Assembly: GCA_021295155.1 (NCBI GenBank)
Contig: JAJTJC010000036.1
Coordinates: 1,116,001 to 1,180,000 of the forward strand
DNA length: 64,000 nucleotides
Source: Flavobacteriaceae bacterium D16
GTDB taxonomy: Bacteria > Bacteroidota > Bacteroidia > Flavobacteriales > Flavobacteriaceae
Reading direction: 5' to 3'
The notes beneath the pieces are model-generated. The model did no database searches. It worked only from the letters and a program-made list of their open reading frames with translations, and was not told the DNA's origin. The translations under genes and the position numbers were made by a program. Shown here piece after piece: positions 1 through 64,000 of this stretch. Numbering within the stretch: position 1 is the first letter of the stretch; every line of letters begins with the position of its first letter.

Positions 1-208
1 AAATATTACTCACCACGCTCAGGTTCCTCAAAATAAAGTAGATAATAATGGGGATAATTACGGTGAGAATAAAAATGGGCAGGATGTTACCATACTGCAT
101 TTCCTTCGGACTGTATTTCGGTGTGATCACAAAATAAGATAGCGTACCCATTAGTGGGATAAACAGCGGATGGAATAAATAAGACAGTACTTTGAGGAAT
201 ACTTTCAT
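1..208 (-). CDS. Membrane protein, N-terminal part only (runs off window start)
   Basis: Read on the minus strand, an ATG at 208-206 opens a frame that stays open to base 1 (69 codons). The start overlaps the rpoN stop as TGATG, so the two genes are translationally adjacent. The visible part is hydrophobic: a first membrane segment around residues 5-27 and a second around 42-62, joined by a short polar loop. No catalytic motif is present in this fragment. A membrane protein after rpoN fits my recollection of related genomes, but the family cannot be named from 69 residues. Confidence 0.7.
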   Translation of the reverse strand, partial: MKVFLKVLSYLFHPLFIPLMGTLSYFVITPKYSPKEMQYGNILPIFILTVIIPIIIYFILRNLSVVSNI

Positions 209-1662
209 CAAATCTGTTTTCTAAGACGAGCTACAGGAATCCCCAGCTGTTCCCGGTATTTGGCAACGGTACGTCTGGCAATGGGATACCCTTTTTCCTT
301 AAGCAACCTGGCTAGTTTGTCATCAGTTAATGGTTTTTTCTTGTTTTCTTCACCGATAACACTTTCCAGAATAGTCTTGATTTCCCGTGTAGACACGTCT
401 TCCCCTTCAATGTTCTTCATGGATTCCGAGAAATACTCCTTAATCAATTTTGTGCCGTAAGGGGTGTCTACATATTTACTGTTGGCTACCCGAGATACCG
501 TAGAAACATCCATTTGAATGGTGTCTGCAATGTCTTTCAGGATCATGGGTTTGAGTTTTCGCTCGTCCCCGCTAAGGAAGTATTCACTCTGATAGTCCAT
601 AATGGCCTTCATGGTTACATACAAGGTTTGTTGCCGCTGCCTAATGGCATCGATAAACCATTTTGCTGCGTCTAGTTTCTGCTTGATAAAAAGCACGGCA
701 TCCTTTTGAGCTTTGGTCCGCTCTTTGGATTTTTTATAGCCTTGTAGCATATTATTGTACTCTTTTGACACATGCAGGTCCGGAGCATTTCTTGAATTCA
801 GGCTAAGCTCGAGTTCTCCATCTACGATTTTTATGGAAAAATCAGGTACAATGTGTTCAATGATCTTATTTCCCCCAGAGTAGGACCCTCCTGGTTTGGG
901 ATTGAGTTTTTCTATTTCGGAGATAGCCGCCTTCAACTCTTCCTCCCCAACACCGTGTTTTTGCAGCAGTTTTTTGTAGTGCTTTTTCGTAAAATGTTCA
1001 AAGGATTTATTCAGGATATCCAGTGCAAGTTCTATCTCGGATGTGGGGCTTTTACGTTTTAATTGTATAATGAGGCATTCATCTAGCGATCTGGCACCCA
1101 CTCCTGGAGGATCAAGGTTTTGCACAACATTCAGCACGCTTTCAATAGCAGCTTCATCTACATATACGTTTTGTGTGAAAGCAAGATCATCCATGATATC
1201 GGGAATTGTTCTTCGGATATATCCACTTTCGTCTATACTCCCTACCAGGAATTCAGCAATAGCCCACTCCTCATCATTGAGGTAGATGGTGTTAAGCTGA
1301 TTCATAAGGTATTGAGTAAAGGAAACCCCTGCAGCAAATGGAATACTTTTTTCGTCCTCGTCGGGGCTGTAATTGCTGGTTTGAGTACGGTAATCCGGAA
1401 TTTCATCATCACTGAGGTAATCATCAATATTGATGTCTTCCGTATCAATGGTCTCATTATCCATATCCCCATCCAGAGACTCGCTGTACTCGTCTTCATT
1501 ATCCAGGCTTTCCTTGCCACTTTCGAGTGCAGGATTTTCTTCCAATTCCTGTTTGAGCCGCTGTTCAAATGCCTGTGTTGGCAATTGAATGAGCTTCATT
1601 AACTGGATCTGTTGGGGACTTAGCTTTTGCGCAAGTTTAAACTGTAAGTATTGTTTCAGCAT
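208..1662 (-). CDS. rpoN: RNA polymerase sigma-54 factor
   Basis: Alternative sigma factor that directs RNA polymerase to -24/-12 promoters and needs an AAA+ activator to open DNA. The 484 residues show the full family layout. A Gln/Leu-rich activator-interaction region fills residues 1-50. It is followed by a very acidic linker of about 60 residues, a core-binding domain at about 115-310 and a DNA-binding domain. The diagnostic RpoN box ARRTVAKYRE lies at about 462-471. It follows asnS by 43 bases on the same strand and overlaps the next membrane-protein gene by one base. The acidic linker is longer than in proteobacterial homologues. The start is the first Met before the Q-rich region. Confidence 0.97.
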   Translation of the reverse strand: MLKQYLQFKLAQKLSPQQIQLMKLIQLPTQAFEQRLKQELEENPALESGKESLDNEDEYSESLDGDMDNETIDTEDINIDDYLSDDEIPDYRTQTSNYSPDEDEKSIPFAAGVSFTQYLMNQLNTIYLNDEEWAIAEFLVGSIDESGYIRRTIPDIMDDLAFTQNVYVDEAAIESVLNVVQNLDPPGVGARSLDECLIIQLKRKSPTSEIELALDILNKSFEHFTKKHYKKLLQKHGVGEEELKAAISEIEKLNPKPGGSYSGGNKIIEHIVPDFSIKIVDGELELSLNSRNAPDLHVSKEYNNMLQGYKKSKERTKAQKDAVLFIKQKLDAAKWFIDAIRQRQQTLYVTMKAIMDYQSEYFLSGDERKLKPMILKDIADTIQMDVSTVSRVANSKYVDTPYGTKLIKEYFSESMKNIEGEDVSTREIKTILESVIGEENKKKPLTDDKLARLLKEKGYPIARRTVAKYREQLGIPVARLRKQI

Positions 1663-1705
1663 TTGAGTAACAGATCAACCTTCCTCATAAAGTTACATAT
1701 AAGTA

Positions 1706-3139
1706 TTAAAACTCTGCATTCTGCGGAGTTCTTGGGAATGGAATTACATCACGAATGTTACCCATGCCTGTAGCAAATTGCACCAGTCTTTCAAATCCTA
1801 GTCCGAATCCGCTGTGTACGGCACTTCCAAATTTTCGAAGATCCAGGTACCACCATAGTTCTTTTTCATCAATACCCATTTCACCAATGCGTTTTTGAAG
1901 TACATCCAGACGCTCCTCACGCTGCGAACCACCAACAATCTCCCCAATACCCGGGAAGAGGATGTCCATGGCTCCAACCGTCTTACCATCGTCATTGAGA
2001 CGCATATAAAAGGCTTTGATTTTTGCCGGATAGTCGAAAAGGATTACCGGGCATTTAAAATGTTTTTCAACCAAGTACCGTTCGTGTTCACTCTGGAGGT
2101 CCACGCCCCATTCATTAACCAGGAACTGAAACTTTTTCTTTTTGTTGGGTTTGCTATTGCGCAGGATATCGATGGCCTCTGTATAGGGGATTCTCTTGAA
2201 CTCGTTGTCTGTTATAAATTTCAGTTTTTCTATCAATGCCATTTCACTGCGCTCTGCTTGCGGACGGGTCTTTTCTTCATCGAGCAGTCGTTTTTCCAAA
2301 AATAAAAGGTCTTCCTCACAGTGATTTAAAATATATCCGAGAACACTTTTAATGAAATCCTCTGCCAAATCCATATTGCCCTCAAGATCATAAAAAGCCA
2401 TTTCGGGTTCAATCATCCAGAATTCTGCAAGGTGCCTCGAGGTATTCGAATTTTCCGCCCGGAAGGTAGGTCCAAAAGTGTATACCTTACCAAGGGCCAT
2501 GGCATAGGCCTCAGCTTCCAGTTGCCCGGATACCGTCAGGTTGGTTTCCTTACCAAAAAAATCCTGGCTATAATCCACTTCTTCCCCATCAGTTAAAGGT
2601 GGGTTCTTAGGATCCAGGGTAGTGACGCGAAACATTTCTCCTGCCCCCTCGGCATCTGAGCCGGTAATTATCGGAGCGTGGAAATAATAGAATCCATTTT
2701 CCCTGAAATAATTGTGAATAGCAAAAGCAAGAGCCGACCTCACACGCATTACAGCTGCAAAGGTGTTGGTGCGAACCCTCAGGTGGGCTTGTTCCCTCAG
2801 GAATTCCATGGAATGCTTTTTGGGCTGTATCGGATAACGATCGGGATCTGCCCCTCCATGGATAAAAAGTTCCTTTACCTGAATCTCTACTTCCTGTCCG
2901 CGACCCATACTTTCTACCACGGTTCCTGAAACTCGGACGGCTGCTCCGGTGGAGATCTGTTTCAGGAGGTCCTCGTCAAAGGCTTCAAAATCCACTACAC
3001 ATTGGAGACTACGTTGAGAGGATCCATCATTAAGTGCAATAAAACGGTTGCTGCGAAAAGTACGTACCCATCCGTTAACCACAACTTCCTTGCCAATCCA
3101 ATCCCGGTGTAAGAGATCTATAATTCGATATGCCTCCAT
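1706..3139 (-). CDS. asnS: Asparaginyl-tRNA synthetase
   Basis: Charges tRNA-Asn with asparagine in the cytoplasm (class IIb synthetase). The 477 residues begin with an OB-fold anticodon-binding domain (about 1-110), followed by the class II catalytic core. Motif 2 surrounds [17 protein letters not shown] and motif 3 is the C-terminal GLGFERLV with its ATP-binding Arg. Length is normal for bacterial AsnS. A -7-like TATCTTTG lies on the minus strand at 3172-3165, about 25 bases before the ATG, but no matching -33 box is visible. It probably heads a transcript that continues into rpoN. Confidence 0.97.
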
Positions 3140-3237
3140 ACAAATGTTATCTTAATTCAAACCCCAAAGATAACCCATATCAAAAAAAAAAGAGCCGTAT
3201 ACTGCTGTTTTATGGCAGTTATAAAAGCGAGTTGAAA

Positions 3238-5634
3238 TCAGGCTGTGCTGTCAGGAAGTTCATCCTTAGGCAGAATGTCAATCTGAGGTTTTTTGAGGAC
3301 CTCTTTATTCGCGATGCTACGCTCTAGGGAGAGTAAAAGTGAGGGCAGGAGGATAAGGTTAGCCAGCATGGCAAAGAGGAGGGTGGCCGAAACCAGCGCT
3401 CCCAAGGCAACTGTGCCTCCAAAACTGGATATGATGAATACCGAAAAACCAAAAAAGAGCACTATGGAGGTATAGAACATACTTACCCCAGTTTCCCTAA
3501 GGGCAGCGTAAACCGATTGCTTGATACGCCATTTGTTAGCGGATAATTCCTGCCGGTATTTGGCAAGGAAATGAATGGTGTCATCTACGGATATACCAAA
3601 TGCGATGCTAAAAACTAATATGGTCGATGGTTTAATAGGAACTCCCACGAAACCCATTACCCCTGCAGTAATCAGAAGGGGTAGCAGGTTGGGGATTAGT
3701 GAAATCAGAATCATGCGGACAGACCTAAAAAGATAGGCCATGAACAGGGCGATTAATCCGATTGCCAGTGATAGCGATAGAACCAGATTCCGCACCAGGT
3801 ATTTGGTGCCTTTTAGAAATAACAAGGCTTTACCGGTCATATATACCGAATAACGCTCATCCGGAAATATTTTAGTGATATTCTCTATCAGCAGCCTTTC
3901 AATCTCCTCCATCCGATCTGTCTTCACATCCCGAATAAAGGTGGTCATTCTGGCTACCTGTCCGGTACTGTCCACAAAACTTTCCAGGAGATCACTATTT
4001 CCCTGGGATTTTCGTGCTACATCCATAATAAAGGTATTTTCCTGAGCAGTTGGCAGCTGATAGTACTTTGGAATTCCGTTATAAAAAGCCTGTTTGGAAT
4101 ACTTTATTAAGTTTACTACCGATACCGGTTTGGAAAGTTCCGGGGTTTCTTCTATGATCTGTCCCAGGCGGTCCATGCGCTTAAGTGTAGCGGCTTTCAT
4201 GACCCCCTTTTCCCTGTCTGTATCAATTACAATTTCAACAGGCATAATGCCATCAAACTCTTCTTCAAAAAACCGGATATCTGCGAAAAATTCGGCTTTC
4301 TTGGGCATGTCTTCAATAGGGCTTCCGGAGATTTCGATCTGGTAGATTCCGATTATACTCAAGGCCAGTAAGGCCACAGAAGTAAAGTAAACCCCAATAC
4401 GATGTTCACGAACTATGCGCTCCATCCAGCTAACAAAACCATCAATCCATTTCTTGTTGAGGTGTTTGAGGTGTTTGGTTTTGGGCAAGGCCATAAAACT
4501 GTAGACAATGGGAATGATCAACAACGAAAGCATGAAAATACCCAGTATATTAATCGATGCTACGGTGCCAAATTCGGTAAGCAGTTTACTGTCTGTAATG
4601 ATAAATGTTGCAAACCCACAGGCCGTGGTAACGTTGGTCATCAGGGTAGCATTGCCAATTTTAGAAATTACCCTTTGCAGTGAAAGTGCCTGATTTCCGT
4701 GCTTATTTACTTCCTGCTGATATTTATTGATCAGGAATATACAATTGGGGATTCCGATGACAATTATCAAAGGCGGGATCAGTGCCGTCAGTACGGTTAT
4801 TTCATAACGCAGCAGGCCAAGTATGCCGAAAGCCCACATAACTCCAATGGTCACAACACAAATGGATATAAAAGTGGCCCGAATACTGCGGAAAAAGAAA
4901 AAGAAAATTAGGGAGGTTACTAACAGGGCGGCCCCAATAAACTTCCCTATTTCATCGATGATATTCTGCGAATTGAGGGTGCGGATATAGGGCATGCCTG
5001 AAACGCGGACATCCAGCTGCGTTTCTTCCTCAAAATCTTCCACCAATCCTGTAAGTTCATTGAGGACAAAATCTTTCCTGACCGAGGTATTTACAATATC
5101 CTGGTCCAGATATACCACCGTTCGGATAGTTCCTGTCTCTTTGTTATAGAGAACTTTATCGTAAAACGGCAGCTCATTAAAGAGCCTGTTGGTAAGGCTG
5201 TCAATTTCTTCCTGAGAGTTTACTTCGCCCTGCAGGAAAGGCAGCAATACAAACTCCTGTTTATCATTATCTTTCTCCAGAATTTGAAGGTTATCTGTGG
5301 AGACTACAAAATCCACTTCAGGAAAGGCATCCAGTTTTTTGCTCAGTATATTCCAGCGATTGAATTTTTCCGGGGTGAACAAAGAGCTGTCTTTAACGCC
5401 AAGTATTATAGCATTACCTTCTTCTCCAAAAATGCTCAGGAATTCGTTGTACTTGAGGTTTACTGGATGATCGTCAGGAAGCAGGTTGGCTTCTGAGGTA
5501 GAGAATCGCATGTGTTGCCACTGCATGGCAAGAAACACAGTTACCACGGCTATCAAGGCAAGAATGAGAATTCTGTTGCGCAAGATGATCCGTGCTACTT
5601 TTAGCCAAAAGCCCTGTGTTAATTTTGCTGCCAT
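3238..5634 (-). CDS. RND superfamily exporter (MMPL/patched-like)
   Basis: A 798-residue inner-membrane protein with the duplicated architecture of RND/MMPL exporters. There is one membrane segment at about 15-35, then a large periplasmic domain (40-220) and five segments (225-380). The second half repeats this with a segment near 410, a second periplasmic domain (430-615) and a closing bundle (620-770). The second half contains GISVDDTIHF, matching the Asp-containing proton-relay helix of the family. Substrate is unknown; related proteins move lipids or hydrophobic compounds. No membrane-fusion partner is next to it, which fits the MMPL rather than the AcrB branch. A TACCTTTG -7 element lies at 5662-5655, about 20 bases before the start. 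Confidence 0.9.
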   Translation of the reverse strand: MAAKLTQGFWLKVARIILRNRILILALIAVVTVFLAMQWQHMRFSTSEANLLPDDHPVNLKYNEFLSIFGEEGNAIILGVKDSSLFTPEKFNRWNILSKKLDAFPEVDFVVSTDNLQILEKDNDKQEFVLLPFLQGEVNSQEEIDSLTNRLFNELPFYDKVLYNKETGTIRTVVYLDQDIVNTSVRKDFVLNELTGLVEDFEEETQLDVRVSGMPYIRTLNSQNIIDEIGKFIGAALLVTSLIFFFFFRSIRATFISICVVTIGVMWAFGILGLLRYEITVLTALIPPLIIVIGIPNCIFLINKYQQEVNKHGNQALSLQRVISKIGNATLMTNVTTACGFATFIITDSKLLTEFGTVASINILGIFMLSLLIIPIVYSFMALPKTKHLKHLNKKWIDGFVSWMERIVREHRIGVYFTSVALLALSIIGIYQIEISGSPIEDMPKKAEFFADIRFFEEEFDGIMPVEIVIDTDREKGVMKAATLKRMDRLGQIIEETPELSKPVSVVNLIKYSKQAFYNGIPKYYQLPTAQENTFIMDVARKSQGNSDLLESFVDSTGQVARMTTFIRDVKTDRMEEIERLLIENITKIFPDERYSVYMTGKALLFLKGTKYLVRNLVLSLSLAIGLIALFMAYLFRSVRMILISLIPNLLPLLITAGVMGFVGVPIKPSTILVFSIAFGISVDDTIHFLAKYRQELSANKWRIKQSVYAALRETGVSMFYTSIVLFFGFSVFIISSFGGTVALGALVSATLLFAMLANLILLPSLLLSLERSIANKEVLKKPQIDILPKDELPDSTA

Positions 5635-5785
5635 TGTATACCTTCTCCGGGCGGCAAAGGTAGAAAATGACCAACAGTGTTCCTAGTAGACCTTTGAGAA
5701 AAGGGATAGATAACAAACTGAAATCGGGAAAAATAGCATTGACACAGCATAATTGGTTAACTTCCTGTGCAATAAAACTTACAGG

Positions 5786-5917
5786 GTGGTATCAGAAACT
5801 CCTCATAAACGTTACAGGCGCAGAGCAAGACGACTCTACCGGATTTTGATCCTGTTATGTGTTGGTGTTCTGATTATGGCAGTAATTGGCTTTTATTTTA
5901 AAGAGTACATGGAGTAG
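5786..5917 (+). CDS. Possible small single-span membrane protein
   Basis: The 298-base gap between the exporter and frr contains one plus-strand frame with protein-like character. A GTG at 5786 opens 43 codons, with an in-frame TTG at 5753 as an alternative. The product would have an Arg-rich N-terminus (RYRRRARRLYR), one hydrophobic span of about 18 residues and a short charged tail ending at a TAG at 5915. Positive-inside topology is consistent with a small membrane protein. There is no ATG start, no clear promoter and no recognised family, so this may be chance. The rest of the gap shows nothing else. Confidence 0.3.
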   Translation: MVSETPHKRYRRRARRLYRILILLCVGVLIMAVIGFYFKEYME

Positions 5918-5932
5918 GGAAGTGCCTGACAA

Positions 5933-6487
5933 CTACACCTTCATAATTTCAGCTTCTTTAACTTCGAGCAAGGCATCTATCTTTTTGATATAGGAATCCG
6001 TGAGTTCCTGTATATCGATTTCTGCATTTTTTTCTAAATCTTCAGAAACCTCCAGGCTCTTTATTTCTTTATTGGCTTCCTGTCGTGCACTTCTTACACC
6101 AACTTTGGCGTCCTCTGTTTCAGCTTTGGCCTGCTTAACCAATTGTATTCTTCGCTCTTCAGTAAGCGGCGGTACATTAATGATCACCGTCTCGCCATTA
6201 TTCATAGGATTAAAACCCAGGTTGGCGTTCATAATGGCCGTTTCTATCTCTCCTAACAAACTTTTTTCCCAGGGTTGTACAGAAAGGGTCCGTGCATCGG
6301 GGGTGTTGATGTTGGATACCTGCGATAGCGGGGTCATAGATCCGTAGTATTCTACCATAACGCTGGATAACATGGAAGGATTTGCTCTACCGGCTCTGAT
6401 TTTAATAAACTCCTTTTCCAAATGCTCAATGGCAGCATCCATACTTTCTTTGGTTGTTTCCAGTACCAAGTCTATTTCTTCATTCAT
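5933..6487 (-). CDS. frr: Ribosome recycling factor
   Basis: Splits post-termination ribosomes together with EF-G. The 184 residues match the family length and pattern, with KIRAGRANPSML near residues 30-42 and the EERR..LVKQAK helix in the second half. Together these form the three-helix bundle and hinge domain of RRF. It lies 38 bases downstream of pyrH on the same strand, the usual bacterial pairing, so the two are probably cotranscribed. The start is the ATG at 6487, just before NEEIDLV. Confidence 0.97.
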   Translation of the reverse strand: MNEEIDLVLETTKESMDAAIEHLEKEFIKIRAGRANPSMLSSVMVEYYGSMTPLSQVSNINTPDARTLSVQPWEKSLLGEIETAIMNANLGFNPMNNGETVIINVPPLTEERRIQLVKQAKAETEDAKVGVRSARQEANKEIKSLEVSEDLEKNAEIDIQELTDSYIKKIDALLEVKEAEIMKV

Positions 6488-6525
6488 TTCTACACGTTGT
6501 TAAGGTTAATAATTACCTGATCAAA

Positions 6526-7233
6526 TTATAGATTTACTACGGTTCCGATATTCTCACCCGAAACAATCTTCAAAAGATTTCCTTTTTTGTTCATGTCAAA
6601 AACAACAATTGGAAGTTCATTTTCCTGACTAAGGGTAAAGGCTGTTGTGTCCATAACCTTCAGCCCTTTGTTTAGTACATCTTTAAAGGATATCTTATCA
6701 AATTTGGTTGCCGTTTTGTCTTTTTCCGGATCACTGGTGTAAATGCCATCTACCCGGGTTCCCTTCAGGATAACATCAGCTTCAATCTCTATTGCCCGAA
6801 GTACGGCTGCAGAGTCCGTTGTAAAATACGGATTGCCCGTACCTCCTCCAAAAATAACCACTCTGCCCTTCTCCAGGTGGCGCATGGCCCTTCTTCGGAT
6901 AAAAGGTTCAGCCACCTCGTTGATCTTAATAGCAGATTGCAGGCGCGTTTCCAAACCCTTATCTTCCAGAGCAGCCTGCAGCGCCAGGCCATTGATGATC
7001 GTGGCCAGCATTCCCATATGGTCTCCCTGAACACGATCCATGCCATTGCTCTCACCGGCCAGTCCCCTGAAAATATTACCTCCACCAATTACTATTGCGA
7101 CTTCAACACCGGTGCTAAGGACTTCCTTGATCTCATCTGCATATTCGGCAAGGCGTTTGGGATCTATTCCGTATTGTCTTTCTCCCATTAAGGCTTCACC
7201 ACTTAGTTTTAAAAGGATCCTTTTATATCGCAT
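6526..7233 (-). CDS. pyrH: Uridylate kinase
   Basis: Phosphorylates UMP to UDP using ATP in pyrimidine nucleotide synthesis; hexameric amino acid kinase fold. I chose the ATG at 7233 ([15 protein letters not shown]) because it gives 235 residues, the standard length. An upstream in-frame start at 7257 would add eight residues that family members lack. Visible motifs are the Lys/Gly-rich KLSGEAL loop, the [10 protein letters not shown] glycine loop and [14 protein letters not shown] for nucleotide binding. A TATTTTTG -7 element occurs on this strand at 7262-7255. The gene is followed by frr. Confidence 0.96.
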
Positions 7234-7355
7234 GAATTTCGGCTTGATGTCAAACAAAAATAATCAAAAAAACAAGGGCATACAGGCACTTTCTGTCAAA
7301 AATGATACCAACATTGCACTACTAATATCAAGGTCTAGAAGGTGGATTATCACTT

Positions 7356-7413
7356 AAAAAGTAAAGTATATTTGTCAAAAAGTAAAATAAACTTTACATT
7401 TGAACAAATTTGT
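7356..7413. promoter_or_regulatory. Repeat-rich operator region of the membrane protein/XRE pair
   Basis: Three short repeats overlap the promoter here. AAAAAGTAAA occurs twice as a direct repeat (7356-7365 and 7377-7386), exactly 21 bases apart, about two helical turns. GTAAAGT (7361-7367) and ACTTTAC (7391-7397) form an inverted pair. ACAAATTTGT (7404-7413) is a perfect 10-bp palindrome touching the start codon. Such an array fits binding by the XRE-type regulator encoded just downstream. That link is inference. Confidence 0.5.
7371..7402 (+). promoter_or_regulatory. Bacteroidota-type promoter
   Basis: TTTG at 7371-7374, 20 bases of spacer, then TACATTTG at 7395-7402. This matches the Bacteroidota TTTG / TAnnTTTG consensus exactly. 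A second possible -7 element, TATATTTG, lies at 7367-7374. Transcription would begin near 7408-7410, only a few bases before the first possible ATG at 7414, so the leader would be almost absent. Confidence 0.65.
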
Positions 7414-7899
7414 ATGATGAACACGAGGTATTTATTTAACGCGAAGTATCGCCAATTAGGCTGGATGGTATTTGTGCCGGCCACCATCCTGGGCATTCTC
7501 ACCCTAATCCTGGAATGGGAACCTGCGCTATTGGATGTAAAGGTTTTGGGGTTTTTTATCGATGAGGTTTTTGGTGTGGAAAAGCTCGTAGGTTTCACGG
7601 AGAACAATATTTTAAATGAGATACTTGGAATATTAGTTATTCTTAGCGGACTGCTTGTTGCTTTCAGCCGTGAGCGTGATGAGGATGAACTGATTACAAA
7701 AATCCGATTGGAATCCCTGGTCTGGGCAACCTACTGGAATTACGGTATCCTGATCCTGGCCTTTTTATTCCTGTATGACCTTACCTTTTATTGGGTAATG
7801 GTGTTCAACATGTTTACCATTCTTTATCTGTTTATTATTCGGTTTACCCTTGCTATTCGAAAACTTAAAGCCTCCGCCAGTCATGAAGAACACGATTAA
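7414..7899 (+). CDS. Small integral membrane protein paired with an XRE regulator
   Basis: About 161 residues with four hydrophobic segments, roughly at 12-32, 66-86, 105-125 and 128-150. Acidic and basic loops lie between them, including the charged stretch SRERDEDELITKIRLE. No catalytic motif is visible and the function is unknown. The start is the ATG at 7414 or the adjacent one at 7417; longer in-frame starts would run through the promoter. The gene overlaps the following XRE regulator by 17 bases, so the two are almost certainly one operon. Small XRE regulators next to multi-span membrane proteins are common, but what they respond to is mostly unknown. Confidence 0.85.
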   Translation: MMNTRYLFNAKYRQLGWMVFVPATILGILTLILEWEPALLDVKVLGFFIDEVFGVEKLVGFTENNILNEILGILVILSGLLVAFSRERDEDELITKIRLESLVWATYWNYGILILAFLFLYDLTFYWVMVFNMFTILYLFIIRFTLAIRKLKASASHEEHD

Positions 7900-8089
7900 A
7901 GTTAACAGAGCCAGATTGGGAATGACACAGGCGGATCTGGCAGGCAAAGTACAGGTAAGCCGCCAGACCATTAATGCTATGGAGCTGGGGAAGTATGCCC
8001 CTTCCACAATACTCTCATTAAAGTTATCCGAGATTTTTGGTGTAGGAGTGAACGAGCTTTTTATACTGGAGGCGCGAGACTGGTCCTAA
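7883..8089 (+). CDS. XRE-family helix-turn-helix regulator (short form)
   Basis: A 68-residue protein that is essentially one HTH_3 domain. The helix-turn-helix is MTQADLAGKVQVSRQTINAM, followed by ELGKYAPS and a helix ending in FGVGVNELF, typical of the compact YozG-like group. The start at 7883 (MKNTIKV) is inside the 3' end of the membrane-protein gene; an upstream in-frame start would add 11 residues outside the fold. It ends just before a strong bidirectional terminator. It probably binds the repeats at 7356-7413 and regulates its own operon, but no direct evidence is visible. Confidence 0.9.
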   Translation: MKNTIKVNRARLGMTQADLAGKVQVSRQTINAMELGKYAPSTILSLKLSEIFGVGVNELFILEARDWS

Positions 8090-8093
8090 AATA

Positions 8094-8121
8094 AAAAGCC
8101 GCCTTGATAAAGGCGGCTTTT
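8094..8121. terminator. Bidirectional intrinsic terminator
   Basis: Perfect 12-bp stem AAAAGCCGCCTT / AAGGCGGCTTTT around a 4-base loop (8106-8109). A/T runs flank both sides, so it can end transcription from the XRE operon (plus) and from rpsB-tsf (minus). Confidence 0.9.
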
Positions 8122-8143
8122 GAAAATTTTGATCTAAGGTTAT

Positions 8144-8971
8144 TTATGACCCTAGTGCTACACGCTGAAAACCTGTGATTTCAAGGCTGGAATCTACAGA
8201 CTTAACATATTGGTTTACAGTTTGTTTACTATCCTTAATAAAGGCCTGATTAACAAGTGTGTTGTCTTTGAAGAATCTTTTCAGTTTTCCCTGAGCAATT
8301 TTATCAAGCATTGCTTCAGGTTTTCCTTCCTGACGAAGTTGATCTTTGGCAATCTCTATTTCTTTTTCAATAACACTTTGCTCTACGGCATCTTCATTAA
8401 GCGCTACAGGATTCATAGCGGCCGCCTGCATGGCAACATCTTTGGCAGCTGAAGCAGAACCTTCAACAGCGCCGGACAATCCTACCAAAGTAGCGATCTT
8501 GTTACCAGCATGTATATAAGATCCTACAAAAGGTGCATTCAGTTTTTTGAAACCACCAATCTCAATTTTCTCACCAATTACTCCGGTTTGCTCAATAAGC
8601 TTTTCCTCAACGGTAAGGCCGTTGTAAGTTGCCTTGAGAAACTCTTCCTTGGAATCGAAATTCAGGGCCAGTTCAGCCAAATCTTTCGCCAGGGTAACAA
8701 AGGTATCGTTCTTAGCTACGAAATCAGTTTCACAGTTCAGAGAGATAATAACCCCGTTGGTACGATCTTCATTAACCTTGGCAATAGCAGCACCTTCAGA
8801 TGATTCTCGGTCGGCACGTTTTGCGGCTACTTTCTGACCTTTCTTTCTGAGGATTTCAATTGCTTTGTCAAAATCCCCTTCTGCTTCTACAAGGGCGTTT
8901 TTGCAGTCCATCATGCCTGCACCCGTAGATTTTCTTAATTTGTTTACCTCTGCGGCGGTAATCTTAACCAT
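8144..8971 (-). CDS. tsf: Elongation factor Ts
   Basis: Guanine-nucleotide exchange factor that regenerates EF-Tu-GTP. It is 275 residues from the ATG at 8971 (MVKITAAEVNKLR); a TTG two codons upstream is less likely. The N-terminal UBA-like domain (1-55) contains LRKSTGAGMMDCKNAL. The core carries NCETDFVAKN, the signature that inserts near the EF-Tu nucleotide site, and the dimerisation/coiled-coil region follows. It is 43 bases downstream of rpsB on the same strand, the near-universal rpsB-tsf pairing, and ends at the shared terminator at 8094-8121. Confidence 0.97.
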   Translation of the reverse strand: MVKITAAEVNKLRKSTGAGMMDCKNALVEAEGDFDKAIEILRKKGQKVAAKRADRESSEGAAIAKVNEDRTNGVIISLNCETDFVAKNDTFVTLAKDLAELALNFDSKEEFLKATYNGLTVEEKLIEQTGVIGEKIEIGGFKKLNAPFVGSYIHAGNKIATLVGLSGAVEGSASAAKDVAMQAAAMNPVALNEDAVEQSVIEKEIEIAKDQLRQEGKPEAMLDKIAQGKLKRFFKDNTLVNQAFIKDSKQTVNQYVKSVDSSLEITGFQRVALGS

Positions 8972-9014
8972 TTCCAATTTATTTATGTCTTTTTATATAG
9001 TTGTATTCAGGGGT

Positions 9015-10172
9015 CTATTCTACACCTGCTTTGGCCTTATCCTGCCAGTCTTTCAGTTTATCCCAATCTCCGTCAGCGGCCATTTTAGCTTGCTTGGGCC
9101 ATGATGTAGGATCCAGATGAGCCATCCTTGAACTAGCCTCGGTAAGGATCTCTTTGATCGCATCGGGTTTGGACCCGGCAAGTTTTTCAAAGGTATTCAG
9201 CCCGGCATTTACCAAAGCTTCTGCACCTTTGGGTCCAATTCCTTCTATTTTAGTAAGGTCATCGGCTTTTGCAGCTTCTTTTTTGGGAGCCTCTTTTTTC
9301 TCTTTTTTGGGAGTTTCTTTTTTCTCAGCTGGAGCTTCCACGGCTGCAGGAGCTTCTTTTTCTTCAACTGGAGTTTCCACAGCTGCAGGAGCTTCTTTCG
9401 CAGTTTCTTTTTCTACAACCGGAGCTTCCACGGCTGCAGGAGCTTCTTTTACAGCTTCTTTTTCTTCAGCTTGTTTTTCAGCTTTACGCTCAGCCAGTCC
9501 ATCAGCAACGGCGCTAGTCACAGAATCCATGATAATATCAATAGATTTGGATGCATCATCGTTCGATGGGATTATATAATGAATTGGGCGCGGGTCACAA
9601 TTCGTGTCTACCATTGCAAAGATGGGAATATTGAGTTTTTGCGCTTCTTTCACAGCGATATGCTCGCGCATTACGTCAACGATAAAAATTGCCCCTGGTA
9701 AACGGGTCATATCTGAGATAGAGCCCAGGTTTTTTTCCAGTTTCGCCCGGAGACGATCTACCTGAAGGCGTTCTTTCTTAGAAAGTGTATTGAATGTTCC
9801 GTCTTTCTTCATGCGATCAATGGAAGCCATTTTCTTAACGGCTTTTCTGATCGTCACAAAATTGGTCAACATACCACCTGGCCACCTTTCCGTGATATAG
9901 GGCATGTTGATTTTCGAAACTTTGTCGGCAACAATATCCTTGGCCTGTTTCTTGGTTGCAACAAATAAGATCTTACGCCCAGAAGCCGCTATTTTTTTCA
10001 GCGCTTCATTAGCTTCATCCAGTTTTGCAACAGTTTTGTAAAGATTGATTACGTGGATTCCATTACGCTCCATGTAGATGTAGGGAGCCATGTTAGGATT
10101 CCATTTTCTGGTAAGGTGTCCGAAATGAACACCGGCCTCCAAGAGGTCTTTTACTTCAGCTTTTTTAGCCAT
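9015..10172 (-). CDS. rpsB: 30S ribosomal protein S2 with C-terminal helix-hairpin-helix extension
   Basis: S2 of the small ribosomal subunit, but 385 residues instead of about 230-250. Residues 1-230 are ordinary S2 (LLEAGVHFGHLTRKWNPNM, ERWPGGMLTNF, IFAMVDTNCDPRPIHY). Then comes a linker of about 70 residues rich in Ala, Glu, Lys and Pro, with three near-repeats of APAAVE[AT]PV. The last ~80 residues form a helix-hairpin-helix module (DDLTKIEGIGPKGAEAL, ending near WPKQAKMAADGDWDKL). A related module is on ActC in this window. The linker implies a tethered domain reaching off the ribosome; its partner is unknown. The frame is intact and the start is normal. Confidence 0.97.
   Translation of the reverse strand: MAKKAEVKDLLEAGVHFGHLTRKWNPNMAPYIYMERNGIHVINLYKTVAKLDEANEALKKIAASGRKILFVATKKQAKDIVADKVSKINMPYITERWPGGMLTNFVTIRKAVKKMASIDRMKKDGTFNTLSKKERLQVDRLRAKLEKNLGSISDMTRLPGAIFIVDVMREHIAVKEAQKLNIPIFAMVDTNCDPRPIHYIIPSNDDASKSIDIIMDSVTSAVADGLAERKAEKQAEEKEAVKEAPAAVEAPVVEKETAKEAPAAVETPVEEKEAPAAVEAPAEKKETPKKEKKEAPKKEAAKADDLTKIEGIGPKGAEALVNAGLNTFEKLAGSKPDAIKEILTEASSRMAHLDPTSWPKQAKMAADGDWDKLKDWQDKAKAGVE
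9331..9449 (-). repeat. Imperfect 29-base repeat within the rpsB linker
   Basis: A 29-base unit occurs three times, at 9331-9359, 9370-9398 and 9421-9449, with only one or two mismatches between copies. It encodes the EAPAAVE[AT]P linker units of S2. The spacing (39 and 51 bases) keeps the reading frame. Such repeats allow linker length to vary by recombination or slippage between strains. Confidence 0.8.
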
Positions 10173-10371
10173 TTTTAAATTAGTTTACGTTCTTAATTCT
10201 TAGCAATGCAAGAGTGGTAAGCCATTGGCCAGCCTCTTGCATTTAGATGCTAAACTAAATTGCTCTACCCAAGGCAATTTCTATATACGCGGGTAAAACA
10301 GTTGTTGTCTTAATAAGACTATCAATGAACTTTTGAACCCTGCAATTATGCCTGGCAGGGCACGGCATGTA
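10173..10371 (-). promoter_or_regulatory. Structured leader of rpsB-tsf (candidate ribosomal-protein leader)
   Basis: A 199-base gap between rpsI and rpsB with clear RNA-folding potential. Just after the rpsI stop, CCCTGC (10338-10343) pairs with GCAGGG (10355-10360). Close to the rpsB start, AATGCAAGAG (10205-10214) pairs with CTCTTGCATT (10234-10243), a perfect 10-bp stem with a 19-base loop. TTTAG (10242-10246) can pair with CTAAA (10250-10254), which shares two bases with the long stem and so competes with it. Mutually exclusive stems upstream of rpsB suggest S2 autoregulation, as known for rpsB-tsf in gammaproteobacteria. No known Rfam class is recognised by eye. Confidence 0.45.
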
Positions 10372-10758
10372 TTAACGTTTGGAGAACTGGAATTTCTTCC
10401 GGGCTTTTTTCTGACCGAATTTTTTTCGTTCCACCATTCTTGGATCACGGGTAAGCAAACCTTCTGGTTTTAATACCTGACGGTTTTCCTCGTCTATTTC
10501 ACAAAGCGCTCTGGAAAGAGCAAGTCTCACTGCCTCAGCCTGTCCTGTAATCCCACCACCATAAACGTTTACTTTTACGTCATAGGTTCCATCAGTTTCA
10601 GTTAAGCTAAATGGTTGTTTAACCTTGTATTGCAGTGTTGCAGTAGGGAAGTACTCATTAAGATCACGCTTATTAACCGTGATATTTCCTTTCCCCTCAG
10701 AAATATATACTCGGGCGATAGCCGTTTTTCTTCTTCCTATTTTATGTATTACTTCCAT
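10372..10758 (-). CDS. rpsI: 30S ribosomal protein S9
   Basis: Small-subunit protein whose C-terminal tail reaches the P-site tRNA. The 128 residues match the family: [13 protein letters not shown] at the start, [20 protein letters not shown] in the middle, and the basic tail [16 protein letters not shown] ending in the conserved SKR. Its ATG overlaps the rplM stop by one base (TAATG), so the rplM-rpsI pair is translationally coupled, as in most bacteria. Confidence 0.98.
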
Positions 10759-11213
10759 TACTTAAGGTCATTAAGATTAATTGCCTTTGGCTTTTGAGCT
10801 TCCTGTCCATGTTCAGTTCCAACGTAAACCCTCAGGTTTCTAAATAAGTCGGCACCTAATCGGTTTTTGGGAAGCATCCCTTTGACTGCTTTTTCTACCA
10901 GGCGTTCAGGGTGTTTGTCGAACAACTCCTGTGCACTACGGCTTCTTTGTCCGCCAGGATAGCCTGTGTGTCGGATGTAGGTTTTATCGTCCCACTTGTT
11001 TCCAGTAAGCACGATTTTATCTGCGTTGATAACAACGACGTTGTCTCCACAATCTACATGAGGGGTAAAATTGGTCTTATGTTTACCTCTGAGTAATTTG
11101 GCAACTTTGGAAGCAAGTCGCCCCAGGTGTTGTCCTTCAGCATCAACCAATAACCACTGTTTGTTAACAGTAGCTTTATTGGCAGAAATCGTTTTGTAGC
11201 TAAGCGTATCCAC
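10758..11213 (-). CDS. rplM: 50S ribosomal protein L13
   Basis: Early-assembly protein of the large subunit. The 151 residues carry family signatures: [33 protein letters not shown] and [11 protein letters not shown]. It is first in the rplM-rpsI operon, with a textbook promoter at 11290-11260 and a leader of about 40 bases. It is coupled to rpsI through a one-base overlap. Confidence 0.98.
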
Positions 11214-11259
11214 TACTTATATTTTTTTATTAAACAAGTATATCCCGATAAACGGGCTG

Positions 11260-11290
11260 CAAATGTACAATTATTAAGTTGAAATACAAA
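11260..11290 (-). promoter_or_regulatory. Bacteroidota promoter of rplM-rpsI
   Basis: Reading the minus strand: TTTG at 11290-11287, 19-base spacer, TACATTTG at 11267-11260. Both boxes match the Bacteroidota consensus exactly, and the site lies about 47 bases before the rplM ATG. Confidence 0.8.
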
Positions 11291-11471
11291 TGGTTGTTTC
11301 TCATAATTTTTACTTTTTTGATTTGGTATTTCCCAGGCTCATTTAAGCTGTTAAGTCCTGCTATGTTTCTCTATCATACCTTAATAATAGAACTAAAAAG
11401 GATACACAATAACATACTATTGGAGTGCAATTTTCGTTCTCACCCTTACAAACCCAATAAAAAAACGCAAA

Positions 11472-11972
11472 ATGCTACGAAAGTTTGTTTTAACAATGAT
11501 TACTGCCGGAATGCTGTTCTCCTGCTCTTCAGACAAAGAAGATGAAGGAACAAATGCCTCAGCTATCCTGGGGACATGGGATCTCACAGCACTTGAGATT
11601 GATGAAAACAACGCAACCACAGATGAGGAGTTTGGCAAAGAGATTTTGGATGCGCTCACTGCTGAGCAATGCTATATTATTACACTAACCTTTAATGAAG
11701 ATCTTAGTGTAGTATCTCAGAATTCAGGAAACTATATAGAAATTAATGTAAATCCGGGAGGTACTGGCCTCGATGTTCCATGCCCCACGGAAAGTGATAC
11801 GGATATAAGTACTTACACATTTGACGGCGAGCGATTGACTTATATAGACGACAGTTTGGAAACTGTTACGGTTACTGTACAAATTTCAGGAAATACCATG
11901 AGTATAAATGCAGTTGAATTTGGAATTGACAACTTTGATACAGGCGGACAATTGATTTTTACACGCAGGTAA
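11472..11972 (+). CDS. Lipocalin-like lipoprotein, probably surface-exposed
   Basis: A 166-residue secreted protein. The N-terminus is a lipoprotein signal with lipobox LFSC, cleaved before Cys18. The residues after the Cys (SSDKEDE) are acidic and resemble the Bacteroidota lipoprotein export signal that sends lipoproteins to the cell surface. The mature part begins with GTWDL, a lipocalin-like pattern, and continues as alternating beta-strand sequence ending in LIFTRR. Two Cys residues outside the lipobox (in EQCY and PCPTE) may form a disulfide. Substrate and role are unknown. It is a single gene between rplM and a strong terminator shared with polA. Confidence 0.8.
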   Translation: MLRKFVLTMITAGMLFSCSSDKEDEGTNASAILGTWDLTALEIDENNATTDEEFGKEILDALTAEQCYIITLTFNEDLSVVSQNSGNYIEINVNPGGTGLDVPCPTESDTDISTYTFDGERLTYIDDSLETVTVTVQISGNTMSINAVEFGIDNFDTGGQLIFTRR

Positions 11973-11991
11973 AACTTTAGAAAATATAGAG

Positions 11992-12024
11992 AAACCCTTC
12001 AGTTGTGCTGAAGGGTTTTTTTGT
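11992..12024. terminator. Bidirectional intrinsic terminator
   Basis: Perfect 11-bp stem AAACCCTTCAG / CTGAAGGGTTT with a 5-base loop (12003-12007), followed by a T-run on the plus strand and several A residues upstream. It separates the lipoprotein gene from convergent polA. Confidence 0.9.
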
Positions 12025-12029
12025 GCTTT

Positions 12030-14858
12030 TTAATGAGCTTCCAGCCAGTTGGCCCCGAGCCCGAGGTCTACGTCCAGTGGAACGGGGAGATCAAAGGCAT
12101 GCTCCATTTCAGATTTGATGAGGGTCTTTAACTCGTCCAGTTCGGGTTTGTAAACATCAAAAACCAATTCATCATGAACCTGCAGCAGCATTTTGGTCTT
12201 ATAACCTCCTTGCTTCAGTTTATCGTGAATTCGGATCATGGCTATTTTGATAATATCCGCTGCACTTCCCTGAATCGGTGCATTGACAGCATTCCTTTCG
12301 GCTGCTCCTCTAACAACGGCATTACTTCCGTTGATATCTTTTAGGTATCTCCTTCGCCCCAGAACAGTCTGTACATAGCCATTTTCCCTGGCAAATTCAA
12401 TTTGATTCTGAATATAATCCCTGAGTTTGGGGTAGGTTTTATAATAGGTGTCAATAAGTTCCCGTGCTTCTGATCTGGAAAGGTCGGTTTGGTTGCTTAA
12501 ACCAAATGCAGACACTCCATAGATGATACCGAAATTCACGGTTTTGGCATTTCCGCGTTGTTCCCGGGTAACTTCATCAATAGGAACGTTAAATACTTTA
12601 GATGCAGTTGAAGCATGGATGTCCTCACCCTGTTTGAAAGCTTCGATCATGGTGGTTTCCTCACTTAAGGCAGCAATTATCCGAAGTTCTATTTGTGAAT
12701 AATCTGCGGCCAATAACACGTGATCTTCATCTCGGGGTATAAACGCCTTCCTAACCTGTCTTCCCCGCTCTGTTCGGATTGGAATATTCTGCAGGTTTGG
12801 ATTGTTGCTGCTCAATCTTCCTGTGGCAGCCACGGTTTGCATATAATCTGTATGGACCCTTCCTGTTTGTGCTTCTACCTGTTCGGGGAGGGCATCTACA
12901 TACGTACTTTTTAATTTACTCAGGCCACGGTATTCAAGGACATCCCGTATAATCTGGTGGTCTTTGGCCAGATAAGACAATACATCCTCGGCAGTAGAAT
13001 ATTGGCCGGTACGGGTTTTCTTGGGCTTGTCAACCAGTTTGAGTTTTTCAAAAAGGATTTCTCCCAGTTGTTTTGGAGATGCAATATTGAATTCCTCTCC
13101 TGCCTCTTCGTATATTTTTTCCACCAGTGCCTTTATATCTTTGTCTAAAGCCACTGACAGGGTGTTAAGGAAATCGATATCAAGATTAATTCCCTCCAGC
13201 TCCATATCCGCCAGTACACGTAGGAGTGGTATTTCAATTTCATCGAATAACTTCCGGGTATTCGCTGCTTCCAGTTCAGGCGCAAAATGCTGTGCCAGTT
13301 GAAAAGTGATGTCTGCATCCTCCACGGCATATTCAGTTTGCTGCTCAATAGGTACTTCGCGCATACTTAATTGATTCTTACCTTTTTTCCCAATAAGCTC
13401 GGTTATGGAAACCGGAGTATAGTTAAGGTATGTTTCGGAAAGGACGTCCATATTATGACGCATATCCGGATTTATCAGGTAATGGGCGAGCATGGTGTCG
13501 AAAAGTTTACCCCGGACTTCGATATTGTATTTACCCAGTACTTTAATATCGTATTTCAGGTTTTGCCCAATCTTTTCAATATCCTCGGATTCAAAGAATG
13601 GTCTGAGCTCATTGAGCAATTCCTGGACTTCCTCCTGGTCTTCCGGGAAGGGAAGGTAGAATCCTTTTCCTGCCTCCCAGGAAAACGCAATCCCTACCAG
13701 TTCGGCAGTCAATGGGTTTATTCCGGTGGTTTCCGTATCAAAGCAAACAGCTTGTTGTTTCATCAGGTTCTGCAGAAACAACTTACGGCTCATCCCCGGG
13801 TTAACGAGCTGGTAGACATGAGCAGTGTCTTTTATGGTTCGCCTTCCGGAGATTACTTTTCCTTCAGTTTCAGCCCCATTATCCCCAAACAATGAAAATT
13901 GTCCGCCGCCAGCCACTCCTTTTGGAACTTCTTTTACTGGTGCAGAGGTTGTAGTCTTAGTTTCATTTGATTCGCTAAAAAATATTTTCAGGAACTGCTC
14001 CCGCAATCTTCGGAATTCGAGATCTTCGAAAATGGCCTGTACCTGTTTACTATCTGGTTGGGAAAGCTCATAGTCCTTCTCGTCAAATAAGACATCACAA
14101 GTAATACAAATGGTAGCCAGCTTTTTGGAAAGTCGGCCCAAATCGGCGTTGGCCTCAACTTTTTCCTTCATTTTACCTTTTAACTTATCTGTATTGGCAA
14201 GCAATTCTTCCATGCTACCAAATTCTGCGATAAACTTTTTTGCAGTCTTGTCGCCAACCCCAGGCAAACCAGGTATGTTATCACTGGCATCGCCCATCAT
14301 CCCCAAATAATCAATAACCTGTTCCGGGTGCTGCACACCAAAACGTTCCTGTATTTCGGGGATCCCCCAAATTTCAATGCCATTCCCCATTCTCGCAGGC
14401 CGGTACATAAATATATTGTCAGAAACCAGTTGTCCAAAATCCTTGTCGGGCGTCACCATATATACCTTATATCCCTGGCTTTCTGCTTGCTTGGCAAGGG
14501 TGCCGATGATATCATCTGCTTCCAGGCCGGAAACTTCCACAACAGGAATATGCATGGCCTTAAGGATATCCTGAATTATTGGAACAGCTACCCGTATGGC
14601 ATCCGGTGTCTCATCCCTATTGGCTTTGTAATCGGCAAAAAGTTCTGTGCGTTCCGCACTACCATCTTTGTCAAAACACACCGCCAGATGATCCGGTTTT
14701 TCTCGTCGGATAACATCAAACAGAGAATTTACGAATCCCATAATGGCTGAGGTATCCATTCCTTTGGAATTGATTCTGGGATTTTTAATTAAAGCGTAAT
14801 ACCCCCTGAAAATAAGGGCATAGGCATCTAAGAGGAAAAGTCTTTTTTGGTCTGACAT
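12030..14858 (-). CDS. polA: DNA polymerase I
   Basis: Repair and Okazaki-fragment processing polymerase, 942 residues, with all three domains. The 5'-3' exonuclease occupies about 1-290 (DAYALIFRGYYAL, GLPGVGDKTAKKF). The 3'-5' proofreading domain (about 345-530) keeps its acidic residues in FDTETTG, NLKYD and YAVEDAD, so proofreading is probably active. The polymerase domain (about 560-942) has motif A DYSQIELR, the O-helix KTVNFGIIYG and motif C QVHDE near 893. A TAGTTTTG -7 element lies at 14888-14881. It is convergent with the lipoprotein gene through the terminator at 11992-12024. Confidence 0.98.
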   Translation of the reverse strand: MSDQKRLFLLDAYALIFRGYYALIKNPRINSKGMDTSAIMGFVNSLFDVIRREKPDHLAVCFDKDGSAERTELFADYKANRDETPDAIRVAVPIIQDILKAMHIPVVEVSGLEADDIIGTLAKQAESQGYKVYMVTPDKDFGQLVSDNIFMYRPARMGNGIEIWGIPEIQERFGVQHPEQVIDYLGMMGDASDNIPGLPGVGDKTAKKFIAEFGSMEELLANTDKLKGKMKEKVEANADLGRLSKKLATICITCDVLFDEKDYELSQPDSKQVQAIFEDLEFRRLREQFLKIFFSESNETKTTTSAPVKEVPKGVAGGGQFSLFGDNGAETEGKVISGRRTIKDTAHVYQLVNPGMSRKLFLQNLMKQQAVCFDTETTGINPLTAELVGIAFSWEAGKGFYLPFPEDQEEVQELLNELRPFFESEDIEKIGQNLKYDIKVLGKYNIEVRGKLFDTMLAHYLINPDMRHNMDVLSETYLNYTPVSITELIGKKGKNQLSMREVPIEQQTEYAVEDADITFQLAQHFAPELEAANTRKLFDEIEIPLLRVLADMELEGINLDIDFLNTLSVALDKDIKALVEKIYEEAGEEFNIASPKQLGEILFEKLKLVDKPKKTRTGQYSTAEDVLSYLAKDHQIIRDVLEYRGLSKLKSTYVDALPEQVEAQTGRVHTDYMQTVAATGRLSSNNPNLQNIPIRTERGRQVRKAFIPRDEDHVLLAADYSQIELRIIAALSEETTMIEAFKQGEDIHASTASKVFNVPIDEVTREQRGNAKTVNFGIIYGVSAFGLSNQTDLSRSEARELIDTYYKTYPKLRDYIQNQIEFARENGYVQTVLGRRRYLKDINGSNAVVRGAAERNAVNAPIQGSAADIIKIAMIRIHDKLKQGGYKTKMLLQVHDELVFDVYKPELDELKTLIKSEMEHAFDLPVPLDVDLGLGANWLEAH

Positions 14859-14914
14859 ATTTAATGAGCTAGCACAAATTCAAAACTACGAAGATAAGTC
14901 TCCTAACGAAAATA

Positions 14915-15907
14915 TCAGGCCGGAATATGACTCATAGAGGGAGTATTTGTATGACCCTCTGAAGAATAGGTTCTGTACGTAAAACCGGGTTGGATGCAAT
15001 AGGCGCCAACCTGCCCTTCTTTGTTAATTGCAATAAAACCAATCTGGAAATCGAGTTTTCCTTTATTTTTTTCAATGATACGCCGAACCCCTTCTTCGCA
15101 GGCTTGTTGTGGTGATTTTCCCTGGCGCATAAGTTCTACAATTAGGAAACTCCCTACGGTGCGGACCACTTCTTCACCCACACCGGTGGCCGTAGCGGCC
15201 CCTACCTCATTATCTACAAACAATCCTGCCCCAATGATGGGTGAGTCCCCAACCCGGCCGGCTATTTTATAGGCCATACCGCTGGTGGTGCAGGCACCGG
15301 ACAGATTTCCTGCCTGGTCTATGGCCAGCATCCCTATAGTATCATGGTTTTCAATATTAATAATGGGTTTATATTCCGCTGTTTCCTTCCATTTTTCCCA
15401 TTCTAGCTTCGACTTATCCGTCAATAAGTTCTCCTTCTGGAAGCCTTTTTCAACAGCAAATTTTTCCGCCCCCTTACCGGCAAGCATAACATGAGGGGTT
15501 TCCTCCATGACCTTGCGGGCCACGGAAACAGGGTGGACGATATTCTGCAAATAAACTACTGATCCGCAATTTCCCTGGTGATCCATAATACAGGCATCCA
15601 GGGTAACGTTCCCATCCCGATCCGGGCGCCCCCCTTTTCCAACACTCTGATTGGAAATATCGGCTTCTTCCATGCGAACCCCTTGTTCCACGGAATCCAG
15701 CGCACTGCCTCCCTTATCCAGCACCTCCCAGGCCTTTGCTGTGGCATTGGGAACATCCCAGGTGGCAATTACAATGGGTTTCAAGGCATTAATCGCAGCA
15801 GGGGCATCTTTTTTTTCAGTGGCCTCGGCACAGCTGTTGACCAAGGATGCTGAAATAATACCTGCAGCACCTAATCCGGAGTTTTTTACAAATTTTCTTC
15901 TTTTCAT
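14915..15907 (-). CDS. Secreted N4-(beta-N-acetylglucosaminyl)-asparaginase / isoaspartyl peptidase family
   Basis: Ntn-hydrolase of the type-2 asparaginase/aspartylglucosaminidase family, 330 residues. It is made as a precursor and cleaved before a nucleophilic Thr, here Thr190 in NHDTIGM. The second part, with GRVGDSPIIGAGLFVD and GVGEEV, forms the substrate pocket. The N-terminus MKRRKFVKNSG fits the twin-arginine motif RRxFxK. A hydrophobic stretch and VNSC follow, so it may be a Tat-exported lipoprotein. Likely role is removing sugar-linked Asn from glycopeptides or cleaving isoaspartyl bonds; the exact substrate cannot be read from sequence. It is divergent from cutC, with only 44 bases between. 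Confidence 0.9.
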   Translation of the reverse strand: MKRRKFVKNSGLGAAGIISASLVNSCAEATEKKDAPAAINALKPIVIATWDVPNATAKAWEVLDKGGSALDSVEQGVRMEEADISNQSVGKGGRPDRDGNVTLDACIMDHQGNCGSVVYLQNIVHPVSVARKVMEETPHVMLAGKGAEKFAVEKGFQKENLLTDKSKLEWEKWKETAEYKPIINIENHDTIGMLAIDQAGNLSGACTTSGMAYKIAGRVGDSPIIGAGLFVDNEVGAATATGVGEEVVRTVGSFLIVELMRQGKSPQQACEEGVRRIIEKNKGKLDFQIGFIAINKEGQVGAYCIQPGFTYRTYSSEGHTNTPSMSHIPA

Positions 15908-15951
15908 CTAAGGAGGTGATTACATTTAGGTTGTACTAAAGATACATAAAT

Positions 15952-16677
15952 ATGATAGTGGAAGTGTGTACCGCCTCTCTGGATTCAGCATTGACAGCTG
16001 AACGTGCCGGGGCAAACCGAATTGAATTGTGCGCTGAACTTGGGGTAGGTGGAATTACCCCTTCTGCGGGGCTTTTTAAACAGGTAAAAGCGCATACGTC
16101 ACTACCTGTTCATGTGTTGATCCGCCCCAGGAGCGGTGATTTCACATATACCGATACAGAATTTGACGTCATATTGGCTGATGTTGCCCAATTTAAGGCC
16201 ATGGGTGCAGAAGGCATTGTGTGCGGAATACTGAACAAAGATCACAGCCTGGATATAGGTCGTACGGAAAAGGTTTTGGAAAAATGTGAGGGGCTATCCT
16301 TTACTTTTCACCGGGCCTTTGATTGGATCCCGGATCCGCTTCATGGGTTTCAATTGCTACAGGATATGGGTGTAAATACCCTGTTAAGCTCAGGAAAGGC
16401 GCCCAGCGCATTACAGGGTCTGCCCCTTTTAAAAGAGATTCATAATAATGCTGTTACAACCATGGTAATGCCTGGAGCAGGTATTAATCCGGATAACGTT
16501 CGTCAATTTAGCGATGCCGGTTTTAAAGCCCTGCATTTATCAGGATCGGTCATGCAAAACAACAGTGTTGTGCATGATGGTATCAGTTTAATGGGGAGCG
16601 AGCTGTTATCAGAAACACATATAGCCACTGCCGATTATGCCAAATTAAAAGCAGTAGTACAAAGCGTTAAAGAATAG
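15952..16677 (+). CDS. cutC: CutC family TIM-barrel protein
   Basis: 241-residue CutC homologue. The family signature is clear: EVCTASLDSALTAERAGANRIELCAELGVGGITPS at the N-terminus, then HVLIRPRSGDF, TFHRAFDW and LLSSGKAPSA. CutC was first linked to copper homeostasis in E. coli, but its enzymatic role is unsettled, so the name should be read as a family label. It is the first gene of a plus-strand run with the metallophosphoesterase and thioredoxin-fold genes, though each of those also has its own -7 element. A perfect AAGGAGGTGATT lies 30 bases before the ATG, too far for normal ribosome binding. Confidence 0.92.
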   Translation: MIVEVCTASLDSALTAERAGANRIELCAELGVGGITPSAGLFKQVKAHTSLPVHVLIRPRSGDFTYTDTEFDVILADVAQFKAMGAEGIVCGILNKDHSLDIGRTEKVLEKCEGLSFTFHRAFDWIPDPLHGFQLLQDMGVNTLLSSGKAPSALQGLPLLKEIHNNAVTTMVMPGAGINPDNVRQFSDAGFKALHLSGSVMQNNSVVHDGISLMGSELLSETHIATADYAKLKAVVQSVKE

Positions 16678-16686
16678 CCAAAGAGA

Positions 16687-16718
16687 TTTAGGCTAATAGC
16701 GTTAAACAGATATCTTTG
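16687..16718 (+). promoter_or_regulatory. Probable promoter of the metallophosphoesterase gene
   Basis: TTTA at 16687-16690 (one mismatch to TTTG), 20-base spacer, and an exact -7 element TATCTTTG at 16711-16718. It starts 10 bases after the cutC stop and ends 12 bases before the next ATG. Confidence 0.5.
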
Positions 16719-16730
16719 TAAAAAAAGGGT

Positions 16731-17969
16731 ATGCTGCGTTGGATTGTGTTTATCGTGATTTATCTGGTTATGGGTTTTTATGCTCTTCAAGCCCTTAAAA
16801 CCGTCACACGTTTTCCATATGTTTATTACGCTTTCATGGGCCTGTCCCTGCTTGTAATTGGGAATTTTGTTTACCAGTTTACTATCGGAGAAGAAGCAGG
16901 TCGTGTTCTGAGCCGGCCCAAGAGTTATGCTTTTGGCTTTTTATTGGCTATGCTTACTTTTAAGATTATCACTATCGGGTTTCTTTTTTCCGAAGACCTT
17001 TTCCGTTTCCTGGCTGCTACCTATCAAAAGGTATTTGGTGGTTCAGGGGATTTTAGTTTGCCTACCAGAAGGCGCTTTCTCAGTTTAATTGCGATGGGAG
17101 TTGCTGCCATACCCTTTGGGGCTTTACTTTATGGTATGTATCGTGGGAAATACAATTTTCAGGTGCTGAAATACCAAATGGAATTCGAAGACCTGCCGGA
17201 AGCATTTGACGGATACCAAATCACCCAGATATCTGACGTTCATAGTGGCAGTTTTGACAACCGGGAGAAGATTGAGTATGCTATTAACCTGATCAACGAG
17301 CAGCAGAGCGATGCTATCTTTTTCACCGGGGATATGGTAAATAATAAGACCGATGAAATGAGACCCTGGGCCAATTTGTTTTCCAAACTGCAGGCACCGG
17401 ATGGTAAATATTCCATATTGGGTAACCACGATTATGGCGACTATATTCCCTGGGATACACCAGAAAAAAAGAGTCAGAACCTCGAAGACCTGAAAAATCT
17501 ACAAAGGGAAATGGGCTTCGATCTGTTACTCAATGAAAGTCGATACCTTAAGAAGGGAGCGGACCAATTGGCACTTATCGGCGTGGAGAACTGGGGTAGA
17601 GGAGGTTTCAAGAAAGCTGGAGATTTGGATAAGGCTACTTCACAGATTAGCTCGGATGATTTTAAAATCCTCTTAAGTCATGACCCGTCTCATTGGGAGG
17701 ATATTGTAATTCACCACCCCTATCATTATCATCTGACTCTTAGTGGACATACGCACGGAATGCAGTTTGGTATTGAGATTCCGGGCTGGGTAAAATGGAG
17801 CCCGGTTAAATGGCGCTATAAATATTGGGCAGGTATTTATGAGGAATTGGGCCAGTTCATAAATGTTAACCGTGGCTTTGGATTCCTTGGATACCCCGGG
17901 CGAGTTGGAATATGGCCTGAAATAACGGTGATTACCCTGAAAAAGAAATCTGGCGTATCAGCAGTTTAA
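16731..17969 (+). CDS. Membrane-anchored metallophosphoesterase
   Basis: 412 residues. The first ~135 contain three or four membrane segments (about 3-22, 28-50, 65-90, 107-130). The catalytic calcineurin-like domain follows (about 155-405), with the full metal-binding set: SDVHSGSFDN, FTGDMVNN, GNHDYGD, SHDP and SGHTHG. The architecture resembles YkuE/YaeI-type phosphoesterases, some of which act on lipid head groups. The true substrate is unknown. The gene lies between cutC and the thioredoxin-fold gene and has its own -7 element. Confidence 0.9.
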   Translation: MLRWIVFIVIYLVMGFYALQALKTVTRFPYVYYAFMGLSLLVIGNFVYQFTIGEEAGRVLSRPKSYAFGFLLAMLTFKIITIGFLFSEDLFRFLAATYQKVFGGSGDFSLPTRRRFLSLIAMGVAAIPFGALLYGMYRGKYNFQVLKYQMEFEDLPEAFDGYQITQISDVHSGSFDNREKIEYAINLINEQQSDAIFFTGDMVNNKTDEMRPWANLFSKLQAPDGKYSILGNHDYGDYIPWDTPEKKSQNLEDLKNLQREMGFDLLLNESRYLKKGADQLALIGVENWGRGGFKKAGDLDKATSQISSDDFKILLSHDPSHWEDIVIHHPYHYHLTLSGHTHGMQFGIEIPGWVKWSPVKWRYKYWAGIYEELGQFINVNRGFGFLGYPGRVGIWPEITVITLKKKSGVSAV

Positions 17970-18051
17970 GGCTTAATTCTACAAATTATTGACCCTAACG
18001 GTATTATTCACTTTTTTTCTTACTTTTGAACGGTAATCCAACGTTATTTCT

Positions 18052-18348
18052 ATGTCGAAATTTGGAGAACTCATCGATTTAAATGTCCCGGTACTTCTGG
18101 ATTTTTATGCAGAATGGAACGAACAATCTACCTCCATGCACCCTGTACTACGAGATGTAGCTGCCGCCCTTGGAGACAAAGGCAAAGTGATTAAGATAGA
18201 TGTGGATAAAAACAAGGAGCTTTCCCAGGCCCTTCGTATCAAGGGTTTACCCACTTTAATGATCTACAAAAAGGGTGAGATGGTTTGGAGACAAAGCGGT
18301 GAACAGGATGCCAACACCCTCATAGGTATCTTGAACGAGTATGTTTAG
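18052..18348 (+). CDS. Thioredoxin-fold protein lacking the CxxC active site
   Basis: A 98-residue protein with the whole thioredoxin fold: the central strand VLLDFYAEW, the KIDVDKN strand and the cis-proline loop GLPT. The redox motif is replaced: where thioredoxin has WCGPC, this protein has WNEQS (Asn23 and Ser26). The entire protein contains no cysteine, so it cannot do dithiol chemistry. It may act as a binding or chaperone module. A TACTTTTG -7 element lies at 18021-18028, about 23 bases before the ATG. I recall similar WNEQS proteins in other Flavobacteriaceae, which would argue for a retained function, but I cannot verify this here. Confidence 0.9.
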   Translation: MSKFGELIDLNVPVLLDFYAEWNEQSTSMHPVLRDVAAALGDKGKVIKIDVDKNKELSQALRIKGLPTLMIYKKGEMVWRQSGEQDANTLIGILNEYV

Positions 18349-18419
18349 GCGCTGCTTACCCTCCTGTTTTCTACGGTAAAAAAATAAGGCTTTTATCCTT
18401 TATCAACTTCGTATATTGC

Positions 18420-21400
18420 CTATGGCAACATACTGTCTGATGCAGTATCAACTTCCATACGAATTGTATCTGGGGTCTCCTCCCAACTGTCCTCTTCTAG
18501 TATTTCATCCTGGTAAAAATGACTGAACAGGTCAATGGTTTCATTGAAAACTTCTGTTTCTATTTCGGCCATTTCCCGATCGTTATTCTCGATAAGTATA
18601 TCAATATTCCGCCGGTAGCCTTCCATATCAGAAATAATCTCCTCAATTTTATCGTATTGCTCATCAAGTGGAATGCCGGCATAGTATTCCAGACGGTCCT
18701 GATAGATTCCCTTAAGCTTTTTAAAGAGCGCCCTGGCTTTCTCCGTTTCCCCAACTTTATAGTACCCGTCTACATAAGGTTCCACAAAGGTGTAATACCC
18801 GAAATATTCAACTGGCATATTGGTCAGTGCGATATCTAAAATTTCTCTGGCTTTATCAATTTTGTTTTCATTTATAAGTTCTTCCGCAAGTCTTGCCAGA
18901 TTTCCACGGAAGGATAGTCCCTGAGTTCGCGTCTGGGGATCGTGATAGATGTCTGAGCTTCCTGAATTGCCCCAGTCCCATTTGGTGACAACCTCATACA
19001 TGCGATCGGTATCTATACGACCCATTTCATATGGACTTTCATTAACCGTTTTTATGGGAACAAGCTTGTAAGCCAATCCTTCCAGTTGCAGGTAATCCTT
19101 CATCCAGATATACTCTGCCTTATCAAAGCTTCCACCTGAGAAATAAATAGGCCTTTTCCAATCGTTATTGGCCATTATATCCAACATCATGATACGGTTT
19201 TTGGGCAATGCCGAAGGCAGGTCAATATCAATATAGTCCACAATTAGTGCAGAGTCCTTGGCTTTTACCAGGCCGCTTTGCAAGACATTTTGCTTATTGA
19301 CAGGTATCCTTAGTTTATTGGTAGGATAGTAAACTAAATCCAGGGTGCTTTCCGGGTATTCGCTTAGATCCCGTCCTTGTTTTTCAAGGATATACCGCAA
19401 TTTGGTTTGTGGATTGTCACTGGCCACCCAATTCATGAAGTCTTTGATATTCCACCTTTTATCAGTGATTTCCTGGTAATAGATAACATCCCGGTTTCCG
19501 TAACGATATAAATCATGGGTCAGTTGAGAAGGAATAGGATCACTTTTGTACGCTTTTCGCTTCATCTGATCTACATACCAGTCTGTGGCAAAAAGACTTG
19601 TACATATTACGCGCACATCTGTGCGATGCCCCTCAATTTCCTGAACATACCATAGAGGAAATGTATCGTTATCACCAATGGTAAAAAGCATGGCACCGGT
19701 ATCTTCCTCACAGGAATCCAGATAGGCCATGGCACTCGCCCTTGCTGTATATCGCCCTGAACGGTCATGGTCGTCCCAGTTTTGGAAGGCCATGACCCCC
19801 GGTACTGCCAGTAAGCATACTACCAGTACCGCTGGTGCCAGTATTTTTGGTGTCAGGTATTTTTTAAATTCCTCAAAAAGGCCATATACACCAATCCCTA
19901 TCCAGAGTGCAAAAATATAGAAGGAACCTACCAGTGAATAATCCCTTTCCCTGGGCTGGAATATGTAGGGATTTGTATAAAATTGTATGGCTAGCCCTGT
20001 GAACAGGAAAAACACAAAAAGTACCCAAAAGTGTTTCGGGTTTTTTGAAAGCTGGAATACCAATCCTATTATACCCAGCAGCAAGGGTAGAAAAAAATAG
20101 GTGTTGCGGCCCTTGTTATTTAAAACATCGTCCGGGAGGTTATTCTGGCTCCCCAGGCGCAGGCTGTCAATAAAGTTGATTCCGCTGATCCATTCCCCAT
20201 TGCCATTATAACGGCCTTGGATATCATCTTTCTTCCCTACGAAGTTCCACATGAAATAGCGCCAGTACATATATCCGAACTGAAACTGGAACATATAACC
20301 CAGGTTATCCCAAATAGAGGGAGGTTCTACCTCGAGGTATTCCCCAAATTGCCTGAGAAAATTTATATACTGGGCTTCGTCAATTTCACCGTTGGCCAGC
20401 CCGTTCTTTACCTGTGCGGCTGCCCTCCTTAACTCCTCATTGGAAGACTTTAGACGAAATTCCAGCGGCCCGAAATATTTCATATAGTTTTCCGCATGCT
20501 GTTCGCTCCACATTCGAGGCAACACGCCACGGTGGCCTTCGTTAGGTCCCTGCATGGCATCCTTGTAATTATTAACAATGATGTATTTGCCCAGAGCATA
20601 ATCCTTTTCATATTTGGGTTTGTCGTCTTCATCTTCGCCAGCCGGGGCAAAAAGGTTAGAAAAATAGGTTCCGTAAACAGGACTATCTACTCCCGGATAT
20701 TGCTCTCGATTGTAATAGGCTAATAAAGACCTTGCATCTGAAGGGTTATTTTCATTAACCACTACATTGGCATTCGCCCGTATAGGCAGAATAAGCCATG
20801 ATGAAAATCCAAGGAACAAAAAGAGCGCGCACAATACCAGCGTATTGGCAATGCGAAAATTGTTTTTACGGGTATAACGCAGACCAAAATAAAAGGCTGC
20901 TATAAAAAGCAGTCCCATAATGATAGTTCCCGAATTAAAGGGCAAGCCGATACTATTGATGAAAAACACTTCACTCCATCCAAATAGCTTTAATACATAG
21001 GTTAGGGAAAATTTATAGACCAGCATCAATACTGCAATTACCAGAATATTGGCCGCTAAAAAGTTCTTGACTGTAGTAGTTTTATATTGCTTAAAATAAT
21101 AAAGCAAACCTATAGACGGGATCGCTAAGAAGCCCATGAATTGAATTCCAAATGTGAGTCCCACCACAAAAGAAATCAGGATAAGAAAACGATTACCCCT
21201 GGGATGATCCAGGTCATCGGTCCACTTAAGACCCAGCCATAAAAGCAAAGCCATTATAAAACTCGCCATGGCATATACTTCTGTTTCTACCGCATTGAAC
21301 CAGAAACTATCCGAATAGGTGAAAGCAAGGCTTCCTACTAGTCCGCTACCCAAAACGGCAATAGCATGGCCGTTTGTAAAGGATACACCAGCTGGGATTA

Positions 21401-21716
21401 ATTTACGAACCAGATTGGTAATGGTCCAGAACATTAATAGAATGGTAAAGGCACTGGAAACCCCGGATACGTAATTGACCATTCGCGCTATCTGATCTGC
21501 CTCCAGAGCAAACATGGCAAAGAAGGCCCCGATCATTTGAAGTAAAGGGGCACCTGGAGGGTGACCTACCTGTAATTTGGCTGAGGTAGTGATGTACTCA
21601 CCAGCATCCCAGAAGCTGCCGGTAGGTTCTACGGTTAATCCGTAGGTTATCAGGGCTATTAAAAAAGCAACCCAGCCTAGGCGGGTTTCCCATTTTTCAA
21701 AGTTCTTTGCAAACAT
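18420..21716 (-). CDS. DUF2723 (TMEM260-like) multi-span membrane protein
   Basis: 1098 residues. The N-terminal ~650 residues contain about twelve membrane segments and the DUF2723 signature FWDAGEYITTSAKLQVGHPPG. Asp and Glu in that loop resemble the acidic catalytic pair of GT-C glycosyltransferases. The rest is a large soluble part with many Tyr/Trp residues and helical repeats at about 960-1050 (ELINENKIDKAREIL, YYKVGETEKARALFKKL). Animal TMEM260 is an O-mannosyltransferase, so a role in protein glycosylation is plausible, since Bacteroidota O-glycosylate exported proteins. That is inference. The gene is single and convergent with the thioredoxin-fold gene. Confidence 0.85.
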   Translation of the reverse strand: MFAKNFEKWETRLGWVAFLIALITYGLTVEPTGSFWDAGEYITTSAKLQVGHPPGAPLLQMIGAFFAMFALEADQIARMVNYVSGVSSAFTILLMFWTITNLVRKLIPAGVSFTNGHAIAVLGSGLVGSLAFTYSDSFWFNAVETEVYAMASFIMALLLWLGLKWTDDLDHPRGNRFLILISFVVGLTFGIQFMGFLAIPSIGLLYYFKQYKTTTVKNFLAANILVIAVLMLVYKFSLTYVLKLFGWSEVFFINSIGLPFNSGTIIMGLLFIAAFYFGLRYTRKNNFRIANTLVLCALFLFLGFSSWLILPIRANANVVVNENNPSDARSLLAYYNREQYPGVDSPVYGTYFSNLFAPAGEDEDDKPKYEKDYALGKYIIVNNYKDAMQGPNEGHRGVLPRMWSEQHAENYMKYFGPLEFRLKSSNEELRRAAAQVKNGLANGEIDEAQYINFLRQFGEYLEVEPPSIWDNLGYMFQFQFGYMYWRYFMWNFVGKKDDIQGRYNGNGEWISGINFIDSLRLGSQNNLPDDVLNNKGRNTYFFLPLLLGIIGLVFQLSKNPKHFWVLFVFFLFTGLAIQFYTNPYIFQPRERDYSLVGSFYIFALWIGIGVYGLFEEFKKYLTPKILAPAVLVVCLLAVPGVMAFQNWDDHDRSGRYTARASAMAYLDSCEEDTGAMLFTIGDNDTFPLWYVQEIEGHRTDVRVICTSLFATDWYVDQMKRKAYKSDPIPSQLTHDLYRYGNRDVIYYQEITDKRWNIKDFMNWVASDNPQTKLRYILEKQGRDLSEYPESTLDLVYYPTNKLRIPVNKQNVLQSGLVKAKDSALIVDYIDIDLPSALPKNRIMMLDIMANNDWKRPIYFSGGSFDKAEYIWMKDYLQLEGLAYKLVPIKTVNESPYEMGRIDTDRMYEVVTKWDWGNSGSSDIYHDPQTRTQGLSFRGNLARLAEELINENKIDKAREILDIALTNMPVEYFGYYTFVEPYVDGYYKVGETEKARALFKKLKGIYQDRLEYYAGIPLDEQYDKIEEIISDMEGYRRNIDILIENNDREMAEIETEVFNETIDLFSHFYQDEILEEDSWEETPDTIRMEVDTASDSMLP

Positions 21717-21835
21717 GGATGTTCCTATTTACGGGTCGGAGCGAATTTACTAATTATAAAATTTAACCCCGGTTATTTTTGTAAAACCTTTAACAGCCTC
21801 AAGGGCGGTATTGCCTGTTTTATATCCATAATTTG

Positions 21836-21866
21836 TTTGTCCAAACAAAAGATTGTTTTAAATTTG
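21836..21866 (+). promoter_or_regulatory. Bacteroidota promoter of tRNA-Gln
   Basis: TTTG at 21836-21839, 19-base spacer, TAAATTTG at 21859-21866. Both boxes match the consensus and lie 18 bases before the mature tRNA. A second TTTG (21832-21835) is directly adjacent. Confidence 0.8.
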
Positions 21867-21884
21867 TCCGCTCTTCCAAGAGAA

Positions 21885-21956
21885 TGGCCTATGGTGTAAT
21901 TGGCAACACTACTGGTTTTGGTCCAGTCATTCTAGGTTCGAGTCCTAGTAGGCCAA
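21885..21956 (+). tRNA. tRNA-Gln (anticodon TTG)
   Basis: A complete cloverleaf can be drawn. The acceptor stem is TGGCCTA with TAGGCCA, and the anticodon stem is ACTGG/CCAGT around loop TTTTGGT with anticodon TTG. The T-stem is CTAGG/CCTAG around TTCGAGT. The discriminator base is A21956, and CCA is not encoded. The start TGG instead of the usual GGG-type is typical of tRNA-Gln. A promoter lies directly upstream and an intrinsic terminator directly downstream, so this is a single-gene transcription unit. Confidence 0.95.
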
Positions 21957-21963
21957 CGCAGAG

Positions 21964-21997
21964 ACCCCTTGAAATTTTATTTTTCGAGGGGTTTTTT
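21964..21997 (+). terminator. Intrinsic terminator of tRNA-Gln
   Basis: An 11-bp stem (21964-21974 with 21982-21992, one G-T pair) encloses a 7-base loop and is followed by a T-run. It begins 8 bases after the tRNA. The next ~150 bases, up to the sugar isomerase-like gene, show no other feature. Confidence 0.85.
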
Positions 21998-22152
21998 GTT
22001 GGGGGTAGGATAACGGAACTTCTGATTCACCTGACTAGTTATTTTAGCATAAAGCCTTATCTTTCTGGTCCTATAATTTCATCTAAACCCAAGGCTGGGA
22101 TGAGGGAACGATAAAAGCAATTAAATTTTAATCCACCGTAAAATCTAAGGTT

Positions 22153-23031
22153 ATGAACAATTTTAAAATATCTGGCAGGATAGGTTTATGGATAATAGCC
22201 CTGACCTTTTTTTTCATTAACGAGAATAACGCCCAGGAAAAATTTGGAGGCCTTGCCCTATATACCGTCAGGCAAGAAATGAACAAGGACCCCTTGGAAA
22301 CTTTGGAAAAGGTTGCTGAAGCGGGCTACGCCTATGTTGAATCTGCTGGCTATAGAAACGGAAAATTCTACGAGATGGAACCCAGTGAATTCAATTCCAA
22401 ACTAAAAAGTCTGGGTCTTCAACCCCTAAGTGCCCATCAGGGTAGCGTAACACTGGAAAATGCCGATGCCATGATCGCGGATGTAAAGGCCGCTGGTTTT
22501 ACCTATTTTGTGGTTCCTGTTCCTCCTATGGGCATGTTTACATACGATAGGAATACCGGGTCCATGGGGATGAAAGGAAGTATAGAAGAGTTGGCCGATA
22601 TTTTAAAGGTATTGGGTAAAAAGTGTAATGAAGCCGGACTGAAACTCCTGTATCACAACCATGATTTTGAGTTCAAAGCCAATGAAAATGGAGTTGCTCC
22701 AATAGATTATTTGCTTGAAAACCTGGACCCGGAATACGTAAATTTCCAGATGGATTTGTTCTGGGTAACCAAGGCTGGTGCCAATCCCATTGCCTATTTT
22801 GAAAAATACCCGGGCCGATTTAAGATCTGGCATGTTAAGGATATGGACGATCAGGGCCGCTTTGCGCCGGTAGGCCGGGGAACCATCGACTTTGAGAGCA
22901 TACTTCAACAGAAATCATTGTCGGGAATGAAATATTATATGGTAGAACAGGACAGGACCTTTGACGGCTTGGAGCCTCTTGAGGCTATCAGAATAAGCCA
23001 TGATGGGATAAAGAAAATGGGATTTAATTAA
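22153..23031 (+). CDS. Secreted sugar phosphate isomerase/epimerase-like TIM barrel
   Basis: 292 residues. Residues 1-28 form a signal peptide (hydrophobic IGLWIIALTFFF, cleavage after NAQ), followed by an AP-endonuclease-2/xylose isomerase-like barrel. Visible family features are LYTVRQEMNKDP, the metal-site segment LLYHNHDFEF, the QMDLFWV strand, KIWHVKD and VGRGTIDFESIL. The metal ligands (His in YHNHD, Asp in QMDL, His in WHVKD, Glu in VEQD) appear intact, so it is probably an active isomerase or epimerase in the periplasm. The substrate is unknown. A GH3-family lipoprotein gene follows on the same strand, which suggests shared carbohydrate processing. Confidence 0.85.
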   Translation: MNNFKISGRIGLWIIALTFFFINENNAQEKFGGLALYTVRQEMNKDPLETLEKVAEAGYAYVESAGYRNGKFYEMEPSEFNSKLKSLGLQPLSAHQGSVTLENADAMIADVKAAGFTYFVVPVPPMGMFTYDRNTGSMGMKGSIEELADILKVLGKKCNEAGLKLLYHNHDFEFKANENGVAPIDYLLENLDPEYVNFQMDLFWVTKAGANPIAYFEKYPGRFKIWHVKDMDDQGRFAPVGRGTIDFESILQQKSLSGMKYYMVEQDRTFDGLEPLEAIRISHDGIKKMGFN

Positions 23032-23144
23032 ACGCAATTTGTTCCTAAAACCAACTCTTATGTATGGCAAAGGAACAATGTCTTAGATGGAATAATTTAC
23101 AGTTTGGGCTTTTTTTGAGGAGGCTTTTTCTAACAAAATTGACA

Positions 23145-25454
23145 ATGTTAAATTTTAAAGATGTAATGAAATCAGCTAGTATGCTGATATTGCTTTTTGT
23201 AACAGCTTGTGGCCCTAAGTTTACCGAAGAAATCAAAGAAGGTTATACAATGGTTCACAACGAGGGGGGAAGTACTCTCGGATTTAGTCCTGTTTCCGGC
23301 GTCAAAATACTTACAGAAGACGGTTTTGCTTTTAAGGATTTAAACAAAAACGGAATCCTTGATGTTTATGAGGATTGGAGACTACCTGTAGATGAACGGG
23401 CAACGGATCTGGCCTCTAAAATGAGCATCGAGCAAATTGCTGGCCTGATGTTGTACAGTGCTCACCAGTCTATTCCCGGAGCTGGCAGATCTTTTTTTGG
23501 GCCTGTAACCTATAACGGGAAACCCTTTTCAGAAAGTGGTGCCGAACCAAGTGATCTTTCTGATGCACAAAAAATATTCCTCACGAAAGACAATTTAAGG
23601 CATGTACTTATTACCAGTGTAGCATCTCCTGAGGTAGCTGCTCGCTGGAATAACAATGCTCAGGGGATGGTAGAGGGAATAGGTATGGGTATCCCTGTAA
23701 ATTCCAGCTCTGACCCCAGGCACGGGAGTGACGCCTATGCAGAGTATAATGCCGGTGCTGGAGGAGATATCTCTATGTGGCCCGGCACCCTTGGAATTGC
23801 TGCAAGTTTTGATCCCGGGCTGATGTATCAGTTCGGTGCTATAGGTTCCAAAGAATACAGAGCTTTGGGAATAGCCACAGCATTGTCTCCCCAAATTGAT
23901 TTAGCGACAGAACCCCGATGGAGCCGTTTTGATGGCACTATGGGAGAAGACCCTGATTTGGTAACGGATATGGCAAAGGCCTATATAGAAGGTTTTCAAT
24001 CGTCAGACGAGGGCGGATGGGGCTATCAAAGCGTCAATGCCATGGTTAAACACTGGCCTGGAGGAGGGCCTGAAGAAGGAGGGCGTGATGCCCACTTCGG
24101 TTATGGGGCCTATGCAGTATATCCTGGTAATAATCTTAAAGATCATTTGAAACCCTTTGTCCACGGAGCGTTTAATTTAGAAGGGGGGACCGGGGAAGCC
24201 GCGGCGGTAATGCCTTATTACACCATTTCATTTAATCAGGATACCATTAACCATGAAAATGTAGGTAACGGTTTCAATAAGTATTTAATCACAGATCTAC
24301 TTAGGGGGAAATATGGTTATGATGGGGTAGTGTGTACAGATTGGGGAATTACACGCGATGCTACCAATGTCCATGAATTTCAGGGCAAACCCTGGGGTGT
24401 GGAAGAACTTAGTGAGGCCGAAAGGCATTATAAGGCTATCGAAGCAGGTTGCGACCAATTTGGGGGTAATAACCAAATGGGTCCGGTAATAGAAGCCTAT
24501 AATATGGGGGTAGTCGAACATGGGGAATTGAATATGCGCAAACGTTTTGAGACTTCGGCTGTTCGCTTGTTAAAAAACATTTTCCGGGTTGGATTATTTG
24601 AAAACCCATATTTAGACGTCTCGGAAACCAAAAATACAGTTGGTAACCCTGAATTTATGAAGGCCGGTTATGAGGCTCAGCTTAGATCCATTGTGATGCT
24701 GAAAAATACCCATAACACCTTACCTGTAATGGAAAGAAAAAAAGTATATGTTCCTCAGCGCTATGTAGCTGCAAGTAGAAATTGGTTTGGGGTGGTAACG
24801 CCTGAGCGTCAGGAACACCCTATTAATATGGAAGTAGTTGATGATTATTTTGAGGTAGTTAACAACCCTGAGGATGCAGATTTTGCACTAGTGGCAATAA
24901 AAAGCCCGGATGGCGGAGTTGGCTATGATATTAAGGATAAGGAGCAGGGTGGTAACGGCTATGTACCTATAAGTTTGCAGTATGGTTCCTACGAGGCGGC
25001 CCGAGCACGTGATACAAGTTTGGCCGGAGGGAGTTTTCTGGAAGACTTTAGCAACCGCACGTATAGGGGCAAGAAAGTAAATGCTAATAACATTTCAGAT
25101 ATGCAACTGGTTAATGATACCAAGAAGCAAATGGGAGATAAACCTGTAATTGTGGTCGTCCATGTTTCCAAGCCCATGGTATTTTCGGAAATTGAAAGCA
25201 ATGCCGCATCCATTTTAATCCACATGGGTGTACAGGACCAGGCATTGATGGATATCATATCGGGTAAAACAGAACCCTCGGCATTACTACCATTTCAGAT
25301 GCCGGCTGATATGATTACCGTTGAGCAACAGTTAGAGGATTTGCCAAGAGATATGAAACCTTACCAGGATTCTGAAGGAAATAAATACGATTTTGCATTC
25401 GGTTTAAATTGGGCAGGTACTATTACAGATGAACGGGTTAACAGATATAAATAG
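23145..25454 (+). CDS. Glycoside hydrolase family 3 lipoprotein
   Basis: Exo-acting beta-glycosidase of family GH3, about 769 residues. I start it at the ATG at 23145 because this gives a normal lipoprotein signal ending in FVTAC. A start at 23166 is also possible, and longer frames add non-signal sequence. The N-terminal (beta/alpha)8 domain shows TEPRWSRFDGTMGEDPDL, VKHWPGGGPEEGGRDAHFG and the nucleophile loop VVCTDWG with Asp at about residue 399. The C-terminal alpha/beta domain has AQLRSIVMLKN. The DxNKNGxLDxYEDW segment near the N-terminus looks like a calcium-binding loop. It is likely outer-membrane anchored and may work with the secreted isomerase upstream. Confidence 0.93.
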   Translation: MLNFKDVMKSASMLILLFVTACGPKFTEEIKEGYTMVHNEGGSTLGFSPVSGVKILTEDGFAFKDLNKNGILDVYEDWRLPVDERATDLASKMSIEQIAGLMLYSAHQSIPGAGRSFFGPVTYNGKPFSESGAEPSDLSDAQKIFLTKDNLRHVLITSVASPEVAARWNNNAQGMVEGIGMGIPVNSSSDPRHGSDAYAEYNAGAGGDISMWPGTLGIAASFDPGLMYQFGAIGSKEYRALGIATALSPQIDLATEPRWSRFDGTMGEDPDLVTDMAKAYIEGFQSSDEGGWGYQSVNAMVKHWPGGGPEEGGRDAHFGYGAYAVYPGNNLKDHLKPFVHGAFNLEGGTGEAAAVMPYYTISFNQDTINHENVGNGFNKYLITDLLRGKYGYDGVVCTDWGITRDATNVHEFQGKPWGVEELSEAERHYKAIEAGCDQFGGNNQMGPVIEAYNMGVVEHGELNMRKRFETSAVRLLKNIFRVGLFENPYLDVSETKNTVGNPEFMKAGYEAQLRSIVMLKNTHNTLPVMERKKVYVPQRYVAASRNWFGVVTPERQEHPINMEVVDDYFEVVNNPEDADFALVAIKSPDGGVGYDIKDKEQGGNGYVPISLQYGSYEAARARDTSLAGGSFLEDFSNRTYRGKKVNANNISDMQLVNDTKKQMGDKPVIVVVHVSKPMVFSEIESNAASILIHMGVQDQALMDIISGKTEPSALLPFQMPADMITVEQQLEDLPRDMKPYQDSEGNKYDFAFGLNWAGTITDERVNRYK

Positions 25455-25505
25455 CGCTTTGTTTCTAAAACTTCTTATTATCACGAACCACCTGCAACAT
25501 AGCTG

Positions 25506-26750
25506 TTATTCCTCTTCTTCGATATCATTATTGATAATTTCCAAGTCTATATTATCTGGCGCAATCGGTTTCTTGCGATTCTTTATCATTGCCCAGGTCA
25601 TGATTAAACTGGTACCAATAATAACAAACAACAATATGCCCGGCTCAAAATTTATCACCTGGGCTTCCGCCGGGATGGCATAGAACAGCAGTACAGTAAT
25701 CAATCCTCTGGGAGCTACAAAAAGTTGCGGAAATATATCCTTGCCCAAAAAGGTGCGCAGTAAAACAAAGCGGATGCCGTAAATAGAAGCCAGGATCAGC
25801 ATGCTGATCAACAAAACGCGTATACTTAATAAGGAAGAAAGTACAATGGTAATACCGAATACCACAAAGAAAAATGTCCGCACCACAAAGGCAGATTCCA
25901 GGGTAATGATATGCAATTCCTTGTAGATTTGCTCTGCCCTGTCTTCTTTTAAATAACGTTTCAGGGGTCCTCCGAAGAACAGCTTCATGTTGGCAATCAC
26001 CAGTCCGAAAATGAGTATGATAATCAGGGATGAAAGATGGAATTTTTTGCCAATTGCGTATAACAAAAGTAAAACGGCTATCAGCAAGAATTGTTTTGCC
26101 TGCGACTTAATGCCCTGAAAGATCAGGATAATTACATAGCTGGCTATAATGGCAATCACAATGGTTAGTAAAATACTTCCGGCATACCCAGCCACTCCGG
26201 TACCTTCTTCCGGGTTAAGCTGACCAATAAGGAAATAGAAGAGAATGATACCGGCAATATCTGAAAAGGTGCTTTCATAAATGTGGAATTCCTTTTTCTC
26301 TTCCGATAGTCTCCCAACACTGGGGATTATTATCGCACTTGATAGTATGGAGAGCGGTGTGGCGTAAACCCAGGCCTGAGGCATGCTCATTTCCGGAACA
26401 AGGGCATGCAGGATCAGGGCCGCGATCCATGCAGACAGGCCTAAACCCATTAGAGCAATCGCCATGGATTTTAATAGAATCCAGATTTTGTCTTTTCGCA
26501 GTTCCAGTTCCAGGGCCGCTTCCAATACGATCATAATAAGTCCGACGATACCCAGAACTTCCAGTGCGGGGAATAGATCCGGTAGTTGGTCTACAAAGGC
26601 TTTGGCCACGTATTGGAGGATAATACCCAAGATAATGAGCATTAGAACAGAGGGAATATTCGTTTTACGGGACAACCCGTTAAACCAAAACGAAAGGATC
26701 AGGATTACAGAAGCCTCAATAATCAGATTGTAGGAAGAGAAAATATCCAT
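25506..26750 (-). CDS. Cation:proton antiporter (CPA family)
   Basis: 414 residues with about 12-13 membrane segments and the Na+/H+ exchanger domain. The central unwound region has TPLSILSSAIIIPSV followed by YESTFSDIAGI. This Ser-Asp pair sits where CPA1 antiporters usually have Asn-Asp and CPA2 have Asp-Asp. The C-terminus ends in a short acidic tail (NNDIEEEE). Role: pH or sodium homeostasis at the inner membrane. It is convergent with the GH3 gene and divergent from rimP, and appears to be a single-gene unit. Confidence 0.9.
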   Translation of the reverse strand: MDIFSSYNLIIEASVILILSFWFNGLSRKTNIPSVLMLIILGIILQYVAKAFVDQLPDLFPALEVLGIVGLIMIVLEAALELELRKDKIWILLKSMAIALMGLGLSAWIAALILHALVPEMSMPQAWVYATPLSILSSAIIIPSVGRLSEEKKEFHIYESTFSDIAGIILFYFLIGQLNPEEGTGVAGYAGSILLTIVIAIIASYVIILIFQGIKSQAKQFLLIAVLLLLYAIGKKFHLSSLIIILIFGLVIANMKLFFGGPLKRYLKEDRAEQIYKELHIITLESAFVVRTFFFVVFGITIVLSSLLSIRVLLISMLILASIYGIRFVLLRTFLGKDIFPQLFVAPRGLITVLLFYAIPAEAQVINFEPGILLFVIIGTSLIMTWAMIKNRKKPIAPDNIDLEIINNDIEEEE

Positions 26751-26882
26751 AGACAGGGTTTAAGCAGGATAACCACCTGTTTGCATTATAATAAATGTAC
26801 TATTAAATCTTCTAACCTAATTTAAAAAAGTTAAGGGTTGATTTAGCGGGATTTGAGAGTCGGATATTCATAAAAAATTTTG

Positions 26883-26890
26883 TATATTTG
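26883..26890 (+). promoter_or_regulatory. -7 element of the rimP-nusA-infB operon
   Basis: Exact TATATTTG. No TTTG lies at the ideal distance; the nearest is at 26852-26855, 27 bases away. Start of transcription would be near 26897, leaving a leader of about 57 bases that holds the hairpin at 26920-26940. Confidence 0.5.
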
Positions 26891-26919
26891 CGCCACTGAA
26901 AGGATAGTAATGTATTCAT

Positions 26920-26947
26920 GAGGGGACAAATAGTCCCCTCTTTTATT
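26920..26947 (+). promoter_or_regulatory. Terminator-like hairpin in the rimP-nusA leader (candidate attenuator)
   Basis: Perfect 8-bp GC-rich stem GAGGGGAC / GTCCCCTC around a 5-base loop, followed at once by TTTTATT. This has intrinsic-terminator form but sits between the promoter and the first gene, six bases before the rimP ATG at 26954. It should cause conditional early termination of the operon. NusA, encoded second in this operon, acts on exactly such hairpins, so NusA feedback is the simplest reading. Confidence 0.7.
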
Positions 26948-26953
26948 ACAGAA

Positions 26954-27418
26954 ATGATATTGAAGGAGAAAGTAGCCTGGTTGTTAGAACAGGAGCTCAG
27001 CAATAGCCCCTCACTTTTTTTGATTGATTTCAAGGTAACACCGGGCAACGGCGTTAAAATTGTAATCGACGGAGATGAAGGAGTTCGTTTAAAAGACTGT
27101 GTTGCGCTTAGCCGGGCCATTGAAGGGGAACTGGATAGGGAAGAATATGATTTTTCCCTGGAAGTTACTTCTGCCGGAGCTACTGCCCCAATTGTCAATC
27201 CCAGGCAGTACCGAAAGAATATTGGCAGAAAACTGGCCGTCAGGACAGCAGAAAACAAGTTCGAAGGAAACCTTTCTGAGGCTGATGACAAGCGAATAGT
27301 ATTGGAATGGAAAACCAGGGAGCCCAAACCAGTAGGTAAGGGAAAGGTAACGGTATTAAAATCCCAGGAAATCCCGATAACGGAAATAGAAGAAGCAAAA
27401 GTAAAATTGAATTTTTAA
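26954..27418 (+). CDS. rimP: Ribosome maturation factor RimP
   Basis: 30S maturation factor, 154 residues from the ATG at 26954 (MILKEKVAWLLEQEL). The earlier in-frame ATG at 26918 would translate through the leader hairpin and is unlikely. The two-domain RimP pattern is visible: VTPGNGVKIVIDGDEGV, DCVALSRAIEGEL and the SAGATAPIVNPRQYRKNIGR segment that leads into the Sm-like C-terminal domain. It is first in rimP-nusA-infB, with nusA 10 bases downstream. Confidence 0.95.
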   Translation: MILKEKVAWLLEQELSNSPSLFLIDFKVTPGNGVKIVIDGDEGVRLKDCVALSRAIEGELDREEYDFSLEVTSAGATAPIVNPRQYRKNIGRKLAVRTAENKFEGNLSEADDKRIVLEWKTREPKPVGKGKVTVLKSQEIPITEIEEAKVKLNF

Positions 27419-27428
27419 TTAGTAGGAC

Positions 27429-28661
27429 ATGGAGAATATCGCATTGATTGAATCTTTCTCGGAATTTAAAGATGATAAGTTCATTGACAGGGTGACACTT
27501 ATGGCTATTTTGGAAGATGTATTCAGGAATGCTTTGAAAAAGAAGTTCGGATCTGATGATAATTTCGACATAATTATTAACCCTGATAAAGGAGATTTGG
27601 AAATATGGCGAAATAGGGTAGTTGTAGAAGATGGAGAAGTAGAAGAGCCCAATGAAGAAATCGAACTAAGCGAAGCCCGCAAAATCGAGCCCGATTTTGA
27701 GGTAGGAGAAGATGTGTCTGAAGAGGTTAAACTGGTAGATCTGGGAAGAAGAGCTATACTGGCTCTGCGCCAAAACCTGATATCCAAGATTCACGAGCAC
27801 GATAATACCACAATATACAAGCAATTCAAAGACCTGGAAGGGGAAATATATACTGCTGAGGTACACCATATTCGTCATAAAGCGATAATCCTTTTGGATG
27901 ATGAAGGGAATGAGATTATTCTACCGAAGGAAAAACAAATCCCTGCTGATTTCTTCAGAAAAGGAGATAATGTTCGCGGTATCATTGAAGGAGTAGAATT
28001 AAAGGGTAATAAACCCCTGATTATTATGTCCCGCACCTCACCTGTTTTCCTTGAACAACTGTTCTTCCAGGAAATTCCAGAGGTTTTCGACGGGCTGATT
28101 ACCATTAAAAAGGCAGTGCGCATCCCTGGGGAAAAAGCTAAGGTGGCTGTTGATTCCTATGATGATCGTATTGATCCTGTAGGAGCCTGTGTAGGGATGA
28201 AAGGTTCCCGAATACACGGTATTGTTCGTGAATTGGGCAATGAAAATATTGATGTGATCAATTGGACTAACAATCCACAACTTATGGTAACCCGAGCATT
28301 GAGTCCTGCTCGTGTCTCCTCCGTCAAGCTTAATGATGAGAATATGACGGCCCAGGTTTACCTGAAACCTGAAGAGGTTTCCAAGGCTATTGGACGAGGC
28401 GGTCATAATATCCGACTTGCGGGTCAACTTACTGGTTATGAGATTGATGTATTCAGAGAAGGCGTTGAAGAAGATGTGGAGTTGACCGAGTTCTCCGATG
28501 AGATTGAGGCCTGGGTTATTGAAGAGTTCAAGAAAATCGGGCTGGATACAGCTCGGAGTGTTCTGGAACAGGATGCGGATGACTTGGTTAAACGGACTGA
28601 TCTAGAGGAAGAAACTGTCCTCGATGTAGTACGTATACTCAAGGAAGAATTAGAAGATTAA
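27429..28661 (+). CDS. nusA: Transcription termination/antitermination factor NusA
   Basis: RNA polymerase-binding elongation factor, 410 residues. The N-terminal RNAP-binding domain is at about 1-125 (FKDDKFIDRVTLMAILEDVFRNAL). An S1 domain follows (about 130-200), then two KH domains (200-345) with DPVGACVGMKGSRIHGIVRELGNENIDV and ARVSSVKL...AIGRGGHNIRLA. The C-terminus has a short helical region with LDTARSVLEQDADDLV and no acidic AR repeats, which is normal outside proteobacteria. It lies between rimP and infB. Its likely target includes the hairpin in its own operon leader. Confidence 0.97.
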   Translation: MENIALIESFSEFKDDKFIDRVTLMAILEDVFRNALKKKFGSDDNFDIIINPDKGDLEIWRNRVVVEDGEVEEPNEEIELSEARKIEPDFEVGEDVSEEVKLVDLGRRAILALRQNLISKIHEHDNTTIYKQFKDLEGEIYTAEVHHIRHKAIILLDDEGNEIILPKEKQIPADFFRKGDNVRGIIEGVELKGNKPLIIMSRTSPVFLEQLFFQEIPEVFDGLITIKKAVRIPGEKAKVAVDSYDDRIDPVGACVGMKGSRIHGIVRELGNENIDVINWTNNPQLMVTRALSPARVSSVKLNDENMTAQVYLKPEEVSKAIGRGGHNIRLAGQLTGYEIDVFREGVEEDVELTEFSDEIEAWVIEEFKKIGLDTARSVLEQDADDLVKRTDLEEETVLDVVRILKEELED

Positions 28662-28703
28662 ACTTTATATTAGCACAGAATTTTAGAGAGGTAAAGCATA
28701 TTT

Positions 28704-31355
28704 ATGGCAAAAGGCGCAACAATAAGGCTTAATAAAGTACTTCGGGAACTCAATATCTCGTTGGACAGGGCGGTTGATTTCCTTGCATCTAAAGGACACG
28801 ACGTGGATGCCAGGCCAACAACTAAAATATCCGATGAGGTATATCAGGTGCTTTTGGATGAGTTTCAAACGGATATGTCCAAGAAAGCTGCCTCAATGGA
28901 AGTAGGTGAGGAGAAGCGGAAGGAGAAAGAAGCCTTACGATTGCAAATGGAGCAGGAACAGGAAGAGAAGCGTCTTGCCCGAGAAAAAAGAGCAGCTGCT
29001 CGTGAAGTGGTAAAAGCTAAGGTAGAATTAGCCGGACCTAAAAAGGTTGGCAAGATTGATCTGGATAAAAAGCCCAAAGCACCTGCCCCTAAGGCAGAGA
29101 CTCCGGCTTCACCGAAGGAAGCTGTCCAGGAAAAGCCTGTGGCTAAAAAAGAAGAAACGGTAAAAGAGGAGCCTGCAAAGGAAGAACCTCTAAAGGAAGA
29201 ACCTGCAAAGGAGGAACCACAATCCATTGAAACGCAGTACAAGAAATTATCCGGCCCAAAGATTATGGGCGACAAAATAGATCTTTCTAAATTCAAAAAG
29301 CCGAAAAAGAAGAAAGAAGAAACTGCACAACCCGATAAAGCCGAAAGGAAAAAACGCAGAAAGCGTATTGTCAGCAATAGAGAAACAGGCGGTGCACGAA
29401 CTAGGGGAGTCGGAAAGAAAGGGCAACGTTTTACAGCACCTAGGGTAGAGCCTACAGAGGAAGAAGTACAAAAACAAGTACGCGAAACCCTTGAAAAACT
29501 TCAGGGGAAATCCAAAAAAGGTAAAGGCGCCAAATACCGAAGGGATAAAAGGGAGTTACACCGTCAGCAGACGGAGAAGGACCTTGAACAACAAGAATTG
29601 GAGAGCAAAATCCTCAAGGTAACCGAGTTTGTTACCGTAGGGGAAGTGGCTACAATGATGGAAGTGCCCATCACCGATATAATTTCTGCCTGTATGTCGC
29701 TAGGAATTATGGTTACAATGAACCAGCGTCTGGATGCTGAAACCCTTTCTATTGTAGCAGATGAATTTGGCTACGAAGTAGAATTTGTAAAAGCCGATAT
29801 AGAAGAAACTATAGAAGAAGAGGTCGATGATCCGAAAGACCTCAAACCGCGAGCACCTATTGTTACCGTTATGGGGCATGTGGATCACGGTAAAACATCA
29901 TTGCTGGATTACATCCGACAGGAGAATGTAATAGCAGGTGAAAGCGGAGGTATTACCCAGCATATCGGTGCCTATGGTGTTTCCCTTACAAGTGGACAAA
30001 AGATTACCTTCCTGGATACCCCTGGTCACGAAGCCTTTACGGCGATGCGTGCGCGTGGTGCCCAGGTTACGGATATTGCCATAATCGTAATTGCCGCTGA
30101 TGACGATATTATGCCTCAAACCAAGGAGGCCATCAGTCATGCACAGGCTGCAGGTGTCCCTATTGTATTTGCGATTAACAAGATTGACCGCCCTACTGCT
30201 AATCCCGATAAGATTAAGGAAGGGCTTGCCAATATGAACCTCTTAGTGGAAGATTGGGGTGGAAAAATCCAGTCCCATGATATTTCTGCAAAAACAGGAG
30301 ACGGAGTTAAGGAATTACTGGAAAAGGTATTACTAGAAGCCGAATTACTGGAGCTGAAGGCCAATCCGGATAAACTGGCCAATGGTACAGTCGTAGAAGC
30401 CTTCCTGGACAAAGGTAGAGGATATGTATCTACCATCCTGGTACAAGGCGGGACCCTGAAGATTGGCGATTATGTTCTCGCGGGTACCTGTAGCGGAAAG
30501 ATAAGGGCTATGCAGGACGAGCGTGGCAAAACGGTTAAAGAGGCAGGACCTTCTACCCCTATTTCTATTTTGGGACTTGATGGTGCACCACAAGCCGGGG
30601 ATAAATTCAGTGTGCTGGAAGATGAAAGAGAGGCCAAACAAATTGCGGCCAAGAGAGGCCAGTTACAAAGAGAGCAAGCGGTTCGTACGCAAAGGCACAT
30701 TACCCTGGATGAAATTGGAAGGCGTATTGCCCTTGGTGAGTTTAAAGAATTGAACATTATCCTCAAAGGTGATGTGGACGGTTCGGTAGAAGCACTAACG
30801 GATTCCTTCCAGAAATTGTCAACCGACGAAATCCAGGTCAACATTATACACAAAGGTGTTGGAGCCATTACAGAATCTGATGTACTGCTGGCATCTGCCT
30901 CAGACGCCATTGTGATCGGGTTTAACGTGAGACCAATGGGTAACGCCCGTGATATAGCAGATAAGGAAGAAATCGATATCCGAATCTACTCCATTATCTA
31001 TGACGCTATCAATGACCTGAAGGACGCAATGGAAGGGATGCTTTCTCCTGAAATGAAGGAGGAGATTACCGGAACAGCTGAAATAAGGGAAACCTTCAAG
31101 ATTTCTAAAATCGGTACCATTGCAGGATGTATGGTTACCAGTGGTAAAGTGTTTCGAAATTCACAAATACGCCTTATTAGAGACGGAGTGGTAGTTTACA
31201 CAGGACTGTTGGCTTCCCTGAAAAGGTTTAAGGACGATGTGAAGGAAGTGTCAAAAGGCTATGACTGCGGACTGCAGATCAAGAACTATAATGATATCAA
31301 GATTGGAGATATTGTAGAAGCCTTCCAGGAAATAGCAGTTAAGAAAACCCTGTAA
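28704..31355 (+). CDS. infB: Translation initiation factor IF-2
   Basis: GTPase that places initiator tRNA on the ribosome, 883 residues. After a small N-terminal IF2N domain (1-55) comes a long Lys/Glu-rich region of about 200 residues with repeated KEEP units (near 29161-29220). A second IF2 N-domain follows near 295-345. The G domain begins near 390 with [18 protein letters not shown] and NKID. Domains II-IV complete the protein. The gene is 42 bases after nusA and ends the operon. The KEEP repeats may vary in length between strains. Confidence 0.98.
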
Positions 31356-31395
31356 ACCCTGTTCCCTTACTTTATATTAGGATAGGAATACCTGT

Positions 31396-31428
31396 AATAA
31401 ACACCGGTAGCAAATGCTATTGTTTATT
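31396..31428. repeat. Imperfect inverted repeat over the 3' end of the SPOR gene
   Basis: AATAAACA (31396-31403) pairs with TGTTTATT (31421-31428), and inside it TAGCA (31408-31412) pairs with TGCTA (31415-31419) with a 2-base loop. There is an unequal bulge of 4 against 1 base. It spans the stop codon of the minus-strand SPOR gene and lies 41 bases after infB. It could be a weak two-way terminator; no long T-run follows it. Confidence 0.4.
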
Positions 31429-31830
31429 CGTGCGGGATTCCGAATCTGGTTTAAGGATAAGCGCCGCCGGATATTTTTTTCGAACCTCCAGAAATTTCCG
31501 TTCAGCTTCCAACTTAGTTCTGAAACGTCCAATCCGCACGCGGTACGTTGGAGAATCAAAAATTATTTGGGGAGTCCATTGTGGGAAATCGATGCTCACC
31601 AGTGATTTAAGCTCCTCCGCTTCCTCGTAATTACCAAACCCTATCTGTATGGTATAGAAATCTGCCTGGGAATTGGTGATTTTGTATAACTCAACCAACC
31701 GATCAATTTTTGGATCCTGCTCTATAGTAACCGTTCCTTGCTGTGCATAGGTAAAAGACCAGCAAGTTAACAGTAGTATAAGGGTAGGCAGTGCATGCTT
31801 TATAGCGCTATTGTTGTGATAATTAGCCAT
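31417..31830 (-). CDS. Secreted SPOR-domain protein
   Basis: 137 residues: a signal peptide (about 1-30, hydrophobic LPTLILLLTCWSF, cleavage after TYAQ), a short spacer and one SPOR domain (about 58-130) with FYTIQIGFGNYEEAEEL and YRVRIGRFRTKLEAE. SPOR domains bind glycan strands stripped of peptides at sites of cell division, so a periplasmic peptidoglycan role is likely. A TACCTTTG element (31842-31835) ends only four bases before the ATG, so the mRNA may be leaderless. It is convergent with infB and divergent from the act operon. Confidence 0.9.
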   Translation of the reverse strand: MANYHNNSAIKHALPTLILLLTCWSFTYAQQGTVTIEQDPKIDRLVELYKITNSQADFYTIQIGFGNYEEAEELKSLVSIDFPQWTPQIIFDSPTYRVRIGRFRTKLEAERKFLEVRKKYPAALILKPDSESRTNKQ

Positions 31831-31941
31831 GGGACAAAGGTAATGGATTCGCCCAAAATCAAGGGAAAATCAAATTATTTAGAATAATTATAAATTATCT
31901 GTTATAAAGAATTTAACATTTTCAGAATAAAGTCAATGTTG

Positions 31942-31949
31942 TATTTTTG
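31942..31949 (+). promoter_or_regulatory. -7 element for the act-cox operon
   Basis: Exact TATTTTTG. A TTTC at 31920-31923 is 18 bases upstream, one mismatch to TTTG. Transcription would begin near 31956, giving an ~80-base leader before actA in which I see no strong hairpin. The 206-base gap is otherwise AT-rich and also holds the SPOR promoter on the other strand. Confidence 0.4.
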
Positions 31950-32036
31950 ACCACAATTTAAACGCCGAGGAATTACGTGTTTTTTCGATATTCACTGTAA
32001 TAATCGTGCCAAGATTTCGATAGAAACAAATCCAAT

Positions 32037-33410
32037 ATGAAAAAGGTTTCATACCGCAATCAAATCCTGACCATTTTCGGTAGTACTTTTATCTTCCTTT
32101 TACTTTTTTCTTCGTCCTTGTATGCCCAGGAAGAAGGCAGTGAAACAGCTGTTGCAGAGGAACAAGTCGTAGAAAATGCCGGAGGAGATCCGGTTAAAGG
32201 AAAACAATTGTTTAATCAGAACTGCGCAGCCTGTCATGCTTTGAACAGAAAAATGACGGGACCTGCCCTGGCCAATGTTGAGACTCGGCTTGCCGAAGAA
32301 GAAGGTTTGGACAAGGAGTGGTTATATTCCTGGATCAAAAACAGCGCTGGAATGATCAGTTCCGGAGATGCTTATTCGGTCAAGATATACAACGAATACA
32401 ATCAGGCAGCCATGACAGCCTTCCCAACGCTGTCTAATGCAGATATTGATGACATTCTGGCCTACACGGCAGCACCACCTCCTGCGCCAGCAGCAGCTAC
32501 AGCGGCCGCCGCTACGGGAGAAACAACTGGGTCTGATACCGGTATTAGCAATGAACTCATCCTTGGAGCCCTGATTGTGGTTTTTGCTTTACTTGTGATG
32601 ATGCTCATCCTGGTAAACAATACCCTGAGGCGCATAGCTGAAGCTAATGGAGTGGTATTGGAAAAAGCAAAAGCTGAAAAACGCATGCCGTTATGGAAAG
32701 CATTTGCCAAGAATCAATTTCTGGTTTTGGTTTCCTCTATCTTCCTATTATTAGCAGCAGCCTATTTTGCTTATGGTTGGTTTATGCAGGTAGGTATAGA
32801 TCAGGGTTACGCACCCATACAACCCATACACTATTCTCATAAGATCCATGCAGGAGATAACAAAATTGAATGTAAATACTGTCACTCGTCTGCACGAGTG
32901 TCTAAGCATTCTGGAATACCTGCTCTTAATGTTTGTATGAATTGTCACAAATCGATCTACGAATACAAGGGCAATCCCGAAGGACCAACTGCAGAAGATT
33001 TAGCCAAAGGTTATACCAACGAATTTTACACAGCTGAGATCAAGAAATTGTATAAGGCTGTAGGATGGGATGAAGAAAATCAGAGCTACACCGGAGAATC
33101 ACAACCTGTAGAATGGGTGAGGATTCACAATTTACCAGACCTGGCTTACTTTAACCATGCACAGCATGTGACGGTTGGAGCTATTGAATGCCAGACCTGT
33201 CATGGACCGGTAGAAGAAATGGAAATTATGTACCAGTACGCTCCACTTACAATGGGTTGGTGTATCAACTGCCACAGGGAAACCAACGTAAAGGTGGAAG
33301 ATAACGGGTATTATGAAAAAATTCATGAGGCACTTTCCAAGAAATATGGCGTAGATAAACTTACAGCGGCACAAATGGGTGGCCTCGAATGTGGTAAGTG
33401 TCACTATTAA
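32037..33410 (+). CDS. actA: Alternative complex III subunit ActA, hexaheme form
   Basis: Multiheme cytochrome c of alternative complex III, which passes electrons from quinol to cytochrome oxidase. The 457 residues have a signal peptide (to about 30), then a mono-heme cytochrome domain (NQNCAACHALNRKMTGPAL). An Ala/Pro/Thr-rich linker and a membrane span near 180-200 follow, with a second span near 225-250. Last comes a periplasmic multiheme domain with CKYCH, CMNCH, CQTCH, CINCH and CGKCH. That is six CxxCH sites, one more than the five of a classic pentaheme ActA, because of the extra N-terminal domain. It is first of actABCDEF-coxBA. Confidence 0.93.
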   Translation: MKKVSYRNQILTIFGSTFIFLLLFSSSLYAQEEGSETAVAEEQVVENAGGDPVKGKQLFNQNCAACHALNRKMTGPALANVETRLAEEEGLDKEWLYSWIKNSAGMISSGDAYSVKIYNEYNQAAMTAFPTLSNADIDDILAYTAAPPPAPAAATAAAATGETTGSDTGISNELILGALIVVFALLVMMLILVNNTLRRIAEANGVVLEKAKAEKRMPLWKAFAKNQFLVLVSSIFLLLAAAYFAYGWFMQVGIDQGYAPIQPIHYSHKIHAGDNKIECKYCHSSARVSKHSGIPALNVCMNCHKSIYEYKGNPEGPTAEDLAKGYTNEFYTAEIKKLYKAVGWDEENQSYTGESQPVEWVRIHNLPDLAYFNHAQHVTVGAIECQTCHGPVEEMEIMYQYAPLTMGWCINCHRETNVKVEDNGYYEKIHEALSKKYGVDKLTAAQMGGLECGKCHY

Positions 33411-33446
33411 GATTAAAGTACAAGAAGCGAAACAGACGTAAACAGC

Positions 33447-36400
33447 ATGGCATCAAACAAAAGATATTGGAAGAGTGAAGCGGAACTAAATCCGAATGAT
33501 TCCATTATTGAGACGCTAAGACAAAACGAATTTCCCGAGCAAATTCCGGTTGATGAGTTCCTTGGTGATAAGGAAGGGCTTTCCGAGGGCAATACAAACC
33601 GAAGGGATTTTCTTAAATACGTAGGGTTTAGTACTGCAGCGGCTACTATGGCTGCTTGTGAAGGCCCGGTTAGGAAATCTATCCCTTATGTGGTGCAGCC
33701 AGAGCGTATTGTACCTGGGGTGGCTAATTATTACGCCACAACCATTGCCAATGGATTTGATTTTGCAAGTATTCTTATCAAAACCAGGGAAGGAAGACCC
33801 ATTAAGGTAGAGAACAATAAAGACGCTAAAACCCTGGGAAGTGCCAATGCACGTATTCAGGCTTCAGTATTGTCTCTGTATGACAGTACACGACTTCAAG
33901 GCCCAGCCGCCAATGGGAACTCCATTGAATGGGATGCCCTTGATGCTGCAGCAAAAGCAAAGTTTGCTTCCCTTCAGGCTTCAGGCGGGCAAATAGCTTT
34001 CCTGACACAAACTTATGCCAGTCCGTCTACAAGCAGGTTGATTGGTGAATTCAAAGAAAAATTCGGGAACGTAAACCATGTTAGTTACGATGCAATCTCA
34101 GAAGAGGCTGCTTTAAAAGCATACGAAGCAAAATATGGCTCCAGAGCGCTCGCTGATTACGATTTTAGTAAGGCTGAGCTCATTGTTTCTTTTGGAGCTG
34201 ATTTCCTTTCCGATTGGCAGGGAGGCGGATATGATTCCAGCTATGCCAGAGGCAGAGTGCCTGCTGAAGGTAAAATGTCGCGGCATATTCAGTTTGAATC
34301 GAACATGTCCCTTACCGGGGCCAATGCAGATAAGCGTGTACCACTCACTCCTACTGAACAAAAGAAAGCACTGGCCAGCCTGTTCGGCCAACTCAATGGC
34401 AGTAGTGTAAGTACAGACCTTAAAGAGTCTATAAAGGAAGCCGTAGATCAGGCCTCAGAGCAGATCAGAAAGGCTGGAGCCAAAGCCGTTGTAGTGACCG
34501 GATTAAATGACCTGGATGCCCAGAAGCTGGTTCTTGCCATCAACAATATGCTCAACAGTGAAGCTTTTGATGCTTCTTCCCCACGATATATCAGGCAAGG
34601 AAATAGCGAAGCGCTAAACACCCTTATCCAGGACATGAAATCTGGAAATGTTGGTGCACTGATCATGGATGGAGTGAACCCCATGTTTACCCTGCCCAAC
34701 GCAGAAGAATTTGCCGGAGCTGTTGCCAAGGTAGATATGACGGTTGCTTTCTCCACAAATGAGAACGAAACAACTGAGATTTGTCAGTATATCGCAGCTT
34801 CCAACCACTACCTGGAAAGCTGGGGCGATGTTGAAATGAAAAAAGGCCATTACAGCCTTACTCAGCCAGCTATCCGTGAATTATTCGATACCAGACAATT
34901 CCAGCAGGCAGTACTTGGCTGGATGGATAGCGAGCAAACCTATTACGAATACATAAAAGATACCTGGACCTCTGGTATCCTTGGAGAAAATTCCTGGGAT
35001 AAGGCACTTCATGATGGCGTTTATGCCGCTAATGGTGAAACAGATGGCTCAACATCTTCTTCTGTTCAAGAAGAAGAGGTGGCAGCTGCAGACATGGAGG
35101 ACATGGCGGCTTCCGTGCAACGCCTTGCCAGTACTGCAGGCTCAGAAATGGAGCTTACCCTTTACTCCAAGGTGGGTATGGGAGACGGTCAACAAGCCGG
35201 AAACCCATGGCTGCAGGAATTCCCTGACCCTATTACACGGGTATCCTGGGATAACTACCTGACTATTTCGCGCTCGGATGCAGACAAATTAGGTTTTGTA
35301 AATGAAAATGCAGCCAACGGTGGTTTGGATGGTAGCTATGCTAAGGTAACCGTAAATGGGGTTAGCCTTAATAAAGTTCCTGTAATTATCCAACCCGGAC
35401 AAGCACCAGGGACTATTGGTATGGCTTTGGGATATGGTAGGCGAGTAGGGATGAAACCCGAAATGATGACCGGGGTAAATGCCTATAAGCTCTATAATCA
35501 GTTTAATAATATTCAATCCGTGCAACTGGAGAAATCCTCCGGAATGCATGAGTTTGCCTGTATACAATTGCACAAGACCCTGATGGGTAGGGGTGATATC
35601 ATTAAGGAAACTACCCTGGAGATCTTCAATACCAAGGACCATACAGAATGGAATCCGGTCCCTAAGGTTTCACTGGACCACCAGGAAGTTCCTGCAACAA
35701 CAGTTGATTTATGGGACAGTTTTGATCGGTCTATAGGACATCATTTCAATATGTCCATCGATCTTAATGCCTGTACCGGTTGCGGAGCTTGTGTTATTGC
35801 CTGTCATGCAGAAAATAACGTACCGGTAGTTGGAAAACGAGAGGTAAGACGTTCAAGGGATATGCACTGGTTGCGTATAGACCGGTATTATTCTTCGGAA
35901 GATACCTTCACTGAGGATGTTGAGAAGAAAGATGATATTTCTGGAGCAATTGAATCCAAAGTTGGATTCGGGGAAATGGAGCAGGCTGCAGCCAATCCGC
36001 AGGTAGCATTCCAGCCGGTAATGTGCCAGCACTGTAACCACGCACCATGTGAAACGGTTTGTCCGGTTGCAGCAACCACACATAGCCGACAGGGGCAAAA
36101 CCACATGGCGTACAATAGATGTGTTGGTACCCGTTATTGTGCAAATAACTGCCCATATAAAGTAAGACGATTTAACTGGTTCCTCTTTAATAACAATGAC
36201 GAGTTCGATTACCATTTTAATAACGACCTCGGTAAGATGGTTATTAACCCGGATGTGACAGTAAGGTCCAGAGGGGTAATTGAAAAATGCTCACTTTGTA
36301 TCCAAATGACTCAAAAAACTATTCTGGATGCCAAAAAAGAAGGTCGTGAGATCAAAGACGGCGAATTCCAGACGGCTTGTTCCAATGCATGTAGCAGTGG

Positions 36401-36548
36401 AGCCATTGTTTTTGGAGATATTAACGATAAGGAAAGCCAGGTAGCTAAATTGAAGGAAAGTGACCGCATGTACCACTTGTTGGAAAATGTGGGAACTAAA
36501 CCCAATGTTTTCTACCACGTACAAGTGAGGAACACCGAAGAAGCATAA
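33447..36548 (+). CDS. actB: Alternative complex III subunit ActB (molybdopterin-like plus Fe-S)
   Basis: 1033-residue periplasmic subunit. Residues 1-740 resemble a molybdopterin oxidoreductase, but this part is known to lack the cofactor in characterised ActB. Residues from about 770 form a ferredoxin-like domain with four cysteine groups (CTGCGACVIAC, CQHCNHAPCETVC, CVGTRYCANNC, CSLC with CSNAC), predicted to hold four Fe-S clusters. A twin-arginine motif NRRDFLK starts at residue 51, well inside the chain, and is followed by MAAC (Cys71), a possible lipid anchor. It is 36 bases after actA. Confidence 0.95.
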   Translation: MASNKRYWKSEAELNPNDSIIETLRQNEFPEQIPVDEFLGDKEGLSEGNTNRRDFLKYVGFSTAAATMAACEGPVRKSIPYVVQPERIVPGVANYYATTIANGFDFASILIKTREGRPIKVENNKDAKTLGSANARIQASVLSLYDSTRLQGPAANGNSIEWDALDAAAKAKFASLQASGGQIAFLTQTYASPSTSRLIGEFKEKFGNVNHVSYDAISEEAALKAYEAKYGSRALADYDFSKAELIVSFGADFLSDWQGGGYDSSYARGRVPAEGKMSRHIQFESNMSLTGANADKRVPLTPTEQKKALASLFGQLNGSSVSTDLKESIKEAVDQASEQIRKAGAKAVVVTGLNDLDAQKLVLAINNMLNSEAFDASSPRYIRQGNSEALNTLIQDMKSGNVGALIMDGVNPMFTLPNAEEFAGAVAKVDMTVAFSTNENETTEICQYIAASNHYLESWGDVEMKKGHYSLTQPAIRELFDTRQFQQAVLGWMDSEQTYYEYIKDTWTSGILGENSWDKALHDGVYAANGETDGSTSSSVQEEEVAAADMEDMAASVQRLASTAGSEMELTLYSKVGMGDGQQAGNPWLQEFPDPITRVSWDNYLTISRSDADKLGFVNENAANGGLDGSYAKVTVNGVSLNKVPVIIQPGQAPGTIGMALGYGRRVGMKPEMMTGVNAYKLYNQFNNIQSVQLEKSSGMHEFACIQLHKTLMGRGDIIKETTLEIFNTKDHTEWNPVPKVSLDHQEVPATTVDLWDSFDRSIGHHFNMSIDLNACTGCGACVIACHAENNVPVVGKREVRRSRDMHWLRIDRYYSSEDTFTEDVEKKDDISGAIESKVGFGEMEQAAANPQVAFQPVMCQHCNHAPCETVCPVAATTHSRQGQNHMAYNRCVGTRYCANNCPYKVRRFNWFLFNNNDEFDYHFNNDLGKMVINPDVTVRSRGVIEKCSLCIQMTQKTILDAKKEGREIKDGEFQTACSNACSSGAIVFGDINDKESQVAKLKESDRMYHLLENVGTKPNVFYHVQVRNTEEA

Positions 36549-36574
36549 TCAACATAATAAACTAAATACAATAT

Positions 36575-38317
36575 ATGGCATCGCATTACGAAGCACCAAT
36601 CAGGAAACCCTTAGTTCTGGGAGACAAAGGCTACCACGATGTGTCCGTAGATATTGCTGCTCCAGTGGAAGGCAGGGCCAACAAACACTGGTGGATTGTT
36701 TTTTCCATTTCGCTTGCAGCGCTCCTCTGGGGTATTGGTGCAATAGTGTATACCATAAGTACCGGAATCGGTACCTGGGGATTAAACAAAACGGTTAACT
36801 GGGCCTGGGACATTACAAACTTCGTATGGTGGGTTGGTATTGGTCACGCAGGAACGCTGATTTCAGCAGTACTGTTGTTGTTCAGACAAAAATGGAGAAT
36901 GGCGATCAACCGTTCCGCAGAAGCCATGACCATCTTTTCGGTTATCCAGGCGGGACTTTTTCCAATCATTCACATGGGTAGACCCTGGCTGGCCTATTGG
37001 GTTGTGCCCATTCCAAACCAGTTTGGTTCCTTATGGGTAAACTTTAACTCCCCACTTTTGTGGGACGTATTTGCGATCTCAACCTATCTGTCGGTTTCAC
37101 TTGTATTCTGGTGGACTGGTCTTCTTCCTGATTTTGGAATGATCAGGGACCGCGCGGTTAAACCGTTTCAGAAAAAAATATACGGTCTTGTTAGTTTCGG
37201 GTGGACCGGAAGGGCCAAAGACTGGCAACGATTTGAAGAGGTATCTCTGGTTTTAGCCGGATTGGCTACACCTCTGGTACTTTCTGTACACACCATTGTA
37301 TCTTTTGACTTTGCTACTTCAGTTATCCCGGGATGGCACACCACTATTTTCCCTCCCTACTTTGTTGCAGGGGCAATTTTCTCAGGCTTTGCCATGGTGC
37401 AGACCCTGCTGATCATTATGCGTAAGGTGTGTAATCTGGAGGCTTATATCACTGTACAGCACATAGAATTGATGAATATTGTCATCATGATTACGGGTTC
37501 TATAGTGGGATGTGCCTATATAACCGAGTTGTTTATTGCCTGGTATTCCGGAGTAGAATATGAGCAATATGCGTTCCTGAACAGGGCTACCGGTCCTTAC
37601 TGGTGGGCATATTTGCTGATGATGTCCTGTAATGTGGTATCGCCACAGATAATGTGGTTTAAAAAGATCAGGACCAGTATCATGGTTTCCTTTATTATTT
37701 CTATCGTAGTAAATGTTGGGATGTGGTTCGAAAGGTTTGTAATTATTGTTACTTCCTTACACAGGGATTACCTGCCATCTTCCTGGACCATGTTCTCTCC
37801 AACTTTTGTGGATATTGGAATCTTCATTGGTACCATCGGATTTTTCTTTGTACTATTCCTGTTATACGCAAGGACCTTCCCGGTAATTGCACAGGCCGAA
37901 GTGAAGTCTATCCTGAAATCTTCCGGAGAGCGTTACAAATCACTGAGGGCTGCCGGAAAACCAATGTATGCTATTCGTAAGGACGGTGTGGTAAGAGAGA
38001 CTTTTATTGATGACGAGGAAACAGCAGTGGAAGCCGAAGCTCCATCAGGAGCAACACCCGCCTTCAATCTGTTAAATACACTAGGATCCTTCGATGCTTC
38101 TTCTCAGACACCGGATAAGCTCCAAAAAGTAAAAGGGATTGGACCTCTTATGGAAAAGACATTGAATAAACTGGGCATTTTTAGCTTCTTGCAAATAAGC
38201 AAAATGACCGATAAAGAATACAACCTCCTGGATGAACTCACCGGATCTTTCCCGGGTAGAGCACAACGGGATGATTGGGCCGGACAGGCGAGAATGTTAT
38301 TAAATACCGACAAATAA
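36575..38317 (+). CDS. actC: Alternative complex III subunit ActC (NrfD-like) with C-terminal helix-hairpin-helix
   Basis: Membrane subunit of the NrfD/PsrC family that helps form the quinol site. Residues 1-450 contain about ten membrane helices (for example WWVGIGHAGTLISA, FPIIHMGRPWLAYW, LHRDYLPSSW). After a charged cytoplasmic linker, the last ~68 residues (about 513-580) are a helix-hairpin-helix module: DKLQKVKGIGPLMEKTLNKLGI and a closing WAGQARML. A related module is on ribosomal protein S2 in this window. The core family does not need this domain, so it is an added fusion. The frame is intact. Confidence 0.95.
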   Translation: MASHYEAPIRKPLVLGDKGYHDVSVDIAAPVEGRANKHWWIVFSISLAALLWGIGAIVYTISTGIGTWGLNKTVNWAWDITNFVWWVGIGHAGTLISAVLLLFRQKWRMAINRSAEAMTIFSVIQAGLFPIIHMGRPWLAYWVVPIPNQFGSLWVNFNSPLLWDVFAISTYLSVSLVFWWTGLLPDFGMIRDRAVKPFQKKIYGLVSFGWTGRAKDWQRFEEVSLVLAGLATPLVLSVHTIVSFDFATSVIPGWHTTIFPPYFVAGAIFSGFAMVQTLLIIMRKVCNLEAYITVQHIELMNIVIMITGSIVGCAYITELFIAWYSGVEYEQYAFLNRATGPYWWAYLLMMSCNVVSPQIMWFKKIRTSIMVSFIISIVVNVGMWFERFVIIVTSLHRDYLPSSWTMFSPTFVDIGIFIGTIGFFFVLFLLYARTFPVIAQAEVKSILKSSGERYKSLRAAGKPMYAIRKDGVVRETFIDDEETAVEAEAPSGATPAFNLLNTLGSFDASSQTPDKLQKVKGIGPLMEKTLNKLGIFSFLQISKMTDKEYNLLDELTGSFPGRAQRDDWAGQARMLLNTDK

Positions 38318-38319
38318 TT

Positions 38320-38847
38320 ATGGCTGAAACCAAAATACACGCTTATTACGACGACGATGATGTCCTGATGCATGCCGTGAAAAAGGTGAAGGCTGCAAGG
38401 CATCATATTGAAGAAGTTTACTGCCCATTTCCGGTTCACGGACTGGACAAGGCTATGGGATTGGCTCCAACCAGGATTGCCATAACCTCTTTTATGTATG
38501 GCTGTTTAGGTCTTGCTGTTGCTGTAGTGATGATGAATTATATCATGATCGAGGACTGGCCGATGAATATCGGAGGAAAACCCAGTTTCAGCTACATAGA
38601 AAACATGCCGGCATTTGTTCCGATCATGTTTGAAATGACTGTATTTTTTGCTGCTCACCTTATGGTGATCACTTTTTACCTGAGAAGCAAACTGTGGCCT
38701 TTTAAGGAAGCTGAGAATCCGGACGTACGTACAACGGATGCCCATTTTGTTATGGAAGTGGAAGTGCACAACAATGAAGATGAACTTAAGGAATTGTTGC
38801 TGGATACCGGTGCTGTTGAACTGAATATTATTAAAAAGCGTCATTAA
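38320..38847 (+). CDS. actD: Alternative complex III subunit ActD (DUF3341)
   Basis: 175 residues from the ATG at 38320, two bases after the actC stop. An upstream in-frame start would overlap actC and is unlikely. The pattern is that of DUF3341/ActD: an N-terminal cytoplasmic domain with EEVYCPFPVHGLDKAMGL, two membrane helices (about 50-72 and 100-122) and a C-terminal cytoplasmic part (DAHFVMEVEVHNNEDELKEL). It is a structural membrane subunit with no cofactor. Confidence 0.93.
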   Translation: MAETKIHAYYDDDDVLMHAVKKVKAARHHIEEVYCPFPVHGLDKAMGLAPTRIAITSFMYGCLGLAVAVVMMNYIMIEDWPMNIGGKPSFSYIENMPAFVPIMFEMTVFFAAHLMVITFYLRSKLWPFKEAENPDVRTTDAHFVMEVEVHNNEDELKELLLDTGAVELNIIKKRH

Positions 38848-38850
38848 GAG

Positions 38851-39411
38851 ATGAAAGGGATATTCCAAAGTGTAATCGTATTGGGGATACTACTTCTGAC
38901 TGCCTCCTGTGCAGACAGTAGCAGACCTAACTACCAGTACATGCCCAACATGTATGAACCTATAGGGTACGAAACTTATCAGGAAGTAGACTTTCTTCCG
39001 GAAGGCACTTCAGCCCTCACTCCACCGGATAATACGGTAAAAAGAGGATGGTTGCCTTATGAATTCAGCAATGACCTGGAAGGGAAGGAATTAGCCAGGG
39101 CTCAACAAAGTCCGCTGGATTCTCTTAACGTGGAAGCTAACCTGGCGAAGGGTAAAGAACTATACGATATTTATTGTGCCATTTGCCATGGAAACCTGGG
39201 TAAAGGACAGGGAACGCTTGTAAAACGGGAGAAAATTCTCGGGGTACCCAGTTATGCGGATGCAGCACGAAATATTACAGCGGGAAGCACGTATCATACT
39301 ATTTATTACGGACTCAATTCAATGGGGTCCTATGCCGGTCAGATGAACTTTGAAGAACGCTGGCAGGTTTCTGAATACGTGATGAAACTGAAAAACGACT
39401 TAACAAAATAA
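38851..39411 (+). CDS. actE: Alternative complex III subunit ActE (mono-heme cytochrome c lipoprotein)
   Basis: 186 residues, three bases after actD. The signal ends in the lipobox LTASC, so the mature protein starts with a lipidated Cys. One heme site, CAICH, is followed by GNLGKGQG, and a C-terminal Met in YAGQM is the probable sixth iron ligand. Conserved ActE features are the YMPNMYEPIGYETYQ segment and the TPPDNTVKRGWLPYEF segment. It carries electrons within complex III or on to the oxidase. Confidence 0.94.
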   Translation: MKGIFQSVIVLGILLLTASCADSSRPNYQYMPNMYEPIGYETYQEVDFLPEGTSALTPPDNTVKRGWLPYEFSNDLEGKELARAQQSPLDSLNVEANLAKGKELYDIYCAICHGNLGKGQGTLVKREKILGVPSYADAARNITAGSTYHTIYYGLNSMGSYAGQMNFEERWQVSEYVMKLKNDLTK

Positions 39412-39427
39412 TAGAGCGCACAGAACT

Positions 39428-40750
39428 ATGTATACCTTTTCGAACAGATTGAAAATAGGCGCTATCATCTTAATGGCTCTGGGATTAGTGGGAATGAGTA
39501 TTGGTTTCATTTCTGCACCGGGGAATGTTGAAGAAGCCAAGGCATATGTCGCGGCACATGATGACGGACATGGTGATGCCCACGGAGCAGATCATGCCGT
39601 AGCGGGGCAGGAAGCCCATGATGAAGCCTCTGCAGAAGCGCATGCCGCCCACGATGAGCATGTTTACCATCAACTGAGTAACAGGCCATGGGCAGCCCTT
39701 TATGTGGCCGCTTTCTTTTTCTTTATGATCTCACTTGGAGTACTGGCTTTCTATGCCATTCAGCGGGCATCGCAGGCAGGATGGTCTCCCATGCTTTTCC
39801 GGGTTATGGAAGGAATTACCGCCTATATCGTGCCGGGAGGAATAGTCGTTTTTGTTATCCTGGTACTTTCCGTATTTCACTTTAACCACCTGTTTCCATG
39901 GATGGATCCTGAGGTAGTTGCAGAAGATAAAATTATACAGAACAAGGCCGGTTATCTTAATCCTACTTTCTTTTTGATTCGCGCTGCTATATTCCTTGCT
40001 GGCTGGATCGCGTACAGGGAAATTTCCAGAAGACTTTCCATTGCCCAGGATAAAGCAGATGATGATTCCAACTTCAAGAAAAATTTCCGTTGGTCTGCAG
40101 GCTTTCTGGTATTCTATCTGGTTACTGAATCCATAATGTCATGGGATTGGATTATGAGTGTTGACCCACACTGGTTCAGTACACTGTTTGGTTGGTATAT
40201 ATTTGCCAGCATGGTTGTGTCTGGTATTACGGTGATCGCTATGATAGCCATCTACCTGAAGTCTAAAGGGTATCTTCCTGATGTAAATGACAGCCATATT
40301 CACGATTTGGCCAAGTTCATGTTCGGTTTTAGTATATTCTGGACCTATCTTTGGTTTTCACAGTTTATGCTGATCTGGTATGCGAATATACCGGAGGAAG
40401 TTACTTATTTTGTGCAACGGATAGAAGATTATAAATTGCCATTCTTTGGTATGGTGGTAATGAATTTTATATTTCCATTACTGGTATTGATGAATAGTGA
40501 TTATAAACGTATTAACTGGTTTGTGATTATGTCAGGTATCGTACTTCTGCTAGGACATTACCTCGATGTATTCAATATGATCATGCCTTCAGCTGTTGGC
40601 GACCAGTGGTATATTGGATTCCCGGAACTGGGAGCATTGAGTTTCTTTGCTGGTGCCTTCCTCCTTTGGGTTTTCCGGGCACTGACCAAGGCACCGCTTC
40701 AGGTTACGCGTAACCCGTATATTGAGGAAAGCCGTCAGTTTCATTATTAA
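39428..40750 (+). CDS. actF: Alternative complex III subunit ActF (NrfD-like), with His-rich segment
   Basis: 440 residues with about ten membrane helices, a second NrfD-like subunit related to ActC. After the first membrane span there is an unusual soluble stretch of about 45 residues (near 37-82) with nine His among many Asp, Glu and Ala. It begins AAHDDGHGDAHGADHA. The rest is normal: VMEGITAYIVPGG, SVDPHWFSTLFGWY, and NPYIEESRQFHY at the C-terminus. The His-rich stretch could bind copper or zinc. A similar stretch lies at the start of CoxA. Confidence 0.93.
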   Translation: MYTFSNRLKIGAIILMALGLVGMSIGFISAPGNVEEAKAYVAAHDDGHGDAHGADHAVAGQEAHDEASAEAHAAHDEHVYHQLSNRPWAALYVAAFFFFMISLGVLAFYAIQRASQAGWSPMLFRVMEGITAYIVPGGIVVFVILVLSVFHFNHLFPWMDPEVVAEDKIIQNKAGYLNPTFFLIRAAIFLAGWIAYREISRRLSIAQDKADDDSNFKKNFRWSAGFLVFYLVTESIMSWDWIMSVDPHWFSTLFGWYIFASMVVSGITVIAMIAIYLKSKGYLPDVNDSHIHDLAKFMFGFSIFWTYLWFSQFMLIWYANIPEEVTYFVQRIEDYKLPFFGMVVMNFIFPLLVLMNSDYKRINWFVIMSGIVLLLGHYLDVFNMIMPSAVGDQWYIGFPELGALSFFAGAFLLWVFRALTKAPLQVTRNPYIEESRQFHY

Positions 40751-40787
40751 TGAATGAAGTAGTAAAAGACTAATTTGAAGAGTTGAA

Positions 40788-41846
40788 ATGAGCACAGTAT
40801 TAACAATAGCTGTTTTAGTTTTAGTTGCCATCGCCATCTGGCAGATGACTAAGATATTTGAATTGTCGCAGGTGAAAGCGGAGATGACGCAGGTGGCAAA
40901 CGACAAGGATAATAAGTATAATGGCTATCTCCTGTTTGCTTTCCTGGTTTTCATTTACCTGATTACCATATTTAGTTTCTGGAAATACTCCAAGTTTATT
41001 CTTCCGGAAGCCGCTTCTGAACACGGAAGAGAATACGATAGCTTATTGCTATGGTCTTTTGTAATCATCTTTATTGTACAAACCATTACCCAGGCTTTAC
41101 TCCATTATTTCGGTTATAAGTATCGGGGTGAAAAAGGAAAGAAAGCCCTGTTTTTTGCCGATAATGACCGTCTGGAGTTTATCTGGACCATTATTCCGGT
41201 TATTGTTTTGGCAGGACTAATCCTTTGGGGCCTGTATACCTGGACCAATATCATGGATATCAACGAAGATGATGATCCACTGATTGTTGAGCTGTATGCT
41301 CAGCAATTCAACTGGACGGCCAGATATGGGGGTAGTGATAATGTTTTAGGAGATGCCAATGTCAGGATGATCGATATTGACCGGGCCAATATACTTGGAC
41401 TGGATGAGTCTGATCCTAATGCATCAGATGATATTATTGTTAAAGAACTGCACCTTCCGGTGGGAAGGAAAGTAAACTTTAAAATGCGTTCACAGGATGT
41501 ATTGCACTCGGCCTATATGCCACACTTTAGGGCACAGATGAACTGTGTGCCGGGAATGATAACCGAGTTCTCGTTTACGCCTTCAATTACCACTGCTGAA
41601 ATGCGACTCAAGCCGGAGATTGTGGACAAGGTAAACAGAACCAATGCTATCCGTGCGGAACGAGCTGCCAACGGGGAACCTAATTCAGATCCCTGGGAGT
41701 TTGATTATGTACTTCTCTGTAATAAGATATGTGGAAAATCACATTACAATATGCAGTTGAAGATAATTGTAGAAACTGAAGAAGAATACAACGAATGGAT
41801 CGCCAGTCAACAGACCTTCGGGGATTTGATGGCCTCCATGAATTAG
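40788..41846 (+). CDS. coxB: Cytochrome c oxidase subunit II
   Basis: Subunit that accepts electrons at the CuA centre, 352 residues. CuA ligands are intact: CNKICGKSHYNM gives Cys311, Cys315, His319 and Met322, with the earlier His in DVLHSAYMPHF. The N-terminal half is longer than usual, with four hydrophobic segments (about 2-20, 46-66, 85-105, 128-150) instead of two. The first two may be a lineage-specific addition that helps dock complex III. It is 37 bases after actF. Confidence 0.94.
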   Translation: MSTVLTIAVLVLVAIAIWQMTKIFELSQVKAEMTQVANDKDNKYNGYLLFAFLVFIYLITIFSFWKYSKFILPEAASEHGREYDSLLLWSFVIIFIVQTITQALLHYFGYKYRGEKGKKALFFADNDRLEFIWTIIPVIVLAGLILWGLYTWTNIMDINEDDDPLIVELYAQQFNWTARYGGSDNVLGDANVRMIDIDRANILGLDESDPNASDDIIVKELHLPVGRKVNFKMRSQDVLHSAYMPHFRAQMNCVPGMITEFSFTPSITTAEMRLKPEIVDKVNRTNAIRAERAANGEPNSDPWEFDYVLLCNKICGKSHYNMQLKIIVETEEEYNEWIASQQTFGDLMASMN

Positions 41847-41879
41847 AATTGCTAAAAAAGAAAAATTAAAAAATCAATT

Positions 41880-43703
41880 ATGTCTGTAACAGCACATGCC
41901 GCGGTAGATGAACATGCACATGACCACGGGCATCACCATCACAAAGAGACATTCGTAACCAAGTATATTTTCAGCCAGGATCACAAGATGATCTCTAAAC
42001 AGTACTTGATCACTGGTTTGATCATGGGCTTCATAGGGATTGCTATGTCTTTATTGTTCCGATTGCAGCTTGCATGGCCCGGGGAATCTTTCCCGATTTT
42101 TGAAACATTGCTTGGAAAATGGGCTCCGGGTGGAGTAATGGATGCTGATGTTTATTTGGCCCTGGTTACCATTCACGGAACAATCATGGTCTTTTTTGTA
42201 TTAACGGCAGGGCTTAGTGGAACCTTTAGTAACCTGCTGATTCCGCTTCAGATTGGAGCAAGGGATATGGCCTCTGGATTCCTGAATATGGTTTCTTACT
42301 GGCTCTTCTTTATTTCGAGTGTTATCATGGTTGTTTCCCTCTTTGTGGAAGCTGGACCAGCTGCTGCCGGATGGACCATCTATCCGCCCTTAAGTGCGCT
42401 GCCAATGGCACAGCCCGGATCGGGTATGGGGATGACGCTCTGGTTGGTATCCATGGCTATCTTCATCGCAAGTTCGCTATTAGGTTCATTGAACTATATC
42501 GTAACGGTGATCAACCTGAGAACAAAAGGGATGTCTATGACCAGATTACCACTGACCATCTGGGCGTTCTTTGTAACCGCTATAATCGGGGTAATTTCGT
42601 TCCCGGTACTTTTATCAGCTGCTCTGTTGTTGATCATGGACAGAAGCTTCGGTACGTCTTTCTTCCTTTCGGATATTTTTATCCAGGGAGAAGTACTACA
42701 CTACCAGGGGGGTTCTCCGGTATTGTTTGAGCACCTGTTTTGGTTCCTGGGTCACCCGGAAGTATATATTGTATTACTGCCTGCATTAGGTATTACCTCT
42801 GAGGTGATGTCTACCAATGCACGTAAACCTATTTTCGGTTACCGTGCGATGGTTGCTTCTATACTTGCTATAGCCTTCCTTTCTACCATAGTTTGGGGGC
42901 ACCATATGTTTGTATCCGGGATGAATCCATTTCTGGGATCAGTATTTACATTTACTACGCTATTGATTGCCATTCCATCTGCGGTAAAGGCATTTAACTA
43001 TATCACCACGCTCTGGAAGGGTAACTTGCAGTTGAACCCGGCTATGCTGTTCTCTATTGGTCTGGTTTCTACCTTCATTACAGGTGGATTGACCGGGATT
43101 ATCCTGGGAGACTCTACGCTGGATATCAACGTACACGACACCTATTTTGTAGTAGCCCACTTCCACCTGGTGATGGGTATCTCTGCTCTTTATGGACTGT
43201 TTGCCGGAGTGTATCACTGGTTCCCTAAGATGTTCAAACGTATGATGAACAAAAACCTGGGATATGTGCATTTCTGGATAACAGCCGTCTGTGCCTATGG
43301 GGTATTCTTCCCCATGCACTTTGTGGGTATGGCCGGAGTTCCTAGACGATACTACGAGAATACTGCCTTCCCTATGTTTGATGAACTGGCAGACGTAAAC
43401 GTATTGGTTACCGTTTTCGCACTGGTAGCAGGAGTGGCACAATTGGTTTTTGTATACAACTTTATCCACAGTATTTTTTACGGGAAACCTACCGTACAGA
43501 ATCCTTGGAAATCCAATACCCTGGAGTGGACCGCACCTGTGGAACATTTCCACGGCAACTGGGAAGGTGAAATTCCTGAGGTACATCGTTGGGCTTATGA
43601 TTACAGCAAGACCAAGGAAAATGGGGAATACATTATTGCCGGACAAGACTTCGTGCCACAGAACATACCCTTGCAGGAGGATGAGGAAGAACTCAACCAC
43701 TAA
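41880..43703 (+). CDS. coxA: Cytochrome c oxidase subunit I
   Basis: Catalytic subunit of an aa3-type oxidase, 607 residues and twelve membrane helices. The CuB/Tyr motif WFLGHPEVYIVLLPA, the CuB histidines VWGHHMF and the heme ligands HDTYFVVAHFHLVMG are all present, as is the Glu of the HPEV proton channel. The first 22 residues contain eight His (DEHAHDHGHHHH), which is unusual. No coxC/subunit III gene lies next to it. A strong terminator 26 bases after the stop ends the operon. Confidence 0.97.
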   Translation: MSVTAHAAVDEHAHDHGHHHHKETFVTKYIFSQDHKMISKQYLITGLIMGFIGIAMSLLFRLQLAWPGESFPIFETLLGKWAPGGVMDADVYLALVTIHGTIMVFFVLTAGLSGTFSNLLIPLQIGARDMASGFLNMVSYWLFFISSVIMVVSLFVEAGPAAAGWTIYPPLSALPMAQPGSGMGMTLWLVSMAIFIASSLLGSLNYIVTVINLRTKGMSMTRLPLTIWAFFVTAIIGVISFPVLLSAALLLIMDRSFGTSFFLSDIFIQGEVLHYQGGSPVLFEHLFWFLGHPEVYIVLLPALGITSEVMSTNARKPIFGYRAMVASILAIAFLSTIVWGHHMFVSGMNPFLGSVFTFTTLLIAIPSAVKAFNYITTLWKGNLQLNPAMLFSIGLVSTFITGGLTGIILGDSTLDINVHDTYFVVAHFHLVMGISALYGLFAGVYHWFPKMFKRMMNKNLGYVHFWITAVCAYGVFFPMHFVGMAGVPRRYYENTAFPMFDELADVNVLVTVFALVAGVAQLVFVYNFIHSIFYGKPTVQNPWKSNTLEWTAPVEHFHGNWEGEIPEVHRWAYDYSKTKENGEYIIAGQDFVPQNIPLQEDEEELNH

Positions 43704-43728
43704 GTGTTTTCTGTGAATAAGTAACACT

Positions 43729-43755
43729 GGCCCATCTTTTGATGGGCCTTTTTAT
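43729..43755 (+). terminator. Intrinsic terminator of the act-cox operon
   Basis: Perfect 8-bp stem GGCCCATC / GATGGGCC with a 4-base T loop, followed by TTTTTATT. It lies 26 bases after the coxA stop. Confidence 0.93.
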
Positions 43756-43834
43756 TACCAGACAGTTGGGATGTACATGATCTACTTAAAGTATTTTCCC
43801 CTAATTTTATAAACAGAACACAAAACAATCCAAG

Positions 43835-44659
43835 GTGAAAAAATTACTGTGTGTCTTATTCATCCTTTCTCTGGGCGTTACTCATGCTCAGAGAAAACCG
43901 AAAATCAAGGGAAATAGAAACGTTATAGAAGTACTGGAACCACTGCCGGCCTTTCATTCTATTGAGTTAAAGGACGATCTGCAGATCAACCTGGATGACT
44001 CTGCTGCTGAGAGTTATTCCATAGTGGGCGATGATAACCTCATTGATGTACTGCGCTTTCGTGTTGTGGACAGTACGTTGATCATCAGTTCCTTCTATAA
44101 AATCACTGGAAAAAAACAATTAGATATTACGGTAAACTATCGACAGTTAAAATCAATTATCGTCCGGGATGGTTCCGTATTGGCTAACCAGAAAATTCAG
44201 GCAGACGAACTTTCAGTGCTTACCAATGGTTTGGCAAAGGTTGAGCTTTCAGCAAATGCGGCATTGGTTAATCTGTCCCTGGAAGAAAATAGTAAAGGGA
44301 ATTATAATATAGAAAGCGATTCATTAAGTCTTGCGTTGAAAGATAAAGCAAGTGTTCAATTGTATAGTGTCACCCAACAGCACAGACTCAAAATGGAGGG
44401 AAATGCTACCGCTAACTTAGAGGGGACTTCAGACAGTTTAAACATCAGCTTAAAGGGAAGTCCCAACCTGAAAGCCCAGAAACTGGAGGCAGCTGTAATT
44501 AGACTGGAAACAGGAGAGACAGCCGTAGCCAGAATTTACGGATATCGCGAATTTGAGTTGCTGGCAACCGGTGCTTCGCGTACCTACCTTTATGGTAATC
44601 CTGGAATTACAATGACAAGCTTTGAGGACAGTGCCGAACTCCACAAAGAACAGGAGTAA
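43835..44659 (+). CDS. Secreted GIN-domain (DUF2807) protein
   Basis: 274 residues starting at GTG 43835; no ATG is close and the frame opens directly into a signal peptide (LLCVLFILSLGVTHAQ). The mature protein is mostly beta-strand with the DUF2807 adhesin-like repeat pattern: IELKDDLQINL, LDITVNYRQLKSIIVRDGS, ANLEGTSDSLNISLKGS. Such proteins are cell-envelope components of unknown role and common in Bacteroidota. It lies between two terminators, so it is a single-gene unit with its own promoter, which I could not identify. Confidence 0.85.
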   Translation: MKKLLCVLFILSLGVTHAQRKPKIKGNRNVIEVLEPLPAFHSIELKDDLQINLDDSAAESYSIVGDDNLIDVLRFRVVDSTLIISSFYKITGKKQLDITVNYRQLKSIIVRDGSVLANQKIQADELSVLTNGLAKVELSANAALVNLSLEENSKGNYNIESDSLSLALKDKASVQLYSVTQQHRLKMEGNATANLEGTSDSLNISLKGSPNLKAQKLEAAVIRLETGETAVARIYGYREFELLATGASRTYLYGNPGITMTSFEDSAELHKEQE

Positions 44660-44684
44660 AAGCGCGCAGGTTAACTATTAAGAC

Positions 44685-44719
44685 ATAAAAACCCTGTAGT
44701 AAATAAATACTACAGGGTT
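44685..44719 (-). terminator. Intrinsic terminator of pckA
   Basis: Perfect 12-bp stem (44690-44701 with 44708-44719) and 6-base loop. On the minus strand it is followed by five T residues, so it mainly ends pckA. On the plus strand the tail is weak, but it may also stop the GIN-domain gene. Confidence 0.85.
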
Positions 44720-44737
44720 GTTAAACCATGACTGTGG

Positions 44738-46336
44738 TTACACAGAGACTTCTAATTTAGGTCCTGCATCAATAATTTCCTGATTTACTCCAGCTTCAAA
44801 CTGTTTGAAGTTATTATTGAAGAGCTTGATAAGCTTCTTCTTGGTTTCTTCATACTTCTCTTTGTCTTCCCAGGTGTTCTTAGGTAGCAATACATCTGCT
44901 GGCACATCAGGACAACTCAATGGGATCTGGAAACCAAAGGCTTCATCAGTGGTGTATTCCACATTGTCAAAGTCCTTGTTATGGATAGCATCGATCATGG
45001 CCCTTGTATACTTCAGGTTGATCCTTGATCCCACACCATGGGCTCCACCAGTCCAACCGGTATTCACCAACCATGCTGTAGTATTGTGTTTCTTCATTTT
45101 TTCCGCCAACATTTCAGCATACTTGTTAGGGTGCCACATCATGAAAGCGGCTCCGAAGTTAGAACTGAAGGTTGCCTGAGGCTCAGTTACTCCCATCTCA
45201 GTTCCGGCTACTTTAGCGGTGTACCCCGCAATAAAGTGATAACTGGCCTGTTCAGGGGAAAGTTTACTAACTGGAGGCAATACACCAAAAGCATCACAGG
45301 TAAGGAAAATGATGTTCTCCGGGTGACCTGCCATACAGGGAACCTGAATATTATCTATAAAGGATAATGGATAGGATGCACGTGTATTCTGAGTGATGGA
45401 AGTGTCAGTGTAGTCTACTTCACGAGAATCCTTGTCGTACACTACATTTTCCAGTACCGTTCCAAAACGGATGGCATTGAAAATATCCGGCTCTTTCTCC
45501 GCAGAAAGGTTGATAGCTTTTGCGTAACAACCACCCTCAATATTGAAGACACCATCATCCGTCCAGCAATGCTCATCATCACCTATCAATCTTCGTTTAG
45601 GATCGGCACTTAATGTAGTCTTACCAGTACCGGAAAGACCAAAGAGAATGGTTACATCATCTTTTTCACCAACATTGGCAGAGCAGTGCATTGGTAATAC
45701 TCCCTCTAATGGCATGAGATAGTTCATTACTGTAAAGACTCCTTTCTTCATTTCACCTGCATACTGGGTACCCAGGATCACAATCTCTCTTCTTTCCAGA
45801 TTTAAGTCTACACTGGTCTTTGATGTCATCTCGGAAGTGTATCGGTTAGCTGGGAAACCACCCGCGTTGAATACCACGTAATCTGGTTCACCGAAATTAG
45901 CAAGTTCATCTGCTGTTGGCATGATCAGCATATTCTGCATAAACAAGGCGTGATAGGCACGTGTACACACAATCCGTATTTTAAGACGGTATTTTGGGTC
46001 CCATCCGGCAAATGCATCAACCACAAAAAGATGATCCAGGCTGTTCAGATAGTCCATGGCCCTTTCATGGTTTACCATAAAAGTATGCTCATCCAGGCCC
46101 ATGTTGATTTCACCCCAATCGATATTGTTTTCAGAATCCGGGTGTCTTACTATTCTTTTGTCTTTTGGGCTCCTACCGGTTTTCTCTCCAGAATAGGTCA
46201 TAAGGGCACCAACGTTGGAAATAGCGGTCCCTTTTTCCATTTTTAGTCCCAGTTCATAAAGTACGGGAACACTACTATTCCGGTAAATGGTTTCGGTTTC
46301 AATCCCGTATTGTTTTAAATTAAATGATGCTGTCAT
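44738..46336 (-). CDS. pckA: Phosphoenolpyruvate carboxykinase (ATP)
   Basis: Converts oxaloacetate and ATP to PEP, the first step of gluconeogenesis. 532 residues match the ATP-dependent family. The P-loop is GLSGTGKTTLSADPKR; the kinase/metal segment is GDDEHCWTDDGVFNIEGGCYAK; RYTSEM and TGWTGG are also present. It is divergent from ruvB with a 221-base gap and has a strong terminator. No clear -7 element was found. Together with MaeB in this window it controls the exit of carbon from C4 acids. Confidence 0.97.
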   Translation of the reverse strand: MTASFNLKQYGIETETIYRNSSVPVLYELGLKMEKGTAISNVGALMTYSGEKTGRSPKDKRIVRHPDSENNIDWGEINMGLDEHTFMVNHERAMDYLNSLDHLFVVDAFAGWDPKYRLKIRIVCTRAYHALFMQNMLIMPTADELANFGEPDYVVFNAGGFPANRYTSEMTSKTSVDLNLERREIVILGTQYAGEMKKGVFTVMNYLMPLEGVLPMHCSANVGEKDDVTILFGLSGTGKTTLSADPKRRLIGDDEHCWTDDGVFNIEGGCYAKAINLSAEKEPDIFNAIRFGTVLENVVYDKDSREVDYTDTSITQNTRASYPLSFIDNIQVPCMAGHPENIIFLTCDAFGVLPPVSKLSPEQASYHFIAGYTAKVAGTEMGVTEPQATFSSNFGAAFMMWHPNKYAEMLAEKMKKHNTTAWLVNTGWTGGAHGVGSRINLKYTRAMIDAIHNKDFDNVEYTTDEAFGFQIPLSCPDVPADVLLPKNTWEDKEKYEETKKKLIKLFNNNFKQFEAGVNQEIIDAGPKLEVSV

Positions 46337-46545
46337 GGATTCTAAATTTTGAAGGTTGTCTTTTCTTTTTTCAGGTTAAAACTTTCACTATATAAAATTA
46401 GGTAATGTTCTTAAATACAATGCAAAGTAGAGGATAAATCTCAGTAAAAAAGATGATAATTATCAGTTCAAATCAACATTTGAAAAGGCTCGTTGGAGGC
46501 CTTAATTACTGCAGAGATCAGCAGCTTACCCCTTCCTATTTTTAC

Positions 46546-46553
46546 TATCTTTG
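46546..46553 (+). promoter_or_regulatory. -7 element of ruvB
   Basis: Exact TATCTTTG only four bases before the ATG at 46558. If used, transcription would start at or next to the start codon, giving a leaderless mRNA. No -33 box is visible. Confidence 0.45.
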
Positions 46554-46557
46554 ATTT

Positions 46558-47580
46558 ATGAATGAAAACCTGGATCCCTCAACCGAAAATCTGTCACAAG
46601 AGGAGCTTGCCATTGAGAAAGCCCTTAGACCTATTTCATTTGACGATTTTACAGGTCAGGACCAGGTTTTAGAGAATCTGAAGATCTTTGTTGAGGCGGC
46701 TAACCTGCGTGATGAAGCCCTGGACCATACCTTGTTGCATGGCCCTCCGGGACTGGGTAAAACTACTCTTGCACATATTCTGGCCCATGAACTGGGCGTG
46801 GGAATAAAAGTTACCTCCGGCCCGGTGCTGGATAAACCCGGTGATCTGGCAGGATTACTTACCAATCTGGAAGAACGGGATGTGCTTTTTATCGATGAGA
46901 TCCACAGGTTGAGTCCCATAGTGGAAGAGTATTTGTATTCGGCTATGGAGGACTATAAGATAGACATCATGATCGAAACAGGCCCTAATGCGCGTTCTGT
47001 TCAGATCAACCTCAATCCTTTTACGCTTATTGGAGCAACTACCCGCTCCGGACTACTTACAGCACCCATGCGGGCAAGGTTTGGGATTACCAGTCGACTG
47101 GAGTATTATTCCACCGAGTTGTTGTCAACTATAGTACAGCGTAGTGCCCAAATACTGAAAGTGCCCATCACCATGGAGGCGGCGATTGAGATTGCAGGCA
47201 GGAGCAGGGGAACCCCCAGGATTAGCAATGCCCTGTTACGCAGGGTTCGGGATTTTGCCCAAATCAAGGGAGATGGCAATATTGGTATTGAGATTTCCAG
47301 ATTCGGATTAAAGGCCCTTAATGTGGATGCCCATGGCCTGGATGAAATGGATAATAAGATCCTGGTTACCATTATAGACAAGTTTAAAGGTGGTCCTGTT
47401 GGAATCAGTACACTGGCCACAGCGGTTTCTGAAAATGCAGAAACTATTGAAGAGGTGTACGAGCCTTTCCTAATCCAGCAGGGTTTTATTATGAGGACAC
47501 CGAGGGGCCGGGAAGTGACAGAACTGGCCTATAAACACCTTGGCCGATTAAAGGGAGGATCACAGCCCGGACTTTTTTAA
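46558..47580 (+). CDS. ruvB: Holliday junction branch migration ATPase RuvB
   Basis: AAA+ motor that drives branch migration with RuvA, 340 residues. Visible: [13 protein letters not shown], Walker [13 protein letters not shown], Walker [11 protein letters not shown], sensor 1 LIGATTRSG, sensor 2 [13 protein letters not shown] and the winged-helix end with [16 protein letters not shown]. Its partner ruvA is 9 kb downstream on the same strand. The gene appears to have its own promoter right at the start codon. Confidence 0.98.
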
Positions 47581-47624
47581 GAACTTAAGATGCCAAATCT
47601 TAAAATAACCTAATTCAATATCTT

Positions 47625-47843
47625 ATGCCCCTCTTTTCTAAAGAAGAAACACCAGTAAAAGTAGAAGTCCACGGTAAACCCCTTCAATGCAGAATTTGTG
47701 ATCACGACACCTTTTACAAAAGGCGTTCCCAGTTGAATACCCAATTAGCAACCTTCTTTAATGTGGACTGGGCCAATAGAAGTGCTGTTTGCTATGTCTG
47801 CGCCAAATGCAGTCATATCGACTGGTTTTTAGGAGAAAAATGA
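47625..47843 (+). CDS. Small zinc-ribbon protein
   Basis: 72 residues with CRIC at 22-25 and CYVCAKC at 56-62, a two-knuckle zinc ribbon. The middle is a helical segment (RRSQLNTQLATFFNVDW). No enzymatic motif is present; a nucleic-acid or protein-binding role is a guess. Its stop overlaps the P450 start (ATGA), so the two genes are translationally coupled. The upstream gap to ruvB is 44 bases, so it could also be read from the ruvB transcript. Confidence 0.8.
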   Translation: MPLFSKEETPVKVEVHGKPLQCRICDHDTFYKRRSQLNTQLATFFNVDWANRSAVCYVCAKCSHIDWFLGEK

Positions 47844-49165
47844 AGAACCTGCCCACTATATCCAGGCGGGAGGTGTTCAGGAACCGTAAACGGATACTTA
47901 AAAACCCCTTACCCTTTCACCGTGAAAATTTTGAACTTTTGGGAGACACCTTCAGGGTTAAGGTAATGTTGGGACCTGCGGTAGTCTTTACTCGGGATGC
48001 CCGTATTATTGCACACGTACTTCAAAAGAACCATAAGAATTATCAGAAATCGGCATTGCAGACCCGGGATCTTGCCCGTTACATAGGAAAAGGTATTCTC
48101 ACGTCTACCGGGGAACACTGGAGGGTGCATCGCCGGATGATACAACCTGCATTCCACAGAAAGAAACTCGCAGGACTCTTCGATATCATGAAGGCAACTA
48201 TTGCTGCTGAGTTGAAAGGGATAAAGCCTGGAGAAGTTTCAGACATATTTCCTCTGATGGGTGATCTTGCTTTTCAGGTGGTGGCCAGATCGCTGTTCAG
48301 CGGATCAGATATCACCAAACAAATGAAACGCCTGCAGGAAATTACGGAGGACAATCAGCGTATGCTGATCCAGGAGATGCGCCAACCCTATTTGAAATGG
48401 TGGTTTCACCTGAGCGGCAGGGTCAAGCGGCATCTGAAGATGGCAGAGGAAGGCAGAAGCCTGCTGAATGAGCTTATTGAACGACGTATTGCGAGTAAAC
48501 AACAACCAGACGACCTATTGGATATGTTGTTAACTTCCCGCTATGAAGATGGTAGCCCAATGCCCAGAAGGCAACTTATAGACGAAGTACTGATCCTGTT
48601 TACTGCAGGGCACGAAACTACCGCCAATGCCCTGAGTTTTACCCTGCATCTGCTGGCAAATCACCCTGAAATACAGGAAAAACTTTATAAGGAAGTATGC
48701 GCAATCGATTGGGAAGCAGTTGACCTCATAGCGGAATTACCCAAATTGCAATACACCAAACAATGTATAGAGGAAGCCCTGAGGTTATACCCGCCTGTTT
48801 ACGTAATAGACCGGGTAACTGTGCAACAGGATAAGGCCGGTGCACTTGACTTTCCCAGAGATACGCTGGTATTACTTTCCATATTTGAATTACACCGTTC
48901 CCGGAAGCATTGGGAAGAACCGGAAGAATACAAACCGGAACGCTTCGCCCCTGATCGTAAAAAGGATTTATCCCGGGTGTATTATCCCTTTGGCGGTGGC
49001 CCCAGGATGTGTGTGGGTAATAATTTCGCCATGTATGAAATGATGATTGCTCTTGGACTAATAGCAAAGCAATATCGTTTGGAGTCCCCTTTAAAGGAGC
49101 TCCAACTGGATCCGCTGATATCCCTGAAACCGAAAACAGTTCCCGTTCTTTTCCATCCCAGGTAA
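47840..49165 (+). CDS. Cytochrome P450
   Basis: Heme-thiolate monooxygenase, 441 residues from the ATG at 47840, which overlaps the zinc-ribbon stop. A longer upstream frame is a shadow of that gene. Signatures: I-helix AGHETTANALSF, K-helix EEALRL (ExxR) and heme-binding loop FGGGPRMCVGNNF with Cys391 as iron ligand. There is no signal peptide or membrane anchor, so it is soluble. No ferredoxin or reductase gene is next to it, so its electron donor must be elsewhere. The fold resembles CYP102/CYP4-like enzymes that hydroxylate fatty acids or terpenoids; substrate unknown. Confidence 0.95.
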   Translation: MKNLPTISRREVFRNRKRILKNPLPFHRENFELLGDTFRVKVMLGPAVVFTRDARIIAHVLQKNHKNYQKSALQTRDLARYIGKGILTSTGEHWRVHRRMIQPAFHRKKLAGLFDIMKATIAAELKGIKPGEVSDIFPLMGDLAFQVVARSLFSGSDITKQMKRLQEITEDNQRMLIQEMRQPYLKWWFHLSGRVKRHLKMAEEGRSLLNELIERRIASKQQPDDLLDMLLTSRYEDGSPMPRRQLIDEVLILFTAGHETTANALSFTLHLLANHPEIQEKLYKEVCAIDWEAVDLIAELPKLQYTKQCIEEALRLYPPVYVIDRVTVQQDKAGALDFPRDTLVLLSIFELHRSRKHWEEPEEYKPERFAPDRKKDLSRVYYPFGGGPRMCVGNNFAMYEMMIALGLIAKQYRLESPLKELQLDPLISLKPKTVPVLFHPR

Positions 49166-49202
49166 TCTATCAAGGGAAATATGTTTATCAGAATCACCTT
49201 AC

Positions 49203-49220
49203 AAATGACCAAGGTCATTT
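49203..49220. promoter_or_regulatory. 18-bp perfect palindrome upstream of the AraC-type regulator
   Basis: AAATGACC, two bases AA, then GGTCATTT. It is symmetric over 8+8 bases with a 2-base centre, too small a loop for a terminator, so a protein-binding site is more likely. It lies 38 bases after the P450 stop and about 93 bases before the regulator's ATG. Confidence 0.55.
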
Positions 49221-49312
49221 CAGTTTAAACTAAGATTTTATAACTAGTTGGATTGTTAAAGAATTATGTTGTGGCTTTAAGGCTACAGCATCCAGTGCAA
49301 TTGAAAGGTGAA

Positions 49313-51247
49313 ATGACCAACTCAGCTTCAAAGGATCCATTAGTTATCAGAAAACTCAAAGCTATTCTTGAAACCCACCTGGAGAATGAACACTTTGGGG
49401 TAAGCGAACTTGCCAAGAAAGCCGGCCTTAGTCGTTCCAGCCTGCACCGAAAAGTCCATGCCTACAATGGTAATTCCACCTCTCAGTTTATCCGCGAGTT
49501 CCGCCTGAAGAAAGCCATGGAAATGTTGCTTGATGGAGAAGAGACCGCATCAGAAGTAGCCTATAGGGTAGGATTTTCCAGTCCAACCTATTTCAATACC
49601 TGTTTTAAAGTATACTACGGCTACCCTCCGGGTGAAGTAAAATTGAGAGGTGGTTCATCAGATGAGCAAAAAGGCCATATAGTAAACACCTATCCGCAGG
49701 TAAGGACCAAGGACAGAATCACTTATCTAAACAGAAGACTTAAGCATACCAAACGATGGATAGTGGTGCTCGCCATAGGAATTGGCGTCACCATGGCCTG
49801 GGCAGCATCGTACTATATCGATGCCAAAGAAGAACCACAGTCTGCTGAGTTAGCTATTGTAAAAGAAGAAAATTCAATCGCTGTGCTGCCCTTTAAGAAT
49901 TTAAGCGGGGATCCTGATATGGACCGGATATGCTATGCCATGACGGATGCTGTTATTACTGGGCTAAATGAACTGGAGTCTGTGATAGTAACCCCTCATA
50001 ATAAGGTACTCAAATATGCGGATACTGAAAAGGACGCACCAACAATAGCAGAAGAATTAGGGGTTGACCAGATTATTTTTGGGAACTACCAGAAATATGG
50101 GGAAGAGAACAGTTTCAACTGGCATGTAATTGACGGCCCAGAGAATTCCATCCTAACTTCGAAAAGGTTTAATACAGACTGGAATTTAGAAGAAATGTTC
50201 AGCATACAGGCAGATGTTGTCGAAAATATCGCAACACAATTGCAAATTAATCTAAGAGGTGAAGAATTTTCTGATATTGATCAGTTCCCTACCAAAAATA
50301 GAGAGGCCTATGATCAATGGATGTTAGGCGCATATCTAGCATCTACAGGTACAAAAGAAAACCGGGAAAACGCCATCCAATATTTTAAAAAGGCGATTGC
50401 CCTGGATGAAGCTTTCGTCTATCCTTATTTAGAGATGGCTTACCTCTACTTATGGGGCGGAACAATTCACGGACGGATAACCCAGGAAGAAGGATGGTAC
50501 AAAGCCAAGGAATATCTGGGAAAAGTTAAAAAAATTGACAGTACAAATCTATTTGTACAGCAACTCCTATTAGATGGTCTTTACGTCTATGAATGGGATT
50601 TTGAAACCATGGAGCGGGAATATAAAAAGTCCAGTGCGGCAAGTATTTATCTCTTACAAACTGGAAGGACCGAAGAAGCGCTGGACATGATAAATGATCG
50701 TATTGAAAAACGTCCGAATTCGGCATTCATCTATACAAAGAAAGCCGAAACCCTCTTTCATCTGGCTAGATATGAAGAAGCATTTGATCTCCTGGAAAGT
50801 AAGGACAGTTTGATCATAAGGCATTTGGCTTCTTTGAGGGAAGCTGCCAAGCTCTGCTTCTATTTGCAAAACTATGAACGCTCTAAATGGTATCTGGAGC
50901 AGTACATGGTCAAAAATAAAGAAAGACCACCGATTATTATTTGGCTCAAGGCATTACATAACTCACTAGAGGATAATACGACTGAATTAGAATCGAACTT
51001 GAATATTCTTAGAAGTCAGTATTTAGAGGAAGTTTCCGGCAGTCCAGCCTGGTTCCTGGCCTTATATTATTGTTGGTCTGGAGACCGTGAAAAGGCTTTT
51101 GAATGGCTTCAAAAGTCATATGACAGGCATGAAGTGGAAATGATCTGGCTACGGGAAGAATCTGTTTTAATACCCCTGCGAAGCGACCCCAGATATGTCG
51201 ATTTATACCATAAGGTGGGTTTTCCCACGCCTCCACGTCCCAATTGA
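49313..51247 (+). CDS. Membrane-tethered AraC-type regulator with TolB-like and TPR sensor region
   Basis: About 644 residues from the ATG at 49313, which has an AAGGTG ribosome-binding-like site; a TTG at 49253 would extend it. Residues 15-110 are an AraC-type double HTH (FGVSELAKKAGLSRSSLHRKVHAY, ASEVAYRVGFSSPTYFNTCFK). One membrane span lies at about 148-168 (WIVVLAIGIGVTMAWAA). After it comes a TolB/FlgO-like domain (ENSIAVLPFKNLSGDPDMDR, about 183-320), then helical TPR-like repeats to the end. The layout resembles CadC-like one-component sensors, with DNA binding inside and sensing outside. Ligand and targets are unknown. Confidence 0.88.
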   Translation: MTNSASKDPLVIRKLKAILETHLENEHFGVSELAKKAGLSRSSLHRKVHAYNGNSTSQFIREFRLKKAMEMLLDGEETASEVAYRVGFSSPTYFNTCFKVYYGYPPGEVKLRGGSSDEQKGHIVNTYPQVRTKDRITYLNRRLKHTKRWIVVLAIGIGVTMAWAASYYIDAKEEPQSAELAIVKEENSIAVLPFKNLSGDPDMDRICYAMTDAVITGLNELESVIVTPHNKVLKYADTEKDAPTIAEELGVDQIIFGNYQKYGEENSFNWHVIDGPENSILTSKRFNTDWNLEEMFSIQADVVENIATQLQINLRGEEFSDIDQFPTKNREAYDQWMLGAYLASTGTKENRENAIQYFKKAIALDEAFVYPYLEMAYLYLWGGTIHGRITQEEGWYKAKEYLGKVKKIDSTNLFVQQLLLDGLYVYEWDFETMEREYKKSSAASIYLLQTGRTEEALDMINDRIEKRPNSAFIYTKKAETLFHLARYEEAFDLLESKDSLIIRHLASLREAAKLCFYLQNYERSKWYLEQYMVKNKERPPIIIWLKALHNSLEDNTTELESNLNILRSQYLEEVSGSPAWFLALYYCWSGDREKAFEWLQKSYDRHEVEMIWLREESVLIPLRSDPRYVDLYHKVGFPTPPRPN

Positions 51248-51400
51248 AAAAGCACTTTGCTTGGAACCTTTCTGGGACTGGATTTAAAGACTTCCAAAAA
51301 AACTTGAAATCATCCGGGACATAGCTGTTTAGTCTTGCAACACCATTTAAATGATCCTTGGGTTAATAAATTTGATTATTAATCCTTTAAATCGTTAGTC

Positions 51401-51916
51401 ATGAAAAAATGGATGTTTGGCTTACTGTTTTTAGGTCTGGCCAGCCTAACATTTGCACAGGACCGTCCCAAGGATGATGTCCGAACAGTTGAACTGGAAG
51501 GTGTTGAATTGACCTCACCCAATTACGATTACCTGGCAGAAGTCCGGGAACCGGGAGTTTCTCCAACTATTGGCAAACTAGAACTAGAAGTTGCCAACTT
51601 TGATCTTAAGGAATCTCCTATGTACAATAAGATAGACAAAGCCTACGAAGTGTTCTTTGAAAACCACAAAGGAAAAATTGTAGCCGTTTATGATGAAAAC
51701 GGAAAGATCATTTCTGCCTTTGAAAGGTTTGGAGATGTAATGGTACCGAATACTGTGAGGGAAACAGTATTTCAGGCGTATCCTGACTGGAACATGAATG
51801 GTAACAAATATGTTGTGACCTATTATCGCGATAAGGGAGCAAAAAAGACCTACCATTTCCAACTTGAGAAAAACAATAAGAAAAAGAATCTGAAAATGAC
51901 ATGGGAAAGGATGTAA
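51401..51916 (+). CDS. Secreted protein of unknown function (PepSY-like pattern)
   Basis: 171 residues with a signal peptide (MKKWMFGLLFLGLASLTFAQ). The mature part contains FENHKGKIVAVYDENGKIISAFERF and VVTYYRDKGAKKTYHFQLEK, alternating strand patterns similar to PepSY-like periplasmic proteins; this is a weak resemblance. A TAAATTTG -7 element lies at 51367-51374, 27 bases before the ATG. A strong terminator follows. It is probably a single-gene unit. Confidence 0.75.
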   Translation: MKKWMFGLLFLGLASLTFAQDRPKDDVRTVELEGVELTSPNYDYLAEVREPGVSPTIGKLELEVANFDLKESPMYNKIDKAYEVFFENHKGKIVAVYDENGKIISAFERFGDVMVPNTVRETVFQAYPDWNMNGNKYVVTYYRDKGAKKTYHFQLEKNNKKKNLKMTWERM

Positions 51917-51943
51917 TATTTCAAACTGACTATCCAGATGATT

Positions 51944-51978
51944 AAATCGCCCAAATACAAATTGGGCGATTTTTTTAC
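51944..51978 (+). terminator. Intrinsic terminator
   Basis: Perfect 11-bp stem AAATCGCCCAA / TTGGGCGATTT with a 7-base loop and a following T-run. It ends the secreted-protein gene and separates it from queG. Confidence 0.93.
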
Positions 51979-52015
51979 TTCTGTATTACGGCAGTTAATG
52001 ATAGTCAGGATTCCT

Positions 52016-52045
52016 TATTTTTGGGCAACCATGGTATCTGCCCAA
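52016..52045 (+). promoter_or_regulatory. -7 element and start-codon hairpin of queG
   Basis: TATTTTTG at 52016-52023 matches the -7 consensus and ends seven bases before the queG ATG at 52031. TTGGGCA (52021-52027) and TGCCCAA (52039-52045) are a perfect 7-bp inverted repeat whose 11-base loop contains the ATG. If transcription starts at the ATG, the left arm is not in the RNA and the repeat would act only as DNA. Confidence 0.4.
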
Positions 52046-52951
52046 AAACATACTCAAGCAATCAAAGCCGAAGCCAAACGCCTCGGCTTTTTGTCATGCG
52101 GTATATCCAAAGCCGAATTCCTCGAAGAGGAGGCTCCCCGCCTGGAAAAATGGCTTAAAAAGGGGATGCAGGGGGAAATGCAGTATATGGAAAACCATTT
52201 CGATAAGCGACTGGATCCGCGTTTGCTTGTAGATGACGCCAAATCTGTGATCTCCGTATTACTCAATTATTACCCTGAAAAAACTCAGGACGAAGGGACT
52301 TATAAGATATCACGCTATGCCTATGGGCAGGATTACCATCATGTGATGAAAACAAAACTAAGGCAACTTCTGGAATACATAGAGGAAACCATAGGCGAGG
52401 TAAGCGGCAGGGCTTTTGTAGATTCAGCTCCCGTTTTGGATAAAGCCTGGGCAGCGAAGAGCGGACTGGGCTGGATAGGGAAAAACAGCAACCTGCTAAC
52501 CCAACAGCTAGGCTCCTATTATTTTATCGGAGAATTGATTCTTGACCTGGAACTGGAATATGACAGCGCCACAACCGACCATTGCGGGAGCTGTACGGCC
52601 TGCCTGGATGCCTGCCCTACCCAGGCCATAGTTGAACCTTATGTAGTAGACGGCAGCAAATGCATTTCCTATTTTACCATAGAATTGAAAAATGAAATTC
52701 CTAATGAGGTAAAAGGCCAATTTGACGATTGGATATTTGGTTGTGATGTCTGCCAGGAGGTCTGCCCCTGGAACCGCTTTTCCAAACCCCATCAGGAACC
52801 TTTATTCCAGCCCCATCCGGAGCTGCTGTCTATGACCAAAAAAGACTGGGAGGAAATTACAGAGGAGGTTTTTCGTAAAGTCTTCAAAAAATCCGCTGTA
52901 AAACGCACCAAATATGGTGGCCTAAAGCGAAATATTAGGTTTCTCCAATGA
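52031..52951 (+). CDS. queG: Epoxyqueuosine reductase
   Basis: Last step of queuosine synthesis in tRNA, a cobalamin and Fe-S enzyme. 306 residues from the ATG at 52031 ([20 protein letters not shown]); the longer frame from 51938 would run through a terminator. Two 4Fe-4S motifs are present: [16 protein letters not shown] and [13 protein letters not shown]. Other family marks are [20 protein letters not shown], the catalytic-Asp segment [15 protein letters not shown] and [11 protein letters not shown]. The C-terminal [12 protein letters not shown] is typical. It lacks the HEAT extension of some homologues. Confidence 0.95.
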
Positions 52952-53052
52952 GGTTTTCGATGAAGTAGCCCGATAAAGTCCTATATTGGAACTTTGTTTT
53001 TGAGTTGTGTTAAAAGGCAATTCTTATAAATAACCGCAGATTCAAGTGACCA

Positions 53053-54369
53053 ATGAGAATAAAAAAACCAACCCTTAGTTTTTGGCAGATTTTCAACATG
53101 AACGTCGGATTTTTGGGGATACAGTACAGCTTTGGACTCCAGCAAAGTGCTATAAACCCAATATTCCTGTTTTTAGGCGCCTCTGAGGAAATTTTACCCA
53201 TATTGAATATTGCAGGCCCGGTAACCGGATTGGTTGTGCAACCCTTAGTTGGCGCTATCTCAGACAAAACCTGGTCACCCCGATGGGGCCGAAGAAAGCC
53301 ATTTTTCCTTATCGGAGCCGTTTTGGGAAGTCTATGCTTATTTGCCTTTCCGCTTAGTCCTGCCTTGTGGTTTGCCGTAGGACTTTTATGGATATTGGAT
53401 GTGGGTAATAATATGGCTATGGAGCCATACAGGGCTTTTGTAGGCGACAAGCTTCCTGAGAAACAGCTTAGTATTGGCTATCAGATGCAGAGCCTGTTTG
53501 TTGGTGCTGGTATTTTGCTCGCCAACGCCTCGATATTTTTGTTTCAGGACTGGTTTGGCGGAGGTGAAGAAGTAACTGGTCAGGTTCCAAAATGGTTGTA
53601 TTATTCTTTCTTTATCGGGTCTTTTTTATCCGTCGCTACCATCTTATGGTCGGTTTTAAAAACACCGGAAATACCACCCACGGAAGAGGAACTTGCAGAG
53701 ATTAACCGGCATAAGGCTTTGTCGTTTTCAGAACGCTTCAAGGTCCCTTTTATAGAGATTGCCCATGCAGTTAAAGATATGCCGAAGTTTATGTGGAGCC
53801 TTTCCTTAGTTTATTTATTCCAGTGGTATGCCCTTTTCATTTACTGGCAGTTTATCACACCGCTATTCAGGGCAACGATGGGATTTGATACTTCCGAAGC
53901 TGCAGCCCAGGCCGCAAAGATGAGCACCACTTATAATATAGTAACCGCTGTGGTTGCCCTTATTCTGGTGCCCCTGACCATGAAGTTTGGTGGCAAAAGA
54001 ATATATGCCCTGAGCCTGTTTGGTACCTCTATCGCCCTTTTTACCATTCCCCATATTGCGGATCCGGTTTATGTTTTGTTTCCGATGGTCTTATTTGGAA
54101 TTGGTTGGGCGGCTATGATGGGGATTCCCTACAGTATGGTGTCTAAAATCGTTCCTCAGGAAAGGAGAGGGGTCTACATGGGAATTCTTAATATGATGAT
54201 TGTGATTCCTATGGGTATACAAACCTTGTCCTTCGGACCTATCTTTAAAAACCTCTTGGGGTCAAATTCGGTGAACGCTATGCTGTTTGCCGGAGCGTGC
54301 TTTTTAATTGCCGGAAGTCTTGCCCTAAGGTTAAAGGTGGTCAAAGATCCTAACGGAGACGACTTATAG
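53053..54369 (+). CDS. MFS sugar transporter (SLC45/GPH-like)
   Basis: 438 residues, twelve membrane helices. The first half contains the family motif ISDKTWSPRWGRRKPFFLIGAV and an early FLGIQYSFGLQQSAINPIF. The loop between halves is short and polar (PEIPPTEEELAEINRHK). The pattern matches SLC45-type sucrose/maltose/proton symporters common in Flavobacteriaceae. Direction and exact sugar are inferred. The gene stands alone, with about 100 bases on each side. Confidence 0.88.
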   Translation: MRIKKPTLSFWQIFNMNVGFLGIQYSFGLQQSAINPIFLFLGASEEILPILNIAGPVTGLVVQPLVGAISDKTWSPRWGRRKPFFLIGAVLGSLCLFAFPLSPALWFAVGLLWILDVGNNMAMEPYRAFVGDKLPEKQLSIGYQMQSLFVGAGILLANASIFLFQDWFGGGEEVTGQVPKWLYYSFFIGSFLSVATILWSVLKTPEIPPTEEELAEINRHKALSFSERFKVPFIEIAHAVKDMPKFMWSLSLVYLFQWYALFIYWQFITPLFRATMGFDTSEAAAQAAKMSTTYNIVTAVVALILVPLTMKFGGKRIYALSLFGTSIALFTIPHIADPVYVLFPMVLFGIGWAAMMGIPYSMVSKIVPQERRGVYMGILNMMIVIPMGIQTLSFGPIFKNLLGSNSVNAMLFAGACFLIAGSLALRLKVVKDPNGDDL

Positions 54370-54436
54370 TTTGGATTCCAACTCCTGTTGTTTTTAGAGG
54401 AAGGTGAGATTTAAAACGGTATTATAATTAAGTGTT

Positions 54437-54468
54437 TTCCCAAGTTCATGGGAATACCTGTAAATTTG
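54437..54468 (+). promoter_or_regulatory. maeB promoter with overlapping palindrome
   Basis: TTCCCA (54437-54442), six bases, TGGGAA (54449-54454) form a symmetric 18-bp site. The exact -7 element TAAATTTG follows at 54461-54468, 17 bases before the ATG. The palindrome covers the place where the -33 box would be, so a bound protein would act directly on RNA polymerase. Regulator unknown. Confidence 0.5.
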
Positions 54469-54484
54469 TGCTTTATTCAATCCT

Positions 54485-56791
54485 ATGTCGAAAGATAAGA
54501 AACGCCGAGAGGCGCTGGTATATCACGCCAAACCACAGCCGGGTAAAATCAAGGTGGTTCCAACCAAACCTTATGCTACCCAAAAGGATCTTGCACTCGC
54601 ATACTCCCCTGGAGTGGCCGAACCCTGCCTGGAAATACACAAGGACCGTGAAAACGTGTATCGCTACACAGCCAAGGGAAATATTGTAGCGGTGATTACC
54701 AACGGTACCGCTGTTCTCGGATTAGGGGATATAGGTCCAGAGGCGGCCAAACCGGTTATGGAAGGAAAAAGCCTGCTTTTTAAGATTTTTGCAGATATCG
54801 ATGGTATTGACATTGAACTGGACACCAAAGATGTGGACCAGTTTGTGGAAACGGTTAAAACCATAGCCCCCACCTTTGGCGGGATTAATCTGGAAGACAT
54901 CAAGGCTCCTGAAGCTTTTGAGATTGAGAGACGTTTAAAGGAAGAGCTGGATATTCCGGTAATGCACGATGATCAGCATGGCACAGCCATAATCTCGGCC
55001 GCTGCCTTGTTGAATGCTTTGGAGCTCACCAACAGGAAAATAGGTGAGGTCAGGATTGTAATCAGTGGAGCAGGAGCTGCCGCTATATCCTGTACTAGAC
55101 TTTACAAAGCCTTTGGCGCGAAAGCAGAAAACATATTGATGTTGGATAGCAAAGGGGTAATTCGCAAAGATAGAAAAGGGCTAACCAAGGAAAAACTGGA
55201 GTTTGCCACAGACCTTAAAGTTTCTACCTTGGAAGAGGCTATGGTAGGGGCAGATGTATTTATCGGACTATCCATTGCGGATATCATGACCCCTGAAATG
55301 TTGCTTTCCATGGCTAAGGATCCCATCGTCTTTGCAATGGCGAACCCGGACCCGGAAATAAATTACAAACTGGCCTGTAAAACCCGAAAGGATATTATCA
55401 TGGCTACCGGGCGTTCTGATCATCCAAATCAGGTAAATAACGTATTGGGTTTCCCCTTTATCTTCAGAGGGGCTTTGGATATCCGGGCAACCAAGATCAA
55501 CGAAGAAATGAAAATGGCGGCAGTAAAGGCGCTGGCCGAACTTGCCAAAGAACCTGTTCCCGAACAGGTTAATATTGCCTATGGGGAGACCAGGCTAACC
55601 TTTGGAAGGGAGTATATCATTCCCAAACCATTTGACCCAAGACTTATCGCGGAAATTCCTGCCGCTGTTGCAAAAGCAGCCATAGAGAGCGGTGTTGCTC
55701 GCAATACTATTTCCGATTGGGACCAATATAAGGAAGCTCTGCTTTCGCGTTCAGGAGACGATAATAAGGTAATGCGAATGCTGATGAACCGGGCTAAGGC
55801 TAATCCCAAGAAAATTGTATTTGCCGAGGCCAATCATTTGGATGTGCTGAAGGCTGCCCAAATTTCATACGAAGATGGTTTTGCACTTCCTATCCTCCTG
55901 GGGAATCGCGAGGTTATCGAAGAATTGAAAAAAGAACTGGAATTTGACGCAGATGTACCCATAATCGATCCTAAAGATCCCTCAAGTGAACCAACTCGCG
56001 AAGTCTATGCGGAACGCTTCTATGAAGGTCGGAAAAGAAGAGGAGTGACCCTTTATGGTGCTAGGACCAAGATGAGGGAGCGGAATTATTTTGGATCCAT
56101 GATGGTGTTGGTTGGAGATGCAGATGGTATGATTACCGGACATTCTCGTGCCTACAACAATGTAATCCGACCCATTTTTGAAGTGATTGGTCGTGCGGCT
56201 AATATCACCAGGGCAGCAACCGCACATATTATGATTACAAACAGGGGCCCATTAGTTTTAGCGGACACCTCAATCAATATTGATCCAAATGCAGAAGAGC
56301 TGGCAGAAATAGCGCGGATGACGGCCAATCTGGGAACAGCATTTGGCTTTGATCCTGTCCTTGCTTTACTTTCCTATTCCAATTTTGGTTCTTCAAGTCA
56401 CCCTCACGCTATCAAGGTGCGTGATGCGGTCCAATTGCTGCATGAACGCCACCCGAATCTCACTGTTGATGGGGAGATCCAGACGGATTTTGCTCTTAAT
56501 CGCGAACTTAGGAATTCTCAGTTTCCCTTTTCCAACCTGGGAGGTAAACGTGTAAACACACTTATTTTCCCTAACCTGGAATCTGCTAACATCACCTATA
56601 AACTGTTAAAGGAATTGCATACGGCAAATCCCATTGGTCCCATCATGCTTGGTTTAAGAAGAGCAGTCCACGTACTGCAGTTAGGTGCCAGTGTACCTGA
56701 AATGGTCAATATGGCGGCAGTGGCTGTTATAGATGCCCAGGAGCGTGAAAAGCGCCGGAAGGCCCGTATTGTGGATAATAAAAAAAAATAA
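54485..56791 (+). CDS. maeB: Malic enzyme with phosphotransacetylase-like domain
   Basis: Decarboxylates malate to pyruvate with NAD(P)+; 768 residues. The N-terminal malic domain has AYSPGVAEPCLEI and MHDDQHGTAI. The Rossmann domain has VISGAGAAAISC, and the NADP-dependent MaeB branch is likely. Residues from about 430 form a phosphate acetyl/butyryl transferase-like domain (VFAEANHLDVLKAAQ, MITGHSRAYNNVIRP, HAIKVRDAVQLL), which in E. coli MaeB is regulatory rather than catalytic. It is followed by ruvA after 22 bases, probably on the same transcript. Confidence 0.96.
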   Translation: MSKDKKRREALVYHAKPQPGKIKVVPTKPYATQKDLALAYSPGVAEPCLEIHKDRENVYRYTAKGNIVAVITNGTAVLGLGDIGPEAAKPVMEGKSLLFKIFADIDGIDIELDTKDVDQFVETVKTIAPTFGGINLEDIKAPEAFEIERRLKEELDIPVMHDDQHGTAIISAAALLNALELTNRKIGEVRIVISGAGAAAISCTRLYKAFGAKAENILMLDSKGVIRKDRKGLTKEKLEFATDLKVSTLEEAMVGADVFIGLSIADIMTPEMLLSMAKDPIVFAMANPDPEINYKLACKTRKDIIMATGRSDHPNQVNNVLGFPFIFRGALDIRATKINEEMKMAAVKALAELAKEPVPEQVNIAYGETRLTFGREYIIPKPFDPRLIAEIPAAVAKAAIESGVARNTISDWDQYKEALLSRSGDDNKVMRMLMNRAKANPKKIVFAEANHLDVLKAAQISYEDGFALPILLGNREVIEELKKELEFDADVPIIDPKDPSSEPTREVYAERFYEGRKRRGVTLYGARTKMRERNYFGSMMVLVGDADGMITGHSRAYNNVIRPIFEVIGRAANITRAATAHIMITNRGPLVLADTSINIDPNAEELAEIARMTANLGTAFGFDPVLALLSYSNFGSSSHPHAIKVRDAVQLLHERHPNLTVDGEIQTDFALNRELRNSQFPFSNLGGKRVNTLIFPNLESANITYKLLKELHTANPIGPIMLGLRRAVHVLQLGASVPEMVNMAAVAVIDAQEREKRRKARIVDNKKK

Positions 56792-56813
56792 ATGTAACGG
56801 AGAATAGCCTCAG

Positions 56814-57395
56814 ATGATTGAACATTTAAATGGCCGTATGATTGAAAAAAATCCTACCTACCTGGTCGTGGAATGCGCAGGAGTGGGGTATTTTGTGAAT
56901 ATTTCCCTCAACACCTTCGCCAAGGTTCCGGACCAGGAAAATATTCGGATTTATACCCATTTACAGGTGAAGGAAGATTCCCACACACTCTTTGGGTTTG
57001 CAGATAAAACCGAAAGGGAGATATTCCGCTTATTAATCTCCGTTTCAGGAATCGGTTCCAGCACGGCCCGGACTATGTTATCTTCCATGAGCCCGGAACA
57101 GGTCAGGGATGCAATTGCCTCTGGTGATGTTGCACTTATTCAGTCTATAAAAGGTATTGGGGCCAAGACCGCACAGCGCGTCATACTTGACCTCAAGGAC
57201 AAGATTTTAAAAATATACAACCTACAAGAAGTTTCCACAGATTCAAACAATACAAATAGAGAAGAAGCGTTATCAGCTTTAGAGGTTCTTGGCTTTGCCA
57301 GAAAACAGTCTGAGAAGGCTGTAGATCAGGTCTTATCTCAAGATCCTTCTCTAAGCGCAGAGGACATTATAAAACGGGCGCTGAAAAATTTGTAA
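56814..57395 (+). CDS. ruvA: Holliday junction DNA-binding protein RuvA
   Basis: Tetrameric junction binder that loads RuvB. 193 residues: OB-fold domain (1-62) with VVECAGVGYFVNIS, two helix-hairpin-helix motifs (SVSGIGSSTARTML, SIKGIGAKTAQRVIL) at about 70-135, and a C-terminal RuvB-contacting domain (LEVLGFARKQSEKAV). It lies between maeB and sprA with gaps of 22 and 5 bases, so the three genes appear to be one operon. Confidence 0.97.
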   Translation: MIEHLNGRMIEKNPTYLVVECAGVGYFVNISLNTFAKVPDQENIRIYTHLQVKEDSHTLFGFADKTEREIFRLLISVSGIGSSTARTMLSSMSPEQVRDAIASGDVALIQSIKGIGAKTAQRVILDLKDKILKIYNLQEVSTDSNNTNREEALSALEVLGFARKQSEKAVDQVLSQDPSLSAEDIIKRALKNL

Positions 57396-57400
57396 CTAGT

Positions 57401-60400
57401 TTGAAAAAAGGGGCATTTTCAACTCTTAAATCTTATTCATTTAAGGTTGCTTTCCTATTTACTTTATTTCTTGTCGGATCCCAATGGGCTACCGCACAGG
57501 AAGAACAGCCTGCAGACTCTGTACAGACAGGAGTCGCCCTGGGTCGTATTCTTCTGAAAAACCCGGAGAGCATTGTCTCAAAATATACCTACGACCCTAA
57601 ATTGGATCGCTATATCTACACAGAAAGTGTAGGAGAATTCAACATTAATTACCCTATAATACTAACCCCAAAGGAATATCTGGAAATGGTCAGAAAGGAG
57701 GGTATGAAATCTTATTTCAAGGATAAGATCGATGCCTACTCCGGCAAAAAAGCAGGTAGTGAGGAGGCCCGAAAAAACCTTTTGCCTAATTTCTACGTCA
57801 ACAATAGTTTCTTTGAATCTGTTTTTGGAGGCAATACCATTGAGGTGATTCCTCAGGGTTCCGTCGCTATGGATCTCGGGGTGATCTGGCAGAAAAATGA
57901 TAATCCGGCTTTATCGCCACGGAACAGGACGAATCTGTCATTTGATTTCGACCAGCGTATAAGCCTGAGCATGCTCGGCAAGATAGGAGAACGTCTCCAG
58001 GTAACAGCTAACTACGATACTGAAGCAACTTTCGATTTCCAGAATCTTGTAAAACTTGACTATACACCTACGGAGGATGATATTATCAGGAAAATTGAAG
58101 TAGGAAACGTAAACCTACCCCTGAACAGTTCCTTAATAACCGGTGCCCAAAGCCTTTTTGGGGTAAAAACACAACTCCAGTTCGGAAAGACTACGGTAAC
58201 TGCTGTTTTTTCTGAGCAACGCTCACAAAACAATACGGTAGTTGCCCAAGGTGGTGGAACATTGAACGAATTTGAATTAACTGCTTTGGATTATGATGAG
58301 GACCGGCACTTTTTCCTGTCCCAGTTTTTCAGGGACCAGTACGATGCAGCTCTTGAATCCTATCCCTTTATCCGCAGCCAGGTTCAGATTACCCGTCTTG
58401 AGGTGTGGGTAACCAACAGGAGCCAGCAGACCCTGAATGTCCGGAATGTAGTAGCACTCCAGGATCTTGGGGAACCCACAAAAGATAAAACACGTATTGG
58501 TATTGCCAACGGTGAACCAGCAGGCTTCTTTAATATTCTGGCTTCTAATCCTGATTTGCCCAGGAACGGGGCGAACGATTTTGATCCATCCCTTATTGGA
58601 GCGGGTGGCGTGTTAACTGACCAAATTAGGGATATAGCCACCGTGGACGATGGGTTTTCCATAGCTACGGGGTATCAGATTAACCAGGGATTTGACTATG
58701 CCATTCTGGAAAATGCCCGGAAATTGGAACAAGGCAGGGACTATTCCTTTAATTCCCAGCTGGGTTATATCTCCCTGAACCAGAGGTTAAGCAATGATGA
58801 GGTCCTCGCAGTTTCTTTTCAGTATACCTTTAATGGCGAAGTCTTTCAGGTTGGAGAATTCGCGAATGGCGGGATAGATGCCACTACGGTTTCAGGGGGA
58901 GTTAACCCGGAAATCAGCAACAACACCCTGGTCTTGAAATTGCTGAAAAGTAATATTACCAACGTCAATGACCCCATCTGGGATCTGATGATGAAAAATA
59001 TTTATTCTACCGGCGCCTTCCAGCTAAGCCAGGAGGATTTTAAATTCAACATACTCTATTCCGATCCAACACCCAGGAATTATATAACCCCAGTAGACCC
59101 CAATGATGGTTGGCCCAACACACCCGAACCACTTGAAGACCGAATCCTGATTGATGTGTTTAATCTGGATAGGCTCAACATTTACAATGATGTCCAGCCC
59201 GGTGGAGATGGATTCTTCGACTTTATACCCGGGATAACCGTGAATACCCAGGGAGGGCAAATCATCTTTACCAAGGTGGAACCCTTTGGAGAATACCTCT
59301 TTAATGTGCTTGGAGGGGGAACCTATGATATAGACGACGACCAGGGATATAATCTCAATCAACAGAAGTACGTCTTCCGGAACATGTATGCACAAACCAA
59401 GGCAGCTTCACTGCAGGATGCGGAAAAGAACAGGTTCAGGCTCAAAGGACGATACAAATCCGAAGGATCTGGTGGGATTCCAATTGGGGCGTTTAATGTG
59501 CCCAGGGGTTCTGTACGAGTAACCGCTGGCGGTCGTCAACTACAAGAGGGAATAGACTATACTGTAAATTATCAGGCAGGGACGGTGCAAATCCTGGATC
59601 CCAGTCTGGAGGCTTCCAATACACCTATCAACATCTCTGTAGAGAACAATGCAGTTTTTGGTCAGCAAACACGGCGTTTTACCGGAGTAAACGTAGAACA
59701 CCAATTCAACGACAATTTTGTATTGGGTGCTACGCTGCTCAATTTGAATGAAAGACCACTTACCCAAAAATCGAACTATGGAATAGAGCCTGTTAACAAC
59801 ACCATTTTTGGACTTAACGGGAACTTTTCTACAGAAATTCCCTTTTTGACACGACTGGCCAATAAGTTACCTAACATTGACACCGATGTTCCTTCTAATC
59901 TTTCCCTCAGGGGTGAAGTGGCCTTTTTAAAGCCTAACTCTCCGAAAAATGCGGACTTCAGGGGGGAAACAACCACTTACCTGGATGATTTTGAAGGTGC
60001 TCAGGCACTGATTGATATCCGCTCGTCATTGGGTTGGTCGCTTGCTAGTACCCCAGAAGAATTTAAGGTAGATGGCGAAGACGATCTGGAAACAGGCTTT
60101 GAAAGGGCCAAAATGGCCTGGTATACCATTGACCCCATCTTTTATACAAACCAGAGGCCGGCTTCAGTTTCTGACAACGATATTTCTACCAATGCCACCC
60201 GGCGGGTTTTCATTGATGAGGTCTTCCCTCAGATAGATGTGGCCCAGGGACAAACCACCGTACAAAACACCCTGGATTTGGTTTATTATCCCGACCTGCG
60301 AGGTCCCTATAATGCCAATGATAATTTTACCACATTGACTGCTGATCAGAAATGGGCAGGTATCATGAGATCACTGAGCAGTACTAATTTTGAGCAGTCC

Positions 60401-63400
60401 AATGTGGAGTTTGTACAATTCTGGGTTCTGGATCCCTATGTAGATGGAATTACCAACAGTCCCGGAGAATTGGTAATCAATCTGGGGAATATATCGGAAG
60501 ACATCCTAGAAGATGGCAGGAAACAATATGAAAACGGGCTGCCCGGACTAAACAGTAATGATCTGACAACCACTACTGATTGGGGAAAGGTGCCAGCAAC
60601 CCAATCACTGGTATATGCTTTTGATGCAAATGAAACCAACAGGGGCTTGCAGGACATAGGATTTGACGGACTAAATGATGCAGACGAAGCAGCTCAGGGA
60701 TATACGGGTCCGCCAGAAGATCCTGCACTGGATAACTATCAATACTACCTGAACAGAGAGGGTGGCATTCTGGAACGTTATTTGGATTTTAACAACCCGG
60801 ATGGAAACTCCCCGGTTGAGGTAACCAATACCAACAGAGGTTCTACCACCCTGCCCGATGTGGAAGATGTAGACCGGGACCTTACCATGAATACCATTAA
60901 TAGTTATTATGAGTACCGTATCCCGATCAGACCTAATACAACCATTAATGATCGCTATGTAACAGACATCAAGGAAGGGGTTACTCCCAACTTGCCCAAT
61001 GGCTCCCAGATAAACAGAAGGTGGATACAGTATAAGATACCACTAAGTGATTTCACAGATGCCGTTGGCGGAATCTCTGATTTCAGATCCATAAGTTTTA
61101 TGAGGATGTACCTTACAGGTTTTTCAGATGATGTGGTTCTCAGGTTTGCTACCCTGGATCTGGTTCGTGGCGATTGGAGGCTCTACACAAAATCCCTGCA
61201 AAGTGATGGGGATGATTCTTCCGATGACGGAACCCTAGTCGACGTAAATACGGTTAATATTGAGGAAAATAATTCCAGGATCCCAATACCTTATGTGCTG
61301 CCTCCTGGAGTGGTGAGGGAACAACTGAATAATAATAATACCATCATCAGGCAGAATGAACAATCCCTTTCCTTTGTGGTAGAAAACCTGGAACCTCAGG
61401 ATTCAAGGGGGGTATTTAAGAATGTCAATGTCGACGTGCGTCAATACCAACGGATTAAGATGTTCCTGCATGCAGAGAAAATTGTTGATTCAGACTACCT
61501 GGATTCGGATGTGCCTCTGGTAGGGTTTCTGAGGATAGGTACCGATTTCTCCGAAAATTTCTACCAGCTGGAGGTACCTCTGCAGTTTACCTCTTTTGGA
61601 GCTACCACCCCCGAGGAGATTTGGCCTGATGTGAATGAGCTGGACATTGCCATTGAAGACCTGAAGAGAGTTAAATCACAGGGGATTGCTGATCAGACAC
61701 TCGGAGACTTGCTATTTTATGAAGTGATAGATGGAGAGGTGGTTTCCGTGCCAGAATTTGCACCTAGGACCCAGGGCAGGGTCCGTATCGGGATAAGGGG
61801 AAATCCTTCTTTAGGAAGTATTCGCAGTGCAATGCTGGGGATTAAAAACATCGACAATATTCCGGCAAGGGGAGAGGTATGGTTTAATGAACTACGGCTC
61901 GCTGGACTGGATAATAATGGCGGATGGGCTGCAGTTGGGGCAATTGATGCCAATATCGCCGATTTTGCTAATGTTTCGGCCACAGGAAGCAAAAGTACAT
62001 CCGGATTCGGTGCGATCGACCAGATGCCCAATGAAAGGCTAAGGGAAGACGCTATAAGTTATGACGTGGTTACTAATGTAGAGGTTGGTCAGTTGTTTCC
62101 CCAAAAGTGGAATTTACAGATCCCATTTAATTATGGCATATCTGAACAACTTATCACCCCTGAATTTGATCCTGTTTACGATGATCTTAAGCTGGACGAT
62201 CGTATTGCTGCCGCTGCTACCGAAGCAGAAGCAGAAGAGATACAGGAACAGGCGGAGGACTATACGAAAAGGACGAGTATCAACTTTATCGGTGTTCGGA
62301 AAAACAGAGGTTCTGAGGCAGAGGCCAATTTCTTTGACATCGAGAACTTCACCTTCAATTACTCCTATAACGAAACCCAACATCGGGATTTTGAAGTGCA
62401 GCAATTGCGGGATCAGAACGTGAAAGCCGGTTTTGTATACAATCATAATTTCAAACCAGCCCCGGTGGCACCCTTTGCAAAAAATGATTCACTTTTCCGG
62501 GGGAATTACTGGAAATGGCTCAAAGACTTGAATATTAATCTGCTTCCTTCCAGTTTGTCCGTTAGATCTGATATTAACAGGCAGTTCAATCAACAACGTT
62601 TCCGCGATGTACTTGAACCGGGGGTAGAACGATTGCAACTGCCCGTGCTTCAACAACGTAATTATTTGTTTAACTGGGAATATGCGCTGAATTACAGCCT
62701 CACTAAGTCTCTTAGGGTAAACCTTACCACTTCGAATAATAATATTGTAAGAAACTATTTTAGCGAGGAAGGAAATCCGGATTCTCCCATCGATGAATCC
62801 CTGGAAGTCTGGGATGGATTCTTTGATGTGGGTGAACCCAACAGGCATTCCCAGCAAATGCAGATCAATTATGAACTGCCTTTTAATAAGGTCCCAATCC
62901 TCGATTTTATAAATGCTCAGTACACCTACACCAGTAATTTCGACTGGCAGCGCGGGGGAGATGCTATTCGGGAAGTAACCGGTGAAAACATCAACACCAT
63001 ACAAAATGCACAGACGCATACATTCACTGCTGCATTGAGTATGCCAAGGTTTTATGATCAGATCGGATTAAAGAAGCGCGATACCAAGGGCTCAACCCAA
63101 GCAGTAAGGCGCGACAAGGCAGGTAACCCACCCAGTGGAAGTCAGCAGCAAAAGTCACGCAAAGCCAGTGGACTTGGAAATGCACTTATTGATGTCTTGA
63201 CCATGGTAAAGCGATTAAATATTAATTATAGCGAAAATAACGGACAGGTACTGCCAGGCTATACCCAGTCGATCGGATTTATTGGTACTACACGCCCTAC
63301 ACTGGGGTTTGTGTTTGGAAGCCAGGCAGATGTAAGGTTTGAGGCAGCAAGAAATGGATGGCTTACTACTTTTCCCGAATTTAATCAGCAGTTTATTCAG

Positions 63401-64000
63401 AGAAATAGTAACCAGTTGAACATCACGGCCACGGCCCAACTCACCACAGACCTTACCATTGACTTGACTGCAGACAGGCAGTTTACAAGTAGCCTGCAAG
63501 AAAATTTCAAAGTCGAGGATGGGGAATATATCCAGCAGACTCCTAATACCTTTGGTAACTTTAGTATATCCACTATACTGATAGGAACATTTTTCAGTAA
63601 AAGCGATGAGTTGCGATCCGATAATTTTGAAACGTTTAAAGAGAACAGGATAACGATTGCCAACCGATTGCTATCTGACCGATCCGGGTCCGATGAGGGG
63701 GTGGATGCGGATGGCTTCCCTATCCGTTACAGCAAGACGAACCAGGATGTACTGTTACCAGCATTTTTTGCGGCCTATTCCGGGCAGGATGTGAATCGGG
63801 TAAATCTCGATGCATTTCGACAAATTCCCATTCCCAACTGGAATGTTAAGTATACAGGACTCATGCGCAATAAATGGTTTAAGAAAAAATTCAAACGTTT
63901 TTCACTGAGTCATGGGTATAGAGCAGCCTATAGCATTAACTCCTTCCAAACTAACCTGGAACGCCAGAATAATCCCATAAATCCGGAAAATCAGGATTTA
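57401..64000 (+). CDS. sprA: SprA, type IX secretion outer-membrane translocon (C-terminus missing)
   Basis: Giant outer-membrane barrel that forms the type IX secretion channel. A TTG at 57401 opens a frame that stays open for 2200 codons to the window end; the full protein is usually near 2350-2400 residues. TTG is the only start before the signal peptide (KVAFLFTLFLVGSQWATAQ); the next in-frame ATG is far downstream. SprA signatures include GRILLKNPESIVSKYTYDP, GEFNINYPIILTPKEYLEM, NRTNLSFDFDQRISLSMLGKIGERLQVT, FKLDD-like strand repeats and LDYTPTEDDIIRKIEVGNV. It is five bases after ruvA, a neighbour seen in other Flavobacteria. Confidence 0.97.
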   Translation, partial: MKKGAFSTLKSYSFKVAFLFTLFLVGSQWATAQEEQPADSVQTGVALGRILLKNPESIVSKYTYDPKLDRYIYTESVGEFNINYPIILTPKEYLEMVRKEGMKSYFKDKIDAYSGKKAGSEEARKNLLPNFYVNNSFFESVFGGNTIEVIPQGSVAMDLGVIWQKNDNPALSPRNRTNLSFDFDQRISLSMLGKIGERLQVTANYDTEATFDFQNLVKLDYTPTEDDIIRKIEVGNVNLPLNSSLITGAQSLFGVKTQLQFGKTTVTAVFSEQRSQNNTVVAQGGGTLNEFELTALDYDEDRHFFLSQFFRDQYDAALESYPFIRSQVQITRLEVWVTNRSQQTLNVRNVVALQDLGEPTKDKTRIGIANGEPAGFFNILASNPDLPRNGANDFDPSLIGAGGVLTDQIRDIATVDDGFSIATGYQINQGFDYAILENARKLEQGRDYSFNSQLGYISLNQRLSNDEVLAVSFQYTFNGEVFQVGEFANGGIDATTVSGGVNPEISNNTLVLKLLKSNITNVNDPIWDLMMKNIYSTGAFQLSQEDFKFNILYSDPTPRNYITPVDPNDGWPNTPEPLEDRILIDVFNLDRLNIYNDVQPGGDGFFDFIPGITVNTQGGQIIFTKVEPFGEYLFNVLGGGTYDIDDDQGYNLNQQKYVFRNMYAQTKAASLQDAEKNRFRLKGRYKSEGSGGIPIGAFNVPRGSVRVTAGGRQLQEGIDYTVNYQAGTVQILDPSLEASNTPINISVENNAVFGQQTRRFTGVNVEHQFNDNFVLGATLLNLNERPLTQKSNYGIEPVNNTIFGLNGNFSTEIPFLTRLANKLPNIDTDVPSNLSLRGEVAFLKPNSPKNADFRGETTTYLDDFEGAQALIDIRSSLGWSLASTPEEFKVDGEDDLETGFERAKMAWYTIDPIFYTNQRPASVSDNDISTNATRRVFIDEVFPQIDVAQGQTTVQNTLDLVYYPDLRGPYNANDNFTTLTADQKWAGIMRSLSSTNFEQSNVEFVQFWVLDPYVDGITNSPGELVINLGNISEDILEDGRKQYENGLPGLNSNDLTTTTDWGKVPATQSLVYAFDANETNRGLQDIGFDGLNDADEAAQGYTGPPEDPALDNYQYYLNREGGILERYLDFNNPDGNSPVEVTNTNRGSTTLPDVEDVDRDLTMNTINSYYEYRIPIRPNTTINDRYVTDIKEGVTPNLPNGSQINRRWIQYKIPLSDFTDAVGGISDFRSISFMRMYLTGFSDDVVLRFATLDLVRGDWRLYTKSLQSDGDDSSDDGTLVDVNTVNIEENNSRIPIPYVLPPGVVREQLNNNNTIIRQNEQSLSFVVENLEPQDSRGVFKNVNVDVRQYQRIKMFLHAEKIVDSDYLDSDVPLVGFLRIGTDFSENFYQLEVPLQFTSFGATTPEEIWPDVNELDIAIEDLKRVKSQGIADQTLGDLLFYEVIDGEVVSVPEFAPRTQGRVRIGIRGNPSLGSIRSAMLGIKNIDNIPARGEVWFNELRLAGLDNNGGWAAVGAIDANIADFANVSATGSKSTSGFGAIDQMPNERLREDAISYDVVTNVEVGQLFPQKWNLQIPFNYGISEQLITPEFDPVYDDLKLDDRIAAAATEAEAEEIQEQAEDYTKRTSINFIGVRKNRGSEAEANFFDIENFTFNYSYNETQHRDFEVQQLRDQNVKAGFVYNHNFKPAPVAPFAKNDSLFRGNYWKWLKDLNINLLPSSLSVRSDINRQFNQQRFRDVLEPGVERLQLPVLQQRNYLFNWEYALNYSLTKSLRVNLTTSNNNIVRNYFSEEGNPDSPIDESLEVWDGFFDVGEPNRHSQQMQINYELPFNKVPILDFINAQYTYTSNFDWQRGGDAIREVTGENINTIQNAQTHTFTAALSMPRFYDQIGLKKRDTKGSTQAVRRDKAGNPPSGSQQQKSRKASGLGNALIDVLTMVKRLNINYSENNGQVLPGYTQSIGFIGTTRPTLGFVFGSQADVRFEAARNGWLTTFPEFNQQFIQRNSNQLNITATAQLTTDLTIDLTADRQFTSSLQENFKVEDGEYIQQTPNTFGNFSISTILIGTFFSKSDELRSDNFETFKENRITIANRLLSDRSGSDEGVDADGFPIRYSKTNQDVLLPAFFAAYSGQDVNRVNLDAFRQIPIPNWNVKYTGLMRNKWFKKKFKRFSLSHGYRAAYSINSFQTNLERQNNPINPENQDL

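Follow-up and report, generated by a model that had tools for sequence, protein, structure and literature searches.

A terminator-like hairpin in the rimP-nusA-infB leader of Bacteroidota, a candidate NusA-stimulated attenuator

Introduction

RimP is a ribosome maturation factor. Mondal 2016 is said to be the original report of NusA-stimulated attenuation at the nusA operon of Bacillus subtilis. Passages of PMC12288461 present this attenuation in the leader of the B. subtilis nusA operon as autoregulation by NusA. Naville & Gautheret (2010, PMC2965389) describe the rimP-leader as the attenuator with the widest distribution, with NusA proposed as its regulator, and their passages on the element name Firmicutes and Gammaproteobacteria. 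The strings 'Bacteroid' and 'Cytophag' are absent from the main text of that paper. For E. coli, passages of PMC2965389 and PMC6511841 report an effect of NusA on its own operon and terminators before rimP, which are designated t1 and t2 in K-12 (PMC6511841). The original prediction for the locus studied here had placed NusA-dependent attenuation of this operon in proteobacteria; the experimental case in these sources is B. subtilis (PMC12288461).

Within the family of our locus, a 2021 study of Flavobacterium psychrophilum (PMC9723704) names, in one phrase and unexplained in that passage, a structured 5' element before rimP, the same gene as here, that occurs in other Flavobacteriaceae genera and has no Rfam hit. 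The terms 'nusA', 'premature' and 'transcription termination' are absent from its main text, as are 'rimP' and 'nusA' from the main text of a B. thetaiotaomicron map (PMC7366714). A Bacteroidota version had been predicted to be worth describing. This stands as regards a terminator, since neither a characterisation of the Bacteroidota element as such nor a mention of its retention before nusA was found in the main texts of the openly accessible papers covered; it is tempered by the 2021 mention of a structured rimP element.

Anatomy of the leader hairpin

The analysed window is a stretch of 64,000 nucleotides from Flavobacteriaceae bacterium D16. In it, rimP, nusA and infB are co-directional, and the upstream gene, transporter-like by reading of its open reading frame, is divergent. 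The features of the locus are as follows.

26883-26890, + strand, -7 promoter element TATATTTG of the TAnnTTTG type, read from the sequence
26895-26953, + strand, inferred 59-nt leader RNA, its start placed with the box at -12 to -5
26920-26927, + strand, 5' arm of the terminator-like stem, GAGGGGAC, read from the sequence
26928-26932, + strand, hairpin loop AAATA, read from the sequence
26933-26940, + strand, 3' arm of the stem, GTCCCCTC, read from the sequence
26941-26947, + strand, T-rich tail TTTTATT, read from the sequence
26954-27418, + strand, rimP (RimP_N and DUF150_C above cut-offs)
27429-28661, + strand, nusA (NusA_N and KH_5 above cut-offs)
28704-31355, + strand, infB, encoding IF-2 (IF-2, GTP_EFTU and IF2_N above cut-offs)

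The stem at 26920-26940 is a perfect one of 8 bp, whose innermost pairs, C-G and A-U, lie below four G-C pairs (GGGGAC/GTCCCC). The tail is followed by ACAGAA and the ATG of rimP at 26954, so that six bases separate the tail, and 13 nt the stem, from the ATG. The predicted arrangement of a perfect 8-bp stem with a T-rich tail, after a -7 element and six bases before the first gene, was thus confirmed at 26920-26947, and its reading as a terminator-shaped hairpin, placed behind the promoter and ahead of the first gene, is supported by this anatomy. A stable stem-loop directly joined to a U tract, as an intrinsic terminator has, is present. The stem and loop fold with -16.0 kcal/mol (29-nt stretch; z -4.7), and none of 200 shuffles was equally stable. 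The 59-nt leader likewise gave a z-score of -3.0 with 0/200 shuffles equally stable, and a stretch of 101 nt including downstream coding sequence gave just -1.46.

Passages of the F. psychrophilum study place the promoter box of the TAnnTTTG class at -12 to -5 (PMC9723704). With the box in this register, transcription would start near 26895, which gives a leader of 59 nt with the stem starting 25 nt into the RNA. An alternative rimP start at ATG 26918 was rejected, as it would place the stem inside rimP, and is unlikely from comparison with relatives: in nearly all rows, the alignment with their RimP proteins begins within residues 1-7 of the product counted from 26954, and in-frame stops are found 6-30 nt ahead of the rimP start in three leaders (L033, L094 and L098). 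Two other assignments were also rejected, a terminator on the minus strand, where no T run follows the stem, and a terminator of the upstream gene, since this neighbour (25506-26750) is divergent.

A second small hairpin, GGATA-n6-TATTC, immediately precedes the main stem (26902-26917, + strand) and is specific to the subclade of the window. Its downstream arm occurs together with the main stem in 16 of 100 rows, or 14 without two duplicate rows (L001-L008, L033-L036, L094 and L098). The upstream arm is GGATA, with GAATA in L094 and L098, which turns a G-U pair into A-U.

Comparison with the described rimP leaders

The locus shares with the rimP-leader attenuator, as described in passages of PMC2965389, the terminator hairpin in a rimP-nusA-infB leader, a G-rich 5' arm, a C-rich 3' arm and a T stretch. 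The described elements lie 4-130 nt before rimP, a range that includes the 13 nt found here, and in both cases there is no larger conserved element. The published stem motif GGGc...gCCC, on the other hand, is not found; the stem here is GGGGAC...GTCCCC with an A-U pair inside. The B. subtilis operon likewise has a terminator in the leader of an operon encoding NusA, at which high NusA would lower transcription, but the stimulation by NusA is reported there (PMC12288461) and predicted here, and its rimP leader has 180 nt (PMC2965389), as compared with about 56-59 nt by our placement of the start. From our reading of the E. coli sequence, GGGC-TTTAG-GCCC and seven T lie shortly before the rimP start, in the same operon position, but with a second hairpin upstream plus metY; the two hairpins presumably correspond to t1 and t2.

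At the gathering score, Rfam 15 yields just a tRNA elsewhere in the window. The best match of the leader was SraG with 16.2 bits (threshold 50) on the opposite strand, and a scan of 20 loci gave one sub-threshold overlap, sraA with 37.8 of 56 bits at L193. Identity with sraA or SraG was rejected because these scores are below threshold. We regard the hairpin as a new lineage variant that would work like the rimP-leader attenuator but lacks the published stem motif and an Rfam match, and for which we infer a role of NusA in Bacteroidota. The element could receive an Rfam model.

Terminator scans in the genome

The pattern GAGGGGAC-N3-7-GTCCCCTC has one site in the window and none in 100 shuffles, and GGGGAC-N3-7-GTCCCCT has a single site in the 3.22-Mb genome when both strands are read. 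In a 20-kb scan, the rimP hairpin ranked at the top of 27 terminator-like sites, with 18.7 expected by chance at the loose threshold; a generic terminator scan is on its own weak evidence and proves nothing. In the window together with 400 kb of its genome, comparable hairpins are found within 100 nt upstream of 12/357 ORF starts, and of 2/88 when only starts with a divergent neighbour are counted. Of 36 terminators at 3' ends, 23 match or exceed the stability of the rimP hairpin, which is thus of ordinary strength and not a weak one.

Conservation and compensatory changes in close relatives

RimP-based searches provided 30 loci (51/60 genomes matched) and 70 further loci, and 97 distinct leaders were left after the duplicates L031, L032 and L064 (of L002, L003 and L016) were dropped. 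The hairpin and the T tail are present in 97/97. The stem is identical to that of the window in 66 leaders, and compensatory changes give the stem GAGCGGAC/GTCCGCTC in ten and GAGAGGAC/GTCCTCTC in one; the others are eight G-U forms, five without the outer pair and seven more divergent stems. One internal A-C mismatch occurs in L091. Loss of stem pairing in close relatives was therefore not seen, and the compensatory base changes that the original prediction had proposed to look for were found. In the sequence-made alignment A1, comprising 80 of 82 non-identical stretches (L033 and L075 left out), 97.5% of 640 cells pair, and sliding the partner cuts the pairing to 43-75%. Both sides change in 4/8 pairs, as compared with a shuffled mean of 1.4 and 6/500 shuffles reaching the observed value, counts that do not represent independent events, since many rows are related and the C-G swap is largely that of one clade.

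The conservation of the stem sequence (66/97 identical) goes beyond the needs of pairing, as it might if the inverted repeat bound a repressor as DNA downstream of the promoter. However, the loops of relatives range from 3 to 9 nt, which would shift the spacing and phase of the half-sites, and just one side of the stem carries the T tail. These two features indicate an RNA element rather than a DNA site with fixed spacing, and make a repressor site very improbable.

Further statistics were taken from 96 leaders, excluding L033, whose hairpin was missed by the 125-nt scan. Each of the tail positions 1-4 is a T in 99-100% of them. The distance from hairpin to rimP is 4-29 nt in 94/96 leaders and 97 and 99 nt in two, and is longer in L033, outside this count; most of the hairpins end 7-18 nt ahead of the start codon. 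A TAnnTTTG is found in the 60 nt preceding the stem in 96/96, 11-31 nt ahead of it (4% in base-shuffled sequences), and the order of box, stem and tail is constant. The inferred leader has a median length of 56 nt, and the stem would begin at a median of 24 nt, and at most 27 nt, from the start of transcription.

No competing fold or antiterminator ahead of the hairpin was evident in the 96 leaders: the RNA ending before the 3' arm folds with a mean of -1.6 kcal/mol, as compared with -1.4 when the upstream part is shuffled (n=96). Alignment columns upstream of the stem are variable except for clade-specific stretches, and neither a conserved sensor nor a leader ORF upstream of the terminator, as a riboswitch, T-box or leader-peptide attenuator would have, was evident from distances and columns. 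Since no alternative fold that sequesters the 5' arm was found and the stem is preceded by no more than some 24 nt, sensing by a riboswitch or a leader peptide is improbable, which leaves a terminator that would be read by the transcription machinery itself.

Distribution in Bacteroidota

A covariance model built from the leaders of relatives, R1, matches 318/397 Flavobacteriaceae genomes at E<=0.001. Of the 79/397 without a match at this threshold, at least one (G020, L006) has a G-U-containing form. The best 30 R1 loci were checked, and in 30/30 the hairpin is placed where the RimP match begins. Class-wide, R1 gave many matches at other places and on both strands, and is weak as a detector at this level. 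A genomic repeat family was rejected, as the second-best R1 match (L134) resembles an ordinary 3' terminator. This site (L134, 1440-1600), the second-best R1 match of its own genome, has GGGGCTTATATAAGCCCC and seven T directly 3' of a 121-aa ORF. Alignment A2, which contained mixed strands, was cut to 71 right-strand rows, one per locus, with 26 dropped; 543/554 cells pair and changes on both sides are seen in 27, in an alignment fitted to the model.

In the class Bacteroidia, rimP is present in 135/149 genomes, and 100 leaders were taken from 101 chosen places (G568 left out). A strict scan found a terminator-like hairpin in 89/100, as compared with 0.8% of dinucleotide shuffles, and a looser scan, allowing one mismatch and longer loops, in 92/100 (null 1.8%); GGGGAC-N3-9-GTCCCC occurs in 47/100. 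Among the 11 leaders missed by the strict scan, seven have by eye a mismatched, long-loop or short-tail hairpin, L215 (G472) has its hairpin 186 nt upstream of the ORF (L299), and L211, L230 and L237, 3/100 class leaders, from families f113 and f106, have no leader hairpin while rimP-nusA is intact. These families keep rimP-nusA without a visible hairpin, which indicates that the hairpin is dispensable in some lineages. The single-genome scan hardly exceeded its background, as would be the case for a chance or passive, functionless remnant, but the frequency of 89/100 against 0.8% in shuffles, together with the compensatory changes, leaves this explanation next to no probability.

In a wider draw from the phylum (L106 left out as too short), hairpins were found in 19/29 leaders by the strict scan and in 27/29 by the looser one (null 3.8%), and the stem sequences are mostly different. 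A hairpin before rimP-nusA-infB is thus nearly universal, being found in almost every Bacteroidota genome examined. In three leaders of this draw (L110, L114 and L116, family f32), a 9-bp stem AAAGTGGGG-gat-CCCCACTTT stands before rimP, another stem in the same place.

Extended leaders and genomes without rimP

In L033, L094 and L098, 95-126 nt of extra sequence lie between the tail region and the ATG, and the hairpin and tail are intact. The added 95-126 nt contain no TAnnTTTG. Inverted-repeat-like stretches are seen in this extra leader.

Ten genomes of the class, from five families (f83, f108, f90, f121 and f91), contain nusA and no RimP_N above the cut-off, and no recognisable rimP was found in them even when weak matches were listed to E 10. 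In nine of the ten, a hairpin with a T tail is located upstream of nusA (loci L291, L292, L295, L296, L298 and L302-L305). Eight hairpins (G470, G549, G488, G521, G570, G532, G501 and G559) were found by script, in a scan of 330 nt with relaxed limits and a base-shuffled background of 0-1.5%, and lie 34-246 nt from the nusA start; that of G463 was found by eye. The tenth genome, G471 (0.5 Mb), gave no hairpin in the nusA leader. TAnnTTTG precedes the nusA hairpin in 8/9, and G549 has none in the stretch read. From these sequences, rimP appears to have been lost in the Bacteroidia families f83, f108 (in part), f90 and f121, with nusA keeping the leader hairpin. One genome of f108 (G575) keeps rimP with the hairpin, and the loss within this family was therefore likely separate. 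Elsewhere, rimP and nusA adjoin in 101/101 rows compared, so that the rimP-less genomes alone allow the two genes to be told apart as partners of the hairpin. The element therefore follows the nusA operon or transcription unit, and not rimP.

These cases bear on whether the hairpin acts as RNA on rimP translation or mRNA stability, by masking the start site, offering an RNase site or protecting the 5' end. Its end, 7-18 nt from the start codon in most leaders, is in reach of an initiating ribosome. However, the T tail is kept at positions 1-4, hairpin and tail survive the 95-126 nt insertion, which speaks against a device masking the start codon, and the hairpin is kept before nusA without rimP at the larger distances given above; we consider an action of this kind improbable. 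The variable loop, the lack of an evident antiterminator and the intact extended leaders are more readily explained by a terminator than by an operator or by a hairpin blocking the start codon.

Proposed attenuation by NusA

We propose that the hairpin is probably a short transcription attenuator of rimP-nusA-infB, at which termination is stimulated by the operon's own product NusA. The hairpin would be an intrinsic terminator some 25-50 nt downstream of the start of transcription, and polymerase coming from the single promoter-like box recognised in the leader would have to read through it for rimP-nusA-infB to be expressed. Such a position is sensible for conditional termination alone, as predicted, or for a partial one. 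In vivo, the hairpin would terminate part of the transcripts, with NusA setting the fraction: NusA would stimulate termination, so that high NusA would give less transcription of the operon and low NusA would permit polymerase read-through. Among the candidates NusA ranks first: it stimulates termination at hairpins, is encoded behind this one and autoregulates by leader attenuation in B. subtilis (PMC12288461). Retention of the hairpin before nusA without rimP lends indirect support to the predicted direct feedback and suggests that NusA, a termination factor, limits its own production.

The hairpin might instead be an attenuating terminator that does not work via NusA, being a fixed partial one or tuned by RimP, IF-2, NusG, a retained sigma factor or polymerase speed. 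The same anatomical evidence applies to it, the stem is ordinary in strength, and RimP as the feedback factor was considered in passages by Naville & Gautheret (PMC2965389). RimP as the sensor is disfavoured by the hairpins before nusA in 9/10 genomes without a recognisable rimP, and a termination factor encoded behind the terminator, as in B. subtilis (PMC12288461), would be a simpler sensor. We regard attenuation by other means as rather unlikely.

Stimulation by NusA, the reading we prefer, may be extended in a more tentative form to an ancient, minimal NusA thermostat common to Bacteroidota. In a leader of about 56 nt, NusA could read GGGGAC/GTCCCC at the polymerase exit and set the fraction of termination with no other sensor, and the device could have been kept with nusA while rimP was lost repeatedly; this is possible, though doubtful. 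If attenuation by NusA holds, transcription attenuation of the nusA operon would extend to a whole phylum with little-studied termination control, and the action of NusA in Bacteroidota could be studied on a system of a single hairpin. The loss of rimP with the hairpin kept before nusA would be a natural experiment that separates feedback by NusA from that by RimP.

The leaders differ from 3'-end terminators of the same genome in the distal part of the tail. At positions 5-8 they are less T-rich, with 2 T in 79/91 leaders as compared with 3 T in 22/34 of the 3'-end terminators. Distal interruptions of the U-tract are described, in passages of PMC8060035, as a feature of NusA-dependent terminators, and by this analogy the tails of the leaders are in line with such a class.
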